Origin: Chryseobacterium camelliae
GTDB taxonomy: Bacteria; Bacteroidota; Bacteroidia; Flavobacteriales; Weeksellaceae
Length of the DNA stretch: 64,000 bases
Assembly: GCF_030818575.1 (NCBI RefSeq)
Contig: NZ_JAUTAL010000001.1
Coordinates: 3,038,001-3,102,000 of the forward strand
Reading direction: 5' to 3'
Position 1 is the first letter of the stretch; every line of letters begins with the position of its first letter. Positions 1 to 64,000 of the stretch are shown piece by piece. The notes under the pieces are model-generated. The model was not told where the DNA came from. It did no database searches and saw only the letters and a list, made by a program, of their open reading frames with translations. Both the position numbers and the translations under genes were made by a program.

Positions 1-608
1 GCAGTAGGCTTCATTTTGATCAGTGTAGAGATCAGTTCCTGAGCATTTTCCTTGATTTTGGCAGCATCGAAAGATACTTTACCAATACCAGCGTGGATAA
101 TACCGTACTTGTCTACTTTGAAATCAATTTTACCTGCTTTCACTTCAGTAACCGCTTTACCGATTTCCATGGTAACAGTACCGGATTTAGGGTTTGGCAT
201 CAGACCTCTTGGTCCTAATACTCTACCTAATGGTCCTAATTTACCCATTACAGCCGGCATAGTAACGATAACGTCAACATCTGTCCAGCCTTCTTTTATT
301 TTCTGTAAGTACTCGTCTAAACCTACATAATCAGCACCTGCTTCTTTCGCTTCAGCTTCTTTATCCGGAGTTACCAATGCCAATACTTTAACATCTTTAC
401 CGGTACCATGAGGAAGGGATACTACTCCTCTTACCATCTGGTTAGCTTTTCTTGGGTCTACCCCAAGTCTTACAGCGATATCTACAGAAGCATCAAATTT
501 AGTTGTGTTTACTTCTTTTACAAGAGCAGAACCTTCTTCTAGGTTATAGATTCTTCCTTTTTCTACTTTGCTTAAAGCTTCCTTTTGCTTTTTAGTCAAT
601 TTTGCCAT
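1..608 (-). CDS. rplA: 50S ribosomal protein L1 (partial, 3' end outside window)
   Basis: Large-subunit protein of the L1 stalk; it binds 23S rRNA near the E site and in many bacteria represses its own operon mRNA. The reading frame starts at the ATG on the minus strand at 608 ([14 protein letters not shown]) and is open for 202 codons to the window edge, so about 28 residues of the usual roughly 230 are missing. The L1 signature region with [17 protein letters not shown] is present around residues 130-146. It lies 11 bases after rplK and is almost certainly co-transcribed with it. The rplJ-rplL-rpoBC genes would be expected next, outside the window. Confidence 0.97.
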
Positions 609-619
609 TTCTCTAAGTT

Positions 620-1063
620 TTAAGCGTTAGTTGGTTTAGTTCCTGTTACTCTTAATCCCATAGATCGGGCAGTACCTGCAACCATAGAAAGAGCAGAATC
701 CATTGTGAAGCAGTTAAGGTCAGCCATTTTATCTTCGGCGATTTTCTTTACCTGATCCCAAGTTACAGAACCTACTTTGTTTCTGTTTGGTTCACCGGAA
801 CCTCCTTTGATCTTAGCCGCATCCATTAACTGAATTGCTGCAGGCGGGGTTTTAATTACGAATTCAAAAGATTTGTCCTCGTATACTGTAATTACTACAG
901 GTAAAACCTGACCTGGCTTGTCCTGGGTTCTTCCGTTAAATTGCTTACAAAACTCCATGATGTTCACACCTGCAGAACCCAATGCTGGACCTACTGGTGG
1001 AGAAGGGTTAGCTGCGCCACCTTTCACCTGAAGCTTTACCATTTTAAAGACTTTTTTAGCCAT
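620..1063 (-). CDS. rplK: 50S ribosomal protein L11
   Basis: Ribosomal protein of the GTPase-associated centre, where EF-Tu, EF-G and RelA act. The 147 residues are the usual length. The N-terminal domain carries the proline-rich [20 protein letters not shown] segment (residues 19-38), and the C-terminal rRNA-binding domain ends with the [11 protein letters not shown] motif. It is the first gene of the rplK-rplA unit. Normally it follows nusG directly; here about 3 kb of other genes sit between them, and it has its own consensus promoter about 100 bases upstream. Confidence 0.98.
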
Positions 1064-1160
1064 TGTTTGTTTTTTAAATTTGAATAATGAATGAGTTTGG
1101 AAGCATTATTATTCAGTAGGTTATCCATTCTCACATTAGATAAGCCTACTTTTCGGATTG

Positions 1161-1191
1161 CAAAAGTATAAAATATTTTTTAATTAGCAAA
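1161..1191 (-). promoter_or_regulatory. rplK promoter, Bacteroidetes sigma-A type
   Basis: On the minus strand, TTTG (1188-1191), a 19-base spacer and TACTTTTG (1161-1168) match the consensus. The start site would fall near 1154, leaving a leader of about 90 bases, long enough to hold an L1 autoregulatory site. Confidence 0.7.
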
Positions 1192-1310
1192 TTAATCGAC
1201 TGATTTTTAGAAAGATTATAAAATAAAAGGTCAATCTCACGATTCAATAATGTAGGTTGAGGATTGTCTTGATGAGCACCAGTCTACAACAGGAGGCCGA
1301 TAAAAATCAT

Positions 1311-1344
1311 AAAAAAGGCCGTTTTCACAAGTTGTGAGACGGCC
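1311..1344 (-). terminator. Rho-independent terminator after the GLPGLI gene
   Basis: Read on the minus strand, a long stem of GGCCGTCTCACAA with its complement (1317-1344, one loop base plus a G-T pair) is followed by six Ts (1316-1311). It ends the 2445-1368 unit just before the rplK promoter. Confidence 0.85.
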
Positions 1345-1367
1345 ACCCTATAAAGTTTGATTAAATT

Positions 1368-2156
1368 TTATCTTTCTATAAGATTATTATTCTTTTTATT
1401 CATCTCCATTAATTGTTCCTTTTTTACTTTATCCATTATTCTTCCAGGATAAGGATTGTTCCTAAATTCTTCACGTTTCTGAATATATTGTTCTCTCGTA
1501 ACAGGAATTCCTTTTTGAAGAGGAATAATCTCAACCTGCTTTTTCTCAATTTCCACCGCCTGAAAAGTATCCAATCCCTTCTTATCCCTAAGCTCTAAGA
1601 TTAGCCCTGGCAAACCTTTAAATCTATAAGGTCCTTCTGAAATTGGAATATCCTTCGTATACCAAGCAGTATACAATCTTTTGTTAAATATTGTAGTTGC
1701 TTTATAGCATTTATATCCTAAAATATTCTTTACTTCATTAAAATCTACATTCCATTTTAAAAATGCAGATTCAAAAGTATAGAAATCCCTGTACAAATTA
1801 TTTGTAACATAAATTTGAGTACCATTCCTATATACAGAATATCCAATCGTATATTTTGGTAAATTTTCAATTTTAATTTCAGCGGATACCTTTGAACTTC
1901 TGGCTGTATTAACAATATTTTCAAGAGCCCTGCGTCTTTTCATAAAACCTTCACTATAGTAGATTGAAGAATTCGTATTTAAATCTAAGATCATAGTTTC
2001 AATTGCTCTATGACTTTGATCTGAATCAATAGTATCACGAACAAAAGTATATGTATACTTCACCTCCATTTCAGATAAATTTTTACTTCCACCATTTTGC
2101 CCAAAAAGAAAAGTATTAATAAAGACAGCAGATAAAAAAAATAAAATAGACTTCAC
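1368..2156 (-). CDS. GLPGLI family protein
   Basis: Exported protein of a family found almost only in Bacteroidetes; its function is unknown. The 262 residues begin with a signal peptide (MKSILFFLSAVFINTFLFGQ), and the name-giving motif FKGLPGLILEL lies at about residues 177-187, after the family-typical YTAWYTKDIPISEGPY. It starts 10 bases after a small secreted-protein gene and shares its terminator, so the two form one unit. A second, broken GLPGLI gene lies at 22378-23199. The pair sits inside the interruption between nusG and rplK. Confidence 0.85.
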   Translation of the reverse strand: MKSILFFLSAVFINTFLFGQNGGSKNLSEMEVKYTYTFVRDTIDSDQSHRAIETMILDLNTNSSIYYSEGFMKRRRALENIVNTARSSKVSAEIKIENLPKYTIGYSVYRNGTQIYVTNNLYRDFYTFESAFLKWNVDFNEVKNILGYKCYKATTIFNKRLYTAWYTKDIPISEGPYRFKGLPGLILELRDKKGLDTFQAVEIEKKQVEIIPLQKGIPVTREQYIQKREEFRNNPYPGRIMDKVKKEQLMEMNKKNNNLIER

Positions 2157-2166
2157 AAATCAATTA

Positions 2167-2445
2167 TTAAGAATAACCATTATATGCATATCCCGATCCT
2201 TCAACTGGAGCAGCACACTCTTCTTCCATTCTATTAATTTCAACCTCAAGACATGATATAGGAGAACCGGCTAAATCAATATATTCTGTATATCCGCATG
2301 AAGAAGTAATAGGTATTATAGGATCATAGATCAACATCATTTTACATAAATTTTTGTTTTCAATTACACTAGCTTCTTCATTAGTTGCAGAAAACACTGA
2401 TATTGTTCCACATACTATACAAGCAACTGTTAATAATTTTTTCAT
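2167..2445 (-). CDS. Small secreted cysteine-containing protein, function unknown
   Basis: A 92-residue protein with a signal peptide (about residues 1-20, cleavage after SVFSA) and a short mature part carrying four cysteines at 34, 50, 65 and 77, spaced 11-15 residues apart. It could form two disulfides in the periplasm or outside the cell. The general shape (short, Cys-containing, MKKLL signal) resembles the small exported DUF6520-type proteins of Chryseobacterium, but I cannot confirm membership. It lies 10 bases before the GLPGLI gene and is divergent from an XRE regulator, with a 139-base shared upstream region. Confidence 0.6.
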   Translation of the reverse strand: MKKLLTVACIVCGTISVFSATNEEASVIENKNLCKMMLIYDPIIPITSSCGYTEYIDLAGSPISCLEVEINRMEEECAAPVEGSGYAYNGYS

Positions 2446-2503
2446 AATTCGTAGGTTTAAAGTTAGTAATATTTCAAATAATTTTTCGCGAAATTTTATA
2501 TTA

Positions 2504-2511
2504 CAAACCTA
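2504..2511 (-). promoter_or_regulatory. Possible -7 element for the small protein/GLPGLI unit
   Basis: On the minus strand TAGGTTTG matches TAnnTTTG and lies about 60 bases before the start at 2445. There is no clear TTTG box upstream, so the promoter may be weak or activator-dependent. Confidence 0.4.
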
Positions 2512-2522
2512 TACGAACTGAC

Positions 2523-2553
2523 TTTATGATATTTAATATAATACGTATATTTG
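2523..2553 (+). promoter_or_regulatory. XRE gene promoter with repeated TACGTAT sites
   Basis: TATATTTG at 2546-2553 fits the -7 box, with TTTA at 2523 in the -33 position. The sequence TACGTAT occurs at 2542-2548 (overlapping the -7 box, inside the palindrome ATACGTAT) and again at 2563-2569, 21 bases apart, which is two helix turns. This is a plausible autoregulatory operator for the XRE protein. Confidence 0.45.
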
Positions 2554-2584
2554 TATTCAATTTACGTATGAAATTATACAGAAT

Positions 2585-2941
2585 ATGAATAATATTGGTT
2601 TTAATATCAGAAAGATAAGAGAGTCCAAAGGATTTTCACAGGAGTATATGGCTAATGTATTAGATATAAGTCAAGCCTCTTATGCAAGACTGGAAAACGA
2701 AGATACTAAAGTAACAGTTGACAGATTACATAAGATAGCTGAAATCCTAGAAACAAGTATAATAGATTTCTTTGATACCGATAAAATTACTATTCAAAAT
2801 CAAAATAACTATGATCATTCAAACGGAGTAGTACAAAATATGACGGTTGAAAGTAAAGAAGTTTATGAAAAGCTACTACAAAGCAAAGATGATCAAATTT
2901 CATTATTAACAAAAATGATTGATAAATTTCTCAAATCATAA
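2585..2941 (+). CDS. XRE-family helix-turn-helix regulator
   Basis: A 118-residue DNA-binding protein. Residues 5-62 form a classic Cro/CI-type HTH (IRKIRESKGFSQEYMANVL, then the recognition helix around SQASYARLENE). A short Asn-rich linker follows, then a C-terminal helix (VYEKLLQSKDDQISLLTKMI) that probably forms a dimerising coiled coil. The architecture matches the second XRE protein at 28686-29099. It is divergent from the small secreted protein and GLPGLI genes, which it may regulate (inference). It is convergent with the membrane glycosyltransferase gene, and no strong terminator separates the two. Confidence 0.85.
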   Translation: MNNIGFNIRKIRESKGFSQEYMANVLDISQASYARLENEDTKVTVDRLHKIAEILETSIIDFFDTDKITIQNQNNYDHSNGVVQNMTVESKEVYEKLLQSKDDQISLLTKMIDKFLKS

Positions 2942-2985
2942 AAAAGCCACTTAAAAGTAGTCTTTATTTATATTGAAAGTAAAGA

Positions 2986-4221
2986 TTATAATTCATTATA
3001 AGAACTTTTAAAAAAATACGAAGCGACAAACAAAGCGATGACAGCAGTCTGGATCCACTCAAAGTCAAGCTTGAACCTGATGTTTGCAGCATGCCCGATA
3101 AGATAAGGAAAGGTGAATCCCGAAAAAACCAGAATCAATATGAAAAAAAGTTTTTTATTCGTACGGTAAAAATAAACCAGGCTTATCAGCAATGCCAAAT
3201 TAATGATGATCACATAGCATTTTCTTCCTACCAGAACAGATAAGCTGTGATCATCAAAATACCTTTTAGGGACAAACCATAGACTGATGGTATTATTCAC
3301 AGCTTTTTTAAAGGGTGCCCACCGATCGTGCTGAATAATCTTTTCGACCTCGTTTCTGTAAATGTTTTCATCTTCAAATTCGTTATACTTGCTTATACGG
3401 GAAAAAACTTCTTCTTTATGTTTTTCCGAAATAAAGCGATAATCAAGAATCTGGTAATCCGGAAGGTAGCCCAGGTACATATTCTGCCATACAGGCGACT
3501 TACTCACTATTACGGTATCAAAAGCCCTGTAATTCCTGATTACCCATGGGGAATACAATAGTATAGACCCCAAAGCAACGATAAGAGCATTTTTAAAGGA
3601 TATCTTACGGCAGAGTATCAGGACTACAAACAGCAAAGCCATAATTGGCACAGCCACAACCTGCGTCAATCCTACGGTAGCAGTTAACAATGAAAACAGG
3701 CAAAGTGTCCGGACAGAATATCCCTTCATCCAGATCATTGAATATACATACAGCCATCCTGTAAAAAGGAGCAAGAAGATATTGGTGGCTTCCATAATAT
3801 TGGAATAATAGAAATACGCCGGTGAGAAAATAAAAAAATAGGCAGCCAAAAATCCTGCTTCCTGAAATTTGAAATTTTGAAAAATCCTGATAAGCAATAC
3901 AGGAATAATGAAATAAAAAAGATGTTGTGTAATGATGATCCACTCGGCTGCAGGCCCGCTCCCGAAAATCTTCATGTAGACACTCAGAAAGAGAGGATAT
4001 ACAGGAAGCTTGTAGGCAGAACTTCCAAACTTCATATCCATGGCATACCTTCCGTAGGCGGCAATATTTTCGGCAATGGACCAATCCTCGAAATGCTCAG
4101 CCTTAAAACCTGATCTCACTGAAAAAATAATTTTCAGGACAAAGATCATCAGGTTACAGACAAGAAAAAATTTCCAGTTAAGGATCTTCTTTATGAGCGG
4201 TATGGCGGAAATGTTTTTCAT
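2986..4221 (-). CDS. Multi-spanning membrane glycosyltransferase (GT39/ArnT-like)
   Basis: A 411-residue integral membrane protein with about ten hydrophobic segments. The first extracytoplasmic loop (about residues 38-75) has acidic residues in EDWSIAENIAAYGRY followed by SAYKLPVYPLFLSVYMKIFG. This is the pattern of polyprenyl-phosphate-sugar dependent transferases of the PMT/ArnT (GT-C) group. Such enzymes move a sugar from a lipid carrier to a protein or lipid on the periplasmic face; the substrate here is unknown. It stands alone, transcribed from a promoter that overlaps the nusG terminator, and its codon use looks like the core genome. Confident of class, not of substrate. Confidence 0.7.
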   Translation of the reverse strand: MKNISAIPLIKKILNWKFFLVCNLMIFVLKIIFSVRSGFKAEHFEDWSIAENIAAYGRYAMDMKFGSSAYKLPVYPLFLSVYMKIFGSGPAAEWIIITQHLFYFIIPVLLIRIFQNFKFQEAGFLAAYFFIFSPAYFYYSNIMEATNIFLLLFTGWLYVYSMIWMKGYSVRTLCLFSLLTATVGLTQVVAVPIMALLFVVLILCRKISFKNALIVALGSILLYSPWVIRNYRAFDTVIVSKSPVWQNMYLGYLPDYQILDYRFISEKHKEEVFSRISKYNEFEDENIYRNEVEKIIQHDRWAPFKKAVNNTISLWFVPKRYFDDHSLSVLVGRKCYVIIINLALLISLVYFYRTNKKLFFILILVFSGFTFPYLIGHAANIRFKLDFEWIQTAVIALFVASYFFKSSYNEL

Positions 4222-4244
4222 CTGTCGATAGGCATAGGTGGATA

Positions 4245-4252
4245 CAAAAATA
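4245..4252 (-). promoter_or_regulatory. -7 element for the glycosyltransferase gene
   Basis: On the minus strand TATTTTTG fits TAnnTTTG, 24-31 bases before the start at 4221. It abuts the T-run of the nusG terminator, so this gene appears to start where the nusG transcript ends. Confidence 0.45.
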
Positions 4253-4276
4253 AAAAAAGGCAGACAAATGTCTACC
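4252..4276 (-). terminator. nusG terminator
   Basis: On the minus strand GGTAGACA-TT-TGTCTGCC (one G-T pair) is followed by seven Ts. It ends the tuf-secE-nusG transcript, so rplK is no longer fed by nusG read-through. Confidence 0.85.
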
Positions 4277-4300
4277 TTACTATATGGAGTGTTTTTATTA

Positions 4301-4843
4301 TTATACTTTTTCTACCTGCATGTAGCTAAGTTCCATAGGTGTTTTTCTTCCGAAAATCAATACTGAAACTTCAATTTTCTTCTTGTCTTCAAGAATTTTC
4401 TCAACCGTACCGTTGAATCCGTTGAACGGACCGTCGATTACTTTTACATTCTCTCCAACTACATAAGGAATTTCCACATCGCTGGCAAATTCGGAAAGTT
4501 CGTCCATTCTTCCCAGCATCCTGTTTACTTCAGATTTCCTCATCGGAACAGGGTCTCCTCCTTTGGTTAAACTTAAGAAAGAGATAACACCCGGAATATT
4601 TTTAATGATGTGAGGAATTTCTCCCATAAGGTCAGCCTCCACCATTAGGTAGCCAGGATAATAAGGTCTTTCCTTAGGAACTTTTTTTCCGTTCCTTAAC
4701 TGAATTACCTTTTCCATAGGAATAACCACTTGAGTAACGTACTGTTCAAAGCCTAAACGCTTGATTTCCGTCTCAATATAGTTTTTCACTTTATTTTCCT
4801 GTCCGCTGATGGCTTTCAGCACATACCATTTCAATTCGCTCAT
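4301..4843 (-). CDS. nusG: Transcription termination/antitermination protein NusG
   Basis: NusG binds RNA polymerase, raises processivity and links transcription to Rho or ribosomes. The 180 residues hold an NGN domain (about 1-110, starting ELKWYVLKAISGQE and including PYYPGYLMVEA) and a C-terminal KOW domain (about 125-160, VGENVKVIDGPFNGFNGTV). It lies 23 bases after secE in the conserved secE-nusG order. The usual next gene, rplK, is displaced by about 3 kb, and a strong terminator follows nusG directly. Confidence 0.98.
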   Translation of the reverse strand: MSELKWYVLKAISGQENKVKNYIETEIKRLGFEQYVTQVVIPMEKVIQLRNGKKVPKERPYYPGYLMVEADLMGEIPHIIKNIPGVISFLSLTKGGDPVPMRKSEVNRMLGRMDELSEFASDVEIPYVVGENVKVIDGPFNGFNGTVEKILEDKKKIEVSVLIFGRKTPMELSYMQVEKV

Positions 4844-4866
4844 TATGGGAAAATACTTTTGTTTTT

Positions 4867-5073
4867 TTAGTTGAACAAGTTAATTAGCATTCCTATGATG
4901 TTGCTGATTGCTTTAGAAAACAATTCATCAACTCCAAAGGTAAACAATGCCAGAATAACGGTTGCAATAGTCACTACAATAGTGGAAGACTGCAGATCAG
5001 CCCACTTCGGCCATTCAACTTTATGTCTGAATTCGTTATAAGAACCTTTTAAAAAATCGACAAATGAACTCAT
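4867..5073 (-). CDS. secE: Preprotein translocase subunit SecE
   Basis: Small essential subunit of the SecYEG channel that clamps SecY in the inner membrane. I take the start at 5073 (MSSFVDFLKGSYNEFRHKVEWP), giving 68 residues. The longer in-frame extension runs through tRNA-Trp and cannot be real. The protein has the conserved amphipathic helix with E-x-x-KVEWPK (residues 13-22) and one membrane span (about 31-58). It lies between tRNA-Trp (12 bases upstream) and nusG, as in other Bacteroidetes. Confidence 0.96.
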   Translation of the reverse strand: MSSFVDFLKGSYNEFRHKVEWPKWADLQSSTIVVTIATVILALFTFGVDELFSKAISNIIGMLINLFN

Positions 5074-5085
5074 AATTATTATTTG

Positions 5086-5156
5086 CACGGGCACAAGGAT
5101 TCGAACCCTGATCAACGGTTTTGGAGACCGGTATCCTACCATTGGACGATGCCCGT
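5086..5156 (-). tRNA. tRNA-Trp (anticodon CCA)
   Basis: The minus strand folds as a cloverleaf: acceptor ACGGGCA paired with TGCCCGT, anticodon loop CTCCAAA (anticodon CCA at 5122-5124) and a T-arm containing GGTTCGAATCC. No CCA is encoded at the 3' end. It lies between tuf and secE, its standard place in this phylum. Confidence 0.96.
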
Positions 5157-5160
5157 AGAT

Positions 5161-5189
5161 AAAAAGCTTCCGCAATTCCTTACGGAAGC
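5161..5189 (-). terminator. Hairpin with U-tract between tuf and tRNA-Trp
   Basis: On the minus strand GCTTCCG ... CGGAAGC (loop of 10) is followed by five Ts, only four bases before tRNA-Trp begins. It is either a leaky terminator that lowers tRNA/secE/nusG expression relative to tuf, or an RNA processing/3'-end stabilising hairpin. Confidence 0.7.
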
Positions 5190-5208
5190 CATTATTATTT
5201 TAAGATGA

Positions 5209-6396
5209 TTAATCTAAGATTTCAGTAACCTGACCAGCACCTACTGTTCTACCACCTTCTCTGATCGCGAATCTAAGACCCTCGTTAAGAGCGATTGGTT
5301 GTAACAATTCTACAGTGATTGTTAAGTTATCACCAGGCATTACCATTTCTACACCTTCTGGTAAGAAGATCTCACCTGTAACGTCAGTAGTTCTTACGTA
5401 GAACTGAGGACGGTATTTGTTGTGGAATGGAGTGTGACGTCCACCTTCTTCTTTAGAAAGGATATAAACCTCAGCTTTGAATTTTTTGTGTGGCTTCACA
5501 GAATCTTTCTTAGCGATAACCATACCTCTCTTGATGTCAGTTTTTTCAATACCTCTCAACAATAGACCTACGTTATCACCAGCTTCACCTCTGTCTAGGA
5601 TTTTTCTGAACATCTCAACCCCTGTAATTGTAGAAGTTAATTTTTCATCACCCATACCAACGATATCTACTGGATCACCAGTGTTGATAACACCAGCCTC
5701 GATTCTACCAGTTGCAACAGTACCTCTACCTGTAATAGAGAATACGTCTTCAATTGGCATCAAGAATGGCTTATCCTGATCTCTTACAGGCTGCTCGATC
5801 CAAGTATCAACTGCATCCATCAATTCTTCAACAGTCTTAACCCACTTCTCATCTCCGTTAAGAGCACCAAGAGCAGATCCCTGGATTACTGGAGAGTTAT
5901 CTCCGTCATATTCGTAAGTAGATAATAAATCTCTAAGTTCTAATTCAACAAGCTCTAAAAGCTCAGCATCATCCACCATATCCACTTTGTTCATGAAAAC
6001 AACGATTCTTGGTACGTTTACCTGACGGCAAAGTAGGATGTGCTCTCTTGTTTGAGGCATTGGTCCATCAGTTGCAGCACATACAAGGATAGCTCCATCC
6101 ATCTGAGCAGCACCAGTAACCATGTTTTTTACATAGTCCGCGTGACCTGGACAGTCAACGTGAGCATAGTGTCTGTTTTCAGTTTCGTATTCGATGTGAG
6201 CTGTATTAATTGTGATACCTCTTTCTTTTTCTTCTGGAGCAGAGTCAATAGCAGAGAAGTCTTTTTTCTCAGCAAGACCTTTGTTTGCTAATACACTACT
6301 GATTGCAGCAGTAAGAGTAGTTTTACCATGGTCAACGTGACCAATAGTACCAATGTTCAAGTGTGGTTTGTTACGATTAAACGTTTCCTTTGCCAT
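5209..6396 (-). CDS. tuf: Elongation factor Tu
   Basis: GTPase that delivers aminoacyl-tRNA to the ribosome. It has 395 residues, the full family length. Visible motifs are G1 GHVDHGKT (residues 18-25), the switch region with [15 protein letters not shown], and NKVD for guanine binding, followed by the two beta-barrel domains. Codon use is strongly biased, as expected for a top-expressed gene. It is followed by a hairpin, tRNA-Trp, secE and nusG. The tRNA genes that normally precede it are about 10.6 kb away at 17013-17874. Confidence 0.99.
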
Positions 6397-6440
6397 GATT
6401 TAAAATTATTTATTTATTGTTTATTCAAATTTTCGGTGTG

Positions 6441-6468
6441 CAAATATAATGAATTTTTAAATACCAAA
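6441..6468 (-). promoter_or_regulatory. tuf promoter
   Basis: On the minus strand TATATTTG (6441-6448) with TTTG at 6465-6468 (16-base spacer) lies about 45 bases before the tuf start. A second -7-like TAAATTTG at 6545-6552 may be a tandem upstream promoter, which would fit the high expression of EF-Tu. Confidence 0.6.
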
Positions 6469-6627
6469 ACCTTTTTAATGAAAAAAATGTTTCAATATTC
6501 AGATCCATAGAAGTACAAACCTTATATTTCAATGTATTGAAGTGCAAATTTACACAATTTTCTCAATTGAAAAAATCTGGTCTGTGTTTTTTCTCGTATA
6601 TCCTTTTAAACCTTTAAGTATAAACGT

Positions 6628-8139
6628 ATGAAAAAACTATCTTACCTGAGCACGGTACTGTTTGCTTCTTTTGCCCTGTTATCCTGCAATGACAATGAAG
6701 ACAGCTTAAATCCGCCGGCATCAAATCCTGGACCTGATCTCATGGTGTACGGCATTACATCTAACAATGAGCTGGTTTCCTTTAATGCTTCCAATCCGTC
6801 AAGCTTTACGTCAAAAAATACCATCACCGGAATAGGCTCCGGAGAGAAATTAATGAGTGTTGATTTCAGGCCTGCGACAGGGGAACTGTATGCTGTTTCC
6901 AGCGCTAGTAAAATTTATGTCATCAATACCTCGTCTTTTTCGGCAAGAGCCGTGAGCAGTACGGCTTTCAGCCCATCTGTTTCCGGAAGCATCATCTCTA
7001 TTGACTTCAATCCTACGGTTGACCGCATCCGTCTGGTAAGCAATACGGGACAGAACCTGCGCATCAACCCTGAAACCGGTGTCACCGCTGCTACAGACAG
7101 CAACATCAACGGTTCGGGAATGCCTTCCGTTACCGGTATTGCGTATACCAACAGCAAATCCGGAGCTTCGTCAACAACTTTGTATGATATTGATGCGGCA
7201 TCGGGCAAGCTTTTCAAGCAGGATCCGCCTAATAACGGAACCTTAGTTGAAGTGGGCAGCCTTGGTTTTACATTCACAGGACAGGCTGCTTTTGACATCA
7301 ATCCAGGCAATACCGCTGCTCTGATGGCAGTGCAGGCCGGCAACCAAAATATCCTGTACACGCTTGACCTCACTTCCGGGAAAGCCTCTAATATCGGTAC
7401 TTTGCCACAAACGGTCATAGATCTTGCCATTCCTACGGATCCCGTAGCCTATGCCGTAGATAACTCCAATAATCTCCAGATCTTTAACCCTAACAATCCT
7501 ATGCCGGTCTCTAAATCCATGACAGGAATGCAAAGCGGTGAAAGTATCGTAGGCATCGATTTCCGGCCAGCAAACGGACAATTGTATGCCATGGGCAGCT
7601 CAAGCAGGATGTATACGGTCAACCTGGGCACGGGAACACTGACCGCTGTAGGGTCTTCGGCATTCAGCACACAGCTTTCCGGAACGGATTTCGGATTTGA
7701 TTTCAATCCTACCGTAGACAGGATCCGTGTGGTGAGCAATACAGGGCAGAATTTAAGGCTGAATCCTAATGACGGAACCATTTCAGCGGTTGACCTCACG
7801 ATCAATCCGGGAACTCCGGCAGTAAGTGCAGCCGCTTACACCAATAATGTAGCAGGCGCTACAGCCACTACCCTCTTCGTGATCGATCATAATACAGATA
7901 AACTGTACCAGCAGACTCCTCCCAACAACGGTGTTCTGGTAGAAACCGGTTCACTGGGCATTAATATCAGCAGTGCTAACGGTTTTGATATCGGAAGCAT
8001 GAGCCAGAAGGCGTACCTGATGGCCACAGTAAATGGAGCTACAAAGATCTATACGGTGAATACCACTACAGGGGCTGCTACTGCAGTATCCGACTATCCT
8101 AATTCGGTAAAGGCATTTACAATAGGACTAGGATTTTAA
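6628..8139 (+). CDS. DUF4394-domain lipoprotein (two tandem domains)
   Basis: Exported lipoprotein of unknown function. The signal peptide ends in the lipobox ALLSC with lipidated Cys20. The 503-residue protein consists of two homologous halves (about residues 38-265 and 268-500). Each has a DFRPA.G.LYA segment and the strongly repeated FNPTVDRIR.VSNTGQNLR motif, which marks DUF4394, a probable beta-propeller. The repeats suggest an internal gene duplication. It is transcribed away from tuf, and a strong hairpin follows the stop. It lies within the 10.6 kb that separates the tRNA genes from tuf. Confidence 0.85.
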   Translation: MKKLSYLSTVLFASFALLSCNDNEDSLNPPASNPGPDLMVYGITSNNELVSFNASNPSSFTSKNTITGIGSGEKLMSVDFRPATGELYAVSSASKIYVINTSSFSARAVSSTAFSPSVSGSIISIDFNPTVDRIRLVSNTGQNLRINPETGVTAATDSNINGSGMPSVTGIAYTNSKSGASSTTLYDIDAASGKLFKQDPPNNGTLVEVGSLGFTFTGQAAFDINPGNTAALMAVQAGNQNILYTLDLTSGKASNIGTLPQTVIDLAIPTDPVAYAVDNSNNLQIFNPNNPMPVSKSMTGMQSGESIVGIDFRPANGQLYAMGSSSRMYTVNLGTGTLTAVGSSAFSTQLSGTDFGFDFNPTVDRIRVVSNTGQNLRLNPNDGTISAVDLTINPGTPAVSAAAYTNNVAGATATTLFVIDHNTDKLYQQTPPNNGVLVETGSLGINISSANGFDIGSMSQKAYLMATVNGATKIYTVNTTTGAATAVSDYPNSVKAFTIGLGF

Positions 8140-8170
8140 AGATAAATTTATGTTTTTCTCCTCTAACGAA

Positions 8171-8201
8171 GAATCCCGGGAACATTATGTTTCCGGGATT
8201 C
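8171..8201. terminator. Bidirectional hairpin between convergent genes
   Basis: GAATCCCGG(G)AAC...GTTTCCGGGATTC is a near-perfect stem between the convergent DUF4394 gene and the czcA-like gene. T-runs on either side are poor, so it may act with other signals or serve as a barrier hairpin for both transcripts. Confidence 0.55.
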
Positions 8202-8223
8202 TGTTTATAAAATGAAAGAATGA

Positions 8224-11200
8224 TCAGATTTGTTGGGATTTCTTGGTCCTGTTAAAGATCCAGAAAATAATCGGGAAGATGAGCAAAGTAAGAACGGTTG
8301 CCGTAATCAATCCTCCGATGATCACAATCGCAAGGGGTTTCTGGGATTCTGAACCGATTCCTGTAGACAATGCTGCCGGCATCAGTCCTATGGAAGCCAT
8401 CAGGGCCGTCATGATCACGGGTCTTGTCCTGGATTTTACGCCATTCAGGATGGCCTGGTCCAGATGCAGCCCGTTCTTGACGTTCTGATGGAATTCCGTA
8501 ATGAGGATGACTCCGTTCTGGATACAGATTCCCAGCAGGGCAATCATTCCCACCCCGGCGGAAATCCCGAAATTAATTCCGGTTACATGAAGGGCAATGA
8601 TGCCACCGATCAGGGCAAACGGCACATTGGCCAGCACCAGAAGTGAATCTTTCATGTTCCCGAACAGTACAAACAGCAGGAAGAAAATTCCCAGGATACT
8701 GATCGGCACTACCTGAGTCAGCCTTTTTGAAGCCCGCTGCTGGTTTTCAAACTGGCCGGTCCATCCTACAGAATATCCATCCGGAAGATCGATTTTTGAA
8801 ACCGCTTTCTGTGCATCGGCAATCGTACTTCCCAAATCACGGTCGCGGATGGAAAATTTAATCCCGATATACCGTTTGATATCGTCCCGGTAAATAAATG
8901 CGGCTCCGTTATCCTTGACTATCGTGCTGATCTCTTTTAAAGGAATCTTAGACCCGTCCTGTGTAGGAACCATCAATGCAGCGATATCGTTTTCATCTTT
9001 CCTGTATTCTTTTTCATACCGGAGGCGGATCGGGAACTTTCTTTCACCGTCGAACATTTCTGACGCCGTTTTCCCCCCGAATGCCATTTCAAGAACCGAC
9101 TGTGCATCATCCGGCATCACGCCGTAAGCAGCCATCTTATCACGATCCAGTACCACGCTCACTTCGGGCTGTCCGATATTTTTGATGATCCCGGCATCCT
9201 TCACTCCGTTGATATCTTTTACCTGCTTCAGGACTTCTTCTGCCAAGCGGTTCAGGGTCTGAAGGTTGTCCCCATAAATCTTGATTCCGTTTTCTGCTTT
9301 GAAACCTGCCACGGCTTCAGCTACATTATCGGAAATCGGCTGGGAATAATTGAACGTGATTCCCTGATAAGATCTCAGCTTCTTATCAATTTCTTCGATC
9401 AGCTGTTCATAGGTAATATGCCGTTTCCAGTCTTCTTTAGGCTTAAGGTTGACCGCGAACTGCACGAATCCGAATCCGTTGGGGTCTGTACCGTCATTAC
9501 TTCTTCCGGTCTGTGCCAGTACATCCGTCACTTCAGGGAAACTCCTGATATCTTTCTTCAGGAGATCCGCTGTTTTCAGGGATTCTTTCAGCGAGGAGCT
9601 CATCGGCATCTCTGCAGTAATCCAGAGCGAGCCTTCATTCAATTGTGGTAAAAATTCAGTTCCTAAGAATTTACCGGAAAATAAAGTTGCGGCCAGGAAT
9701 AGCAGGGCAACGATAAGACTTAATTTTTTATGCTTAAAAGTATAGTTGAACCCTTTGAGCACAATTCTGTCCCAGAAGTTGACAAACGGATTATTCTTTT
9801 CCCTTACATTTTTATTTAAAAGGATATGTGACAGAACGGGCACCAGGGTAAGAGTAAAAATAAGGGCTCCCGTTAAAGCAAATCCTAAAGTAAACGCTAA
9901 TGGCGAGAACATCTTTCCTTCAACTTTCTGGAATGAGAAAATCGGGATCAGGGATGTAATGATGATCAGTTTTGAGAAGAAAATGGCTTTCCCCAATCCG
10001 GTCCCGGTCTGCTTGATCCATCCGGCCTTAGCCATTTTATTGAATTTTTCAGGTCCGTACTTGTGGGCTTTGTGGTCGAGCATTACGAAGAGCCCTTCCA
10101 CCATGACGACGGCCCCATCGATGATAATTCCGAAGTCTACGGCACCCAAAGAAAGTAAATTGGCACTCATTCCCGCCATTTTCAGGCACAGGAATGCAAA
10201 GAGCAAAGACAACGGAATAATGATGGAAACAATAAGTGTTGTCCTCCAGTCGGCCATAAAGATCAGCACGATTACCGTTACCAGCACAATTCCTTCAATC
10301 AGGTTGTGCATTACGGTATGGGTAGTGAAATCCATCAGGTTGTCACGGTCATAGAACGTCACCATTTTCACATCTTTAGGCAGGATCTTTTCATTAAGCT
10401 CCTTGATTTTCGCTTTTACCCCCACCAGCACTTCACGCGGGTTCTCTCCTTTTCTCATCACAACGATCCCTTCTACGGTATCTTCCTGATTATTCAGGCC
10501 GGCCTGTCCTACCCTAGGCATGGAGCTTTCATGAACATCAGCAACATTCTTCACCAGAACCGGGTTTCCGCTATCGTTCTGTATGGTAATATTACCAATA
10601 TCGGCCACGGATTTTACCAGTCCGATCCCTCGCACCACATAAGCCTGGCCGTTTTTCTCAATGACATCGCCACCCACATTCAGGTTGCTTTTGGTAACCG
10701 CATCATAGACCTGCAACGGGGTAAGGTTGTATTTATCGAGTGCTCTTGGATCGATACTCAATTCAAAGACTTTATCCTGTCCTCCGAACACATTGATATC
10801 CGCTACGCCGGGAACGCCTCTCAGGGCACGGTCAATCACCCAGTTCTGCAAAGTCAGCAGTTCGCGGGAATCTTTGGTTTTACTCTGTAAGGTATAACGG
10901 AAGATTTCACCGGTAGGCCCGTAGGGCGGCTGCACTTCAGGATCTACTTCATCAGGAAGGTTGACGGTCCTCAGCTGATTATTTACCTGGTTTCTGGCAA
11001 AGGTGTCATCCACACCGTCATCAAAAAGGATTTTAACGATGGATAAACCGAACATAGTGGTACTCCTCACGCTGGTTTTCTTCTGGACCGGGCTCATGGC
11101 CAGCTCTATTGGGGTGGTTACAAAACGTTCCACCTCCTCTGCGCTTCGCCCGTTCCATTGGGTAATGATTACAATCTGGGTATTGGTAACATCCGGAAAG

Positions 11201-11322
11201 GCTTCAATAGGCATATTTTTGAAGCTGATAAAACCTGAAACCGCTAAGATGGCTACCCAGATGAATGTGAATGCCTTATTCTTTAATGAAAAAGCAATTA
11301 TATTTTTTATGAATTTATTCAT
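8224..11322 (-). CDS. Heavy-metal efflux RND transporter permease (CzcA/CusA family)
   Basis: Inner-membrane proton/cation antiporter that pumps metal ions out through a three-part CBA complex. Its 1032 residues are full length for the family. The membrane signature SLGAVDFGIIIDGAVVMVEG (residues 391-410) has Asp396, Asp402 and Glu409, matching the D-x5-D-x6-E pattern of CzcA-type (divalent Co/Zn/Cd/Ni) pumps rather than the CusA-type copper/silver pattern. It is last in the operon TolC-adaptor-permease, preceded by a two-component system on the same strand. The substrate is inferred from the motif only. Confidence 0.93.
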   Translation of the reverse strand: MNKFIKNIIAFSLKNKAFTFIWVAILAVSGFISFKNMPIEAFPDVTNTQIVIITQWNGRSAEEVERFVTTPIELAMSPVQKKTSVRSTTMFGLSIVKILFDDGVDDTFARNQVNNQLRTVNLPDEVDPEVQPPYGPTGEIFRYTLQSKTKDSRELLTLQNWVIDRALRGVPGVADINVFGGQDKVFELSIDPRALDKYNLTPLQVYDAVTKSNLNVGGDVIEKNGQAYVVRGIGLVKSVADIGNITIQNDSGNPVLVKNVADVHESSMPRVGQAGLNNQEDTVEGIVVMRKGENPREVLVGVKAKIKELNEKILPKDVKMVTFYDRDNLMDFTTHTVMHNLIEGIVLVTVIVLIFMADWRTTLIVSIIIPLSLLFAFLCLKMAGMSANLLSLGAVDFGIIIDGAVVMVEGLFVMLDHKAHKYGPEKFNKMAKAGWIKQTGTGLGKAIFFSKLIIITSLIPIFSFQKVEGKMFSPLAFTLGFALTGALIFTLTLVPVLSHILLNKNVREKNNPFVNFWDRIVLKGFNYTFKHKKLSLIVALLFLAATLFSGKFLGTEFLPQLNEGSLWITAEMPMSSSLKESLKTADLLKKDIRSFPEVTDVLAQTGRSNDGTDPNGFGFVQFAVNLKPKEDWKRHITYEQLIEEIDKKLRSYQGITFNYSQPISDNVAEAVAGFKAENGIKIYGDNLQTLNRLAEEVLKQVKDINGVKDAGIIKNIGQPEVSVVLDRDKMAAYGVMPDDAQSVLEMAFGGKTASEMFDGERKFPIRLRYEKEYRKDENDIAALMVPTQDGSKIPLKEISTIVKDNGAAFIYRDDIKRYIGIKFSIRDRDLGSTIADAQKAVSKIDLPDGYSVGWTGQFENQQRASKRLTQVVPISILGIFFLLFVLFGNMKDSLLVLANVPFALIGGIIALHVTGINFGISAGVGMIALLGICIQNGVILITEFHQNVKNGLHLDQAILNGVKSRTRPVIMTALMASIGLMPAALSTGIGSESQKPLAIVIIGGLITATVLTLLIFPIIFWIFNRTKKSQQI

Positions 11323-11367
11323 GACGGATTGAATTTACGACTCCGAAAAGTCTTGATAACATTTCAT

Positions 11368-12453
11368 TTAGCTGTTCAGTGAACGATAGATCAGAAGCTG
11401 GTTTTCGGTTACCACCTGTTCTCCTTCAGACAGGCCTTCCGAAACATACGTAACGTCACCAACCTGTTTCAGCACCTTTATTTCCTTCACTTTCACTTCG
11501 GTTCTGGACTTGAATGTCACAACGAAATTCCTGTTGTCATCAAATATGACGGCTTTGGATGGAACGGCCAGTGCCATATTGTTTTCGGAGGTAGATACTT
11601 TGATGGTTGCCTTACTGTCCGGGATCAGCAACCCGTTGGCATTATCAAGTACCACCCGTGCCTGCATAGCATTGGTCTGAGGATCGATGATCTTGAATAT
11701 TTTATCTATTTTCCCGTAGAATATTTTATCCGGATATGAGAGTGTGGAAACCTCCGCTTTCATTCCGAGGCTTATTTTGTCTATATCAGATTCGTTCACA
11801 TTCATAATCGCCCAAACATTCGTAGTATTGGCCACATCAAAAATATTATCGCTGCGGTCGCTCCTCAGCTGCATATCCTTGTTAATGTTCTTCTGGACGA
11901 TGTAGCCACTGATGGGCGCTACAACACTGTAGATGTTTCCTTTCTTCACATTATAGACCGTACTTACCGCTGCCGCTCTCTGCAGCTGGTCCTCAGCTTT
12001 CTGCAACTGGCTTTTAGCTTCAAGGACATCCCTTTCGGTATTCAGCTTGCCTTCATACATTTCCTTGGCTACCCTGAGATTGTTCTGGGCGACCACCAGG
12101 TCTGTCCTGGCATCACTTACGTCTTTCTGCACCTCAGCCAGCTCTGTACTTCTGATGGTAGCCAGTACCTGCCCTTTCCTTACATAATCTCCCAGCTCAA
12201 CATTGACGCTCAGCACGTTGCCACCCACCAGAGGATAAACGTCTATATAGCTGTTTTTATCTGCTGATATTTTCCCGTAAAAATTATAATCATCTTCTAT
12301 GTATTTTTTCTCCACCTTTGCCAAAGCAATAGATTTCAGCATGGTATTGCTCAGCTCAAAGCCTTTTTTGGCCTGAGGTTTCTGTTCTGCCTGCTTTTTT
12401 GAGCATGAAGCCAGTGACAGGGCAATAAATAAAGGGATAATATATCTTTTCAT
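11368..12453 (-). CDS. RND efflux periplasmic adaptor subunit (CusB/CzcB-like lipoprotein)
   Basis: Membrane-fusion protein joining the inner-membrane pump to the outer-membrane channel. The 361 residues start with a lipoprotein signal (LSLASC, Cys17), then a lipoyl/barrel-sandwich half (VYPLVGGNVLSVNVELGDYV), an alpha-helical hairpin (about 105-165), the second lipoyl half (YSVVAPISGYIVQKNI) and a beta-barrel (ANTTNVWAIMNVNESDI). It lies one base after the TolC-like gene and 45 bases before the permease gene, a typical co-transcribed efflux operon. No His-rich metal-binding extension is visible. Confidence 0.9.
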   Translation of the reverse strand: MKRYIIPLFIALSLASCSKKQAEQKPQAKKGFELSNTMLKSIALAKVEKKYIEDDYNFYGKISADKNSYIDVYPLVGGNVLSVNVELGDYVRKGQVLATIRSTELAEVQKDVSDARTDLVVAQNNLRVAKEMYEGKLNTERDVLEAKSQLQKAEDQLQRAAAVSTVYNVKKGNIYSVVAPISGYIVQKNINKDMQLRSDRSDNIFDVANTTNVWAIMNVNESDIDKISLGMKAEVSTLSYPDKIFYGKIDKIFKIIDPQTNAMQARVVLDNANGLLIPDSKATIKVSTSENNMALAVPSKAVIFDDNRNFVVTFKSRTEVKVKEIKVLKQVGDVTYVSEGLSEGEQVVTENQLLIYRSLNS

Positions 12454-12454
12454 G

Positions 12455-13696
12455 TTAATAGAAGATTTTTGTTTGTACTAATTCATTAAGTTTTTCAGCA
12501 GACTGTATCACATTGTTTTTCATGTCGTACACCTGAAGCACAGCATCCCTGTAGCTATCCATAAAGTCGGTGAATTCAATGAGGCTTATATTGCCGCTCC
12601 TGAAGTTTTTAAGCATTCCGGTATATACCAGCTCAAGGTTATCGAGGTCTGTAGAGTGGATACCGGTAAGCTGGTCATACTGGTTTTTCCATGTCTGATA
12701 GGCCGCCTGTACTTTTGTTTCGAGGCTCAGCTTCTGAAAATCCGCATTTTTCTGATTTTGCTGAATGGCATAATTGGCTTTTTCAACATTGCCGCGGTTG
12801 CTTTTCCATAACGGCAGCGGTATTCCCACCATCAGGTTGACTTCATTTTTAAATGTCCCTCCGTTCTGGTCCCATCCTGCCCCTATATTCACGTCCGGTA
12901 CATTAAGGGATTTCTGCCACTGGGAGTACAGCTTACTGTTATCAATCAGTTTCAGATAATACCGGTAATCTGCATTGTTTTCCAGGGCTACTTTCTTCAG
13001 CTCTTCAGTATCTCCGAAAGGCTGGGCAGCAAGCAGGTCTTTTGCTTCGCTTTCGGAAAGGAGCGGATCAATATCATCGGTAATGCCGGTTAAAATTTTC
13101 AGGTCTTCTTCAAATTCAAGGATATTTTTATTGATTTCCACTTTATCACTGTTCAGCTGGATAACGATGCTTTGCAGGCGGACCTGGTCTTTCAGCGAGA
13201 CGTTTCCCTTGGCGGTCTGAACCCGGTAAGCACTCAGCAGGTCATTCATATAACCAAGCTGCCTGTTGACATTGTCGAGTTTCAGTTTTTCATAATAGAG
13301 GTTGAAGTATGTGGTTCTCAGCTGGGTCCTGAGGTCTACCATAAGCTGGGAAAACTGGAGCTGGGCTAGTTCTTTGTTGGATTTGGCAAAGGCAATTTCA
13401 TTTTTCTTTTTGCCTCCCATATAAATCAGTTGGGTTACCTGGGCCCCTTTCGCATGCCCGGCATCGAAAAGTTTTTTGCCTTCCGGATTATAGGCATTGA
13501 TCTGCCCGCTGAGCTGAGGAAGCTCCCAGATTTTAGCCTGTAAGATATCCGCATCAGCCATGTTGATGTTGTACTGTTCGGCAAGAAGCTGAAGATTATT
13601 TTTCTGAAAAGCCTCTTCACAGTCTGCCAGTGACATCTGCTGTTGTGCCGCCATCAAAGAGGATGCAACGAGCAACAGCCCTGCTATTCTGTTCAT
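12455..13696 (-). CDS. TolC-family outer-membrane efflux protein
   Basis: Outer-membrane channel of the CBA efflux complex. The 413 residues have a signal peptide (MNRIAGLLLVASSLMAAQQ) and the two repeated helical OEP segments (about 22-200 and 215-405), rich in Leu/Gln heptads, with the usual GNV/GNISLIEF turns. It is the first gene of the three-gene operon. Upstream (13697-13926) is a 230-base region that should contain the operon promoter and a response-regulator site, and the two-component genes end just beyond it. Confidence 0.9.
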   Translation of the reverse strand: MNRIAGLLLVASSLMAAQQQMSLADCEEAFQKNNLQLLAEQYNINMADADILQAKIWELPQLSGQINAYNPEGKKLFDAGHAKGAQVTQLIYMGGKKKNEIAFAKSNKELAQLQFSQLMVDLRTQLRTTYFNLYYEKLKLDNVNRQLGYMNDLLSAYRVQTAKGNVSLKDQVRLQSIVIQLNSDKVEINKNILEFEEDLKILTGITDDIDPLLSESEAKDLLAAQPFGDTEELKKVALENNADYRYYLKLIDNSKLYSQWQKSLNVPDVNIGAGWDQNGGTFKNEVNLMVGIPLPLWKSNRGNVEKANYAIQQNQKNADFQKLSLETKVQAAYQTWKNQYDQLTGIHSTDLDNLELVYTGMLKNFRSGNISLIEFTDFMDSYRDAVLQVYDMKNNVIQSAEKLNELVQTKIFY

Positions 13697-13777
13697 TCTT
13701 TCAATTTTATATTACAAAAATGGTTTTATGCTCTTAAAAACAACTTAAATCATAATTAAAAAAAAATTAAATTTCAG

Positions 13778-13802
13778 AGACACATCTGTTAAAACAGTGT
13801 CT
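13778..13802. other. Inverted repeat upstream of the efflux operon
   Basis: AGACA ... TGTCT encloses a CTGTT/AACAG inner repeat, in the gap between the sensor kinase stop and the TolC-like start. It may be an operator for the response regulator or a weak terminator for the kinase gene. An A/T-rich tract lies about ten bases further on the minus strand. Confidence 0.35.
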
Positions 13803-13926
13803 TTAAAGAAATTATATTTAATTTTTTAACTTTATAATTAAAAACTCAGAATTTTATTATCGCAGTTTCAGAAATGGGTTCCTTTCTTGCCAGCAATACC
13901 CGGAAGCATTTTTCAGCAGCCGGAAT

Positions 13927-15291
13927 TCATATATTGAATGTAATCCGGAATGTATTGGTATATTCATCCGGAGCCAGATAGCCGATGTGGGCACCATGGT
14001 ATTCAATAATCCTCTTCACAATGCGCAACCCGAGGCCGGAGCCGGAAATATTCTGGGCATTGTTTCCTCTGGTAAAGGCTTCAAAAAGCTTCTGCTGTTC
14101 CGTTTCAGGAATGGTAGCTCCTTTGGAGATCACATCTATGATGATGGAAGACTCCGTTTCAGTAAGCAGCACATTCACTTCCATATCATCGGAATAGATC
14201 GCTGCATTCTTAAATAAGTTGATAAAGACGATATCCAGCAACGACTGTATTCCGCTTACCGTAAAAAGGGCATGCTCGGAAGTGTCTTCGGATATGAGGA
14301 AATCCATTTTCAGATCCGGATAGCTTTTCTCTACGGTTTCAAAAGATTCAAAGATCACTTCATCAATACGCACTTCTTCGTAAAGGCTCTGGATATTTTC
14401 TTTGTCAAATTTCGTAAGCAGCAACAAGGAATTTGTAAGATCGGACAGCTGGTATACGTCCTGCTGGATCTGTTTCAGTGAGGAAATGGTTTCAGGGCTG
14501 TGATTTCCAAGCTTAATCATGTTTTCCAGCTGGAAAGCCATTCTGGTGATGGGCGTGCGAATCTCATGGGAAGCACTGGCCGTAAAATCTCTCTGCGACT
14601 GGAATACATCATTCAGCCGGGCTATCATCGTATTGAAAGAGTTGGCCAGAACACTGATCTCGTCATTGGATTCTTTCACCGGAATCTGGGTCGTGAGCTT
14701 GTGGGCCGTTACTTCTGAAATTTCCTGGTTCAGCTCTTCCAGAGGCCTTAGGAATTGCTCCAGGAGATAGTAGCTGAAAAGGCCGATGAGCAGTGTGCTC
14801 ATGACATATGCTGTAATGAGGAGGTACTTCAGGTACAGGAGTTTAGAGTTGCCGTTGGAATCATAGGCACTTGTCAAGATATAATAATTCTCCCCTTTGA
14901 TGGTGCGTAAGGCGGCATAGATTTCCGGCACCGAATTTTCGTCATAGATGATCTTTTTTTCATCCAGCCGCTGGAGTAAGCCGTCGTCCCAGGATACATT
15001 CTGGTCCTTAATCGTACTGTATATCAGCTCTTTTTTACTGTTAAATATCAGGATGGTTTCGTTAAGGAGGATATTATCGGAATTCTCATTGAAAAAGAGC
15101 GGCGCTTCCTCTTCAAAATCTTTGGACCGGGAAATGAAGTGAGAGGTAAATTCCAGGCGTTGCCTGAACCGCTCCTTAAACTCTTCTTTCCTGAAATCGT
15201 TAAAAGACATATAGATTACCACCATCACGATACCGAAGAGCAGTGAGAAGGCAATGCTGAGGTTGAGGGCCAGTTTCCGTTTTAAAGACAT
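13927..15291 (-). CDS. Sensor histidine kinase of the efflux operon
   Basis: Two-pass inner-membrane kinase of 454 residues: transmembrane segment 1 (about 9-29), a periplasmic sensor region (30-150), transmembrane segment 2 (about 153-175), HAMP (to about 230), HisKA with the phospho-accepting His in SASHEIRTPITRM, an N-box (INLFKNAAIYS) and the G-box GSGLGLRIVKRI. It follows the response-regulator gene with no gap and is 230 bases before the efflux operon. It probably senses periplasmic metal, as CusS/CzcS do (inference from context). Confidence 0.92.
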   Translation of the reverse strand: MSLKRKLALNLSIAFSLLFGIVMVVIYMSFNDFRKEEFKERFRQRLEFTSHFISRSKDFEEEAPLFFNENSDNILLNETILIFNSKKELIYSTIKDQNVSWDDGLLQRLDEKKIIYDENSVPEIYAALRTIKGENYYILTSAYDSNGNSKLLYLKYLLITAYVMSTLLIGLFSYYLLEQFLRPLEELNQEISEVTAHKLTTQIPVKESNDEISVLANSFNTMIARLNDVFQSQRDFTASASHEIRTPITRMAFQLENMIKLGNHSPETISSLKQIQQDVYQLSDLTNSLLLLTKFDKENIQSLYEEVRIDEVIFESFETVEKSYPDLKMDFLISEDTSEHALFTVSGIQSLLDIVFINLFKNAAIYSDDMEVNVLLTETESSIIIDVISKGATIPETEQQKLFEAFTRGNNAQNISGSGLGLRIVKRIIEYHGAHIGYLAPDEYTNTFRITFNI

Positions 15292-15975
15292 TTATAAAGG
15301 GCTTAGGTAATATCCGAAGCCCGAACGGGTGTGGATCAGTTTTACTTTAAAGTCCTTGTCAATCTTTTTCCGCAGGAAGTTGATGTATACTTCTACCGTA
15401 TTGGTATTGGTATTGAAATTATGTTCCCATACGTGCTCAGTAATCTGTTGTTTGGAAACAGTCCTTCCCTGGGCTTCCGCAAGATAGACGAGCAGCTGGA
15501 ACTCTTTCAGGGTGAGGCTGATCTCATGGCCGCTGCGGTATACTTTCTGTTCGGTTTTGTTGATGATAAGATCATCGATCCGGATGATTTCCTGATCTGA
15601 ATTTTCAGAAGGAGCCTTACGTCTCAGTAAGGAATTGATCCGTAACAGCAGTTCTTCAAACTGGAAGGGCTTAACAAGGTAGTCATCAGCAAGCCTGTTG
15701 AAAGCATCCTTTTTATCGGAAATATCGCCGTAAGCCGAAATAATCAGGATGGGAGTATTCTTATCGAAAGAACGGATGGTCTGACATACTTCCAGGCCGT
15801 TGATCTTGGGAACATTGATGTCCAGCAGGTACAGGTCATAACCGCTGTCCTTGATCTGATTCAGGAAAGTTTCGCCGTCATATACCCTCTGACAGCTGAA
15901 ATGATTGGATTCTAAAAATTTACACAATTCCGCGGATAGGATCAGGTCATCTTCCAATAAAAGAATGTTCATCAA
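15292..15975 (-). CDS. OmpR/PhoB-family response regulator
   Basis: A 227-residue DNA-binding regulator. The receiver domain (1-118) has the acidic pair EDD at 8-10, the phospho-acceptor Asp in LYLLDINVPKINGLEV, and the Lys in YLVKPFQFEEL. The C-terminal winged helix (about 130-225) has the family pattern SLTLKEFQLLVYLAE and NTVEVYINFLRKKID. It is the first gene of the two-component pair, and its partner kinase starts at the base next to its stop. It probably controls the downstream metal efflux operon. Confidence 0.94.
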   Translation of the reverse strand: MMNILLLEDDLILSAELCKFLESNHFSCQRVYDGETFLNQIKDSGYDLYLLDINVPKINGLEVCQTIRSFDKNTPILIISAYGDISDKKDAFNRLADDYLVKPFQFEELLLRINSLLRRKAPSENSDQEIIRIDDLIINKTEQKVYRSGHEISLTLKEFQLLVYLAEAQGRTVSKQQITEHVWEHNFNTNTNTVEVYINFLRKKIDKDFKVKLIHTRSGFGYYLSPL

Positions 15976-16367
15976 AAATTATTTTCCACTAAATTAAATA
16001 AAATTTTGTGATATCTACCACGCCTGGGAAATATGTCCTGAATTATAATATTATTTTAAGTTTAGATATCTTAAATTCTTACTCAACTCCACACCACGGT
16101 ATTAATATATTTTTTATGATAGCATAAAATTTAACATAATAATTTCTGTAATTTTAAATGGTTTACGGAGTATTCCTTCACATCTATCCTGATCATACTG
16201 CTTACCATGAATACCTTTAAGCATGATAAGAAAGTTTCGGTAAATACGGTTGTCCATTATCTGGCTTATACTTTTTTTTGTATCATTGTTTGGGATGAAA
16301 CCTGCTTGTTAAAAGTTAATTTTTATCCATACAGTGAAATAACATCCCCTAACGTATTAATACTAAA
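15976..16367. other. 392-base intergenic region without a clear gene
   Basis: AT-rich DNA between the divergent response regulator and OsmC genes. A 58-codon frame (16207-16383) that ends in an ATGA overlap with the OsmC start is open but has no recognisable protein features. I see no consensus promoter for either gene and no RNA structure. Confidence 0.5.
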
Positions 16368-16847
16368 ATGTTACACGAAATGAAAAAAACACACCATTAT
16401 CACAACAAGACAATATGGACCGGAAACACCGGGTTATCTACAAAAAATTACCGTTCGTATGAAAGGACCTATACCATCTCTGTTGAAGGGAAAGCTGACC
16501 TTAGCGGATCTTCTGATCCTGCGTTTTTAGGAAACCCGCAGCTTCATAATCCTGAAGATCTTTTATTGGCTTCCGTTTCTTCATGTCATCTCTTATGGTA
16601 CCTGCACCTGTGCTCCGTTCATCATATATTGGTAGAGGAATATACCGATTGTGCGGAAGGTTTCATGGAGGAGCATGAAAATGGCAGCGGACGATTTACA
16701 GATATCGTATTAAAACCTAAAATCAAAGTCGCTCAAAAAGATATGGTGGAAAAGGCCGTTGAACTCCATCATTCGGCTGGTGAATACTGCTTCATCGCCA
16801 ATTCACTTAACTTTAAAGTCCGCCATGAGCCTGAAATTACCTTTTGA
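16368..16847 (+). CDS. OsmC family protein
   Basis: Member of the OsmC/Ohr fold, thiol-dependent peroxidases acting on organic hydroperoxides. The 159 residues include the conserved core NPEDLLLASVSSCHLLWYLHLC (about 62-83), with the first Cys in SSCH as the peroxidatic candidate; the second active-site position is less clear (EYCFIANS near the C terminus). This belongs to the OsmC-like rather than the classical Ohr branch. The start may instead be the ATG at 16380 (MKKTHHYHNKT), which resembles relatives more closely. It is monocistronic and divergent from the metal-sensing two-component genes. Confidence 0.82.
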   Translation: MLHEMKKTHHYHNKTIWTGNTGLSTKNYRSYERTYTISVEGKADLSGSSDPAFLGNPQLHNPEDLLLASVSSCHLLWYLHLCSVHHILVEEYTDCAEGFMEEHENGSGRFTDIVLKPKIKVAQKDMVEKAVELHHSAGEYCFIANSLNFKVRHEPEITF

Positions 16848-16978
16848 ACTGTGAGTGACTTCTGATAAAAATAAAACCTTCCGGCAGGCACAAAAATGGA
16901 AAGTAATAAGAAGAAGGTTTGCTGGAGAAAGTCTTTTGAATAGAAAAATCCAGAATAACGTTGCAGCTATGAGTGCAT

Positions 16979-17004
16979 AAAAAAATCCCGGGACAATCCG
17001 GGAT
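16979..17004 (-). terminator. Terminator of the tRNA cluster
   Basis: On the minus strand ATCCCGG-ATTGTC-CCGGGAT is followed by a run of Ts, beginning nine bases after the tRNA-Thr(GGT) 3' end. It closes the tRNA transcript, which in related genomes would run on to tuf. Confidence 0.8.
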
Positions 17005-17012
17005 TTCTTCTG

Positions 17013-17084
17013 AGCCAACTACGGGACTTGAACCCGTGACCTCTTCCTTACCAAGGAAGCACTCTACCGCTGAGCTAAGTCGGC
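17013..17084 (-). tRNA. tRNA-Thr (anticodon GGT)
   Basis: Cloverleaf on the minus strand: acceptor GCCGACT/AGTTGGC, anticodon loop TTGGTAA and a GGTTCAAGTCC T-arm. It corresponds to thrT of the E. coli thrU-tyrU-glyT-thrT-tufB order. It is single copy, unlike the other three tRNAs of the cluster. Confidence 0.96.
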
Positions 17085-17091
17085 CTGAACC

Positions 17092-17117
17092 AAAAAAATC
17101 ACACTGTGAGCGTGATT
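17092..17117 (-). terminator. Hairpin with U-tract between tRNA-Gly copy 1 and tRNA-Thr(GGT)
   Basis: On the minus strand AATCAC ... GTGATT is followed by a T-run of seven. It must be leaky, or act in processing, if tRNA-Thr(GGT) is transcribed from the promoters upstream, since no other promoter fits in the 40-base gap. Confidence 0.55.
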
Positions 17118-17125
17118 TTTATGTG

Positions 17126-17198
17126 AGCGGAAGACGGGGGTCGAACCCGCGACATTCAGCTTGGAAGGCTGACGCTCTACCAACTGAGCTACTTCCGC
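17126..17198 (-). tRNA. tRNA-Gly (anticodon TCC), copy 1
   Basis: Acceptor GCGGAAG/CTTCCGC, anticodon loop CTTCCAA and T-arm GGGTTCGACCCCC on the minus strand. The gene is identical to the copy at 17543-17615. Confidence 0.97.
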
Positions 17199-17231
17199 AA
17201 TTTTGTTTCCAAAATTATTGGTAACGCTGTG

Positions 17232-17262
17232 CAAACTTAGGAAAATCCAGTGAAATCTGCAA
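17232..17262 (-). promoter_or_regulatory. Promoter before tRNA-Gly copy 1
   Basis: On the minus strand TTG (17260-17262), a 20-base spacer and TAAGTTTG (17232-17239) match the consensus. The start would be about 27 bases before the tRNA. It is duplicated with the tRNA block. Confidence 0.6.
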
Positions 17263-17284
17263 CTTTTTTTTCTAATATAAAATG

Positions 17285-17365
17285 TGGGGAGAGCAGGATT
17301 CGAACCTACGAAGCCGAAGCAACTGAGTTACAGTCAGTCCCATTTAGCCACTCTGGAATCTCCCC
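17285..17365 (-). tRNA. tRNA-Tyr (anticodon GTA), copy 1
   Basis: Class II tRNA with a long variable arm (TTGCTTCGGCTTC region). Acceptor GGGGAGA/TCTCCCC and anticodon loop CTGTAAC on the minus strand. Identical to the copy at 17702-17782. Confidence 0.97.
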
Positions 17366-17383
17366 AGATATTTTATATTAATG

Positions 17384-17457
17384 AGCCTCCAGAGGGATTC
17401 GAACCCACGACCCCGAGATTACAAATCACGTGCTCTGGCCAACTGAGCTATGGAGGC
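17384..17457 (-). tRNA. tRNA-Thr (anticodon TGT), copy 1
   Basis: Acceptor GCCTCCA/TGGAGGC, anticodon loop TTTGTAA, T-arm GGGTTCGAATCCC on the minus strand. Identical to 17801-17874. No consensus promoter lies directly upstream; the preceding 85 bases hold the hairpin after tRNA-Gly copy 2. Confidence 0.96.
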
Positions 17458-17510
17458 AAATTAAAAGACTGAAGCTTGTGGGAAATGCTACCCGAAGCGG
17501 ATCAGTAGTT

Positions 17511-17538
17511 AAAAAAAAATCACGCCCTCTGGTGTGAT
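17511..17538 (-). terminator. Terminator-like hairpin after tRNA-Gly copy 2
   Basis: On the minus strand ATCACACC-AGAG-GGCGTGAT (8 bp, one G-T pair) is followed by nine Ts (17519-17511). It is a strong signal that separates the upstream tRNA unit from unit 1. Confidence 0.75.
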
Positions 17539-17542
17539 TTTG

Positions 17543-17615
17543 AGCGGAAGACGGGGGTCGAACCCGCGACATTCAGCTTGGAAGGCTGACGCTCTACCAA
17601 CTGAGCTACTTCCGC
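17543..17615 (-). tRNA. tRNA-Gly (anticodon TCC), copy 2
   Basis: Same sequence as 17126-17198: acceptor GCGGAAG, anticodon loop CTTCCAA. Confidence 0.97.
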
Positions 17616-17648
17616 AATTCTGTTTCCAAAATTATTGGTAACGCTGTG

Positions 17649-17679
17649 CAAACTTAGGAAAATCCAATGAAATCTGCAA
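17649..17679 (-). promoter_or_regulatory. Promoter before tRNA-Gly copy 2
   Basis: TTG (17677-17679), 20 bases, TAAGTTTG (17649-17656) on the minus strand; the duplicate of the site at 17232-17262. Confidence 0.6.
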
Positions 17680-17701
17680 CTTTTTTTTCTAATATAAAAT
17701 G

Positions 17702-17782
17702 TGGGGAGAGCAGGATTCGAACCTACGAAGCCGAAGCAACTGAGTTACAGTCAGTCCCATTTAGCCACTCTGGAATCTCCCC
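17702..17782 (-). tRNA. tRNA-Tyr (anticodon GTA), copy 2
   Basis: Same sequence as 17285-17365, with the long variable arm and anticodon loop CTGTAAC. Confidence 0.97.
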
Positions 17783-17800
17783 AGATATTTTATATTAATG

Positions 17801-17874
17801 AGCCTCCAGAGGGATTCGAACCCACGACCCCGAGATTACAAATCACGTGCTCTGGCCAACTGAGCTATGGAGGC
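17801..17874 (-). tRNA. tRNA-Thr (anticodon TGT), copy 2
   Basis: Same sequence as 17384-17457. It is the first tRNA after the cluster promoter. Confidence 0.96.
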
Positions 17875-17918
17875 AAATTAAAAAGAATTCAAAAGATCGC
17901 TGTTCCTTTTTGCGAGTG

Positions 17919-17950
17919 CAAATATAGAACGGATTTTTTGAATTCTCAAA
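17919..17950 (-). promoter_or_regulatory. Main promoter of the tRNA cluster
   Basis: On the minus strand TTTG (17947-17950), 20 bases, TATATTTG (17919-17926): a full consensus match about 45 bases before the first tRNA. Confidence 0.75.
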
Positions 17951-17980
17951 TTTTTCAGGGCTTTTTTTTGAGTTTTTTAT

Positions 17981-18271
17981 CTAAGCCATTTCTTTTTTCT
18001 TGATTAGTAGCTTTTTAGCTGCATCTACACAAAGATCCAGGCTTTCTTCAAAGGTGGTGCTGGTCTTTTTTACCACGATATCTTCTCCCGGAACCGCCAG
18101 GATTACTTCGGCAGTTTTGTTGGCCCTGTCCGAGGTATTTTCTACTTTAAGAAACACTTTGCATTCATGGATTTTGTCATAGAATGTTTCCAGTTTCGTT
18201 ACTTTTTTGTCGATGTGCGTTTCCAGTGGTTCGTGAGGAGTTAAACCAATTGATTGTACGGTGATCTTCAT
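17981..18271 (-). CDS. hpf: Ribosome hibernation-promoting factor, HPF/RaiA family
   Basis: Binds the 30S decoding centre in stationary phase and keeps ribosomes inactive. At 96 residues this is the short form, without the C-terminal dimerisation domain of long HPF. The fold is beta-alpha-beta-beta-beta-alpha: MKITVQSIGLTPHEPLETHI, KVTKLETFYDKI, then ESLDLCVDAAKKLLIKKK. Its ATG overlaps the stop of the recombinase gene by four bases (18268-18271), so the two are translationally coupled. The rpsU-xer-hpf-tRNA order is typical of flavobacteria. Confidence 0.93.
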   Translation of the reverse strand: MKITVQSIGLTPHEPLETHIDKKVTKLETFYDKIHECKVFLKVENTSDRANKTAEVILAVPGEDIVVKKTSTTFEESLDLCVDAAKKLLIKKKEMA

Positions 18272-19161
18272 AATTCATCTTTTTTAGACGCTCTTGGATG
18301 AGCCTTATTAAACACTTTTTTCAATTGTTCGATATTGGCATTCGTATAAACCTGCGTGCTTGCAAGGCTGGAATGTCCCAATATTTTCTTTACTTTAGAA
18401 ATTTCCGCCCCGTTGTCCAGCACATGGGTTGCAAAACTGTGCCTGAGGATATGAGGACTTTTTTTCTGCTTGGATGTTATAAGACTAAGGTACTTATTAA
18501 CCACCAGATAGACAAATTTTTCGGTGAGTTTTTTCCCCTTGCCATTAACGAAGAAACAGGAAGCATAATCCTCCTGCGGCTGCCGTACCAAGAGATATTT
18601 TCTAAGCAGGGAAGCCAGCGATTCAGATATGGGAATCATTCTTTGTTTATTTCCTTTTCCCAGGATCTTCATCATGCAGCCATCCAGGTCAACATGCTCA
18701 AATATCAGGCCACAAAGCTCGGCTTTCCGCATCCCGGTCTGGTACAATACTTCAATGATGCATTGGTCCAGCATATCGTATCCGCCTTCTGAAATCCGGT
18801 CTCCGAGCGTAACCATCTCTTCTTCAGAAATGGGAATCTGTTTCTCAGGGTAAAACTTTAGGGAAGCAATGCCTTCAGCCGGCGAAACGGTGATCTCCCC
18901 TATTTTGAGGAGGAAAAGATAGAAACTCCGCAAAGAGGAAAGTTTCCTGTTGATGCTTCTTTTAGAAATGTCCTTTTCGCTGAGCTCAACGATGAAATTC
19001 CGGATGACTTTTTTGTTGATGGCTTTAAGGTCTTCCGAAGACTCTGTTTCCAGGCAGAAACGGGAAAAGTCTTCCAGGTCTTTTTTATAGCTTGTAATCG
19101 TATGGGGAGAATACCTTTTTTCTAGCTGCAGGTATTCTAAAAATTTATCCAGCATCATCAT
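18268..19161 (-). CDS. Tyrosine recombinase XerC/XerD family
   Basis: Site-specific recombinase, probably for chromosome dimer resolution at dif. The 297 residues comprise an N-terminal SAM-like core-binding domain (1-95) and a catalytic domain (105-290) with Arg145 (TGMRKAEL), Lys169 (LGKGNKQR), His237-x-x-Arg240 (HILRH), His263 (LGHSS) and nucleophile Tyr272 (TQVYTN): all catalytic residues are present. It is set in the conserved rpsU-xer-hpf housekeeping string, so I read it as a cellular Xer protein and not as the integrase of the nearby ssrA island. Confidence 0.92.
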   Translation of the reverse strand: MMMLDKFLEYLQLEKRYSPHTITSYKKDLEDFSRFCLETESSEDLKAINKKVIRNFIVELSEKDISKRSINRKLSSLRSFYLFLLKIGEITVSPAEGIASLKFYPEKQIPISEEEMVTLGDRISEGGYDMLDQCIIEVLYQTGMRKAELCGLIFEHVDLDGCMMKILGKGNKQRMIPISESLASLLRKYLLVRQPQEDYASCFFVNGKGKKLTEKFVYLVVNKYLSLITSKQKKSPHILRHSFATHVLDNGAEISKVKKILGHSSLASTQVYTNANIEQLKKVFNKAHPRASKKDEL

Positions 19162-19172
19162 AATATCAAAAC

Positions 19173-19214
19173 AAAAAATTCACTCCTCAAATATAGTATT
19201 TAAGAAGTGAATTT
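19173..19214 (-). terminator. rpsU terminator with embedded xer promoter element
   Basis: On the minus strand AAATTCACT (19214-19206) pairs with AGTGAATTT (19184-19176), followed by Ts. The 21-base loop contains TATATTTG (19195-19188), a perfect -7 box, about 30 bases before the xer start. Termination of rpsU and initiation of xer-hpf appear to share one site. Confidence 0.55.
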
Positions 19215-19237
19215 ATATGTGTTTAAGAAAATTTTTC

Positions 19238-19435
19238 TTAAGCCTGCTCCTCTTTGCTAAGCTCTCTTTGTTTATGAGCCGCCTTTAATCTGGCTTGTCT
19301 CAAAGTTACAGAAGGTTTAACAAATTGCTGTCTTGCTCTTAGCTGACGAACAGTTCCGGTTTTGTCAAATTTTCTTTTATATTTCTTTAGTGCTCTATCG
19401 ATGGATTCACCATCTTTTACAGGAATTATTAACAT
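19238..19435 (-). CDS. rpsU: 30S ribosomal protein S21
   Basis: Small basic ribosomal protein of the 30S platform near the anti-Shine-Dalgarno end of 16S rRNA. It has 65 residues, of normal length, starting MLIIPVKDGESIDRALKKYKR with the family's conserved basic helices (RQLRARQQFVKPSVTLRQA). It is the first gene of the rpsU-xer-hpf string and has a full consensus promoter 24 bases upstream. It lies back to back with ssrA, which runs in the opposite direction. Confidence 0.97.
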   Translation of the reverse strand: MLIIPVKDGESIDRALKKYKRKFDKTGTVRQLRARQQFVKPSVTLRQARLKAAHKQRELSKEEQA

Positions 19436-19458
19436 AGTTTACATCTCATTTTGGACTG

Positions 19459-19490
19459 CAAAAATAATGCTTTTTTATGGAATGGGCAAA
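19459..19490 (-). promoter_or_regulatory. rpsU promoter
   Basis: TTTG (19487-19490), 20 bases, TATTTTTG (19459-19466) on the minus strand. Confidence 0.7.
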
Positions 19491-19692
19491 TTATATAAAG
19501 AAAAAGCGATATTCTGCAGCAGATAGTATAGGTCAAATAAAGCAAAAAGTCTTTTTGGTAAGCTATTGAAGCATAACAGATACTTTGTAAAATGTTGAAT
19601 ACAATTCTTTATTATATAAGCTTATTAATCCTCTTGAGATAATCAATTTTTCAAAGCCCCATCCATATGAACGCTATTTAAACAAAATTCCG

Positions 19693-19700
19693 TATCTTTG
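19693..19700 (+). promoter_or_regulatory. ssrA -7 element
   Basis: TATCTTTG matches TAnnTTTG and lies 17 bases before the mature tmRNA 5' end. The -33 region is not a clear match. Confidence 0.55.
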
Positions 19701-19716
19701 TAGTCACTTTATTCAT

Positions 19717-20115
19717 GGGGTTGACTGGTTTCGACAGCAAGGTCAATGGGTAAGTAAGCATGCAGAGAACCGTAGCGCGATCTCTATAATCCCTTGCTAC
19801 AAAATTTTAACTGGCAACGAAGAGTTCGCTCTTGCAGCTTAATATCGAAGTATAGTAGATCAAGCGTTTTCCCGAAGATTTCAGTAGGGAAGCAAGATGT
19901 CCCACAAAAGCCCTGTTCTGCGGCGTTTGATCCTGGGATATAGGAATGCAGGAATAAGGCTTTAGATGCTTCGGCTAAAGTTCGAAAACCTCAGAAGATA
20001 AGCTGGAAGTTGGGTGTCTGCTCTCTGCCTCCAGTCGAAAATCAATAGCAGAATAAGCATGTAGAAATCTTATGTATTGCTTGTTTGGACGAGGGTTCGA
20101 ATCCCTCCAACTCCA
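19717..20115 (+). ncRNA. ssrA: Transfer-messenger RNA (tmRNA)
   Basis: Rescues stalled ribosomes and tags the unfinished protein for degradation. The 5' end GGGGTTGACTGGTTTCGACAG and the 3' end GAGGGTTCGAATCCCTCCAA then CTCCA form the tRNA-like domain: acceptor GGGGTTG pairs with CAACTCC, and GTTCGAATC is the T-loop. The tag frame begins at GGC 19813 and ends at TAA 19840-19842, coding GNEEFALAA with the LAA end typical of tags. The length is about 399 nucleotides. A strong terminator follows. The 3' end is duplicated at 22111-22191, marking an integration site. Confidence 0.97.
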
Positions 20116-20163
20116 CTGGGAAAAAAGAGAAAATGCAGTTTGCATTTTCTCTTTTTGTTTTCT
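20081..20163 (+). repeat. ssrA 3'-end direct repeat, functional copy (att-like)
   Basis: The last 35 bases of ssrA plus its terminator. The same stretch recurs at 22111-22191 with a few substitutions and small gaps. In between are two genes not expected at this locus. Integrases commonly use the ssrA 3' end as attachment site. Confidence 0.7.
20126..20157 (+). terminator. ssrA terminator
   Basis: AGAGAAAATGCA-GTT-TGCATTTTCTCT followed by TTTTTG: a 12-bp perfect stem. Confidence 0.9.
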
Positions 20164-20178
20164 GAAATTATTCTTTTA

Positions 20179-20215
20179 TCGCGAGCATCCCGCTCATAAA
20201 CCAATAAAAAAACTA
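20179..20215. repeat. Relic resembling the left end of the 140-bp repeat
   Basis: GCGAGCATCCCGCTCAT followed by an ATAAAA run closely matches GCAAGCATCTCGCTCGT...AATAAAA at the left end of the repeat at 23241. The rest of the element is absent here. Confidence 0.4.
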
Positions 20216-20338
20216 CTGCCGCATTAATTCTCCAGGTACATACTCTACAAACCACACGTACTACATCCTCAGAATCATTACTTTTGCATTATAATCAAAC
20301 ATAATTCCCGCTAAATCAGGATTTTGTAAACGCCTGAA

Positions 20339-21166
20339 ATGAAACCCCGTACAATGTTTAACCCAAGAGATCAACCCATACAACCCATAGCAGTGCTTCA
20401 GCCTTACATCCGTCATTTCGGAATGCTGGAGGATGATATTCCGTGCGGTGAAACAAAGGCTTTCAAAATGATTGCTGACGGTTGTCCGGGACTGATCTTC
20501 CAGGAAAATGCCAATAGTTTTTTAGATAAGGACGGAAATAAGCTGCCACAGCTTTTTATACATGGCTTAACATCATCCAACTCGCAAAAAACAGCCACAG
20601 GAAAATACCGTAATATAGGTGTTTACTTCCAGCCGACTGCCATAAAAGCCATTTTCGGCATTGATGCCCATGAACTGACAGATCGTTATCTTGATTTAAA
20701 TGAGGTTGTTAAAAATGACCTGGCGGACCAGCTTTTAAGTGATGATGAAACGGATAAGAGAATTGCTATCCTGTCTGACTTCCTTGCCCGTCAGATCGCA
20801 AAGAATAAATATCCTGAAAACAGGAAGTCTTCGTATGCCGTTGCCAGGATAAATACAGACCATGATGACGGACTGTCTGCAATCCAATCAGATTTAAACC
20901 TTTCAGAACGTTCCTTGGAAAGGATTTTTAAAACGGATATCGGTATTTCACCCAAATTATTTTTCCGAATCTGCCGCTTTCAGGCTGCTCTTGACAGTGT
21001 TCGCAGACGGACATTCAATTCTTTGACGGAAATTGCTTACCAGCATTCCTACGCAGACCAGTCTCATTTCATTCGTGAGTTCAGGGAATTTACGGGTGCT
21101 ACGCCAAAACAGTTTTTAGCCTGCGCGGATGAGCAGGAGCTCAATTTCCCGGAATGGAAACTTTAG
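20339..21166 (+). CDS. AraC-family transcriptional regulator
   Basis: A 275-residue regulator. The N-terminal half (about 1-150) resembles the DUF6597-type domain common in Bacteroidetes AraC proteins (PIQPIAVLQPYIRHFGMLE... then GVYFQPTAIKAIFGI). The C-terminal double HTH (about 180-270) has LNLSERSLERIFKTDIGISPK and the second helix region SYADQSHFIREFREFTGATP. It is followed after 69 bases by an NAD(P)-binding protein gene that it probably controls. Both lie between the two copies of the ssrA 3' end, so they may have arrived together. Confidence 0.85.
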   Translation: MKPRTMFNPRDQPIQPIAVLQPYIRHFGMLEDDIPCGETKAFKMIADGCPGLIFQENANSFLDKDGNKLPQLFIHGLTSSNSQKTATGKYRNIGVYFQPTAIKAIFGIDAHELTDRYLDLNEVVKNDLADQLLSDDETDKRIAILSDFLARQIAKNKYPENRKSSYAVARINTDHDDGLSAIQSDLNLSERSLERIFKTDIGISPKLFFRICRFQAALDSVRRRTFNSLTEIAYQHSYADQSHFIREFREFTGATPKQFLACADEQELNFPEWKL

Positions 21167-21235
21167 CCTGTCGGTTTTGTTCTATTTTCCTTTTTTCCAG
21201 CCCGATACCTTTGCCCTGTCATTAAAGATTAAAAA

Positions 21236-22105
21236 ATGCAGAACAAGAAAATTACCGTATTCAGTGCCACAGGAAAAATAGGTTCGGAACTGATCGGCCT
21301 TTTATCAGCAGCAGGAATTCAAACCATTGCCGTAAGCCGCAACCCCGAAAAAGCCATCCGGATGCCTTGTGTACAATGGGTGCAGGCAGATATGTCTTCC
21401 CGGGAAAGCCTGTACAAAACCATGGAAGATGCTGACTCCGTATTCCTCTTATCAGGGCATAGTCATGGTTTTGTGGAAGAACAATCCAACGTCATTTCCG
21501 TGGCCCGGGAACTGGGCATAAAGCATATCGTAAAGCTGTCGTCAGCAGCGGCTGACAAAGATTCTCCCTTTTTAATTGCCAGGGTACACGGCGAAGTAGA
21601 AGAAATACTCAGGAATGCGGGTATTACCCATACACTTCTCCGCCCAACAGGGATGATGCAGAACTGGCTGGGAGAACTGGCACATTCCGTGAAAACGGAA
21701 GGTAAAATCTATGACGCTACCGGCGAGGGTAAGCGTGCGTATGTGGATATCCGGGATATCGCGGAAGTAGCATTCCGTATCCTCTTGCAGCCGGAGCCAC
21801 ATGCCGGCCATTCTTATTTTTTAACAGGCGGAACCGCGGTTAATTATGGTGAAGTGGCAGAAACCATCAGCCGCATAACCAACCAAAACGTTTCCTTTGT
21901 TTCCCTGAACATAGAAGAACTCCGGCAGCGGATGCAGCAACAAGGCAAGCCTGAGTGGGTCATCAATACCTTGCTGGCTTATACCCAACTGCAACGGGAC
22001 GGCAAAACGGCAACAGTAAGCACGGATGTGGAAACCGTGTTGCATCAACCCGCCCGGACTATAGAGGACTTTTTCAGGGATTATAAAAATGCCTTTCTGA
22101 AATAA
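21236..22105 (+). CDS. NmrA/SDR-type NAD(P)-binding protein
   Basis: Atypical short-chain dehydrogenase of 289 residues. The Rossmann motif is at the N terminus (VFSATGKIGSELIGLL, residues 8-23), followed by VSRNPEKA, and the substrate region has LRPTGMMQNWLGELA. It lacks a clear YxxxK catalytic pair and so fits the NmrA/quinone-oxidoreductase-like (QOR2, YtfG) group acting in redox sensing or quinone reduction. It is paired with the AraC gene upstream. The decayed ssrA-like repeat begins six bases after its stop. Confidence 0.8.
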   Translation: MQNKKITVFSATGKIGSELIGLLSAAGIQTIAVSRNPEKAIRMPCVQWVQADMSSRESLYKTMEDADSVFLLSGHSHGFVEEQSNVISVARELGIKHIVKLSSAAADKDSPFLIARVHGEVEEILRNAGITHTLLRPTGMMQNWLGELAHSVKTEGKIYDATGEGKRAYVDIRDIAEVAFRILLQPEPHAGHSYFLTGGTAVNYGEVAETISRITNQNVSFVSLNIEELRQRMQQQGKPEWVINTLLAYTQLQRDGKTATVSTDVETVLHQPARTIEDFFRDYKNAFLK

Positions 22106-22110
22106 ATGGT

Positions 22111-22191
22111 TTTGTTCAGGCGAGGGTTTGAATCCCACTACTCCACTGAAAAAAGAGAAAATGCGGGTTGCATTTTCTCTTTTTGTTTTCT
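22111..22191 (+). repeat. Decayed second copy of the ssrA 3' end and terminator (att-like)
   Basis: Matches 20081-20163: GAGGGTTTGAATCCC against GAGGGTTCGAATCCC, ACTCCACTG against ACTCCACTG, then the same hairpin AGAGAAAATGC...GCATTTTCTCT with its T-run. The T-loop C has become T, so it could not end a working tmRNA. It still carries an intact terminator that serves the SDR gene. Confidence 0.8.
22154..22184 (+). terminator. Terminator after the SDR gene
   Basis: AGAGAAAATGC-GGGTT-GCATTTTCTCT followed by TTTTG. It is the duplicated ssrA terminator. Confidence 0.85.
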
Positions 22192-22202
22192 AAAAAATTA
22201 CT

Positions 22203-22231
22203 GCATAAGCGTGACGCTCACCCTCAGCGAG
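22203..22231. repeat. Relic resembling the right end of the 140-bp repeat
   Basis: GCATAAGCGTGACGCTC matches GCACGAGCGTGACGCTC at the right end of the repeat at 23241-23380. It lies just after the second ssrA-like end, as the left-end relic lies just after the first. Confidence 0.4.
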
Positions 22232-22377
22232 AGAAGCCACAGTACATTAAACTACAAGACAATAGAAAATTTACAACCAAAATAGAATCTATAAAAATAC
22301 AGCTTAACTCTAACTGAACTTTTTTATCTGTATTGTGAATAAAATTAATTAAGTTTATCATCAATATATATTCAAAG

Positions 22378-23199
22378 ATGATTAGGAATATAAAAAACTA
22401 TTTGCTTGTATTTGTGATGATATCGTGCCATCTTTTAGGTCAAAAATCAAGCTTTATATATGAGTTAAAATACAAGCCCCATACTGACAGCATAAGACTT
22501 GACACCATTACGTATTATCTGGATACCGATAAAGACGTATTATTGTTTCGTTCTGCAATGTTCCGGAAATCAGATTCATTAGCGATTAAAAGAGGATATC
22601 CTAATGGGTTTGATACTGAATTTAATAATAAGTAACTGTATGTGAAAAAGGATACTAAAGAAAATACTGTTTTAAAGTATGTTTTCATTCCTATAGCATA
22701 TTCAACCTTTGCCATAAAAATGAATGAAAAGATTGAATGGAAAATATTACCGGAAAAACAAACAATTGGAAAATATCTTTGTCAAAAGGCGGAAGGATCT
22801 TATGGCGGAAGGATCTGGAATGCATGGTTTACCTCTGAAGTTCCAATTTCCGACGGACCATATATTTTTAGTGGTTTACCTGGATTAATCATCAAAATAA
22901 CAGATGATCAAGGAGATTATGATTTTGAATTGGTACAAATCAAAGATTTCAAATGGAAAGAATTATATCCGGCAAAATATCAGAAGTTGATTTCTTGGGA
23001 GGATTTCCAAAAAATACAGACCGATTTTTATAACAATCCTTTATCCACGCTTAAAAAAGGAGATATTTTAAATGAGGATGCTTCCGGAACTCTTTCCGAA
23101 GCAAACCACAGAGACGTGAAAGAATCTATCAGAAAAAATATCAGAAGTAAAAATAATCCCATAGAGCTAAATTATAAAGTAGATTTTAAAACCAATTAA
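22378..23199 (+). pseudogene. GLPGLI family gene interrupted by an in-frame stop
   Basis: Two open segments (22378-22635 and 22636-23199) lie in the same frame and are separated only by a TAA at 22633-22635. Read through, the 273 residues form a normal GLPGLI protein: signal peptide (YLLVFVMISCHLLG), then the body with AWFTSEVPISDGPYIFSGLPGLIIKI around residues 160-185 and the usual Lys/Asn-rich C terminus. The stop could be a single C-to-T change (CAA to TAA). A GTG restart at 22642 would make a protein without a signal peptide. It is related to the intact gene at 1368-2156. Its function is unknown. Confidence 0.85.
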
Positions 23200-23240
23200 T
23201 AATATAATCTGTAATCTATTTTATTGATTTTGAAATCCTG

Positions 23241-23380
23241 CTGCTGGCGCAAGCATCTCGCTCGTGCCAAAATAAAAGCTAACTCTTTTTAGCATCTTTT
23301 ATTGATTTGGATACCTATTATATCTAATAAATATAAGCGTGAAATAATGTGCACGAGCGTGACGCTCGCGCTAGCCAGGG
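23241..23380. repeat. MITE-like repeat, copy 1
   Basis: 140 bases, strongly similar to 28419-28562. The ends are imperfect inverted repeats (CTGGCGCAAGCATCTCGCTCG near the left, CGAGCGTGACGCTCGCGCTAG at the right). The interior includes AAAATAAAAGCTAAC and a shared TATCTAATAAATATAAGCGTG. There is no open reading frame. It looks like a non-autonomous mobile or palindromic interspersed element. Confidence 0.75.
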
Positions 23381-23538
23381 GCATCACACTTGTCATTCTT
23401 GCTGTTTAAAATTTTGCCGATTTCTTACAGAATAACAGAGTTTAACGCTCCTTATATTTTAATTCTTAATTGTTTTTTCTATTTCTAAATTTGTTATATC
23501 TTCAAATTTAATAATTTGCAATAATTATTGTTACTTTA
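23381..23538. other. AT-rich gap between repeat copy 1 and the STAND gene
   Basis: 158 bases following the gene's stop on the minus strand. I find no gene and no convincing terminator. Confidence 0.5.
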
Positions 23539-26500
23539 TTAACTTTCTTTGTAGGGAGTCAAAGAAAGATCACCCTCAATTTCTCCATTATTGTTCAAAT
23601 AAAAAATATTATTAATATTACCTTCATTAATGATGCTCATATCTCCAATTACTTCTTTTGCTCCTAATACCAACCAGATTATCTCAAGATCTTTTTCGGC
23701 TAATTTCTTCAGTAAATGTTCTTTATCAACAAGAAGGCAATCATTTCCTTCTTGAAATTTTATTGCAGGATTGAAAACTACTAACTTATTATCTTGATTA
23801 TATAATTCATATTCATTATCTCTAAAATGTATATCTAATAAATTAAATAAATATTTGGTAGGTCTTTTTATATAAACATTTTCTTTTAAAGAAAAATCTT
23901 TTTCTTTATAATAAACATAGTTCATAGATGTCTGATATCCTGAAATATTTTTACCATTTATTTCAGAGTGTAATCTTTTATCGCTTGTTTCCGGATGATT
24001 TTCATATGTACAATCATCAAAAGCTTTACTACAATAATATTCTCTACTATAAACTTCATAAACATCTCTTTCTTGTGGAATTTGATGATTAAAAAACGAT
24101 TTTCCTTTTAAAGTCTTAATAATGGCTGTTTTATCTTTTTTATTAATAATGAAACTTTTTATATGATACCATATTTGTTTCTTACTACCCATTGAATCTT
24201 CTTTACTATACCAAGAAGGATATGAATACAAATTCAACCACTCATTACCATTATTATCTTTAATATCTACAAGGAATTTAGGATGAACCAGATCATTAGT
24301 ATTTAACACCCATTTAGTAAAATCTTTATTATTCCAATCAAATTTATTTTCAGGATACCAAAATGTTGCTTTATTATTTTTGTATGACTCCTCTTGATAA
24401 AATTCCCTTTCTAATAAAGTAGGGTCAATATCTCGTCTATTGGTAGACCAAGAGCCTGTAGTATATACTTCAAATTTACTGTCGTAGATAGAAGAATAGT
24501 CTAATTGTGTTAAATAATTATCTAAAATAACAGCTAACCATTTATAATAAGAAATAAGTACATATTTTTTTCCAATGGATTCTCTTTTAGAATAAGTTTC
24601 TTTATTGAAATATGCATCTCTTAAATGTCTATAATCATGAATGTCAAACCATTCTTTTTTCCATCCATAAGTTTTAAAAACGTCATTTATAATTAATCTT
24701 TGAATAACTGAAATATCGAATCTTGGTTCAGAAGAATAATTTTCTGAAATTCTATTTATGTAATTATACAGTAATTTTGCTTTATCAGGGGGGAGCTTAA
24801 AAAGGACTTTCAATACATTTTCTAAGCTCTCATATAAATCTTTAAAAAGTTCTTTCCATTCCTGTCTAACAAAATCAGATTTATAGTCTTTACAATGCTT
24901 GATTAGATTCTCTAATTCTTCTTTATTTTTCTTTGACGAATTGGTTACTTCTTGAAAAACACTATATGATTCTATTGAAATATTTGATATTTTAGAATGA
25001 TAATTTGTACCTAATGTATATCTTGCAAAATCACTAAAACCCATTACGAGATTGTAAAGACTGTTTTGAACATTAAATTCTTTCTTTTCTATTTCAAACT
25101 TCTTAACCTCCGTTTCTGATGGAATCTTTTCAGGCATTTTACTTTTATATGGAGGACGAGCGTCTTTTATATCAAATTTCAATAATCCTTTAGAGTTTGC
25201 AAACTCTATAACTCCTCTCGCATAATCTCTAACTAAATGATGCTCAATAGGGTTTTTATTTTTAAAAATAAGATTAAAAATGAAGGTTGCAAAAACTTTT
25301 AACTGCTTCTCATTATTTGTTCTTAATGTTGAACCGTAAGCCACAGCAAAAAGTCTTTCCTTTACATATAAATCATTGACATTTTTGAAAAATTTAATCA
25401 ACCTTTCAAGTAATGGTAGGTTGTTTTGAAAGATTTTAACCAAAGCTTTTGTTGATAAGTCTCTTAATTCTCTGTTTGATGAAGCTAAAAACCAAGTTAA
25501 AACAATTGATGTTAATTTTTTAGACTCTTCAGTAAAACTTTCAATATTCTCACTCTCAAATATCCAGTCAATAAACAGCTTTGCTATTTCAGAATCATTA
25601 ATGAAAATAGTCCACCAATAATCTCTTTGATTCATTTTCATACCTGATAAAAAATTATCGAGATAATAAGAATTCAGAAAATGGTCTTCTCTTAAAGATA
25701 ACTGAATAAGTATTTCAAGAAACTTATTTTTTAATCCATTAATTGTTAATATATATTTATCAATGTAATTATTTATTTTTTCGTTAATTGTATCTTTATT
25801 TCTCCATATCAAGCTATCTAAAAATGCTTCTCCAATATCGTATATGTTATTGTTTTCTAACAATTCGTAAAGTTCAAAATTTGTTTTTTCAGGAATAATA
25901 ATAGAAAAAGCCTCAATTACGCTCTGATTTCTCATAATTGCATTTTCATCTTTTATATATTCATGAATTTTACAATCAGAAGTTATTGTTTTTTTCTGTT
26001 CAATTATTTTGAGGTCTTCCAATAACAAAGTTTTAGCAATTAAATAGTCACCTAATCTTTCGTAAGAAAAGTAAACTATTTCTTTATCATATTTCTCTGT
26101 TTTAGGATTATAAATTGCATTTTCATTTAGAATATTTTCATTGATTAATTCTATTAAAATATTTCTACTATTGGATACATCATTTTTGAAATTTTCTTTA
26201 AATAGAACATTTGCATCTTTTCTTGAAATTTGAAAAGAAGGATGTTTAATCATTTCTGAAACAATTAGTTCAATAGCTTCATTTACTAAATTGAAATCCT
26301 TATGATTGTAACCAAATTTTTTCGATAATGATTTATTGACTGCATCAATTAAATAATCGAAAATTGTGTTTAAGTTATCATAATTTTGTGGTATTGTTTT
26401 CAATCCGTTATCTGACAAACCTTTACAAAATAACTTTAAAAATAGGGGATTGTTAAATTCTGGATTTAATATTGGTATAGGAGGTTCTTGAATGTTATAA

Positions 26501-27951
26501 TGTTCAAAAAATACTTTCGTAGCATTATACAAATTATCAAAACCTCTATGCTCAAAATGAGCAACCTTATCTAAAAAATTATCTGGAAGAACAATATCCT
26601 TATAAGTACTTCTTATGGTTAATACTATACCAATATTTGGAAATGCTTTAATATCTTCTAACAAACCGTTTAATTGGTCTTGCCAAATTTCTTTTCCCTC
26701 ACCTTCATTAATTGCATCAATATATATTATTATTCGAGAATTAATTGATTCTGCTTTTGAGTTTATTGCACCTAAAAATTCCTCTTTGGAATCTTTTATA
26801 TCAAGTAGATTTTTTATTTGCGTCCAAACATTTCCTGTATAAAAATGTTGTCCTAATAATAAAATACTAAATTGATTTTCGTCAAATCCTTGCTTTATTA
26901 TATCTGCAACTAAATGAGATTTGCCAATTCCTGCCTTTCCTTCAATAAGTAAATAAGGTACATCGGCTAATTCTGCATCGAAGTTATGTAATCCGCTATT
27001 AACGTCGTGAATGCTTCCTACAAGTTCATCAAACTCTCGTTTTATTAAACTCTCATTTTTATTGTCTTTGATGATTTTAAAATAATTATTTCCAAAATGA
27101 GCCGCTAAATAGTTGTATGTATAATCATAGAGATTCTTAATTAATTTGTGTTTTTCAAAGTTTTGTTTATTTAATAATTCTTTCGTTTTTAGTTTTAATT
27201 TGTTAAAAGTTTCTTCAGAAAAAATTTTGATTTCAGGAAAATCTTTTAGAGTACTTAAAAATTCTGAAAATTTAGTATCTGCTTTTGCTATATTATTTGT
27301 AAGATTTTCTTTAAATCTTTTATTTAAATATAAACCGTCAAAAACATATTTAATATCTAAATCAACATTTATCTCAGGTGAATATCTTACGCCTAAATCT
27401 TCAATCTTGCTTTTATTCTGTTTAAAAAACCATTCATCAGAATATTCATTTTGGTTAAACCAAAACAATCTTTTACCTATATTTTCAGGTTTTGTTAATT
27501 TATCTAATAACTCAGAGCTACCTTCATATAAAAATTCAACGTCATTGTTTCTTTCTTTAGCCCACTTTTCCCATTTAGCAACCGAATCATTCCACTTATC
27601 TAAAAAAGATTTTTTTCCTTTAACTCTTGCATCAGCTCTATCTTGAGGAATCGAAACAATATATTTTATCAAATTAGGATGCTTTTCTAACGCCGTTTTA
27701 ACTGATTCATCAATCTCACCCCATTGCGTTGATGTTAAAGGAGAAGTAAAGAATTTTGCTTGATAACATATTTCTCTATCATCATTTAATATCCAAAAAC
27801 ATTCAACGCCTGCATCGGGAGAACCCTTCCTTACAAAAGATTTTGCATTATCAATGTTGTCATTTTTAGCAAGCTGACATACCAACTCCTCAAATCCATC
27901 TTTTTGAGAGTTATTTAAGGAGCGTATGTTATTCCAATCTAAATTCTGCAT
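23539..27951 (-). CDS. Avs-like STAND NTPase with N-terminal nuclease-like domain (putative antiphage)
   Basis: A 1470-residue protein in three parts. Residues 1-160 resemble a PD-(D/E)xK (Mrr/Cap4-type) nuclease: GFEELVCQLA at 19-28, Asp46 in SPDAGVECFW, and Gln64-x-Lys66 in CYQAKFF. Residues about 330-620 form a STAND/NACHT ATPase with Walker A GKAGIGKS (338-345), Walker B IIIYIDAINEG (407-417), Arg447 in LTIRST, and NPLFLKLFCKG (501-511). The remaining 850 residues form a large helical and unknown C-terminal part, where Avs proteins recognise phage proteins. Known Avs proteins detect terminase or portal and then cut DNA; that role here is inferred. The gene is far more AT-rich than its neighbours and is bracketed by repeat copies at 23241 and 28419. 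No partner gene is adjacent. Confidence 0.8.
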   Translation of the reverse strand: MQNLDWNNIRSLNNSQKDGFEELVCQLAKNDNIDNAKSFVRKGSPDAGVECFWILNDDREICYQAKFFTSPLTSTQWGEIDESVKTALEKHPNLIKYIVSIPQDRADARVKGKKSFLDKWNDSVAKWEKWAKERNNDVEFLYEGSSELLDKLTKPENIGKRLFWFNQNEYSDEWFFKQNKSKIEDLGVRYSPEINVDLDIKYVFDGLYLNKRFKENLTNNIAKADTKFSEFLSTLKDFPEIKIFSEETFNKLKLKTKELLNKQNFEKHKLIKNLYDYTYNYLAAHFGNNYFKIIKDNKNESLIKREFDELVGSIHDVNSGLHNFDAELADVPYLLIEGKAGIGKSHLVADIIKQGFDENQFSILLLGQHFYTGNVWTQIKNLLDIKDSKEEFLGAINSKAESINSRIIIYIDAINEGEGKEIWQDQLNGLLEDIKAFPNIGIVLTIRSTYKDIVLPDNFLDKVAHFEHRGFDNLYNATKVFFEHYNIQEPPIPILNPEFNNPLFLKLFCKGLSDNGLKTIPQNYDNLNTIFDYLIDAVNKSLSKKFGYNHKDFNLVNEAIELIVSEMIKHPSFQISRKDANVLFKENFKNDVSNSRNILIELINENILNENAIYNPKTEKYDKEIVYFSYERLGDYLIAKTLLLEDLKIIEQKKTITSDCKIHEYIKDENAIMRNQSVIEAFSIIIPEKTNFELYELLENNNIYDIGEAFLDSLIWRNKDTINEKINNYIDKYILTINGLKNKFLEILIQLSLREDHFLNSYYLDNFLSGMKMNQRDYWWTIFINDSEIAKLFIDWIFESENIESFTEESKKLTSIVLTWFLASSNRELRDLSTKALVKIFQNNLPLLERLIKFFKNVNDLYVKERLFAVAYGSTLRTNNEKQLKVFATFIFNLIFKNKNPIEHHLVRDYARGVIEFANSKGLLKFDIKDARPPYKSKMPEKIPSETEVKKFEIEKKEFNVQNSLYNLVMGFSDFARYTLGTNYHSKISNISIESYSVFQEVTNSSKKNKEELENLIKHCKDYKSDFVRQEWKELFKDLYESLENVLKVLFKLPPDKAKLLYNYINRISENYSSEPRFDISVIQRLIINDVFKTYGWKKEWFDIHDYRHLRDAYFNKETYSKRESIGKKYVLISYYKWLAVILDNYLTQLDYSSIYDSKFEVYTTGSWSTNRRDIDPTLLEREFYQEESYKNNKATFWYPENKFDWNNKDFTKWVLNTNDLVHPKFLVDIKDNNGNEWLNLYSYPSWYSKEDSMGSKKQIWYHIKSFIINKKDKTAIIKTLKGKSFFNHQIPQERDVYEVYSREYYCSKAFDDCTYENHPETSDKRLHSEINGKNISGYQTSMNYVYYKEKDFSLKENVYIKRPTKYLFNLLDIHFRDNEYELYNQDNKLVVFNPAIKFQEGNDCLLVDKEHLLKKLAEKDLEIIWLVLGAKEVIGDMSIINEGNINNIFYLNNNGEIEGDLSLTPYKES

Positions 27952-28025
27952 TTTTATGGTTTAATTTATAAAAATAAAACAAAGAATTTAAGAAAAAAAT
28001 AAGAACGAATGCTGAAAAAATTTAC

Positions 28026-28361
28026 CTACTTTATTCTTAAATTATGATTTAGATTTCGTATTCTCTGCCTAAACTCTTTGCCGTATTTTTCAACTGTATT
28101 TTTAGAGAGTCCAGAAGCTTCAATAAGTTTCGTTTGAGTTATTTTTCCTAAAATTTTAAAATCCCAATTATCAAGAGCATTTCTGATTTTTTGTCTTGAT
28201 TTTTCTTTCCGTAATTCACCAGTTACTCTATTTGTTATTAATAATTTCTGTTTTCTATCTAAATTAGCTTTAGGGTCAAAAATAACCCTTCTTTCTTTAT
28301 TAAAATTGGCTCAACATCTTTCAATTTATCTTTATTATTTACAATATTTACATTATTAATT
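28026..28361 (-). pseudogene. Frameshifted remnant of a replication/mobilisation-type gene
   Basis: On the minus strand, two frames join across the A-rich run near 28290-28300. The first reads INNVNIVNNKDKLKDVEPI (28361 downward); the second, from about 28310 to the TAG at 28026-28028, reads ERRVIFDPKANLDRKQK and then KITQTKLIEASGLSKNTVEKY, an HTH-like C terminus. No start codon precedes either part. The C-terminal pattern resembles the ends of plasmid or mobile-element replication proteins in Bacteroidetes; I cannot name the family. It is AT-rich like the STAND gene and lies between that gene and repeat copy 2. Confidence 0.55.
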
Positions 28362-28418
28362 TATCAAGAGAGATGTGTTTTTACTTAAAATATTCTGAAA
28401 TTTTATTCAGGAATTACC

Positions 28419-28562
28419 CTGCTGGCGCGAGCGTCTCGCACGTGCCAAAATAAAAGCTAACGCTTTTGAGCATTTTTCATTTATCTAGATACCTATTAGT
28501 ATATCTAATAAATATAAGCGTGAAATAATATGCACGAGCGTGACGCTTGCGCCAGCGAAGGG
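28419..28562. repeat. MITE-like repeat, copy 2
   Basis: 144 bases in the same orientation as 23241-23380, with long identical blocks (GTGCCAAAATAAAAGCTAAC; ATATAAGCGTGAAATAAT; GCACGAGCGTGACGCT) and a few indels. The terminal inverted repeats are CTGGCGCGAGCGTCTCGCACG at the left and CGAGCGTGACGCTTGCGCCAG at the right, so this copy is the better preserved. Confidence 0.75.
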
Positions 28563-28638
28563 AATAAATTGAACTAGTCAACACTTAATCAGATACTAAT
28601 TATCAAAGAAAACTTTAATATATGCAAATATTTAATAC

Positions 28639-28665
28639 AAAAAAAGACCGTCCTCCCAGACAGTC
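28639..28665 (-). terminator. Terminator after the second XRE gene
   Basis: On the minus strand GACTGTC-TGGGAG-GACGGTC (one G-T pair) is followed by seven Ts. Confidence 0.8.
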
Positions 28666-28685
28666 CCATATAAAAAATTTCAAGT

Positions 28686-29099
28686 TCAATCTTTAATCAC
28701 CTTCCTCACCAGCTCCTCAATCACCCTACTCTTCTCCTTCTCCGTTTCCAGCAGCCGCTCATACAGCTTCTTATTTTCTTCATAAACTTCTATCAATTTA
28801 TCAATAGGATTTATTGAACATTGGTAATTGTTATTGTTTGAGCTGTGTTCATTAAAAGTATTGGAAATGATATTGAAAACGGCATCATCCGAAAAATTCT
28901 TCAGCGCTTCCAACGGGATTTCCAGGGCTTTGGCAATGGGTTCCAGTTTGTGGTCTTCCAGTTCTTCGGCATTTTCCAGCAGGGATACTTTCTGCTGGCT
29001 GACGCCTAAAATTTCGGCCAGGGTTTCCTGCTTCATGCCGCGCATTTCCCGGATTCTTGCGATGTTTCTCCCGATATGTTTCTTTGCTGTAGCTGTCAT
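28686..29099 (-). CDS. XRE-family helix-turn-helix regulator (second)
   Basis: A 137-residue regulator. A longer frame to 29147 exists, but a full consensus promoter lies inside that extension (29117-29147), so I place the start at 29099 (MTATAKKHIGRNIARIREM). Residues 7-62 form the HTH (GMKQETLAEILGVSQQKVSLLEN). An Asn-rich linker then leads to a C-terminal coiled coil (LIEVYEENKKLYERLLETEKEKSRVIEELV). The layout is the same as the XRE protein at 2585. It is divergent from the HEPN-like gene and probably controls it or itself. Confidence 0.85.
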   Translation of the reverse strand: MTATAKKHIGRNIARIREMRGMKQETLAEILGVSQQKVSLLENAEELEDHKLEPIAKALEIPLEALKNFSDDAVFNIISNTFNEHSSNNNNYQCSINPIDKLIEVYEENKKLYERLLETEKEKSRVIEELVRKVIKD

Positions 29100-29116
29100 A
29101 GGTTGAGATTTGAAAT

Positions 29117-29147
29117 CAAAGATATACATTATACGAGATTCTGCCAA
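29117..29147 (-). promoter_or_regulatory. Promoter of the second XRE gene
   Basis: TTG (29145-29147), 20 bases, TATCTTTG (29117-29124) on the minus strand, 18-25 bases before the start at 29099. It decides the start codon. On the plus strand TATATTTT at 29151 may drive the divergent gene. Confidence 0.65.
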
Positions 29148-29236
29148 GACTATATTTTACATTCTGTTATAGTTCGGTACACCAATCCTTGGTTGGCTAC
29201 GTTGATTTTTCGGCTCAATTTGCGGTAAAAATCAAG

Positions 29237-30820
29237 ATGATGAACACACAAATCCTTATTCCGGAACGCCATCCGCAGTCTGAAAAGCTGTCGGAACTCC
29301 TGGCTTCTTTTGCCGGCAGAACCGCCGTGCAATATGTATTCCTGAGCTATTCGCAGACCGCTCAGAAGCAGCTTCTGATCATCCACCTCAGCAGCTCTCA
29401 CCTTCCGGACGGAGTGTACCGGGGCAAATGGATCCGTAAAGCACTGCACCAATGCAAAACCCACGTCATCCTGCTGGCTGGACTGGACGTCAGAAAGCAC
29501 CTCAGGCTCGGAAGCCTGTTTACCCTCCGGCATTGCCATGCTTCCACCCTGATCCATACTGCGGAAGGCCATGAATTTTCAGCGCCGGAACCTGGCAGGC
29601 AGCTGAAAAAGTTCAGGCAGTTCAGGGAAGCGTATTACCACACCCACGATTTACTCAGCACTGAAATCAGCAAAGCGGAAAACAGCCATTCCCTGGCGAT
29701 GGCATATCACCTGTATACCAGCCTTTTCCAGCACCACCTGTTTTACCTGGAATTCCTCCATCTGGGCACGTATTTCTACCAGGACAGCCTGGATCAGCGG
29801 TTCCTGAGGCTGGAGCCATTCCTCCCGCAGATCAGGAGCCTGATGCTGAAAAAGACCGGCACCACATATTTTATTACCGATGCGCTCCTCAGCGTAGCCA
29901 AAGCAGACCGGCAACAGGATCTTATGTGCCTGAAAGATGAATTTAAGGAAGCCATTGCCGAAACAGAGCGCCAACTCTACGATATAGTCACAACAACATT
30001 CCGGGAAATGAAAAAGGCAGTCAGGCATCGGTCCATAACACCCCAGATCCTGACTAAGAACAAAGCTGTTTCGCCTTACGAACCGGTGATCAGTATCCTG
30101 ACCCGCCATTTCTGCATCGAAGAAATTTTCCTGTTCCATCAAGAAGAAGTTTATGCTGCCGGACAAAAAACCCAGGTGCTTTACCTGCTGCTGCTGAGCA
30201 AAAAGATCAGCAACCAGGACCTGTTTGAGATGATGCAGATCGTTGCCCGGAAGACCGGCGGAACCTATGCCGTCGTTCCGATTGCCCATTCAGCAGCCTG
30301 GATCCAGGACTCCCTTTGGGAATGCCAGTCGTTTTTCCGTACGATTATGGTCCCGGAAAAAGCGATCTATACCGCAGAAATCCCTTCCGTCATCCACTGG
30401 CATACCGGAGAACAAGATGCAGGTTTGGATATCGACCTTGACTACCATCACTTTTGCGGGCTCCACGAAAAATACCGGCTGGTGCGTTCCGTGGAAAAAC
30501 CGGATTCCCATCAAGGAAGCGGACTGATTTTAAGCGGCATTTTCTACCGCGCCTGTTCGGTATTCATTTATGCCACGCTCCATTACCGACCAAACAGGAT
30601 CAACATCCGCATCCTCTGGAAACTCTGCGAATATGCCGAACCGAAAATAAAAACCTTGGGTTACCTCATCGAAAAGCTGCCGTTCGATTTCTTTAGCTTC
30701 CTCAATCCCTCCGAAAACCTGCACAGAGATACCTGCCTCCTGAATGAGGATATTCTTAAAATCATAGATGAGCTGGTGCAAGCCTTTGCGGAACTGCTGG
30801 AAGAACGTTGTAAAAAGTAA
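29237..30820 (+). CDS. HEPN-like protein with internally duplicated halves, function unknown
   Basis: About 527 residues from the ATG at 29237 (MMNTQILIPERHP, after an A-rich stretch); an earlier ATG at 29189 is in frame. Each half seems to hold an alpha/beta module resembling a nucleotidyltransferase fold but without the GS-x-DxD catalytic motif (VQYVFLSYS...KQLLIIHLSS; IEEIFLFHQ...VLYLLLLSKK). Each is followed by a helical HEPN-like module (SLAMAYHLYTSLFQHHLFYL; LSGIFYRACSVFIYATLHY). No RxxxxH RNase motif is evident. It is His-rich in helices and clearly more GC-rich than the STAND gene region. It is divergent from an XRE regulator, a layout seen in toxin-antitoxin-like and defence loci. 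Family assignment is tentative. Confidence 0.6.
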   Translation: MMNTQILIPERHPQSEKLSELLASFAGRTAVQYVFLSYSQTAQKQLLIIHLSSSHLPDGVYRGKWIRKALHQCKTHVILLAGLDVRKHLRLGSLFTLRHCHASTLIHTAEGHEFSAPEPGRQLKKFRQFREAYYHTHDLLSTEISKAENSHSLAMAYHLYTSLFQHHLFYLEFLHLGTYFYQDSLDQRFLRLEPFLPQIRSLMLKKTGTTYFITDALLSVAKADRQQDLMCLKDEFKEAIAETERQLYDIVTTTFREMKKAVRHRSITPQILTKNKAVSPYEPVISILTRHFCIEEIFLFHQEEVYAAGQKTQVLYLLLLSKKISNQDLFEMMQIVARKTGGTYAVVPIAHSAAWIQDSLWECQSFFRTIMVPEKAIYTAEIPSVIHWHTGEQDAGLDIDLDYHHFCGLHEKYRLVRSVEKPDSHQGSGLILSGIFYRACSVFIYATLHYRPNRINIRILWKLCEYAEPKIKTLGYLIEKLPFDFFSFLNPSENLHRDTCLLNEDILKIIDELVQAFAELLEERCKK

Positions 30821-30885
30821 AGCCATCCTGGTTCAGGAGAACAGATTTTATACCTGGAGATTTGTTGATGACAGAACCTTACGTA

Positions 30886-31653
30886 TTACCGCTCCACCCA
30901 TTCCCGGAATGCAGCCGTGGTGTTCTGACTGGTTTTAAGAGGGGTTTCACATCCTGTCATCTGTAGGGCCAGGATATTTTTATTGTAGCGCTGTATTTTT
31001 TCCACATACGTTTTATGGACGATTTCACTCCGGTTGATCCGGAAAAAATCTGCCGGGTTCAGCTGTTCTTCGATCTCCTTTAAAGTGGAGGCGGACAGCA
31101 GGTGCTTCTTCCCTGTCTTATCATGCGCAAAAACAATTCCTTCATCAGCTTCAAAATAGGCAATCTGCCCGGTTTCCAGGAAATACATCCCCTGAATACT
31201 GCTGATCGTGAAACGTTTTTTATACGGTTGCCCGGATAGATTCTGCCTGATCAGTTGAGCCAGGTCATCTATGGCTGTTTTTTGTTTTGGCGGTGATTGC
31301 GTCAGCAGGATATATTTATCCCAGGCTTTCCGGAAACGTTCCTGGGAAAACGGTTTCAGGAGATACGCAATGCCGTTGCTATCAAAGGCCTCCATCCAGA
31401 AATGGTCATAAGCAGTGGTAAAAATAATGGGACAGGCCACAGGAACTTCGGCATAGATTTCAAAAGCATTCCCGTCCAGCAGTTCGATATCTGAAAAGAT
31501 GAGGTCAGGCTGATGGATTTCAAGGAAGGCTATGCCAGCCTGCACCGTATCAAGCTCTGCGATTACTTCCGTAGCGAGGCCTAATCCGTCAATAAACCGT
31601 TTCAGCTTTTTCCTGGCCGGTATTTCGTCTTCTATAATGAGGATCTTGATCAT
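30886..31653 (-). CDS. LytTR-family response regulator
   Basis: A 255-residue regulator. The receiver (1-120) has EDE at 8-10, the phospho-acceptor Asp in LIFSDIELLDGNAFEI, and Lys in YLLKPFSQERF. The C-terminal LytTR DNA-binding domain (about 155-250) includes LKEIEEQLNPADFFRINRSEIVH. Its start overlaps the stop of the upstream histidine kinase by four bases (31650-31653), so the two form a coupled LytS/LytR-type pair. It converges with the HEPN-like gene. Confidence 0.92.
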   Translation of the reverse strand: MIKILIIEDEIPARKKLKRFIDGLGLATEVIAELDTVQAGIAFLEIHQPDLIFSDIELLDGNAFEIYAEVPVACPIIFTTAYDHFWMEAFDSNGIAYLLKPFSQERFRKAWDKYILLTQSPPKQKTAIDDLAQLIRQNLSGQPYKKRFTISSIQGMYFLETGQIAYFEADEGIVFAHDKTGKKHLLSASTLKEIEEQLNPADFFRINRSEIVHKTYVEKIQRYNKNILALQMTGCETPLKTSQNTTAAFREWVER

Positions 31654-32681
31654 GGGTTCTGTGAATGAATAATGGGAATACGTATAGAAAATAGGTTATC
31701 TGAACTATTGATTTCAACAGGTTTCTGAATCAAAATCCGGTACTGTTCGTCCAGGTTTTTCAGCGCCCGCCCGGATACGGGTTTGGCATTCCTTTTCAGG
31801 TTGATATTGTTTGAGACCAAAATATACTCTTCAATCTCTATGGCAATCATCACAGGATTTTCTTCGGTTCCCAGATTATGCTGGACGGCATTTTCGATCA
31901 GGAGCTGCAATGTTAAAGGAACGATATAACCATTGCTGTTGTCCATGTTAAAAGTAAGCTGATAGGCATTTCCGTACCGGTACCGGATCAGGTTGAAATA
32001 CTGTCGGGCAAAATCAGCTTCTTCATTGATGGTAACCAGTTCCTTTTCCGAAACTTTCAGCACATACCGGTAAATATCAGCAAATTCATTCAGGAAACCG
32101 GAGGCTTGTTCTTTATCCTCTTCAATCAACTGGTCCAGGACATTAAGGTTGTTGAACAGGAAATGCGGATTGAGCTGGTTTTTCAGCTGGTTGATTTTGC
32201 TTTTCGCCAGTGCTTCATTATAGACGAGCAGTTTCCGGTATTGTTCCTTATTATGCTGGTAGTAATAATAGGCCAGGAAAAATCCGCCATAGATGATCCC
32301 GTCCAGGAAATCGGAAAACAGCGCGTAGGTAAATGCCTGCCGGTTGAAATTCCGTTCCACCGTATCGAAGGCAAGGGCAATCACCAATCCTATCACCTTC
32401 ATGGAAACCATATACGTCACCAGCGATGCCCCGAATATTTTCAGCAGGATCTTTCTGTTGAGCACGCCTGAACCTTTCCATTTCCCGATAAAATACAGGA
32501 TGACCCAGAACAGGATGCCTGCATTCAGCAGTGTCATCATTGCCGCTTCAGGCGTAAAAATATAGGCATTGATTTCCTGCCAGACCATCATGCGCGTATA
32601 AATGGACTGTACATAGGCAAAGATCAGGATAAACAACAGGAAATACCTGTTCCAATAAGCTTTTTGTATGATACTTTTCAT
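31650..32681 (-). CDS. LytS/YehU-type sensor histidine kinase
   Basis: Membrane kinase with about four transmembrane spans in its first 150 residues and a His_kinase domain in the C-terminal half. The signature NQLNPHFLFNNLNVLDQL carries the phospho-accepting His, followed by the N-box region (TLQLLIENAVQHNLG). I start it at 32681 (MKSIIQKAYWNRYF); a GTG at 32726 and an ATG at 32699 are in-frame alternatives. It is coupled to the LytTR regulator by a four-base overlap. The signal is unknown. Confidence 0.9.
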   Translation of the reverse strand: MKSIIQKAYWNRYFLLFILIFAYVQSIYTRMMVWQEINAYIFTPEAAMMTLLNAGILFWVILYFIGKWKGSGVLNRKILLKIFGASLVTYMVSMKVIGLVIALAFDTVERNFNRQAFTYALFSDFLDGIIYGGFFLAYYYYQHNKEQYRKLLVYNEALAKSKINQLKNQLNPHFLFNNLNVLDQLIEEDKEQASGFLNEFADIYRYVLKVSEKELVTINEEADFARQYFNLIRYRYGNAYQLTFNMDNSNGYIVPLTLQLLIENAVQHNLGTEENPVMIAIEIEEYILVSNNINLKRNAKPVSGRALKNLDEQYRILIQKPVEINSSDNLFSIRIPIIHSQNP

Positions 32682-32744
32682 CGGCCTTTTCAGGATCATA
32701 AGGTACAAAATAGCCTGTGGATTCACAGGCCTGTTGTTGATGTT

Positions 32745-33488
32745 TTATTTCTTTTCAGGGAACGATGCCATGACTCTCCCGTTGTCATCGTAAAAATCCA
32801 GTTTTGCCTGGTTGTTTTTATCCACGTAGAACATGGCTTTCGGTGATCCTTTGTCATCAAAGAGGAACAGTCCATTATTTAAACTCCTCGATTTTCCCAG
32901 CATTACACGAGGAACGCCGCCCATCAGTCCTTGGGCTTCATATTCCCGGTACTTCCGCCTGGCTGCTTCAGGATCTTTTTTACCGATCTCATCCAGCTCT
33001 TTCATGATGTCCATGGTCTTTACCTGCGATTCTTTTGCCGGACGGTCATTGAAAGCCAGCGTGGAGCCGACAAACCTCTGGTCTCCTTTACCGAAATCCT
33101 GCGTCAGCAGCTGCATCACCTGGTCACCGTCATACTGGTCATAGGTCAGCGAAAGCCCGGATTCGTGGCCGTTTTTGGTCTTTTTACCATCATAGATAAA
33201 ACCTCCGCATTCTATGCCTTCTTCATTAAAGAACAGCATGCCCGAACGTTTTTTCCGGTCTTCATTAACGGCGAGCCCGTTGATTTTAGTCTTTCCATTC
33301 GGGAAGCGGCCTACGTTGGTCAGGATCATTTTTACGGTACCATCATTTTCTACGATATTGATCCGTTCCACGTCAATTTCACCGAATTTCTGATTCCCGC
33401 TTGTTTTAAACGCCGATGCGAAAATAAAGATCATCCCGCAGGCAGTGGCCGCTGCAAAAGTTCTTAAGAATACCAATTCTCTGTTCAT
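32745..33488 (-). CDS. Conserved exported protein, function unknown
   Basis: A 247-residue protein with an N-terminal hydrophobic segment (about 8-27, signal peptide or anchor). The body has repeated short segments of the type 'GMLFFNEEG', 'LFLFDDKG', 'LDFYDDNG', which suggests a beta-rich repeat fold, and one helical insert (about 150-185, EIGKKDPEAARRKYREYEAQ). I recognise it as a protein seen in Bacteroidetes but know no function. It ends 63 bases before the kinase start and may be in one unit with the LytS/LytR pair. Confidence 0.65.
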   Translation of the reverse strand: MNRELVFLRTFAAATACGMIFIFASAFKTSGNQKFGEIDVERINIVENDGTVKMILTNVGRFPNGKTKINGLAVNEDRKKRSGMLFFNEEGIECGGFIYDGKKTKNGHESGLSLTYDQYDGDQVMQLLTQDFGKGDQRFVGSTLAFNDRPAKESQVKTMDIMKELDEIGKKDPEAARRKYREYEAQGLMGGVPRVMLGKSRSLNNGLFLFDDKGSPKAMFYVDKNNQAKLDFYDDNGRVMASFPEKK

Positions 33489-33515
33489 TTCTCTTGATTT
33501 AAAAGATTAATGAAG

Positions 33516-33539
33516 CAAAAGTATGGTACCGTTTACCAT
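33516..33539 (-). promoter_or_regulatory. -7 element with adjoining inverted repeat before the 247-residue protein gene
   Basis: TACTTTTG (33516-33523, minus strand) is a -7 match 28 bases before the start. Directly upstream is ATGGTA-N5-TACCAT (33523-33539), a possible repressor or activator site. Confidence 0.45.
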
Positions 33540-33645
33540 TAAAGAACAGCAAAGTATTCAGCTCAGGAATAAAACCGGTGAACGCAGGAAAAATGAAAGT
33601 AAAGGGCATCAGAAGCTACACTCCTTATCCGGCTTACTGCTTTAA

Positions 33646-34155
33646 TTATTTCTTAGCCTTATCCGTTGTATTTTTCTTCTTCGTTTTCTTCGCCTTCCTG
33701 AACTCCCACGGCGATACTGCATTCTTATCTGCCCAGATGCCCAGCTTTTTCAGCTTTGCTTCATCCTGGAGTTTCCGGAGTTCCGTATTCTTAGAAGCCT
33801 TAAAATACCACCAGCCGAAACCGGCCCTGACAATTTCCCTGGACAGGTATTTATCATTGTCATAGAAAACACCTGCAACACCTCTTCCGTAACGGTCCTT
33901 TCCTACTTGGTAAAAGGTAACCGTTTTCCCGAAAACCTGGCCGGCCGTAAACTGTTTGGCCGCTTTCCCGAAGGCCTGGCTGTCTTCAGGGCAATCCACC
34001 TCGGCCAGGCGTAATGTCTGCTGGGTATTGTCGGAAAGCAGGACCACCACAGTGTCCCCGTCTTTGATTTTTATTACTTTCCCCCGGGTTTGGGAGCCTA
34101 CCAGAATGCACATCAAAAGGGCAACGGCAGAGATCATTGTTTTCATCAGCATCAA
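33646..34155 (-). CDS. Secreted thermonuclease-family (SNase-like) nuclease
   Basis: A 169-residue exported nuclease. A signal peptide covers about 1-22, then the SNase beta-barrel: KIKDGDTVVV (Ca-binding Asp), TLRLAEVDCPEDSQAFG with the catalytic Arg and Glu, and the second Arg in KDRYGRGVAGVFYD. All the catalytic residues known from the staphylococcal enzyme have counterparts. The C terminus is Lys-rich (AKKTKKKNTTDKAKK). It likely degrades extracellular or periplasmic DNA/RNA. It is monocistronic; a -7 match TATCTTTG lies at 34241-34248. Confidence 0.9.
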   Translation of the reverse strand: MMLMKTMISAVALLMCILVGSQTRGKVIKIKDGDTVVVLLSDNTQQTLRLAEVDCPEDSQAFGKAAKQFTAGQVFGKTVTFYQVGKDRYGRGVAGVFYDNDKYLSREIVRAGFGWWYFKASKNTELRKLQDEAKLKKLGIWADKNAVSPWEFRKAKKTKKKNTTDKAKK

Positions 34156-34513
34156 TTATAAATTCAGGATTATTGTAGCCTGTATATCCGGAGCCAATGA
34201 CTGCCGGTAAGGGCACCGTGACTCGGGGATTTTGGGCCTGCAAAGATAAAGCATATTGGTTACCGGCATCACTTCAGCATCATAAAATTATGCACAAACA
34301 GATCGCGATATACCCATCTGGTAAACTTATTGCTTTGGTAAAAGAACATTAAACAACATTTCAGGTGCAGAAATATAAACCTCTGAAAACGAAAAAACTA
34401 AATCCAATCTCTACGAAAGTACTATACCAACACCACAAAAAAGAGCAAAAAAATGTTTTATCGTAAAGAATTTTATATATTTGCACCATCTAACAATTAA
34501 AAAAATATTTACT
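34156..34513. other. 358-base intergenic region between nuclease and acpP
   Basis: Divergent promoters only: TATCTTTG (34241-34248, minus) for the nuclease and TATATTTG (34476-34483, plus) for acpP. I see nothing else structured. Confidence 0.5.
34476..34483 (+). promoter_or_regulatory. acpP -7 element
   Basis: TATATTTG, 31 bases before the acpP start. It excludes the longer in-frame start at 34481, which lies within this element. Confidence 0.6.
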
Positions 34514-34753
34514 ATGTCAGACATTGCATCAAGAGTAAAAGCTATCATCGCTGATAAGCTTGACGTTGAAGAAAAAGAAGTAACTCCTGAAGCTAGCTTC
34601 ACCAATGATTTAGGAGCTGATTCATTAGATACAGTTGAATTAATCATGGAATTCGAAAAAGAATTCAACATCCAGATTCCTGATGATCAGGCTGAAAAAA
34701 TTACTACTGTAGGACACGCTATTGCTTACATTGAGGAAGTAGTAAATAAATAA
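34514..34753 (+). CDS. acpP: Acyl carrier protein
   Basis: Carries the growing fatty acyl chain on a 4'-phosphopantetheine arm. The 79 residues start at 34514 ([20 protein letters not shown]). The attachment site is the Ser of [13 protein letters not shown]; the protein is strongly acidic and four-helical. It is the first gene of acpP-fabF-rnc-(IPExxxVDY)-pyk; the acpP-fabF-rnc part is conserved well beyond Bacteroidetes. Confidence 0.98.
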
Positions 34754-34785
34754 TATTCTTCAACAAGAACATTTAAAAAAAGTTT

Positions 34786-36030
34786 ATGGAATTAAAAAGA
34801 GTAGTTGTAACCGGTTTTGGCGCACTAACACCGATTGGAAATAATGCGAAGGATTACTGGGAAAATCTTGTGAAAGGTGAGAGCGGTGCAGCTCCGATTA
34901 CTCTTTTTGATGCCACAAACTTCAAAACAAAATTTGCCTGCGAGGTAAAAGGTTTCGATCCCCTGAACTTTTTCGACAAGAAAGAAGCGAAGAAGATGGA
35001 CCGGAACACGCAGTTTGGGCTGGTAGCCGCCAGGGAAGCTGTAAAGCATTCCAGAATCATTGAAGACCAGGTGGATAAAAACAGGGTTGGCGTGATCTGG
35101 GGTTCAGGAATCGGCGGGCTGGAGACATTTGAAAATGAAGTATTAGGCTGGGCGAATACGGATATCCCGAGGTTCAACCCATTCTTCATTCCTAAAATGA
35201 TTGCGGATATTACACCGGGGCATATTTCTATTGAATACGGATTTCACGGGCCTAACTACACTACGGTTTCTGCCTGTGCATCATCAGCCAATGCGCTGAT
35301 CGACTCCAAAATGATCATCCAGCTTGGAAAAGCGGATGTTATTGTGTGCGGAGGATCCGAAGCTGCCGTTACAGCGAGCGGTGTAGGCGGTTTCAATGCA
35401 ATGATGGCATTGTCCACAAGAAATGACGATCCAAAAACAGCTTCACGGCCTTTTGACAAAGACAGAGACGGATTTGTATTAGGGGAAGGAGCAGGATGCA
35501 TCATCCTTGAAGAGTATGAGCACGCTGTAAAACGCGGTGCCACGATTTATGCGGAATTGACCGGAGGAGGAATGAGTGCAGATGCGCACCATATGACTGC
35601 ACCTCACCCTGAAGGATTAGGCGCTTACCTGGTTATGAAAAACTGCCTGGAAGACGCGGGATTAACTACTGATGAAGTAGACCATATCAATATGCATGGT
35701 ACCTCTACTCCATTAGGAGACATCGCAGAATCCAGTGCTATTTCAAGACTTTTGGGAGAGCATGCCTATGACATTCAGATCAATTCCACCAAGTCCATGA
35801 CCGGGCACTTATTGGGTGCTGCAGGCGTGATTGAGGCTATTGCTGCGTTAGGAACTATTATTCATGGTGTTGTTCCTCCTACCATCAATCATTTCACTGA
35901 TGATGAAAATATCGACAGCAGACTGAACTTTACTTTCAACCACGCTGTACAGAAGGATGTAAAAGTAGCCATGAGCAATACATTCGGATTCGGCGGGCAC
36001 AATGCCTGCGTTCTGTTTAAGAAAATCTAA
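34786..36030 (+). CDS. fabF: Beta-ketoacyl-ACP synthase II
   Basis: Condensing enzyme of fatty acid elongation that joins malonyl-ACP to acyl-ACP. It has 414 residues, full length. The thiolase fold has the active-site Cys in TTVSACASSANAL, His in NMHGTSTPLGD, and His in STKSMTGHLLGAAG, the Cys-His-His triad of KAS I/II. It starts 32 bases after acpP and ends 9 bases before rnc. Confidence 0.98.
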   Translation: MELKRVVVTGFGALTPIGNNAKDYWENLVKGESGAAPITLFDATNFKTKFACEVKGFDPLNFFDKKEAKKMDRNTQFGLVAAREAVKHSRIIEDQVDKNRVGVIWGSGIGGLETFENEVLGWANTDIPRFNPFFIPKMIADITPGHISIEYGFHGPNYTTVSACASSANALIDSKMIIQLGKADVIVCGGSEAAVTASGVGGFNAMMALSTRNDDPKTASRPFDKDRDGFVLGEGAGCIILEEYEHAVKRGATIYAELTGGGMSADAHHMTAPHPEGLGAYLVMKNCLEDAGLTTDEVDHINMHGTSTPLGDIAESSAISRLLGEHAYDIQINSTKSMTGHLLGAAGVIEAIAALGTIIHGVVPPTINHFTDDENIDSRLNFTFNHAVQKDVKVAMSNTFGFGGHNACVLFKKI

Positions 36031-36039
36031 ATCTACTGA

Positions 36040-36804
36040 ATGGAGTTACAGAAATACTTTTCTAAATTCCTTCTCAAACAAAGAAAAAAGCAATTAACGG
36101 AGAGAGATTATTTCCTCAGTACCGAACTTACGAAAATGTTAGGGACCGAGGTACAGAACATCGCGCTCTACCGGGAAGCTTTTTCTTTGAAAAGCTCGTC
36201 TAAAAACCAAGACGGCAGCAATTATGAGCGCCTTGAATTCCTGGGCGACTCGGTTTTGGGAGCTGTTATCTCATGCCACCTGTTTCATACGTATCCTCAA
36301 GCCAATGAAGGATATCTTACCCAGATGAAATCCAAGATTGTCAACAGGAAAAACCTGAACAAGCTCGGAGAAGACCTGAAACTTACAGACCTCCTGCAGA
36401 AACAGAGTTCTGTAGCCTTAGGCGAAAATATCTGCGGAAACCTCTTTGAAGCACTGGTAGGAGCAGTTTACCTGGACTTCCAGTACGAAACCTGTAAAAA
36501 GATTATCCTCGAAAGGCTCCTTACGCCTTCCGAAATCAACAAGCTGGAAAATAAAATCGTCAGCTACAAAGGACTGCTGCTGGAATGGAGCCAGAAGAAG
36601 AAACTGAATATAAAATATGAAACCTGTGAAGAAATACAGGTAAACAAAGCGACGGTGTTTCGCTGCCACGTCTGGCTCGGGGATGAAAGGATTGCCAATG
36701 CAACCGAAACATCCAAAAAGAAAGCAGAAGAAAAAGCGGCACAAAGAGCATTTTATATTTTAAACAAAAAAGAAAACATACTTGGAAATTCAAAAACTAT
36801 ATGA
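36040..36804 (+). CDS. rnc: Ribonuclease III
   Basis: Double-strand-specific RNase for rRNA and mRNA processing. The 254 residues contain the RNase III domain with signature YERLEFLGDSVLGAVIS (about 60-76), the second acidic set in GNLFEALVGAVYLD, and a C-terminal dsRNA-binding domain (about 170-240, ending with TSKKKAEEKAAQRAF). An N-terminal extension of about 25 basic residues is common in Bacteroidetes. Its 3' end overlaps the next gene by 23 bases. Confidence 0.97.
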   Translation: MELQKYFSKFLLKQRKKQLTERDYFLSTELTKMLGTEVQNIALYREAFSLKSSSKNQDGSNYERLEFLGDSVLGAVISCHLFHTYPQANEGYLTQMKSKIVNRKNLNKLGEDLKLTDLLQKQSSVALGENICGNLFEALVGAVYLDFQYETCKKIILERLLTPSEINKLENKIVSYKGLLLEWSQKKKLNIKYETCEEIQVNKATVFRCHVWLGDERIANATETSKKKAEEKAAQRAFYILNKKENILGNSKTI

Positions 36805-37255
36805 TGTAGACGATACGGAATTTGAAAATATTGCCATTGGGTTGGTAAGATTAGTCAAACATATCCCTGATCATGAGTTTTTTTATAAAGTAAACCTGAA
36901 CAACGACCTCGTCTTCTCCAGAAAGAAGGACATCGTGTTCCACGGCGTGCACTATGATTATTTTTTCCCCAGGTTTCAGGCCTATCATAAGCACAGCCGC
37001 ACCTGCTTTACTTTTATTTCCAACCGATCTTCAGACAGTAAACAAAAAAAAATACAGACTGAGCTCTTTTCAGACGAGGAGAACATTAAGTTTTTATTAA
37101 ATAATCAGGTAGATGTGGAATATATTCTGCATAGTTCGGAACAATTTCCTGATTTTTCCTTAATTTTGCTCCCGGAAAATCTTGTGTTTCCGATTCAAGA
37201 TTATACATTAGGTTCCAGCGAGGAACTGTATCAAATTATCCAGTATTATGAATAA
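36782..37255 (+). CDS. IPExxxVDY family protein
   Basis: A 157-residue protein of unknown function. It is found in Bacteroidetes next to rnc and pyk. The name-giving C-terminal motif appears here in divergent form as LLPENLVFPIQDY. The start seems to be a TTG (36782) inside the end of rnc; no ATG fits in frame nearby. It overlaps pyk by 8 bases, so rnc, this gene and pyk are translationally coupled. Confidence 0.75.
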   Translation: MEIQKLYDVDDTEFENIAIGLVRLVKHIPDHEFFYKVNLNNDLVFSRKKDIVFHGVHYDYFFPRFQAYHKHSRTCFTFISNRSSDSKQKKIQTELFSDEENIKFLLNNQVDVEYILHSSEQFPDFSLILLPENLVFPIQDYTLGSSEELYQIIQYYE

Positions 37256-38693
37256 GTATTTAAAGAAAACAAAAATCATCGCGACACTTGGGCCGGCTTC
37301 CTCATCAAAAGAAGTCATGTTAGGATTAATGAAGGCTGGTGTTGATATTTTCAGAATAAATTTTTCACATGCAGATTACGACTTAGTTCGAAGCAATATA
37401 GACATCATCAGAGAGCTTAACAGAGAACACGGCTTTTCTGTAGGGATCCTGGGAGACCTCCAGGGGCCTAAATTGAGAGTAGGTGTGGTAAAGGAAGGTT
37501 CATACCTGAATCCTGGTGATATCCTTACATTCACCAACGAGAAAATCGAAGGAGATTCTACAAAAGTGTACATGACCTACCAGCAGTTCCCTCAGGATGT
37601 GAAAGTAGGTGAAAGAATCCTTATCGACGACGGAAAGCTGGTACTGGAAGTAACAGAAACCAATCTGATCGATACGGTAAAGGCCAAAACCATCCAGGGA
37701 GGACCATTGAGCTCTAAAAAAGGGGTTAACCTTCCTAATACGAATGTTTCGCTTCCTGCACTAACTGATAAGGACATCCAGGATGCCAACTTCATGCTTG
37801 ATATGGAAGTAGACTGGATCGCGCTTTCTTTCGTGCGTCATGCCCAGGACATTATCGATCTTAAAGAATTGATTTCCAAGCATCCGAACGGTATATTCAA
37901 GACCCCGATCATCGCTAAAATCGAAAAGCCGGAAGGCGTAAAAAATATCGATGAAATCTTATTGGAGTGCGACGGACTGATGGTTGCCCGTGGAGATTTA
38001 GGAGTGGAGGTTCCTATGGAAGAAGTTCCTGCGATCCAGAAAACACTGGTGGAAAAAGCAAGGTTCTATTCCAAGCCGGTCATCATTGCTACCCAGATGA
38101 TGGAAACCATGATCAACAGCTTGACGCCTACCAGAGCGGAAGTAAATGACGTGGCCAACTCCGTACTCGATGGGGCAGATGCCGTAATGCTTTCCGGAGA
38201 AACTTCTGTAGGAAGATACCCGGTACAGGTAGTTGAAAACATGGCGAAAATCGTTAAGAATATTGAAATGACGCATTTTTACCAGCATAAAAACGAACCG
38301 ATTGAAAAAGACTTCAATTGCATCGACGAAAGGTTCATTACGAACAGGGTTTGCCTTGCTGCCGTAAGAATTGCGAAAACAACCAATGTTTCTGCAATCG
38401 TTACCTTAACGAGTTCAGGATATACAGCATTCCAGCTTTCAGCTCACAGGCCGAATTCCCACATCATCGTATACAGCGGTAATAAAAAGGTCATCACCAT
38501 GCTGAACCTTCTTTGGGGTGTTCATGCGTATTATTATGACATGAAGAAATCTACTGATGAAACTATCATCCAGGTTAATATGCTTACCCATAATTACGGA
38601 TATATTGAAAGCGGTGACTTCGTGATCAACATCAACGCAACTCCTTCCTATGAAGGCGGTAAAACCAATACGCTGCGTCTGACGACAGTATAG
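37248..38693 (+). CDS. pyk: Pyruvate kinase
   Basis: Last step of glycolysis: phosphoenolpyruvate + ADP to pyruvate + ATP. The 481 residues have N-terminal KTKIIATLGPASSS, RINFSHADYD, the B-domain insert, the signature IIAKIEKPEGVKNIDEIL with catalytic Lys, MVARGDLGVEVP, and ATQMMETMI. The C-terminal domain lacks an extra PEP-utiliser extension. It is the last gene of the acpP operon, before a bidirectional terminator. Confidence 0.98.
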   Translation: MNKYLKKTKIIATLGPASSSKEVMLGLMKAGVDIFRINFSHADYDLVRSNIDIIRELNREHGFSVGILGDLQGPKLRVGVVKEGSYLNPGDILTFTNEKIEGDSTKVYMTYQQFPQDVKVGERILIDDGKLVLEVTETNLIDTVKAKTIQGGPLSSKKGVNLPNTNVSLPALTDKDIQDANFMLDMEVDWIALSFVRHAQDIIDLKELISKHPNGIFKTPIIAKIEKPEGVKNIDEILLECDGLMVARGDLGVEVPMEEVPAIQKTLVEKARFYSKPVIIATQMMETMINSLTPTRAEVNDVANSVLDGADAVMLSGETSVGRYPVQVVENMAKIVKNIEMTHFYQHKNEPIEKDFNCIDERFITNRVCLAAVRIAKTTNVSAIVTLTSSGYTAFQLSAHRPNSHIIVYSGNKKVITMLNLLWGVHAYYYDMKKSTDETIIQVNMLTHNYGYIESGDFVININATPSYEGGKTNTLRLTTV

Positions 38694-38740
38694 TACTGGG
38701 TTAAAAGTAAAAGAGAAAAAAGCTTAATGCTTTATCAATA

Positions 38741-38768
38741 AAAAACTCCGGAAATCTCCGGAGTTTTT
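38741..38768. terminator. Bidirectional terminator between pyk and the aldehyde dehydrogenase
   Basis: AAAAACTCCGG-AAATCT-CCGGAGTTTTT gives a stem with U-runs on both strands, suited to both convergent genes. Confidence 0.85.
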
Positions 38769-38786
38769 GTTGTTTTATGGTATTGG

Positions 38787-40088
38787 TTAGTTGCCTACCA
38801 CAGTCCTTGGTGTAACAAACTCACGTAAAGCCAGTAAAGAAAGCTCTGTACCGTATCCGGACGACTTGGTACCGCCAAACGGGAAACGCGGGTCGGAACT
38901 GGTCATTCTGTTGATATTAACCGTTCCGGATTCCAGGTTCTCTATGAAGAGTTTTTGGCGTTCCTGATCTTTTGTCCATACGGAATTGGAAAGCCCGAAA
39001 GGAATATCATTGGCGATCCTGACAGCTTCTTCATCATTCTGAGCGGTCAGAATCATTCCTAAAGGTCCAAAAAGCTCTTCCTGTAAAATGGGATTACCCG
39101 GATTGACCCTGATCAGTCCCGGAGTGAAGGCATTCTCAGATACCCTTTCCAAAGGCAGGATGATTTCCGCTCCGTTTTCCAGGGCTTTGTTGAATTGCTT
39201 TTCCAGATCATCGGCAAGATCTGCCCTCGCCATACCGGAAATTTTAGTTTCTTTATCCATAGGATCTCCCGGAACAAACTTCTTGTATTCCTCAATAAAC
39301 TTCGGCAGGAATTCTTCCTCAATTTTTTCATCAATGATGAATCTTTTGGCAGCAACACAGGTCTGTCCACAGTTTTGCAGCCTGGCCAGGGCACCTACTT
39401 TAGCCGCTTCATCAAGGTCCGCATCGCTTAATACGATAAAGGCATCACTTCCGCCTAGCTCCAGCAGAGATTTTTTAATATTCTGGCCTGCAATGGAAGC
39501 AACTTCTGCACCTGCTTTCTCGCTTCCGGTAAGGCTGACGCCCATGATGGCTTTATGTTCCAGAATTTCTTTCACTTCCCCATGCCCTACTTCAAGGTTC
39601 TGGAAAATCCCTTCAGGAAAGCCTGCTTCCAGGAATACCTGTTCAATGGCATTCCCGCTGCCGAAACAGATAGATGCATGCTTGAGAACCACGGTATTGC
39701 CCGCAAGGATGGCCGGAACCGCAAACCTGAGCACCTGCCAGAAAGGGAAGTTCCAGGGCATAACACCTAAAATCACGCCTTTAGGTACGTACTGAATTTC
39801 AGAATAATGGAATTCAGAATCCACCTTTTCAGGCTTCAGGATATTTTCAGCTTCGGCATAATAGTTCATCATCAGAGCACACTTCTCTACTTCTGCTACA
39901 GACTGTGCAATCGGTTTGTTCATTTCAGTGGTAATGATCTTACCGAACTTTTCAGAATCAGCGGACAGCAATGCAGCTGCTTTTGCGATCAGTTGCTGCC
40001 TTTCTTCAAAAGGTACTTTTTTCCATTCGTTGAAGGCCAGATCCGCCTTAAGGATTTTATTTTCAATCAATTGATCCATAATATACAT
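38787..40088 (-). CDS. NAD(P)-dependent aldehyde dehydrogenase (succinate-semialdehyde type)
   Basis: Oxidises an aldehyde to the acid. The 433 residues are slightly shorter than usual (about 455-490), as in the succinate-semialdehyde group of Bacteroidetes. The catalytic Cys lies in NCGQTCVAAKRF, the general-base Glu in LLELGGSDAFIVL, the cofactor site in MPWNFPFWQVLRFAVPA, and EELFGPLGMIL is conserved. The start could also be the ATG at 40079 (MDQLIENKI). It is followed by hut genes upstream on the same strand, but a 100-base gap leaves the operon link open. Confidence 0.85.
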   Translation of the reverse strand: MYIMDQLIENKILKADLAFNEWKKVPFEERQQLIAKAAALLSADSEKFGKIITTEMNKPIAQSVAEVEKCALMMNYYAEAENILKPEKVDSEFHYSEIQYVPKGVILGVMPWNFPFWQVLRFAVPAILAGNTVVLKHASICFGSGNAIEQVFLEAGFPEGIFQNLEVGHGEVKEILEHKAIMGVSLTGSEKAGAEVASIAGQNIKKSLLELGGSDAFIVLSDADLDEAAKVGALARLQNCGQTCVAAKRFIIDEKIEEEFLPKFIEEYKKFVPGDPMDKETKISGMARADLADDLEKQFNKALENGAEIILPLERVSENAFTPGLIRVNPGNPILQEELFGPLGMILTAQNDEEAVRIANDIPFGLSNSVWTKDQERQKLFIENLESGTVNINRMTSSDPRFPFGGTKSSGYGTELSLLALREFVTPRTVVGN

Positions 40089-40188
40089 TTTGTTTCATGA
40101 TGAAACAGGTTAAATCTTTCTTTATAAGGCAAATTATATTCCGGGGATCGGTTTACAGCAATGAATCTTTCTATAATCATCATGCCTG

Positions 40189-41103
40189 TTATACCATCAG
40201 CCATTCGTTCACCAGCGAAGCTGCCAGTCTGGCGGTCCGGTCCTGAATGTCATACAGGGGGTTGACTTCTGCCACGTCCAGCGCCACAAGTTTTTCCTGT
40301 TTCAGGATGTGCCTGTAGAAATGCATGAAGGCTGCGTCTGTAAAAATGCCGTTATAAGCAGATGCTGAAACTCCCGGAGCAATGGAGGCATTGAAAACAT
40401 CCATGCAAATGGTAAGATACACTACATCCACAGATTCACAAAGGTCATTGATGCGCTGGTATACCGAAGGAAGGTTCTCAAAAAACAGTTCATCAGCCAG
40501 GATGTATTTCATGCCGAACTGATGCGCAGTATCGAATAATTTCAGTGTATTGGAATTCCTCTGTATGCCGATATGCAGTGAATGGATGTCCCCTTCCTGT
40601 GCCACCTGCCAGAAACCGGTACCGGAACTCGCTCCTATGCCCTGTTCAGGCATACGGTTGTCAAAATGTGCATCAATGTTGATAATTCCTACCTTCTGTT
40701 CGGGAAAAGCAGTTTTAACCCCAAGGTAATGGCCATACATCACTTCATGCCCGCCGCCCAGGACAAGGGAACGGGCACCTTTGAGCAAGACTTTGGATAC
40801 CTTTTTAGCCAGGTCAGCCTGTGCCTGTTCCAGGTTTCCGCCTTCACAACTGATGTTGCCGAAATCCAAAAGGGAGAAATCCGGTAGAATAACCGGGAAA
40901 TTAGACATATTTTTTCTGATGATATCGGGGGCTTCCTTAGCTCCTTCCCTGCCTTTATTGCGTTTCACACCCTCATCTACGGTAAAGCCATGCAATACAA
41001 AATCGCCTTTTGATACCGCATCATAATCCGTTTCCTGCCTTACCCTCTGAAATATCCTGTGATGAAGAAGCTCTTCACCGTCTAATCTGCCTTGCCAAAT
41101 CAT
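40189..41103 (-). CDS. hutG: Formimidoylglutamase (arginase family)
   Basis: Hydrolyses N-formimidoyl-glutamate to glutamate and formamide, the last step of one histidine breakdown route. The 304 residues belong to the ureohydrolase family with metal-binding segments GGGHEVMYG, INIDAHFDNR and the third acidic set at TICMDVFNASIAPG. The third site departs from the usual SxDxxDP, as in Bacteroidetes members. It lies downstream of hutI on the same strand, which supports the hut assignment over arginase. hutU and hutH are not in the window. Confidence 0.85.
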   Translation of the reverse strand: MIWQGRLDGEELLHHRIFQRVRQETDYDAVSKGDFVLHGFTVDEGVKRNKGREGAKEAPDIIRKNMSNFPVILPDFSLLDFGNISCEGGNLEQAQADLAKKVSKVLLKGARSLVLGGGHEVMYGHYLGVKTAFPEQKVGIINIDAHFDNRMPEQGIGASSGTGFWQVAQEGDIHSLHIGIQRNSNTLKLFDTAHQFGMKYILADELFFENLPSVYQRINDLCESVDVVYLTICMDVFNASIAPGVSASAYNGIFTDAAFMHFYRHILKQEKLVALDVAEVNPLYDIQDRTARLAASLVNEWLMV

Positions 41104-41263
41104 TGTCTATTGTTTTGATCAGTAATCTATACTTTGGAACCAGCTATTGCCGGCCAATCCTGTACTGTTTATTTTGATATGATTGAAACCAATATAATTC
41201 CAAACGCGCTTTAAAAGTTTAAAAATCCAATGAAATTAATGAAGGACCGGTCCGGACACCGTT

Positions 41264-42505
41264 TTACCGGTTTTTCACTTCATTGCCGCCGATGAACACT
41301 TTTTCCGGTTTTAGACTTCCCTGGTAGTAGAGGATATTCTGGAAATTATGGGTAGCAAAAGTGATAAAATCCGCTTTCTTGCCTTCCAGCAGTCTTCCCC
41401 TGTCTTCCAGTCCCAGCGCATACGCTGACCTGAAGGTAATGCCGGCAAGCACTTCTGCAGTGGTCAATTTTTCATAAGTAGCCAGGATAGATGCCTGCAC
41501 GATCAGGTTTCCCATAGGAGCAGAACCTGGATTCCAGTCGCTGGCAATCGCCAGAATGGCACCTGCATCCAGCAGTTTCCGGGCCGGAGTGAACTTTTCA
41601 CCAAGGCCGAGGCTTGCGCCGGGTAATGCTGTCGCCACCGTATCAGATTGTGCAAGATAGGCAATATCTTCTTCAACAGTCGCTTCCAGATGGTCGGCTG
41701 ATTTTGCACCGACTTCTACTGCAATCCTGGAACTTCCGGGCGTAAACTGATCGGCATGTACGGTAATTTCAAAACCTAATCCTTTAGTTTTAAGCAGGAA
41801 ATCCCTGCTTTCTTCAGGCTGGAAAGCTGATTTTTCAATGAAGATGTCCACACGCTCAGCCAGGCTTTCCTTTTTTACTTCAGGAAGGATTTCGGTAAAG
41901 ATGTAATTCAGGTATTCTTCATTGCTGCCATTATAATCCCTCGGTTTCAAATGAGCAGAAAGGCATGTCGGAACCAGAGTGGCATCCGTCTTTTGCTGTG
42001 CTTTTTTAATAATCCGCAGCATTTTCAGCTCATTATCCTTATCAAGGCCGTAGCCGCTTTTAATCTCGATAGTAGTAATACCGAGTGACACTAGGAATTC
42101 TATTCTCTGCATCAGGGTATTGAGCAGCATTTCTTCGGATGCATCACGGGTGTGCTGCACTGAGCTCCATATTCCCCCGCCGCTTTCAGCGATCTCAAGA
42201 TAGCTTTTTCCGGCATTCCGCATCGCAAAATCATTCGCCCGGTTACCGCCGAAGCAAATATGGGTATGAGAGTCTGTAAAAGCAGGTAAAGCAACCTGTT
42301 CGCCTTCGATCTTTTCAGTTTCAATATCGGGGTATTCAGAATGCAGAATACTGAATACCCCGGTTTTAAGAATTTTTCCGTTTTCTACCAGGATTCCTCC
42401 ATCGGGAATGATTTCAAGCTGTTCATCAGACAGCTTTCCTCTCAGGGGCAGGTTAGCCAGGGTCAATATCTGTTTAAAAGGTCCTATTAATTTCATAGAA
42501 TACAT
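41264..42505 (-). CDS. hutI: Imidazolonepropionase
   Basis: Amidohydrolase opening the imidazolone ring in histidine breakdown, yielding N-formimidoyl-glutamate, the substrate of HutG encoded downstream. The 413 residues have metal ligands in SHTHICFGGNR, a His in TVHADQFTPG, and the catalytic segment ASDWNPGSAP near the C terminus. The start may be 42496 (MKLIGPF). A -7 match (TATTTTTG, 42577-42584, minus) lies upstream. The 160-base gap to hutG has no visible terminator. Confidence 0.93.
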   Translation of the reverse strand: MYSMKLIGPFKQILTLANLPLRGKLSDEQLEIIPDGGILVENGKILKTGVFSILHSEYPDIETEKIEGEQVALPAFTDSHTHICFGGNRANDFAMRNAGKSYLEIAESGGGIWSSVQHTRDASEEMLLNTLMQRIEFLVSLGITTIEIKSGYGLDKDNELKMLRIIKKAQQKTDATLVPTCLSAHLKPRDYNGSNEEYLNYIFTEILPEVKKESLAERVDIFIEKSAFQPEESRDFLLKTKGLGFEITVHADQFTPGSSRIAVEVGAKSADHLEATVEEDIAYLAQSDTVATALPGASLGLGEKFTPARKLLDAGAILAIASDWNPGSAPMGNLIVQASILATYEKLTTAEVLAGITFRSAYALGLEDRGRLLEGKKADFITFATHNFQNILYYQGSLKPEKVFIGGNEVKNR

Positions 42506-42687
42506 TATGCTAAGCTAAAGCTGATATGAAAAACCAATGTTTAAGATTTACTCATATTGCTTTGTCATTTCACTCTCAAAAATACTCAAAATAATCGGAA
42601 CCTTTGAACGGTCGGCTGACAATATGATAATCCCTGAAAGTCAGCTGAAGTCTGCAGGAAGTTTTTCTGAACCTCATCTAAATTTCC

Positions 42688-42695
42688 TATCTTTG
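42688..42695 (+). promoter_or_regulatory. ruvB -7 element
   Basis: TATCTTTG, 20 bases before the ruvB ATG, with a T-run at 42662-42666 in the -33 position. The leader would be only about 15 bases. Confidence 0.5.
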
Positions 42696-42715
42696 AAGTA
42701 AATGAAAATGAATTA

Positions 42716-43738
42716 ATGCCAGATTTTTTACATCCGGACAAAGAGAATTTTTCCCGCGAAGAACTTTTGCAGGAAGAGCAGATCCGTCCCCAGAGCTTTA
42801 AAGATTTTGCAGGACAGCGAAAAACCCTGGAGAACCTTGAAGTATTTGTTACCGCTGCCAAAAAAAGAGGTGGTGCACTGGACCATGTGCTGCTACACGG
42901 ACCTCCCGGATTGGGTAAGACCACTCTGGCCAATATTATTGCCAATGAGCTGGGCGTTAACTGTAAAATTACTTCAGGTCCGGTGCTGGATAAGCCGGGA
43001 AGCCTTGCCGGGCTGCTGACGAACCTTGAAGAGAACGATGTGCTGTTTATCGATGAGATCCACCGGCTATCACCGGTTGTGGAGGAATACCTGTATTCTG
43101 CCATGGAAGATTACAAGATCGACATTATGCTGGAAACCGGCCCCAATGCCAGAAGCGTCCAGATCGGGCTCAATCCTTTCACGCTCGTAGGCGCAACCAC
43201 CAGAAGTGGAATGCTGACAAAGCCTATGCTGGCCAGATTTGGTATCCAGAGCAGGCTGGAATATTACAGCATTGAGCTTTTGTCCATGATCATTCAGCGG
43301 AGCTCAAGAGTATTGGGTGTAAAAATCTATGAAGATGCTGCGATTGAAATTGCCCGCAGGAGCCGCGGAACACCCAGGATCGCCAATGCCCTGTTAAGAA
43401 GGGTACGCGATTTTGCTGAAATAAAAGGTAATGGTGAAATTGAAATCAACATCACCAAATACGCCCTGAATTCCCTGAATGTGGATGAGTTCGGCCTTGA
43501 TGAAATGGACAATAAAATCATGCGGGTGATGATTGAAAACTTCAAAGGAAAACCTGTAGGGATTTCCGCCCTGGCTACTTCCATTGGTGAAAACCCTGAA
43601 ACGCTGGAAGAAGTTTATGAGCCGTTCCTGATCCAGGAAGGATTTATCATCAGGACGCCCAGAGGAAGAGAAGTAACGGAGAAAGCCTATAAGCACCTCA
43701 ATATTTCAAAACCCAGAAATCCCGGAGAATTGTTTTAA
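42716..43738 (+). CDS. ruvB: Holliday junction branch migration helicase RuvB
   Basis: AAA+ motor that moves Holliday junctions with RuvA and RuvC. It has 340 residues, full length. Walker A is [14 protein letters not shown], Walker B is [10 protein letters not shown], sensor 1 is GATTRSGML, and the C-terminal winged helix has [19 protein letters not shown]. It is alone here, with no SOS-box-like site seen. Next is a PaiB-like gene after 40 bases. Confidence 0.97.
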
Positions 43739-43778
43739 TGCAGATGTTGTACAGTTCTTAAGATCTAATACATGCTTT

Positions 43779-44390
43779 ATGTTTGTACCAAAAATATACA
43801 AAAGCGAAGACCGGCAGCTGATGAAAGACATCATCAGCGAAAATGCCTTTGCTTTGCTGATTTCATCTGCAGATAAGCTCCGGGCCACCCATTCCATGAT
43901 GATCCTGAATGAAGATGATCCTGAAAACCTGTATGTGGAAACGCATATTTCCAGGGCGAATCCGCAGGCCAAAATACTGACTAACGGCTCAGAAGTACTG
44001 TGTGACTTTTTAGGAGCCCATACGTATGTTTCCAGCAGCTGGTATGACCATATGAATGTTTCCACCTGGAATTATGAAGCAGTTCAGATCTATGGGACCG
44101 TTAAACTGATGACGCAGGAAGAGCTCTACAACCATCTTGAAAAACTCACCTTCAAATATGAAAAATCCCAGAAATGTCCTGTAATGGTAAAGGATATGGG
44201 AAGAGATTTTGTGGAAAAAGAAATGAAGGGAGCATTCGGGATCAAAATAATACCTACGGAGATCTTCATCAAACAGAAACTTTCACAGAACAGAAAGGAA
44301 AATGACTATCTGAACATCATCCGCGAGCTTGAAAAAGGCGACAGCAATGCAAAGGCGGTCGCTCAAAAGATGCAACAATTGAATACATGA
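43779..44390 (+). CDS. FMN-binding, PaiB-family protein
   Basis: A 203-residue protein of the PaiB family (split-barrel FMN-binding fold), named after a Bacillus regulator of sporulation and protease genes; its biochemical role is unclear. Conserved family segments are MFVPKIYKSEDRQLMKDII, ATHSMMILNEDD, and the YVSSSWYDHMNVSTWNYEAVQIYG stretch near residues 89-112 (the usual Trp-rich VSPxWY...VPTWNY motif). It probably shares a transcript with the MBL-fold and coaE genes downstream (19 and 9 base gaps). Confidence 0.88.
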   Translation: MFVPKIYKSEDRQLMKDIISENAFALLISSADKLRATHSMMILNEDDPENLYVETHISRANPQAKILTNGSEVLCDFLGAHTYVSSSWYDHMNVSTWNYEAVQIYGTVKLMTQEELYNHLEKLTFKYEKSQKCPVMVKDMGRDFVEKEMKGAFGIKIIPTEIFIKQKLSQNRKENDYLNIIRELEKGDSNAKAVAQKMQQLNT

Positions 44391-44409
44391 ACCTAAATAT
44401 AAATATGAT

Positions 44410-45276
44410 ATGAAACTATATCCGATACAATGCGGAAAATTTAAGCTTGACGGCGGCGCTATGTTTGGGGTCGTCCCGAAAAGCCTTTGGGAAAAAACGA
44501 ATCCGGCAGACGAAAAAAACCTGATTGAACTGGGTACCCGGTCCCTGCTTATAGAAGACGGTAAAAAATTGATCCTGGTAGACTGCGGCCTAGGGAACAA
44601 GCAGGATGAAAAGTTCTTCAGCCACTATTCGCTGTGGGGAGATGATAATCTCGATAAAAACCTTAAAAAATATGGTTTCATTCGCGAGGATATCACTGAT
44701 GTTTTCCTTACTCACCTGCATTTCGACCACTGTGGCGGAGCCATTGAATGGAATGACGACAGAACGGGCTACCGGCCCGCATTTAAGAATGCACAGTTCT
44801 GGACCAATGAGAACCACTGGCAATGGGCTACAGAGCCTAACGCAAGGGAAAAAGCCAGCTTCCTGAAAGAGAATATCATCCCGATACAGGAAAGCGGACA
44901 GCTGAATTTCCTGCCACTCCCTAAAAATGGCAATTTCGGATTTGCCCCCGATCTTAAAATGGATGTTATTTTTGTTGACGGCCATACGGAAAAGCAAATG
45001 CTTCCGGTACTGCAGTACCAAGAAAAAACTGTTGTATTTGCCGCAGACCTGATTCCTACCGCCGGGCACATCAATCAGGTATATGTCATGGGCTATGATA
45101 CAAGACCGCTTTTGACCCTGGAGGAAAAAGGCAAATTCCTGAAACAATGCATCGATAATGAATACCTGCTCTTTTTTGAGCATGACGCCCACCATGAGCT
45201 GGCAAGCCTTACCATGACTGAAAAAGGAGTAAGGCTTCATGAAACGTATAGCTTTAATGAAGTATTCGGATATTAA
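44410..45276 (+). CDS. MBL-fold metallo-hydrolase
   Basis: A 288-residue metallo-beta-lactamase-fold enzyme. The zinc motif THLHFDHCGG (about residues 100-109) gives the HxHxDH set. A further His lies in VDGHTEKQMLPV, an Asp in FAADLIPTAGH, and a late His in FEHDAHHEL. No export signal is evident, so it is likely cytoplasmic; its substrate is unknown. It resembles lactonase or quorum-quenching-type MBL hydrolases in length only. It is co-directional with PaiB-like and coaE genes. Confidence 0.88.
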   Translation: MKLYPIQCGKFKLDGGAMFGVVPKSLWEKTNPADEKNLIELGTRSLLIEDGKKLILVDCGLGNKQDEKFFSHYSLWGDDNLDKNLKKYGFIREDITDVFLTHLHFDHCGGAIEWNDDRTGYRPAFKNAQFWTNENHWQWATEPNAREKASFLKENIIPIQESGQLNFLPLPKNGNFGFAPDLKMDVIFVDGHTEKQMLPVLQYQEKTVVFAADLIPTAGHINQVYVMGYDTRPLLTLEEKGKFLKQCIDNEYLLFFEHDAHHELASLTMTEKGVRLHETYSFNEVFGY

Positions 45277-45285
45277 TTTTTACCT

Positions 45286-45915
45286 ATGGAAGAATTACAA
45301 TCAGAAACCCAGCAGGCAGAGCCGGAACCGTCGCGAAAGATTATCGGGCTTACGGGAGGCATCGGTTCAGGCAAGACCACCGTTGCACACTTCATCGAAG
45401 AATTTGGATTTCCGGTCTATTATTCGGATGACAGGGCCAAGTCTATCGTGAATGACAATGAAGCCTTAAAAACTGAGATCCGGGCCCTTCTGGGAGATCA
45501 TGCCTATGACAGCAACGGGCAGTACGACAGGAAATTTGTTGCGGAAAAAGTATTCAGCAATGCGGAACTGCTTCAGCAACTCAATGAGATCATTCACCCG
45601 GCCGTAAGGCTGGACTTTGAAGAATGGGTAAAAAAACAGTCGAAATACCTCATCTTTAAGGAAACAGCCTTATTGTTCGAGCTGAAACTGAACCTGCAAT
45701 GCGACCGTTCCTTGCTGGTGACGGCAGAGGACAACATCAGAATCAAAAGGGTGATGGACCGGGACGGAAAGACTTACCGGGAAGTCCAAGCCATTATGGA
45801 GAAGCAGATGCCCGAAAAAGAAAAGATCAAACTGGCCGACTGTATTATCTACAACAATTCGGATTTAGAGGATTTAAAGGAACAGACAGAACGCATCGTT
45901 TTCGATATTGAATAA
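45286..45915 (+). CDS. coaE: Dephospho-CoA kinase
   Basis: Last step of coenzyme A synthesis: phosphorylates dephospho-CoA with ATP. The 209 residues include about 17 additional N-terminal residues (EELQSETQQAEPEPSRK) before the P-loop GLTGGIGSGKTTVA, then YSDDRAKSIVND and the CoA-domain segment FKETALLFEL. It is the last gene of the ruvB-side plus-strand group and is followed by a strong terminator. Confidence 0.95.
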   Translation: MEELQSETQQAEPEPSRKIIGLTGGIGSGKTTVAHFIEEFGFPVYYSDDRAKSIVNDNEALKTEIRALLGDHAYDSNGQYDRKFVAEKVFSNAELLQQLNEIIHPAVRLDFEEWVKKQSKYLIFKETALLFELKLNLQCDRSLLVTAEDNIRIKRVMDRDGKTYREVQAIMEKQMPEKEKIKLADCIIYNNSDLEDLKEQTERIVFDIE

Positions 45916-45919
45916 AGTA

Positions 45920-45951
45920 AAAACCTCGCCAGATTTCTGACGAGGTTTTTT
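45920..45951 (+). terminator. coaE terminator
   Basis: AAAACCTCG ... CGAGGTTTTTT with a 12-base loop. Confidence 0.85.
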
Positions 45952-45956
45952 CATGT

Positions 45957-45989
45957 AAAAAAAATAAGCTCTCATTTCTGAGAGCTTAT
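45957..45989 (-). terminator. Terminator of the 2149-residue metalloprotease gene
   Basis: On the minus strand ATAAGCTCTCA-GAAA-TGAGAGCTTAT, 11 bp with a GNRA tetraloop, is followed by eight Ts. Confidence 0.9.
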
Positions 45990-46002
45990 CTTATTTTGAA
46001 AA

Positions 46003-49000
46003 TTATTCTTTGATGAATTTTTTCTGTGCGGTAGTACCGTTATCGTCGATGTCGATGACATATACCCCGTTGATCAGTTTACTTACATCAATCTTGTTGT
46101 TCAGAATGATTCCACGGGAGATCAGCTGTCCGGCAGCGCTATAAATCTTATAGTTCGCTTTTTTGCTGATGTTCTTCACATTCAGGATTGAGCTTACCGG
46201 GTTAGGGTAAATCATAATCTGAGTCTGATCCAGCGGATTCGGTACAGGAAGCTTGGAAATCCTTACGGTATAGTCTTCTACTTCTCCTGTAGCAAAGCTG
46301 GTACAGTTTACCGGGATTCCGTCTTTCTGCATCGCTACTCTCATCACTACATATTTATAATCTGTAAGGCTGATGAAGGCATCTGATGGCACCGTGAAGG
46401 TTCCGCTGACAGTAGTATCTGTATTCGCACCAGAAACCAGGATTCTTTCATTGATATCGAAATATCCGTTTCTGTTGAAATCGATCCACACTGCAACACC
46501 TGCTTTAGCACCTCCGGCAAGGTTCTTATCAATTGAAATCTGGTTGTTTGTAGACCCCTGGATCAATTCTATGAACTTAGTCGAATCTCCTGTATAATCG
46601 GTATAGTTAGAGGCTGCTGATGCATTCTCCATTTGGTTTTTACCATTAGGAGTTACGGTAACTTTTGAGATGTAAGCTCCGGTAGAACCCGAAGATGACA
46701 TCTGGCAATAGATCACCGTAGGTGTGGTAAAGAAGTACGGAGGCGTATAGTTACCAGGAGTTCCTGAACATACGTTGGCCACCTGCATTTCATACTTCGT
46801 CAATTCCGTTAATCCCTGGATTGTGTAAGTATTGGTAGATACTGTTACCGTAGTCCAGCTCGGGATACCTACCTTTCTGTATCTCAGGATATAGGTTGCT
46901 CCCGGGAACGGATCCCAAACCACAGTAGCGGTTGTAGGCGTAAGGTTGGTGATGGTTAATCCCGGAGGCGGCAATTCACAAGTCCTTTCTGTAGTAAATA
47001 CTTTAGGATTTGAATATGGGTTTATGGTAGTTTCCCCGTTACACTTGTTGGCTACCTGAACTTCATACGTAGTATATGGCGACAGGTTAGTCAGTGTATA
47101 GGTATTACCCGGTGTCGTAGGGATGGTTGTTACATCGATCCACTGTGTACTTCCTACGACTCTGTATCTCAACACATAGCTTGAGCTTGCTGCTACCGGA
47201 GCCCATGTTACTACCGCAGTAGTTGGCGTTATGTTACTGATGGTAACATTCGGAGGGGTAGGGTCGCAACGGGTAGTAAACGTCGTGATTGCTGTAGGCG
47301 TTCCTGCTGTATTGCTACATACCGCAGAGATCTGTACATCATACGTTGTTGCCGGAGTAAGTCCTGTAATGGTTAACGGAACGTTTCCTATCAGTGTAGA
47401 TGCATATATATTCGTCCATGCCGTTGTTCCGGATACTCTATACTGAACAAGGTATGTTACATTGTTTGTTGCACCCGTCCAGGTTACAGTAGCGGTATTG
47501 TGAGTAACGGTAAATGTTGGAGTTCCTGGCGTTGCTGTACTACAAGGTCTTAATCTTACCGCGTAATCCTCTACTTCACCATTGGTAGCAACCTGACACA
47601 TTACCGGCGCACTTGAACGCTTAAGCACTACTCTCATGGTTGTTGTAAGCGGACCGCTGTATGCCGTTGCAGGTACATTGAACAAGGCTGTTACCGGGGT
47701 AGTCGTACTCGCAGAAGACGCCATGATCTGCTCTGAAGTTTCAAAAATACCGTTTCTGTTGAAATCAATCCATGCAGATACTGCATCACTCTGTGTAGCA
47801 GCAGACCATCCTTTGGCTACAGAAAGTTTGTTTCCTGTGGAACCGATATCCAGTGTTACGAGTGTACTTGGTGTAGTGTAACTGATATAGTTGGTCTGTA
47901 CCGAAGTATTCGTCATTGCCGGGATACCCAGGTTAACAGGCGTAACCGTTACGTTGGAAATGAAATCCGTAGTTCCGGTACCGGTCATATTACAGTATGT
48001 GATCGGCGTTGTTGTAAATGGTATAGATGAAGACCATGCTCCCTGAGTACCACCACATATAGTTGCTACCTGTACCTCATAAGCAGTCTGCTCAGTAAGG
48101 CCTGTAATGTTGTAGCTGTTACCATTGATTGGCGTTGGAGAAACATTCCATGTTCCAACAGGGTTCGTTGTTCTCCATCTTACCAAATAGGTAGCACCGG
48201 TAGAAGAAATCCAGGATACTGTAGCTGTAGTCGCTGCAATATTACTCATCACGATTCCTGTAGGAGGAGCCGTAGTACAAGGCTGAATATCTACAAATTT
48301 AACCTGATAATCTTCTACTTCCCCATTGCTGGTAAGCGGTGAACAAGCATCAGTAGGCGTTAAGTAATATACAATAACGCGCATCTTCACTTTGTTTGAT
48401 CCTGTATAAGCATTTGCAGGAACGCTGAAAGTAGCTGTAACCGGTGTCGTAGAAGAATAACCAAGGTTCATAATTCTTTCACCTCCGGCAGTGGTTGATG
48501 GATTATTATTGAATATTCCGTCACCGTTAAAGTCAATCCATGCATACGTAGAATACGTACTGGAAAGAATGGTTCTTCCTACAGAAAGAGTATTGTTCGT
48601 AGAGTTACGTGCTAATGTAATGGTTTTTGTTGCATCGTTGGAATAATCCGTATAAGTACTAGGTCCAGAGTTATTGGACATAGCAGGAGTATTAGTTCCT
48701 GATACGGTTATATTATTGATGTATCCATCCGTAACTGTCGCAGTACCCGAGTTACAATAGGTAGATGCCGGTGTAGTAAAGTTTACTGAAGTTGACCATG
48801 CCCCCTGAGTACCGCTACAGATTGTAGCTACCTGCACTTCATACGTTGTCTGTGCATTCAGGTTAAGGATTGTATAAGGATTGGTGGCAGGGCTGATTGT
48901 TGTCCATGCTCCTGTTCCTGTTCTGTATCTCAATGCATAAGTTGCACCAGTTGCACTTAACCATGAAACGGTTGCAGATGCAGCTGTAACGTTAGCAATT

Positions 49001-52000
49001 GTAACCGGTGACGGTGCTGCAGTGGTACAAGGCTGCAGATCAACAATCTTAACTGCATAATCCTCAATCTCCCCGTTGGTAATGTTAACACAAGGATCAT
49101 TAATGGTACTCGTAGAAACAATTACCCTCATTCTCAGTGTTAACGGACCGTTATAAGAGGTAGCCGGAACTGTGAATGTATTCGTGATCGGTGTAGTTGT
49201 ATTTGCAGTAGAGGAAAGTACTCTTTCTGATGTCTCGAAAATACCGTTTCTGTTAAAGTCAATCCAAGCACCTACAGCCAATGAAGATGTAGTAGTGGTT
49301 AACCATGATTTGCTTACCGAAATGGTATTGTTCGTCGAGCTTCGTACCAAAGTAACCAGGTTATTGGCATTCGCTGAATAATTCGTGTAAGAGTTGGCTC
49401 CTGTAGTATTACTCATGATGTATGAGTTGGTTGGAGCTACCGTTACATTGGAAATATATCCGTTGCTGTTGTTCCCAGAAGTAATGCTACAGTAATTAAC
49501 CGCAGGCGTTGAGAACTGGTAAGGCGTTGTATAAGTTCCGGTAGTACCTGAACATACATATGCTACCTGAACTTCATATTGAGTCTGCTCAGTCAGGTTG
49601 TTAATAGTATAGGAGTTTACTGTTAAAGGAACAGTAGTCCATGTAGTGGTTCCTACCTGTCTGTATTGTAATATATAGGTTGCATTGGCAGCAGGATCCC
49701 ACATTACATATGCTGAAGTAGCCGTGATATTGTTTACGGTAAGATTTAAAGGAGCATTGGTTGAACATGCAATTGGCTGTACCAATTTTACGGCATAGTC
49801 TTCAACTTCTCCGTATGTAAAACTCGTACACATTACCGGTGAAGAGCTAAACTGCAGTGCCACTCTCATTTTCGTAGTCGCTGGCCCGTTATAAGCACCG
49901 GCAGGAACAGAGAATGTTGCGGTAACAGGTGTGGTTGTGCTGGCAGCAGAGTTCATTACCTGCTCTGAAGATTCAAAAACTCCGTTTCTGTTAAAGTCGA
50001 TCCATACACCTACTGCCTCACTATAGGTTGTTCCGGTCCAGAATTTGGAAACAGAAACCGTATTGTTAGCAGAACCGATAACCAGATTAACCAATGCACT
50101 CGGTGTGTTTGAGTAATCTGTATAAGTACTTCCTGAAGAAGGATTAGACATTACAGCAGCGCCGTTCGGGGTTACTGTTACATTGGAAATATACTCGTCA
50201 TTAAAGTTGCTGGACTGCATAGAGCAGTATGTCAAACCTAATGTGGTAAACGTAGTGGAAGCAGAGAAGTTTCCAGTAGTACCTGAACATACATTCGCAA
50301 CCTGTACTTCATACTGAACTCCGTCTGTCAGGTTGGTCAGTGTAATAGAGTTTGTGGCAGCGTTCACCTGAGTCCAGGTTGTACTTCCTACTGTACGGTA
50401 ACGCACGATATAAGTAGCACCGGAAGCGGCAGACCATGTTACTGTTGCCTGAGTCTGGGTAATCGCAGATACCGTAACTCCTGTAGGTGCCGCACTGGTA
50501 CAGTTAGCCAGAGCTGCTACAGTCGCGTTGCCTATGGCATAGAATACATTATTGATTGCACTTACTCTGATCTTAACCGTTGCTCCTACAGTAAGGGCTC
50601 CGAATGTTAAGCTTTCATTTCCGTCATTTGCTGTAGAAGCTGACAGAACGTTCCAGGTAAGTCCGTTGTCTGTTGTATAATCTATTTTAACGTTGGCAGC
50701 ATTATAAGGTGCAGCGTTGGTATTCACTACGTCCCATGTTACATTGGTCGCACCGTTATTATATACGGTAGCAGTAGTAACTTTAAATGGTCCGTCATTT
50801 CCTACTATGATTTGCTGATTCGCAAACTGAGTCTGCTGCTGGGTAGCGATCGGGCTGTTATCACGAACCGTTACTCTGAAGTTAGTGGTTCTTGCTACTG
50901 TAGAGACAGACTCCCAACCGTTGTTAGAGTTGTTTAAAACTCCGGCCAGTACAGAAGATAGTTTAGGAAAATATCTTGAAGGACTTGTTGAAGGTGCAAT
51001 AGATCTAAATGTTGCACCGGTAGAAGTAGTCCCTAGGTTATTCTTGTTAATGGTTACACTCGCATTATCCATTTCCTCCCATGTATAGGTCATAGGATCA
51101 TTTTCTGCATCTGTTGCAGAAGCGGTTAATACAAATGCGGTTCCTTTAGGAATATTATAGGTAGGCAGAGCAGCAATTACCGGAGGATTGTTAGTAATTG
51201 TCGTTTCAACGTCACATGTTTTGCTATTGAGGTTGGTTTGAACCTGTCCGATGCTTGCCGCATGGAAATAAGGATCAGAGTGAGGCTGAACATCTGTATT
51301 AGCACCGGTAATCCCCGCATATCCCATAATTGTTGAGCCGGATCCCGGTTCAACATTTACGCCTGTACCTTCAAGGCTATGAGAGAATGTGTGGTTAGCT
51401 CCCAGCTGGTGTCCCATTTCATGAGCTACATAATCAATATCAAAATTGTCTCCCTGTGGAATACCGTCCGCAGGTGAAGTATATCCAGAACCTTTTTGGG
51501 TAGATGTATTGCTCGTAGGATCTATACATACGCATCCGATACATCCTGCGTTACCTCCTCCTCCGGAAGCACCGAATAAATGCCCGATATCATAATTGGC
51601 ACTTCCGACATTTGCGGTAAGGGTTTGCTGAAGCTGTAAATTCCAGTTGTTCATCTGAGCAGCCGGAGAATAAGGATCGGTATTCGGGTCTGTATAAATT
51701 ACACCCGGAAAGTTTTGTAGATTCAGGTGTAAAGCGAAATCTTTTTCGAAAACACCGTTACATCTGGTTAGGGTGGCGTTGATCGCCGTTAATGCACCTG
51801 CAACGGTTCCGCCGAAATACTGGGTGTATTCCCCGGTCACCGACATGGCAAGACGCATAGTCCTGTATTTTTTATCTGATGATTTTGCAAAATCAGTAGT
51901 CTGGTTTGCAAATGACTTTCCATTCTGATACAGCTTTGCTATTTCTTCTTTGGAAAGTGCATCTTCATTCATAGAACAAAGAAAGCCTTCTTTGCTTTTG

Positions 52001-52452
52001 TCGGTTTTCGGATGCACACCGTAAACCGTTTTGTCTTTGTCTACCGGCTCGATAAATTCATACCGTCCGTCCTTAATGATCATCGCCTGGAAATCATTCG
52101 GAGCGAGACTGAATCGCAGGTATTTGCTTGGATCATCAATCCCGGCACCTACGTAAGAGCCTAATTGATATTGGTCTGCCAGTTCCTTTACGACAACCGG
52201 AAAGCTGTACACGGCAAACTTTTCTATTTTCCCATCTAAAGTTGGCAACGATATCGTTACAGCCTTAGCATTTCTGCCGGTTAGCTGTGCGTTTGCCAAT
52301 TGAGATTTTAATAAGGAAATGTCCAAAGAGTAATAGCCCCTGATGTCGGAGTTCCCTCTTATTTTTTCTCCTCTGAATGTCGTCGGACTCCATTGTGCAC
52401 TGGTAATCGCAAACAGAAAGAGGAAAAAGAAAGAAGTAAAAATTTTCTTCAT
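46003..52452 (-). CDS. Secreted M12B-like zinc metalloprotease with Fn3/GEVED repeats and T9SS tail
   Basis: A 2149-residue exported protein. Signal peptide (1-19); propeptide to about 195; reprolysin-type catalytic domain with HEMGHQLGANH (His344, Glu345, His348, His354) and Met-turn STIMGYAG (Met376). A beta-sandwich region (about 425-640) follows, then a tail with seven fibronectin III domains (ATVTW, YEVQVA motifs) and five GEVED domains (YCxM...YISNVTV ... WIDFNRNG ... GEVEDYAV). The C-terminal type IX sorting domain (MIYPNPVSSILNVKN...) directs export and surface attachment. It probably degrades host or polymeric proteins, with the repeats as adhesion modules (inference). The adjacent paralogue at 52615 has one Fn3 and one GEVED domain. 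Confidence 0.92.
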   Translation of the reverse strand: MKKIFTSFFFLFLFAITSAQWSPTTFRGEKIRGNSDIRGYYSLDISLLKSQLANAQLTGRNAKAVTISLPTLDGKIEKFAVYSFPVVVKELADQYQLGSYVGAGIDDPSKYLRFSLAPNDFQAMIIKDGRYEFIEPVDKDKTVYGVHPKTDKSKEGFLCSMNEDALSKEEIAKLYQNGKSFANQTTDFAKSSDKKYRTMRLAMSVTGEYTQYFGGTVAGALTAINATLTRCNGVFEKDFALHLNLQNFPGVIYTDPNTDPYSPAAQMNNWNLQLQQTLTANVGSANYDIGHLFGASGGGGNAGCIGCVCIDPTSNTSTQKGSGYTSPADGIPQGDNFDIDYVAHEMGHQLGANHTFSHSLEGTGVNVEPGSGSTIMGYAGITGANTDVQPHSDPYFHAASIGQVQTNLNSKTCDVETTITNNPPVIAALPTYNIPKGTAFVLTASATDAENDPMTYTWEEMDNASVTINKNNLGTTSTGATFRSIAPSTSPSRYFPKLSSVLAGVLNNSNNGWESVSTVARTTNFRVTVRDNSPIATQQQTQFANQQIIVGNDGPFKVTTATVYNNGATNVTWDVVNTNAAPYNAANVKIDYTTDNGLTWNVLSASTANDGNESLTFGALTVGATVKIRVSAINNVFYAIGNATVAALANCTSAAPTGVTVSAITQTQATVTWSAASGATYIVRYRTVGSTTWTQVNAATNSITLTNLTDGVQYEVQVANVCSGTTGNFSASTTFTTLGLTYCSMQSSNFNDEYISNVTVTPNGAAVMSNPSSGSTYTDYSNTPSALVNLVIGSANNTVSVSKFWTGTTYSEAVGVWIDFNRNGVFESSEQVMNSAASTTTPVTATFSVPAGAYNGPATTKMRVALQFSSSPVMCTSFTYGEVEDYAVKLVQPIACSTNAPLNLTVNNITATSAYVMWDPAANATYILQYRQVGTTTWTTVPLTVNSYTINNLTEQTQYEVQVAYVCSGTTGTYTTPYQFSTPAVNYCSITSGNNSNGYISNVTVAPTNSYIMSNTTGANSYTNYSANANNLVTLVRSSTNNTISVSKSWLTTTTSSLAVGAWIDFNRNGIFETSERVLSSTANTTTPITNTFTVPATSYNGPLTLRMRVIVSTSTINDPCVNITNGEIEDYAVKIVDLQPCTTAAPSPVTIANVTAASATVSWLSATGATYALRYRTGTGAWTTISPATNPYTILNLNAQTTYEVQVATICSGTQGAWSTSVNFTTPASTYCNSGTATVTDGYINNITVSGTNTPAMSNNSGPSTYTDYSNDATKTITLARNSTNNTLSVGRTILSSTYSTYAWIDFNGDGIFNNNPSTTAGGERIMNLGYSSTTPVTATFSVPANAYTGSNKVKMRVIVYYLTPTDACSPLTSNGEVEDYQVKFVDIQPCTTAPPTGIVMSNIAATTATVSWISSTGATYLVRWRTTNPVGTWNVSPTPINGNSYNITGLTEQTAYEVQVATICGGTQGAWSSSIPFTTTPITYCNMTGTGTTDFISNVTVTPVNLGIPAMTNTSVQTNYISYTTPSTLVTLDIGSTGNKLSVAKGWSAATQSDAVSAWIDFNRNGIFETSEQIMASSASTTTPVTALFNVPATAYSGPLTTTMRVVLKRSSAPVMCQVATNGEVEDYAVRLRPCSTATPGTPTFTVTHNTATVTWTGATNNVTYLVQYRVSGTTAWTNIYASTLIGNVPLTITGLTPATTYDVQISAVCSNTAGTPTAITTFTTRCDPTPPNVTISNITPTTAVVTWAPVAASSSYVLRYRVVGSTQWIDVTTIPTTPGNTYTLTNLSPYTTYEVQVANKCNGETTINPYSNPKVFTTERTCELPPPGLTITNLTPTTATVVWDPFPGATYILRYRKVGIPSWTTVTVSTNTYTIQGLTELTKYEMQVANVCSGTPGNYTPPYFFTTPTVIYCQMSSSGSTGAYISKVTVTPNGKNQMENASAASNYTDYTGDSTKFIELIQGSTNNQISIDKNLAGGAKAGVAVWIDFNRNGYFDINERILVSGANTDTTVSGTFTVPSDAFISLTDYKYVVMRVAMQKDGIPVNCTSFATGEVEDYTVRISKLPVPNPLDQTQIMIYPNPVSSILNVKNISKKANYKIYSAAGQLISRGIILNNKIDVSKLINGVYVIDIDDNGTTAQKKFIKE

Positions 52453-52479
52453 AACTTTCTCAATATTATATTAATCGTA

Positions 52480-52487
52480 CAAATCTA
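52480..52487 (-). promoter_or_regulatory. -7 element of the large metalloprotease gene
   Basis: TAGATTTG on the minus strand, 28-35 bases before the start at 52452; no good -33 box. Confidence 0.45.
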
Positions 52488-52565
52488 ATCATTTTTTATT
52501 ATTATCTTATGAGTTCAAGTATTTTTTTTATATAAAACTAATGATAACGTATTTTCCATTCAAAA

Positions 52566-52598
52566 TAAAAAATCCCCGGTTAAAAGCCGGGGATTTTT
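52566..52598 (-). terminator. Terminator of the 992-residue metalloprotease gene
   Basis: AAAAATCCCCGG-TTAAAAG-CCGGGGATTTTT; symmetric, so active on both strands. Its presence shows the two protease genes are separate transcription units. Confidence 0.88.
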
Positions 52599-52614
52599 AT
52601 CAAAATAAAGGATT

Positions 52615-55593
52615 TTATTTTTTAATGAACTTAGATCTGAAAAGATCCTTGTCTTTATCTTCAATCGATATAATATATCCACCTTTAATCAGTTCAGCAA
52701 CATTAATTTTACCGCCGTTAATATTTCCTTGTTGGATCAGTTGTCCTGCCGCGCTATATATTTTATAGGTAGCTTTATCCGAAACCTTGGTTACGTTCAG
52801 GACATCGGAAACAGGATTAGGGTAAATATTAATTCCGCTGTTTGCAATTACTTCAGATGTTCCAAGCGTAGTCGCTATGATAACATTATAATCTTCCGCT
52901 TCACCATAACCGATTGCCCCGCAACCTGCATACGTAGATCCTAGAGATAATCCCGCCTGAGCCTGTCCCCCGTAATACAGGATGACCCTCATTCTCAGTG
53001 GCTGATTGGTAATGGTCGTGGAAGGCACTGTAAATGTCCCTGTAATTGGTCCTGTAGGAAGGTTTACCGGATAATTGAATATCCTTTCTGAAGCCTCGAA
53101 TACACCATTCTTATTATAATCAATGAAAACAGCAGCAGTATCATAATCCGCATTTGTTATAGTCATTGAAAATGTATAGGTATTGTTGGCTGTCAGGTTA
53201 GGCTGAAGCGCTGTATTCGCAGTATAATCTGAATAAGCAGATGGTCCTGATGAATTGCTCATCAGCACTGCTCCCGTACTGCTGGTCAAAGTTACATTAG
53301 AAATATATTCATACTGTGGTGCAGTGTTGGTAACAGCCACTGTACAATAAGTAGGATTCAGCGTTGAGAAAACGGTACTTGCTGAAAAAGAGCCCTGAGT
53401 TCCACAAACTGAAGCTACCTGCACTTCATATGTTGCATTGGATATAATATTGGTAAGATTAACAGTAGTAGCCGTCGTAGTAGTCTGTTGCCATGTAGTA
53501 TCTGAAGTTCTCTTATATCGGATGACATAAGAAACTGCTCCGCTCACCGGTGCCCAGTTTACAGTTCCTCCGGTATTGGTTATGTTATCAACATAAACTC
53601 CGGTAACTGCATTTCCGCAACCTACCTGGGTTGTCACCATTACTTTTTTTACCGCATAAAATATATTTCCGATGGATGAAACTCTTACTATAACAAACTG
53701 TCCGTTTAATGAAGCCGGCATATTAATGCTTTCCGTTCCGTCGTTGGCCGTTGTGGCAATAATGGTAGTCCAGTTTACACCATTATCTGTTGAGTAGTCC
53801 AGTTTAACATTAGCTGAATTGTATGGTGCGCCACTGGTGTTAGCTACATCCCATGTTAAAGTATTGCTGACATTTGAGAACAAATAATTACCTGCATTAA
53901 TTCTGAAAGGCCCGTCTCCGCCTACAGTGATATTCTGCTCTGCAAATTGAGTCTGTTGCTGTGTGGAGGTCGGGTTGTTATCTCTTACCGTTACGGCAAA
54001 TTTCATATTTCTTGCCACCTGAGGAGTAGACTCCCAGGTATTCAGGGAATTGTCTAATACTCCTGCTATTACGGAAGATAACTTAGGAAAATACCGAGTT
54101 GGGCTGGTTGTTGGGGCTATAGACCTGAACGCCGCGCCATAAGTAGTTGTTCCTATGTTATTTTTATTAATTGTCTGCGCACTGGTGAGACCGCTGTCAA
54201 CCTGTTCCCATGTGTAAGTAAGCGGGTCATTCTCAGCATCAGTTGCAGAAGCTGTTAAAACGAATGCTGTACCTTTAGGAATGGTGTATGACGGCAAAGC
54301 TGCAATTACAGGAGGGGTATTCGTGATTGTTGTTTCAACATCACAGGTCCTGACATTCAGGTTATTCTGAACCTGTGTAATACTCGCTTTATGAAAGTAA
54401 GCATCAGAATTTGCCTGAACATCTGTATTGGCCCCGGTAATACCTGCATATCCCATAATGGTAGATCCTGAACCCGGTTCAACATTTACGCCGGATCCCT
54501 CAATTGCATGAGAGAATGTATGGTTTGCCCCCAACTGGTGCCCAAGCTCATGGGCAACATAATCAATATCAAAGGTATCTCCCTGAGGAATACCATTTGC
54601 CGGAGAGGTGTATCCCGATCCTTTACCTTTTGGCACGGCGGTAGAAGGATTGATACATACACATCCTATACATCCTGCATTTCCTCCGCCTCCGGAAGCA
54701 CCAAACAAATGTCCGACATCATAATTGGCATTTCCTACATTAGCCGTTAATGTCTGCTGAAGTTCCAGATTCCATGCCCCGGCAGCTCCTGTAGCTGCGT
54801 CAGAATAAGGATCCGAAGCTGCATCCGTATAAATAACGTTGGTATAATTCTGTATATTAAGGTGCAATGCAAAATCTTTTTCAAAGACACCGTTCACTCT
54901 GGTCATCGTAGCATTAACTGCTGCTAAAGCACCAGGAACGGTACCTCCGTGAAAAGCAGTATATTCACCGGTAACAGACATTACCAGGCGCATGGTTCTG
55001 TATTTTTTATCTGACATTTTTGAAAAGTCAGTCGGCTGATTGCTGAAAGACTGCCCTTTTTGCAAAAGTTCTTCTATCTGTTCCTTTGCCGCAGGACTTT
55101 CTTCTGTACTACAGATAAAGCTTTTCCCGCCGGTAGGTTTGGATTTTGCATGAACTTCGTAAATGGTTTTGTCGGAGTTGGAAGGCTCAATAAATTCATA
55201 TTCACCTCCTTTGATAATCATAGACTGAAGATCATTTGGCGATACTGAAAATCTTAAGAATTTTGAAGGATCGTCAATACCTACTCCCACATAAGAGCCC
55301 AGATGATACTGATCTGCCAGTTCTTTTACCATAACAGGAAAACTGTACACTGCAAAACGTTCCATTTTCCCTCTCATGGTCGGCAATGAGATTTCAACGG
55401 CTTTTGCATTTGGTCCGGTTTCCTGAGCATTTTCAAGTTGTGACCTGAGCCTGTTGAGATCCAACTTGTAATAAGCGTTGTTTGAAAGAGAAACCTCAGA
55501 GACATTCCTCTTAGCTATAGCTGCAGGAGTCCACTGAGCAAGCGCACTACTCCCTATGAAGCTACACAATAAACCAGTAATAAGTTTTTTCAT
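52615..55593 (-). CDS. Secreted M12B-like zinc metalloprotease with GEVED domain and T9SS tail
   Basis: A 992-residue paralogue of the gene downstream. The parts are: signal peptide (1-19), propeptide, catalytic domain with HELGHQLGANH (His348, Glu349, His352, His358) and STIMGYAGITG, the same Cys-rich GNAGCIGCVCI loop, a beta-sandwich, one fibronectin III domain, one GEVED domain (FIDYNKNGVFE ... YGEAEDYNV) and a type IX sorting domain (INIYPNPVSDVLNV). It differs from the neighbour mainly in lacking the repeat expansion. It has its own promoter and terminator. Confidence 0.92.
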   Translation of the reverse strand: MKKLITGLLCSFIGSSALAQWTPAAIAKRNVSEVSLSNNAYYKLDLNRLRSQLENAQETGPNAKAVEISLPTMRGKMERFAVYSFPVMVKELADQYHLGSYVGVGIDDPSKFLRFSVSPNDLQSMIIKGGEYEFIEPSNSDKTIYEVHAKSKPTGGKSFICSTEESPAAKEQIEELLQKGQSFSNQPTDFSKMSDKKYRTMRLVMSVTGEYTAFHGGTVPGALAAVNATMTRVNGVFEKDFALHLNIQNYTNVIYTDAASDPYSDAATGAAGAWNLELQQTLTANVGNANYDVGHLFGASGGGGNAGCIGCVCINPSTAVPKGKGSGYTSPANGIPQGDTFDIDYVAHELGHQLGANHTFSHAIEGSGVNVEPGSGSTIMGYAGITGANTDVQANSDAYFHKASITQVQNNLNVRTCDVETTITNTPPVIAALPSYTIPKGTAFVLTASATDAENDPLTYTWEQVDSGLTSAQTINKNNIGTTTYGAAFRSIAPTTSPTRYFPKLSSVIAGVLDNSLNTWESTPQVARNMKFAVTVRDNNPTSTQQQTQFAEQNITVGGDGPFRINAGNYLFSNVSNTLTWDVANTSGAPYNSANVKLDYSTDNGVNWTTIIATTANDGTESINMPASLNGQFVIVRVSSIGNIFYAVKKVMVTTQVGCGNAVTGVYVDNITNTGGTVNWAPVSGAVSYVIRYKRTSDTTWQQTTTTATTVNLTNIISNATYEVQVASVCGTQGSFSASTVFSTLNPTYCTVAVTNTAPQYEYISNVTLTSSTGAVLMSNSSGPSAYSDYTANTALQPNLTANNTYTFSMTITNADYDTAAVFIDYNKNGVFEASERIFNYPVNLPTGPITGTFTVPSTTITNQPLRMRVILYYGGQAQAGLSLGSTYAGCGAIGYGEAEDYNVIIATTLGTSEVIANSGINIYPNPVSDVLNVTKVSDKATYKIYSAAGQLIQQGNINGGKINVAELIKGGYIISIEDKDKDLFRSKFIKK

Positions 55594-55633
55594 TTAAATT
55601 TTTATGAATTATTTATGAATTATTTGATAACTC

Positions 55634-55663
55634 CAAATATAAATATTTATGCTTTGTTATCAA
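55634..55663 (-). promoter_or_regulatory. Promoter of the 992-residue metalloprotease gene
   Basis: TTG (55661-55663), 19 bases, TATATTTG (55634-55641) on the minus strand, about 40 bases before the start. Confidence 0.7.
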
Positions 55664-55888
55664 GGATAAAATCAGTTATATTATGTTAAATTTAAAATTA
55701 TACTTAAAATTATACAAGATATACTTGATCTAAACCAAATAATTACAGTAAACAATCCCTAAAATCCAGTACTTTTTATGTACCGTTCACAAATGTGTTT
55801 TCAGAATATAATACGAATATGATATTATAGCTGAACAGGAGCAGCCGTATGAAAGCTTGGGTTTCCGCCCTGTGATTTAAAATGATCC

Positions 55889-56560
55889 TTAAAACTTATA
55901 CGCAATATTCCACGCAAATCCCATGGTAAATTTAGAGGAACTTTTTCCGAAGCCGGGAACAATCATCGGCTGGATATCATCCTGTTTGGTAGTATAAGCC
56001 AGGTATTTAGGCTGAAGGTTGACGTCAATATAAAAGTTGGATTCAAATAGCTGTACACGACCGCCTAATACGCCCTCCAGCCAGAATGAAGACTGAGTGG
56101 AAGCGGGAAAAGCTACGGAAGAATTGCTGCCTCCGTACCCTCTTACCGGTACGGCCATATATTCCTGGGTGTAGAAAGATCCGGCCAGCTTTCCGCCGGC
56201 ATAAAACCCATTGAAAGGATTCTCGCTGTCTTTAGCCAGCATATAAAATGCTCCCAGCTTTACGAATGGACCGTTGGCTTTACCATCATAACTGTTTTTC
56301 GTATAGATATTCGATTCGAAACCAGCTTCGGCAATGGCATGAATATCTCCTTTTATCCTTGATGAAATAAACCCCTGATATACCTTCCGGTCTGAAAAGA
56401 AAGAAACTCCGGCATTTAGAAGGTCAAACCCCACCATGAAGTTAGGTTCGTACTTCCATTTTTCCTTTTCTGCTTTTGCAGGTGCTGTCTGTTTATTCTG
56501 CGAAAGGCAAAATAGGCTCAAGACACTAAAAAAGAAGGTAAAGAATTGTTTTGTCTTCAT
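55889..56560 (-). CDS. DUF6048-type outer-membrane beta-barrel protein
   Basis: A 223-residue exported protein (signal about 1-20) made of short amphipathic strands with alternating aromatic residues, ending in Phe (GFAWNIAYKF) as many outer-membrane barrels do. Its place directly after a DUF6452 lipoprotein gene, overlapping it by 35 bases, matches the DUF6452-DUF6048 pair common beside rlmD in flavobacteria. The function is unknown; the pair may act together in the outer membrane. Confidence 0.7.
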   Translation of the reverse strand: MKTKQFFTFFFSVLSLFCLSQNKQTAPAKAEKEKWKYEPNFMVGFDLLNAGVSFFSDRKVYQGFISSRIKGDIHAIAEAGFESNIYTKNSYDGKANGPFVKLGAFYMLAKDSENPFNGFYAGGKLAGSFYTQEYMAVPVRGYGGSNSSVAFPASTQSSFWLEGVLGGRVQLFESNFYIDVNLQPKYLAYTTKQDDIQPMIVPGFGKSSSKFTMGFAWNIAYKF

Positions 56561-57002
56561 TCTCTATAAAGTTTTGACCGGCTTCAAGCTTCAGTACCGG
56601 ATTGGGATTGGTTAATTGGGCGTCCAGGTTTTCGTAGTTCTTTTTAATTCCGCATCCAGGCGATACATAAGTGGATCTGGTGGTGTAGCTTACTCTCACT
56701 TTCGATTCTGCCCCTTTATCTGATAACCTGAAATAGACATCGGTATACGGAGCATCATCAACCCTAAGAGGAATCAGCCGGGAATTGATGTTAGTCTGTT
56801 TTCCCAGCTGTACTTTACCCGATCCGTAATCAACCGCTACATACAGCGAGTCCAGTGTTCTTGGCAGACCTGAACTTTCTCTTTTAAAGGATACTTTCAT
56901 TCTTGGAGTACCTTCCCCGCTTTCACAGATATCATCATCCCCGCCACAGGAAAAAACCAGGCCGAGGATAAGGGTCAACAGAAAAATTTTAAGGTATTTC
57001 AT
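56526..57002 (-). CDS. DUF6452 family lipoprotein
   Basis: A 158-residue lipoprotein with signal and lipobox LVFSC (Cys19) followed by GGDDDI, an acidic stretch often taken as a surface-export signal in Bacteroidetes. The rest is a beta-rich domain with Cys26 and Cys at GCGIKKNY. It overlaps the downstream DUF6048 gene and lies just after rlmD. A full consensus promoter (57019-57050) sits in the end of rlmD. Confidence 0.75.
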   Translation of the reverse strand: MKYLKIFLLTLILGLVFSCGGDDDICESGEGTPRMKVSFKRESSGLPRTLDSLYVAVDYGSGKVQLGKQTNINSRLIPLRVDDAPYTDVYFRLSDKGAESKVRVSYTTRSTYVSPGCGIKKNYENLDAQLTNPNPVLKLEAGQNFIENEDKTILYLLF

Positions 57003-57018
57003 AGGTATAGGGTGGGTT

Positions 57019-57050
57019 CAAATTTACATCTGTTATTTTTTGATCAGCAA
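57019..57050 (-). promoter_or_regulatory. Promoter of the DUF6452-DUF6048 pair
   Basis: TTG (57048-57050), 21 bases, TAAATTTG (57019-57026) on the minus strand. The upstream box lies inside the last codons of rlmD. Confidence 0.6.
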
Positions 57051-58445
57051 GGCAATATTCTCCACATGATGGGTTTGCGGGAACATATCTACCGGTAAAA
57101 TTTTTACTACGGTATACTGTTCTTTCATCAAGGCAAGATCCCTTGCCTGCGTTGCGGAATTACAGCTTACATAAACTATTTTATCCGGTGAAAGCTTTAA
57201 TATCTGTTCCACCACCTTCTGGTGCATACCGTCTCTTGGCGGATCCGTAATCAGGACATCCGCTTTTGGGTGGTTGGCAAGGAATTCATCATTGAAAACA
57301 TCTTTCATATCTCCGCAATAAAACGTACAATTGGTAAGGCCATTCAGTTCGGCATGCTCAACCGCTGCATCTATTGCTTCCTGTACGGATTCTATCCCGA
57401 TAACCTGCTTGGCCCTTCTGGCAACATACTGGGCAATGGTTCCGGTTCCGGTGTAAAGATCATATACCACTTCATCCCCTTTCAGGTCTGCAAACTCCAA
57501 AGTTTTACGGTAGAGTTCAAGGGCCTGTTTGTAATTGGTCTGAAAGAAAGATTTCGGACCGATCTTAAACCTAAGCCCATCCATTTCTTCCATTAAGAAG
57601 CCTTCTCCGTGGTATACATGGATATCAAGGTCGTAAATGGAATCATTCGGTTTGGGATTAATGGCATACACCAATGTTTTGATCTGAGGGAAAGTTTCCA
57701 GCAGGAATCCAAAAAGCTTTTCCCTGTTTTCCTTTTCTTCCCTGTAGAGCTGGAAAAGTACCATCCATTCTCCTGCAGAGTTTTGCCTCATCATTAGGGT
57801 ACGTAAAAAGCCTTCATGGTTCCTCACATCGAAGAAATCCAGCCCGTTATTGCTGGCATATTCCCTTACAGCCAGACGTATTGTGTTGGAGGGATCTTCC
57901 TGAAGGAAGCACTCTTTAAGATCAAGGATTTTGCTCCACATCCCTGGAATATGGAAGCCAAGAGCATCCCGGCTGCCGAAATTTTCTTCGGAACTGATTT
58001 CATACTGAGTAAGCCATCTTGCATTGGAAAAAGAGAATTCCATTTTATTCCTGTAATAATATTCCTCTGCAGAACCGAGGATAGGAACCGTTTCAAAATC
58101 ATCGATACCACCAATTCTTTTGATATTATTATATACTTCCGCCTGCTTGAAGTCCAGCTGCTTTTCATAACTCATATTCTGCCACTTGCAGCCGCCACAA
58201 ACTCCAAAATGGATGCATTTCGGATCTACTCTGTACGGCGATTTCTCCAGGATATCCACAGCTTCAGCTTCATAATATTTGGACTTTGATTTTTTCACTC
58301 TTGCATTAACAACATCCCCTGGTATAGCACCGGATACAAGCACAGTTTTCCCGTCTTCCGTTTTTCCGATAGCCACGCCTTTGGCTCCTGCATTTAAAAG
58401 CTTTATATTTTCAAGGATAATATTCCTGTTCTTCTTCTTTTTCAT
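57033..58445 (-). CDS. rlmD: 23S rRNA (uracil-1939-C5)-methyltransferase RlmD
   Basis: Transfers methyl from S-adenosylmethionine to uracil in 23S rRNA. I take the start at 58445 (MKKKKNRNIILENIKLLNAG), because the longer frame to 58496 runs through a likely promoter (-7 TATTTTTG at 58486-58493); this gives about 470 residues. An N-terminal TRAM domain, an iron-sulfur cluster motif C-x5-C-x2-C in CIHFGVCGGCKWQ with a fourth Cys in LKECFLQ, and the catalytic YVSCNSATQARDL Cys are visible, with TDPPRDGMH. It is monocistronic. Confidence 0.93.
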   Translation of the reverse strand: MKKKKNRNIILENIKLLNAGAKGVAIGKTEDGKTVLVSGAIPGDVVNARVKKSKSKYYEAEAVDILEKSPYRVDPKCIHFGVCGGCKWQNMSYEKQLDFKQAEVYNNIKRIGGIDDFETVPILGSAEEYYYRNKMEFSFSNARWLTQYEISSEENFGSRDALGFHIPGMWSKILDLKECFLQEDPSNTIRLAVREYASNNGLDFFDVRNHEGFLRTLMMRQNSAGEWMVLFQLYREEKENREKLFGFLLETFPQIKTLVYAINPKPNDSIYDLDIHVYHGEGFLMEEMDGLRFKIGPKSFFQTNYKQALELYRKTLEFADLKGDEVVYDLYTGTGTIAQYVARRAKQVIGIESVQEAIDAAVEHAELNGLTNCTFYCGDMKDVFNDEFLANHPKADVLITDPPRDGMHQKVVEQILKLSPDKIVYVSCNSATQARDLALMKEQYTVVKILPVDMFPQTHHVENIALLIKK

Positions 58446-58498
58446 TCTGATAAGTATAACGATGAAACCCCACGGTTTCGCATTGCAAAAATACAATA

Positions 58499-58530
58499 AA
58501 AAAAACCTTATCCGTAGACAAGGTTTTTAA
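58499..58530 (-). terminator. Terminator of the thioredoxin-like lipoprotein gene
   Basis: AAAAACCTT ... AAGGTTTTT with a 10-base loop, on the minus strand just upstream of the rlmD promoter element. Confidence 0.75.
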
Positions 58531-58546
58531 TCTGTTTCTAAATTGA

Positions 58547-60067
58547 TTATTTTGTCTGGGCCGGCTGAGGATTGGCCTGTTGTGCGGCGGCATTATTTCC
58601 CACCTGCAGCTGTACCCTCGGATCTACTCTCGGCGCACTAAGCCCTGTGAGTTTATCCAATATGGTTACAAGCTCCTGCTCGCCAAGATTTACGTATGGT
58701 TTGCTGGCAATCTTCCCGTCTTTGTCTACAATAACAAATGATGGCAACCTGAATCCGTAAATACCGTATTTTTTAGCAATATCTGAATTCAGTCCGCCTT
58801 CAGCATAGACATTGATACCATTAATTCCTTTCAACAGAGCATTGCTGGTTTTTACGAACTGGTCTTTGGTATCGTCCATATTCACAAATACAAAGTTCAT
58901 TTTAGATTTGTAAAAGTTAACAACCTCCTTTAACACGGGTACTGTTCCTTCTGCAATATACGGGTTCCATGAAGCATAGAACATCATTAGGTACGGCTTT
59001 CCTTTGTTTTCAGAAAGGCTGTATTTTTTTCCATCCTGTTTTACCAGTGAAGCATCAGGAGCAGCATCACCCACTTTTACTCCTTTCATGGCCAGCTGAA
59101 GTCTGTTAAGATCCTGCTTAAGCCCTGAATCTTTGATATCCTCATCAATAATCTTTCTTACTTTCGCCAGTGATTTATCGGTAAGCATCTGATTTTGAAG
59201 ATCTGACTGCGTCATCACAAATGCAAGAAGGTAATCTTTAGTAGACTGCGGCATATCTTTTTTGTCTTTCAGGAACTGGCTGAACAACTCAGAAGTGGTA
59301 ACATCTGTTTTTCCTTTGGCTTTGGCTTCCGCATATTTCTGGAAGTCCGGGCTCATTTTAGTCAGCAGATAACTTCTGTAAGCAGGGCTTTCTTTGATCA
59401 TGTCATCTTTGTTGGCCTGAAGCTTATCTTCATAATCCGTGAATGCTTTGGTTACCTTGAAAGAAGGATTGCCCATCTGCTTGTGGCTCATCTCATATTG
59501 CGTCATAATGGTAAGCAAAGTACTGGCAATGTCATTTTTCTTCCATTCCACCACTCCGTTATCCGGATTGAACTTCTTAACATTCTCATCAATATTTTTG
59601 TTGATATCTGATTCTATTTTCTGGATGCCCTTAAGGAAGGTTTTTTCATCCTTCATCATCAGGTCATTGATATTGATGGTCTGGGCATAGGTCCCCAGGT
59701 ATTTCTGAGTCGCTGTAAAAAAGTCATTATTTTTCTTAGCATCCCCTGTAACCACATATTCTGTAGGGAAAGTCATCCCGTTACCGGAAATATCAAGAGT
59801 CTCCCCTCCTTTAAGATAAATAACATTTTGCTTGCCTCCGTAGGAAATCACATACATCCCGCTTTTAGGAGCTTCAAAACTTCCTGAGAAGTTTCCGTTT
59901 TTATCTACTCCCAAATTTACTGCAGGCAGCATAGAAATATTGGTAGGATCTATGAATTCAATTCTTTCCAATGGAGATCCTCCGGTAATTTTTCCTTTTA
60001 CTTCAACTTTTTTAGAGCAAGACATTGCAAAGACTGCAATGATAAACAATAAAAGATATTTTTTCAT
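58547..60067 (-). CDS. TlpA-like thioredoxin-fold lipoprotein lacking CxxC
   Basis: About 506 residues from the start at 60067 (MKKYLLLFIIAVFAMSCSKK), with lipobox and Cys at 17. An in-frame extension to 60112 is excluded by a promoter (60086-60113). The N-terminal DUF4369-like beta domain and a long helical middle lead to a C-terminal thioredoxin domain (VGDAAPDASLVKQDGKKYSL). At the usual WCxxC position it reads YASWNPYIAEG: Asn and Tyr replace both cysteines, so it cannot be a normal disulfide reductase. The tail is Gln/Ala/Pro-rich. Bacteroidetes TlpA-like lipoproteins often act in envelope processes; the role here is open. Confidence 0.82.
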   Translation of the reverse strand: MKKYLLLFIIAVFAMSCSKKVEVKGKITGGSPLERIEFIDPTNISMLPAVNLGVDKNGNFSGSFEAPKSGMYVISYGGKQNVIYLKGGETLDISGNGMTFPTEYVVTGDAKKNNDFFTATQKYLGTYAQTININDLMMKDEKTFLKGIQKIESDINKNIDENVKKFNPDNGVVEWKKNDIASTLLTIMTQYEMSHKQMGNPSFKVTKAFTDYEDKLQANKDDMIKESPAYRSYLLTKMSPDFQKYAEAKAKGKTDVTTSELFSQFLKDKKDMPQSTKDYLLAFVMTQSDLQNQMLTDKSLAKVRKIIDEDIKDSGLKQDLNRLQLAMKGVKVGDAAPDASLVKQDGKKYSLSENKGKPYLMMFYASWNPYIAEGTVPVLKEVVNFYKSKMNFVFVNMDDTKDQFVKTSNALLKGINGINVYAEGGLNSDIAKKYGIYGFRLPSFVIVDKDGKIASKPYVNLGEQELVTILDKLTGLSAPRVDPRVQLQVGNNAAAQQANPQPAQTK

Positions 60068-60085
60068 TTCAATTTTATAATTACG

Positions 60086-60113
60086 CAAAAATAAGTTTTT
60101 CAATATACTCAAT
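60086..60113 (-). promoter_or_regulatory. Promoter of the thioredoxin-like lipoprotein gene
   Basis: TTG (60111-60113), 17 bases, TATTTTTG (60086-60093) on the minus strand, about 20 bases before the start at 60067. Confidence 0.55.
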
Positions 60114-60147
60114 ACAACTAAAAAATGCTTTTATGAAAGATTTAACT

Positions 60148-60182
60148 AAAAAATCGCCATCCTGTGAGGAGACGATTTTTTG
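60148..60182 (-). terminator. Terminator of the sdhCAB operon
   Basis: AAAAAATCG ... CGATTTTTT with an inner TCCT-GTG-AGGA stem, after sdhB. Confidence 0.8.
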
Positions 60183-60202
60183 TTGTATTGAAAAGATTAA
60201 TT

Positions 60203-60970
60203 CTATCCTTTATCAATGAAGGCAGCCATATACTCTCTGTTCATTCTGGCAATATTATCAAGTGAAATTCCTTTAGGACATTCCACTTCACATGCTCCGG
60301 TATTGGAACAGTTCCCGAATCCTTCCTCATCCATCGCTTTCACCATATTCAGAACACGTCGTTTTGCTTCTATCCTTCCCTGAGGCAGTAATGCAAACTG
60401 GGAAATTTTTGCCCCTACAAACAGCATAGCAGAACCGTTCTTACAAGATGCCACACAAGCTCCGCATCCAATACATGCAGCAGCATCCATAGCTTTATCC
60501 GCATCTTCTTTCGGAACCGGGATCGCATTGGCATCCAGGGTATTTCCTGAAGTATTTACAGATACAAACCCTCCGGCAGCCATCACCCTGTCAAATGCGC
60601 TCCTGTCTACGATCAGGTCTTTAATAACCGGGAAAGCAGCACTTCTCCATGGTTCAATAACGATGGTTTCACCATCTTTGAACGTTCTCATGTGAAGCTG
60701 ACAGGTAGTAATTCCTGTATCCGGGCCATGTGCTCTACCATTAATATACAGGGAACACATACCGCAGATTCCTTCACGGCAGTCGTGGTCAAAAGCCACC
60801 GGCTCTTTTCCATCGTTAATTAAATTTTCATTAAGGATATCCAGCATTTCCAGAAAAGAGGAATCTGTAGAAACATCCGATATTTTATAAGTCTCAAACT
60901 GACCTTTAGATTTATTGTTTTTTTGTCTCCAAATTTTCAGCGTAAGATGTAAGCCTTTTTTTGAACTCAT
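60203..60970 (-). CDS. sdhB: Succinate dehydrogenase/fumarate reductase iron-sulfur subunit
   Basis: Passes electrons from the flavoprotein to the membrane anchor. The 255 residues carry the [2Fe-2S] motif CREGICGMC with the fourth Cys in GITTC, the [4Fe-4S]/[3Fe-4S] motifs [11 protein letters not shown] and [14 protein letters not shown]. These are the standard ligand sets of the b558-type enzyme found in Bacteroidetes. It lies 24 bases after sdhA at the end of the sdhCAB operon. Confidence 0.97.
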
Positions 60971-60994
60971 AATGATATATTTATAGGTTGGAGA

Positions 60995-63007
60995 TTATTT
61001 GTAACTTCTTGTTTTAACCTCGATGTTTTCGTAGATCAGCTCTTCTTTGTGCATTACTTCCTGATTGATGTCTTTCCCCTGATATTCCCAGGCGGCAACA
61101 TACTTGTAATTCACATCGTCTCTTTCAGCCTCTCCATCCGGTGTAGAATGATCTTCACGGAAGTGGCCTCCGCAGGATTCATTTCTTTTCAGCGCATCGA
61201 TAGCCATCAATTGGCCCAGCTCCAGGAAGTCAGCTACCCTGAATGCTTTTTCAAGCTCAGTATTCATGCCTTCCTTATCTCCAGGAACTCTTACGTTCTT
61301 CCAGAAGTCGTTTCTTACCTCTTCAATTTCCCTGATGGCTTCTTCAAGACCCTCAGGAGTTCTTCCCATTCCTACTTTATTCCACATAATGTGTCCCAGT
61401 TTCTTATGGAAATGGTCTACTGAATGGGTTCCTTTATTATTGATAAAGAAATCTACCTTTTCTTTGATTTCTTTTTCAGCCTGTTCAAAAGGCGCGCTGT
61501 TGGTAGGGATAGCTCCGGTTCTGATATCTGCAGAAAGATAATCTGCGATAGTATATGGAAGCACAAAATATCCGTCTGCCAGCCCCTGCATCAGTGCAGA
61601 TGCTCCCAGCCTGTTGGCTCCGTGATCCGAGAAGTTAGCTTCACCGATAACAAAACATCCTGGAATCGTAGACTGAAGATTATAATCTACCCAAACACCT
61701 CCCATGGTATAATGAACCGCAGGATAGATCTTCATTGGCGTTTTATACGGATCATCGGCAGTAATTTTCTCATACATCTGGAACAGGTTACCGTATTTTT
61801 CCTCTACCCAATTTTTTCCGAGATCGTAGATCTGCTGTTCTGTAGGATTGTGGATATGCCTTTCAATAGCAGCTTCCTTACCTTTCTTCATGATCTCAGT
61901 AGAGAAGTCAAGGTAAACTCCTTCTTTAGTATCGTTGTTTTCAATTCCGAATCCGGCATCGCACCTTTCCTTGGCTGCTCTTGAGGCAACGTCCCTCGGA
62001 ACAAGGTTACCGAATGCAGGATACCTTCTTTCCAGGTAATAATCCCGGTCTTCTTCTTTGATATTTTCCGGTCTCAATTTACCTTCCCTGATGGCTACAG
62101 CATCCTCCAGTTTCTTAGGCACCCAGATTCTTCCTGAGTTCCTCAATGATTCGGACATCAGGGTCAATTTAGACTGCTGTGTACCATGTACAGGAATACA
62201 CGTAGGGTGGATCTGTACATAACAAGGATTTGCAAAATATGCTCCTTTTTTATGGATTTTCCAGGCTGCGGAAACATTGGATCCCATTGCATTGGTAGAA
62301 AGGAAATATACGTTACCGTAACCTCCGGAAGCAATAACAACAGCGTGAGCGGAATGTCTCTCGAGCTCACCGGTTACCAGATTCCTTGCAATGATTCCCC
62401 TGGCTTTACCGTCTACGATAACCAGCTCCATCATTTCATGGCGGTTGTACATTTTAATCCTTCCTTTACCGATCTGGCGGCTCATCGCGGAATAAGCTCC
62501 TAATAAAAGCTGCTGTCCGGTTTGTCCTTTCGCGTAGAAAGTTCTTTTTACCTGAACCCCACCGAATGAACGGTTATCCAGCTGGCCTCCGTACTCTCTT
62601 CCGAAAGGAACGCCTTGTGCCACACACTGGTCAATGATATTTGCAGAAACTTCAGCAAGCCTGTAAACGTTTGCTTCTCTTGCCCTGTAGTCTCCACCTT
62701 TGATGGTGTCGTAAAATAACCTGTAGGTAGAGTCACCGTCTCCCTGATAATTCTTGGCCGCATTGATCCCCCCCTGAGCAGCAATAGAGTGTGCTCTTCT
62801 CGGAGAGTCCTGGTAGCAGAATGCTTTCACATTATAGCCCTGCTCTGCCAGTGTGGCCGCTGCAGAACCTCCTGCCAGACCTGTACCCACAACAATAATA
62901 TCAATCTTATCTCTGTTGTTTGGGGCAACAAGGTTCATATGGTCTTTATGATTTTTCCATTTATCCTTTAAAGGACCTGCTGGAATTTTTGAATCTAACT
63001 TACTCAT
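60995..63007 (-). CDS. sdhA: Succinate dehydrogenase/fumarate reductase flavoprotein subunit
   Basis: Catalytic FAD subunit interconverting succinate and fumarate. The 670 residues have the FAD-binding [19 protein letters not shown], the covalent-FAD His in [15 protein letters not shown], the substrate segment [21 protein letters not shown], and the catalytic C-terminal part with [15 protein letters not shown]. The length matches the larger b558-type (epsilonproteobacterial/Bacteroidetes-like) form. It lies 15 bases after sdhC. Confidence 0.98.
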
Positions 63008-63022
63008 ATTAGTATATTGATA

Positions 63023-63685
63023 TTATTGAGTTATATAATGATAAATTGCGATAAAGATAAATCCTAACGGAATAAGGATAGAATACCAGATGCTTACTTT
63101 TCTCAGCATCGGCATGTACTTCGGATGTCTTGCCCCGATAGACTGGAAAGAAGACTGGAATCCGTGAGACAAGTGAAGCCCTAACAGCACAAATGAGATC
63201 ACATATAAAACCACTCTCCAAACATCTGCAAATTTTGCATGAAGATCTCCCCAGAATCTGGATTCCTCAACCGGAAGACCGTTGATATACTTGTAATTCA
63301 TTTCATGAAACCAGAAATCATACATATGCAGTACCAGGAAAGCAAGGATCACCGCTCCGGAAATGATCATGTTACGGGAAGACCATGATGAATTGTCAGA
63401 TCCCCTGTTCATTGCGTAATTGATAGGACGTGCTTTTTTATTTTTGATTTCCAGAACAAACCCCATTACAAAATGGAAAATCACGGCAAAGATCAGTACC
63501 GGCTGCATAATAAACTGGATAAGAGGATTATATCCCATAAACTGCGAAGCATTGTTGTAAGCCGTTTCACCGAAAACCGATAAAAGGTTGACTGCAAGGT
63601 GCATTACCAAAAAGATCAGCAAAAAAATAGCCGACAATGCCATAGCATACTTTCTACCTATTGTAGAACTCGTTAAACCTGCCAT
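63023..63685 (-). CDS. sdhC: Succinate dehydrogenase cytochrome b558 subunit
   Basis: Membrane anchor of 220 residues with five hydrophobic spans and several His residues placed for two haems b: HLAVNLLS (first span), FHFVMGF (second), LHMYDFWFH (third), LHLSHGF (fourth). This is the single-subunit b558 family used with menaquinone by Bacteroidetes. It is the first gene of sdhCAB. Confidence 0.94.
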   Translation of the reverse strand: MAGLTSSTIGRKYAMALSAIFLLIFLVMHLAVNLLSVFGETAYNNASQFMGYNPLIQFIMQPVLIFAVIFHFVMGFVLEIKNKKARPINYAMNRGSDNSSWSSRNMIISGAVILAFLVLHMYDFWFHEMNYKYINGLPVEESRFWGDLHAKFADVWRVVLYVISFVLLGLHLSHGFQSSFQSIGARHPKYMPMLRKVSIWYSILIPLGFIFIAIYHYITQ

Positions 63686-63708
63686 ATAAGTTTAAATTTG
63701 AATTTCCA

Positions 63709-63736
63709 CAAAATTAAGAAATGTTAATAACATCAA
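63709..63736 (-). promoter_or_regulatory. sdhCAB promoter
   Basis: TTG (63734-63736), 17 bases, TAATTTTG (63709-63716) on the minus strand, 24-31 bases before the start. A perfect inverted repeat GTGAGA-AA-TCTCAC (63740-63753) lies directly upstream of the -33 box and may be a regulator site. Confidence 0.55.
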
Positions 63737-63829
63737 GAAGTGAGAAATCTCACAATTACCCAGTTTGTAATCTTTCTAAATAAGCTCTTAAAGTCTTCTG
63801 AATAAAGGGAAAACAAAAAAATTAAAAAC

Positions 63830-64000
63830 CTAATTTAAAGGGTAGATTTTACCTTCATAAGCGACCTGGTAGGCATGGGAAGGGAATGTTTTCACCACTA
63901 CCTCATTCAGTCTTCTGGAAGCTTTATAGGGATGGATAATATTTTTCATGATACGCTCTTTATCGCAACCACCTTTAATCCAGAAGCAGGCTTTGCCGCC
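63830..64000 (-). CDS. Unidentified protein, C-terminal 56 residues only
   Basis: An open minus-strand frame enters from the window edge and stops at TAG 63830-63832. It reads GGKACFWIKGGCDKERIMKN at the start of the visible part and ends VAYEGKIYPLN. It has two Cys and several basic residues, and codon use is like the neighbours. I do not recognise the family from this fragment. It runs towards sdhC with a 144-base gap and no strong terminator. Confidence 0.6.
   Translation of the reverse strand, partial: GGKACFWIKGGCDKERIMKNIIHPYKASRRLNEVVVKTFPSHAYQVAYEGKIYPLN

Follow-up and report, generated by a model that had tools for sequence, protein, structure and literature searches.

The 1470-residue protein encoded on the minus strand at 23539..27951 of the window, the 64,000-nucleotide stretch of Chryseobacterium camelliae DNA analysed here, is, as judged from its sequence, a member of the AVAST type 2 (Avs2) family of STAND NTPases and not an unplaced 'Avs-like' branch. 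The family has already been described, and the avs2 product is a new but ordinary member of it, extending a known family of immune sensors by a Chryseobacterium Avs2 of the nuclease type. PADLOC assigns residues 2–1464 to Avs2 with a score of 1288 bits, and the whole protein gives no PADLOC match to Avs1, Avs3, Avs4 or Avs5. The NCBIfam model for Avs2, NF041813, scores 1037 bits, above its curated equivalog cut-off of 1000 bits. Consistently, PDB entry 9o4e, a chain deposited as Avs2, matches residues 169–1440 with E=6.7e-179. A profile of residues 302–1470 built from 16 sequences matches the same chain with 1228 bits, identifying the C-terminal sensor as homologous to that of Avs2, and residues 1–185 alone match PADLOC Avs2 at 4e-63, as an N-terminal effector of the Avs2 type should. 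A sequence-only reading had recognised the Avs layout of a STAND ATPase followed by a large C-terminal sensor, and the curated models and the 9o4e match bear this out. It had also proposed a possible divergent branch with its own target; such a branch is not supported, because the curated models place the protein plainly in Avs2.

The avs2 reading frame is open and intact from ATG to stop, and full-length family matches of more than 1000 bits exclude a chance open reading frame. The gene is present as a single copy in its own 4.19-Mb genome. It probably encodes a working, intact Avs2 with a predicted Mrr-like nuclease, and probably constitutes a single-gene system. The GC content of avs2 is about 25–29% (0.256–0.282 per kilobase). 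A low-GC stretch spans 22–29 kb, and the kilobases on either side of it mostly have 36–50% GC, so the gene is, as had been noted, much more AT-rich than its surroundings. The translation places Asp46, Gln64 and Lys66, the Walker A motif GKAGIGKS (residues 338–345) and the Walker B/AINEG box IIIYIDAINEG (residues 407–417) exactly where the sequence-only reading had put them. Both Walker motifs are thus intact in the STAND ATPase region (residues 321–620; 26092..26991, minus strand). The Walker A and DA[IL]NEG motifs are conserved in the relatives, and the protein keeps the conserved positions. In a tree of the ATPase domain, it pairs with its nearest relative, L002 from the same genus, with strong support and falls within the Avs2 relatives without a deep branch of its own. 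Profile and tree thus group the ATPase with Avs2 proteins and not with non-defence NACHT proteins.

Profile and predicted fold identify the N terminus (residues 1–165; 27457..27951, minus strand) as an Mrr-like PD-(D/E)xK nuclease resembling that of Avs4, with Asp46, Glu50 and Gln64-x-Lys66 as its motif residues. When residues 1–185 are aligned with 16 relatives, F20, E21, Q26, G48, E50, Q64, K66, S83 and F165 are invariant in all 17 sequences; two distant rows carry G in the Asp46 column and D one or two columns off. The profile of this alignment matches Avs4 (8dgf) with E=5.6e-6 and LlaBIII weakly. A phmmer search of PDB with the N terminus alone gave nothing meaningful, and residues 1–187 have no match to 9o4e. 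The AlphaFold2 model of the N terminus, for which, as for the other structure models, rows from plasmid records were left out of the input alignment, has a mean pLDDT of 87 and the alpha-beta-beta-beta-alpha-beta order of the PD-(D/E)xK fold. Its top Foldseek match in PDB is again Avs4 8dgf (E=1.1e-4, TM-score of 0.55 over the query). Model and motifs together thus provide the core of an Mrr-like nuclease with its D and (E/Q)xK, and the nuclease-like N terminus suggested from the letters alone is supported by profile, model and Foldseek. Because the N terminus of 9o4e differs, the effector link rests on Avs4 and not on the solved Avs2.

The Q-x-K in place of E-x-K had been taken as a mark of divergence. 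However, in type ISP enzymes the Mrr-like domain typically carries PD-QXK in place of PD-EXK (review PMC3874165), and PD-QxK is the signature of EcoKMrr and MspJI (PMC12707154). Q-x-K is therefore a normal form for an Mrr-like nuclease, invariant here in 17 of 17 sequences, and no longer suggests a new Avs branch. The lack of the textbook E-x-K could also mean that the N terminus is degenerate and does not cut, the protein working by another route. This is very improbable, because PD-QxK is the usual form in Mrr-like nucleases (PMC3874165, PMC12707154) and because D46, E50, Q64 and K66 are all present, the last three without exception in the alignment.

In Avs2, the C-terminal sensor recognises a viral target, the ATPase oligomerises and the N-terminal effector is activated (PMC12724215, PMC12931631). 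The large terminase is sensed by Avs1–3 and the portal by Avs4 (PMC12724215, PMC12931631). We consider it very likely that the protein studied here is an Avs2, most likely horizontally gained, that acts by terminase-type sensing, oligomerisation and Mrr-like DNA cleavage to bring about abortive infection. The protein would be inactive at rest. During infection, its C-terminal sensor would bind a conserved phage protein, by analogy with family members most likely the large terminase subunit, and a second trigger may exist, as for a Klebsiella Avs2. The ATP-bound ATPase domains would then oligomerise to bring the N-terminal Mrr-like PD-QxK nucleases together. As suggested by the domain itself and by Avs1–4, these nucleases would cut both phage and host DNA, and the infection would be aborted. 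Of this, the analysis shows that the protein matches Avs2 over its full length, that its N terminus has a nuclease fold in which every catalytic position is intact, that its ATPase motifs are intact and that the gene lies in the variable locus described below.

The sensor (residues 621–1470; 23542..26091, minus strand) is helical and then ends in a beta-rich part. Its model has a pTM of 0.77, with residues around 970–1080 poorly predicted, and Foldseek matches it to NAIP/NLRC4, Avs3 and Avs4. Compared with L002, the nuclease is 75% identical and the ATPase 46–54%, and the sensor falls to 22–38%. Because sensor identity to the nearest relative is so low, something other than terminase could act as the phage trigger, and the sensor may have shifted to another protein of Flavobacteriales phages, for example. 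More than one trigger has been reported for Avs proteins (PMC12931631), and a Klebsiella Avs2 has a second phage-protein ligand besides terminase (cited in PMC12724215). However, the alignment of the sensor with Avs2 proteins extends over its entire length, its score falls within the Avs2 equivalog, and rapid sensor evolution is also expected where terminases diverge between hosts. Such a shift is therefore rather unlikely, and an Avs2 with terminase-type sensing remains the preferred reading.

Avs2 proteins are not unusual in Bacteroidota. Matches with E of 1e-20 or better are found in 12 of 321 genomes of the host family, its own genome included, and further matches are found in 8 of 396 genomes of an order sample and 10 of 395 of a phylum sample. 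The Bacteroidetes host, once read as another sign of divergence, thus says little. Avs2 is also carried on plasmids of several phyla. A whole-protein scan of genome contigs gave no relatives, whereas the genome-wide search did. Other Avs2 relatives, several of them from the same genus, can be aligned with the protein only from about residue 164 onward. L007–L010 have trypsin-like N termini with TAAHC/TASHC/TAKHC and GFSG[AS]G motifs in alignment and translations, the N terminus of L009 matching Trypsin_2 weakly. L006, L019 and a Vibrio plasmid copy have a third kind of N terminus. Different N termini on Avs2 relatives therefore indicate that the effector has been exchanged within Avs2, and Avs2 effectors differ even within a single genus. 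In G261, the first part of a contig (L044, 230–471) encodes only the last ~97 residues of an Avs2, 68% identical to the query; the remainder of this gene was not found.

The avs2 gene lies in a variable region bordered on the left by tmRNA (ssrA; 19717..20118, plus strand; ARAGORN, Rfam RF00023 with 147 bits). Two close relatives, G026 and G169, share flanks of 92–94% nucleotide identity and have different contents between tmRNA and an XRE-type gene. In G026 these are an unknown gene pair for 678-aa and 155-aa proteins, genes of the DUF6932 and NYN types and an NTPase of the KAP family; in G169 they include a nuclease of the YhcG type (PADLOC candidate PDC-S02). Neither Pfam nor PADLOC matches the 678-aa/155-aa pair (L041 3939–6457), which could represent a cargo system not yet described. 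Because of the low GC content and the differing cargo between 92–94% identical flanks, avs2 was most likely gained horizontally. With flanks nearly identical in genomes that have avs2 and genomes that lack it, the locus lends itself to a natural comparison. The protein could in principle have a non-defence role, for example as a regulator, because STAND and NACHT domains are found in regulators and the generic Pfam matches are weak. The full-length Avs2 models and structure match, the patchy distribution and the other, partly defence-like cargo at the same region in close relatives leave almost no room for such a role. The XRE-type gene (28686–29147) was considered as a dedicated regulator of avs2 and rejected, because it occupies the same place in G026 and G169, both of which are without avs2.

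Directly upstream of avs2 lies a remnant of a BT4734-like protein, its last 90 residues (28029..28298, minus strand), which matches the C-terminal part of 400–450-aa proteins from other species of the genus; these full-length counterparts carry PF08800 BT4734-like_N. At 22119..22147 (plus strand; repeat D3), 2 kb downstream of the tmRNA gene itself, the 3' end of tmRNA is partly duplicated: the stretch is a fuzzy match to 20087–20117 of a kind absent from shuffled sequences, and a duplicate of the tmRNA terminator follows it up to about 22195. G026 has another such partial copy (L041 7891–7919). These tmRNA 3'-end copies hint at past integration at tmRNA. Inspection by eye recognised no integrase gene among the open reading frames between tmRNA and 31 kb. 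A tyrosine-recombinase-like open reading frame (18268–19161) precedes tmRNA, as its conserved counterpart does in G169; by eye, it looks like a housekeeping Xer protein. The GLPGLI (Porph_ging) family gene at 22378–23199 has an in-frame stop near 22635; its copy in G026 is intact, with 273 residues. The reading frame at 29189–30820 encodes a 527–543-aa protein without a convincing Pfam match, with close relatives in only about ten of 148 genus genomes plus more distant ones. Farther to the left, a tRNA Gly-Tyr-Thr cluster is tandemly duplicated (17125–17457 and 17542–17874, 331 of 333 bases identical).

Two imperfect palindromic repeats of ~145 bp bracket avs2 as direct copies with 81–90% identity. 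The left (23241..23384, plus strand) and right (28417..28565, plus strand) copies are predicted to fold, with z=-5.2 and z=-6.3, respectively. Among 173 genus genomes, long copies are found in three, namely its own, G026 and G169 (2, 3 and 2 copies), all of them at this same locus, and in the two relatives the direct copies bracket other genes. The copies of the relatives lie at 6609–6718, 7743–7888 and 11552–11697 of L041 (G026), where the partial tmRNA copy adjoins one of them, and at 3930–4068 and 6788–6934 of L042. As compared by eye in the aligned copies, the two ends of the repeat have the sequence CCCTGCTGGCGC...GCCAGCGAAGGG. The idea that the ~145-bp element is a simple dispersed repeat was discarded, because only its ~30-bp REP-like ends are dispersed. 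An integron gene cassette was likewise rejected, because attC core sites (GTTRRRY / RYYYAAC) are absent from the repeat ends. Cargo may be exchanged by homologous recombination between the repeats. That they act as recombination sites for a small cassette system, specific to this locus beside tmRNA, that swaps cargo including defence genes between strains is an improbable conjecture.

The closest known systems are the described Avs2 proteins (PADLOC PDLC02164/PDLC02162, NF041813, 9o4e), with which the protein shares full-length architecture, ATPase motifs and sensor. The Avs2 models of PADLOC already include its N-terminal type, and the Avs2 relatives found are about 25–38% identical to it over long stretches. 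However, the solved Avs2 9o4e has an N-terminal stretch unlike that of the query. Trypsin-like Avs2 proteins (PADLOC PDLC02163; L007–L010) have the same ATPase and sensor, but their effector is protease-like, whereas that of the query is a nuclease. Avs4 (8dgf), the portal sensor, has an Mrr-like N-terminal nuclease in common with the query by profile and fold. However, the ATPase and sensor of Avs4 are not those of the query, which by sequence match Avs2; Avs4 matches are confined to the N-terminal domain, and the whole protein gives none. The catalytic D...QxK is also common to the Mrr-like PD-QxK nucleases EcoKMrr and MspJI and the type ISP enzymes LlaBIII and LlaGI. The nuclease of EcoKMrr, MspJI and the type ISP enzymes is fused to domains for DNA binding or translocation, whereas that of the query is fused to a STAND switch.
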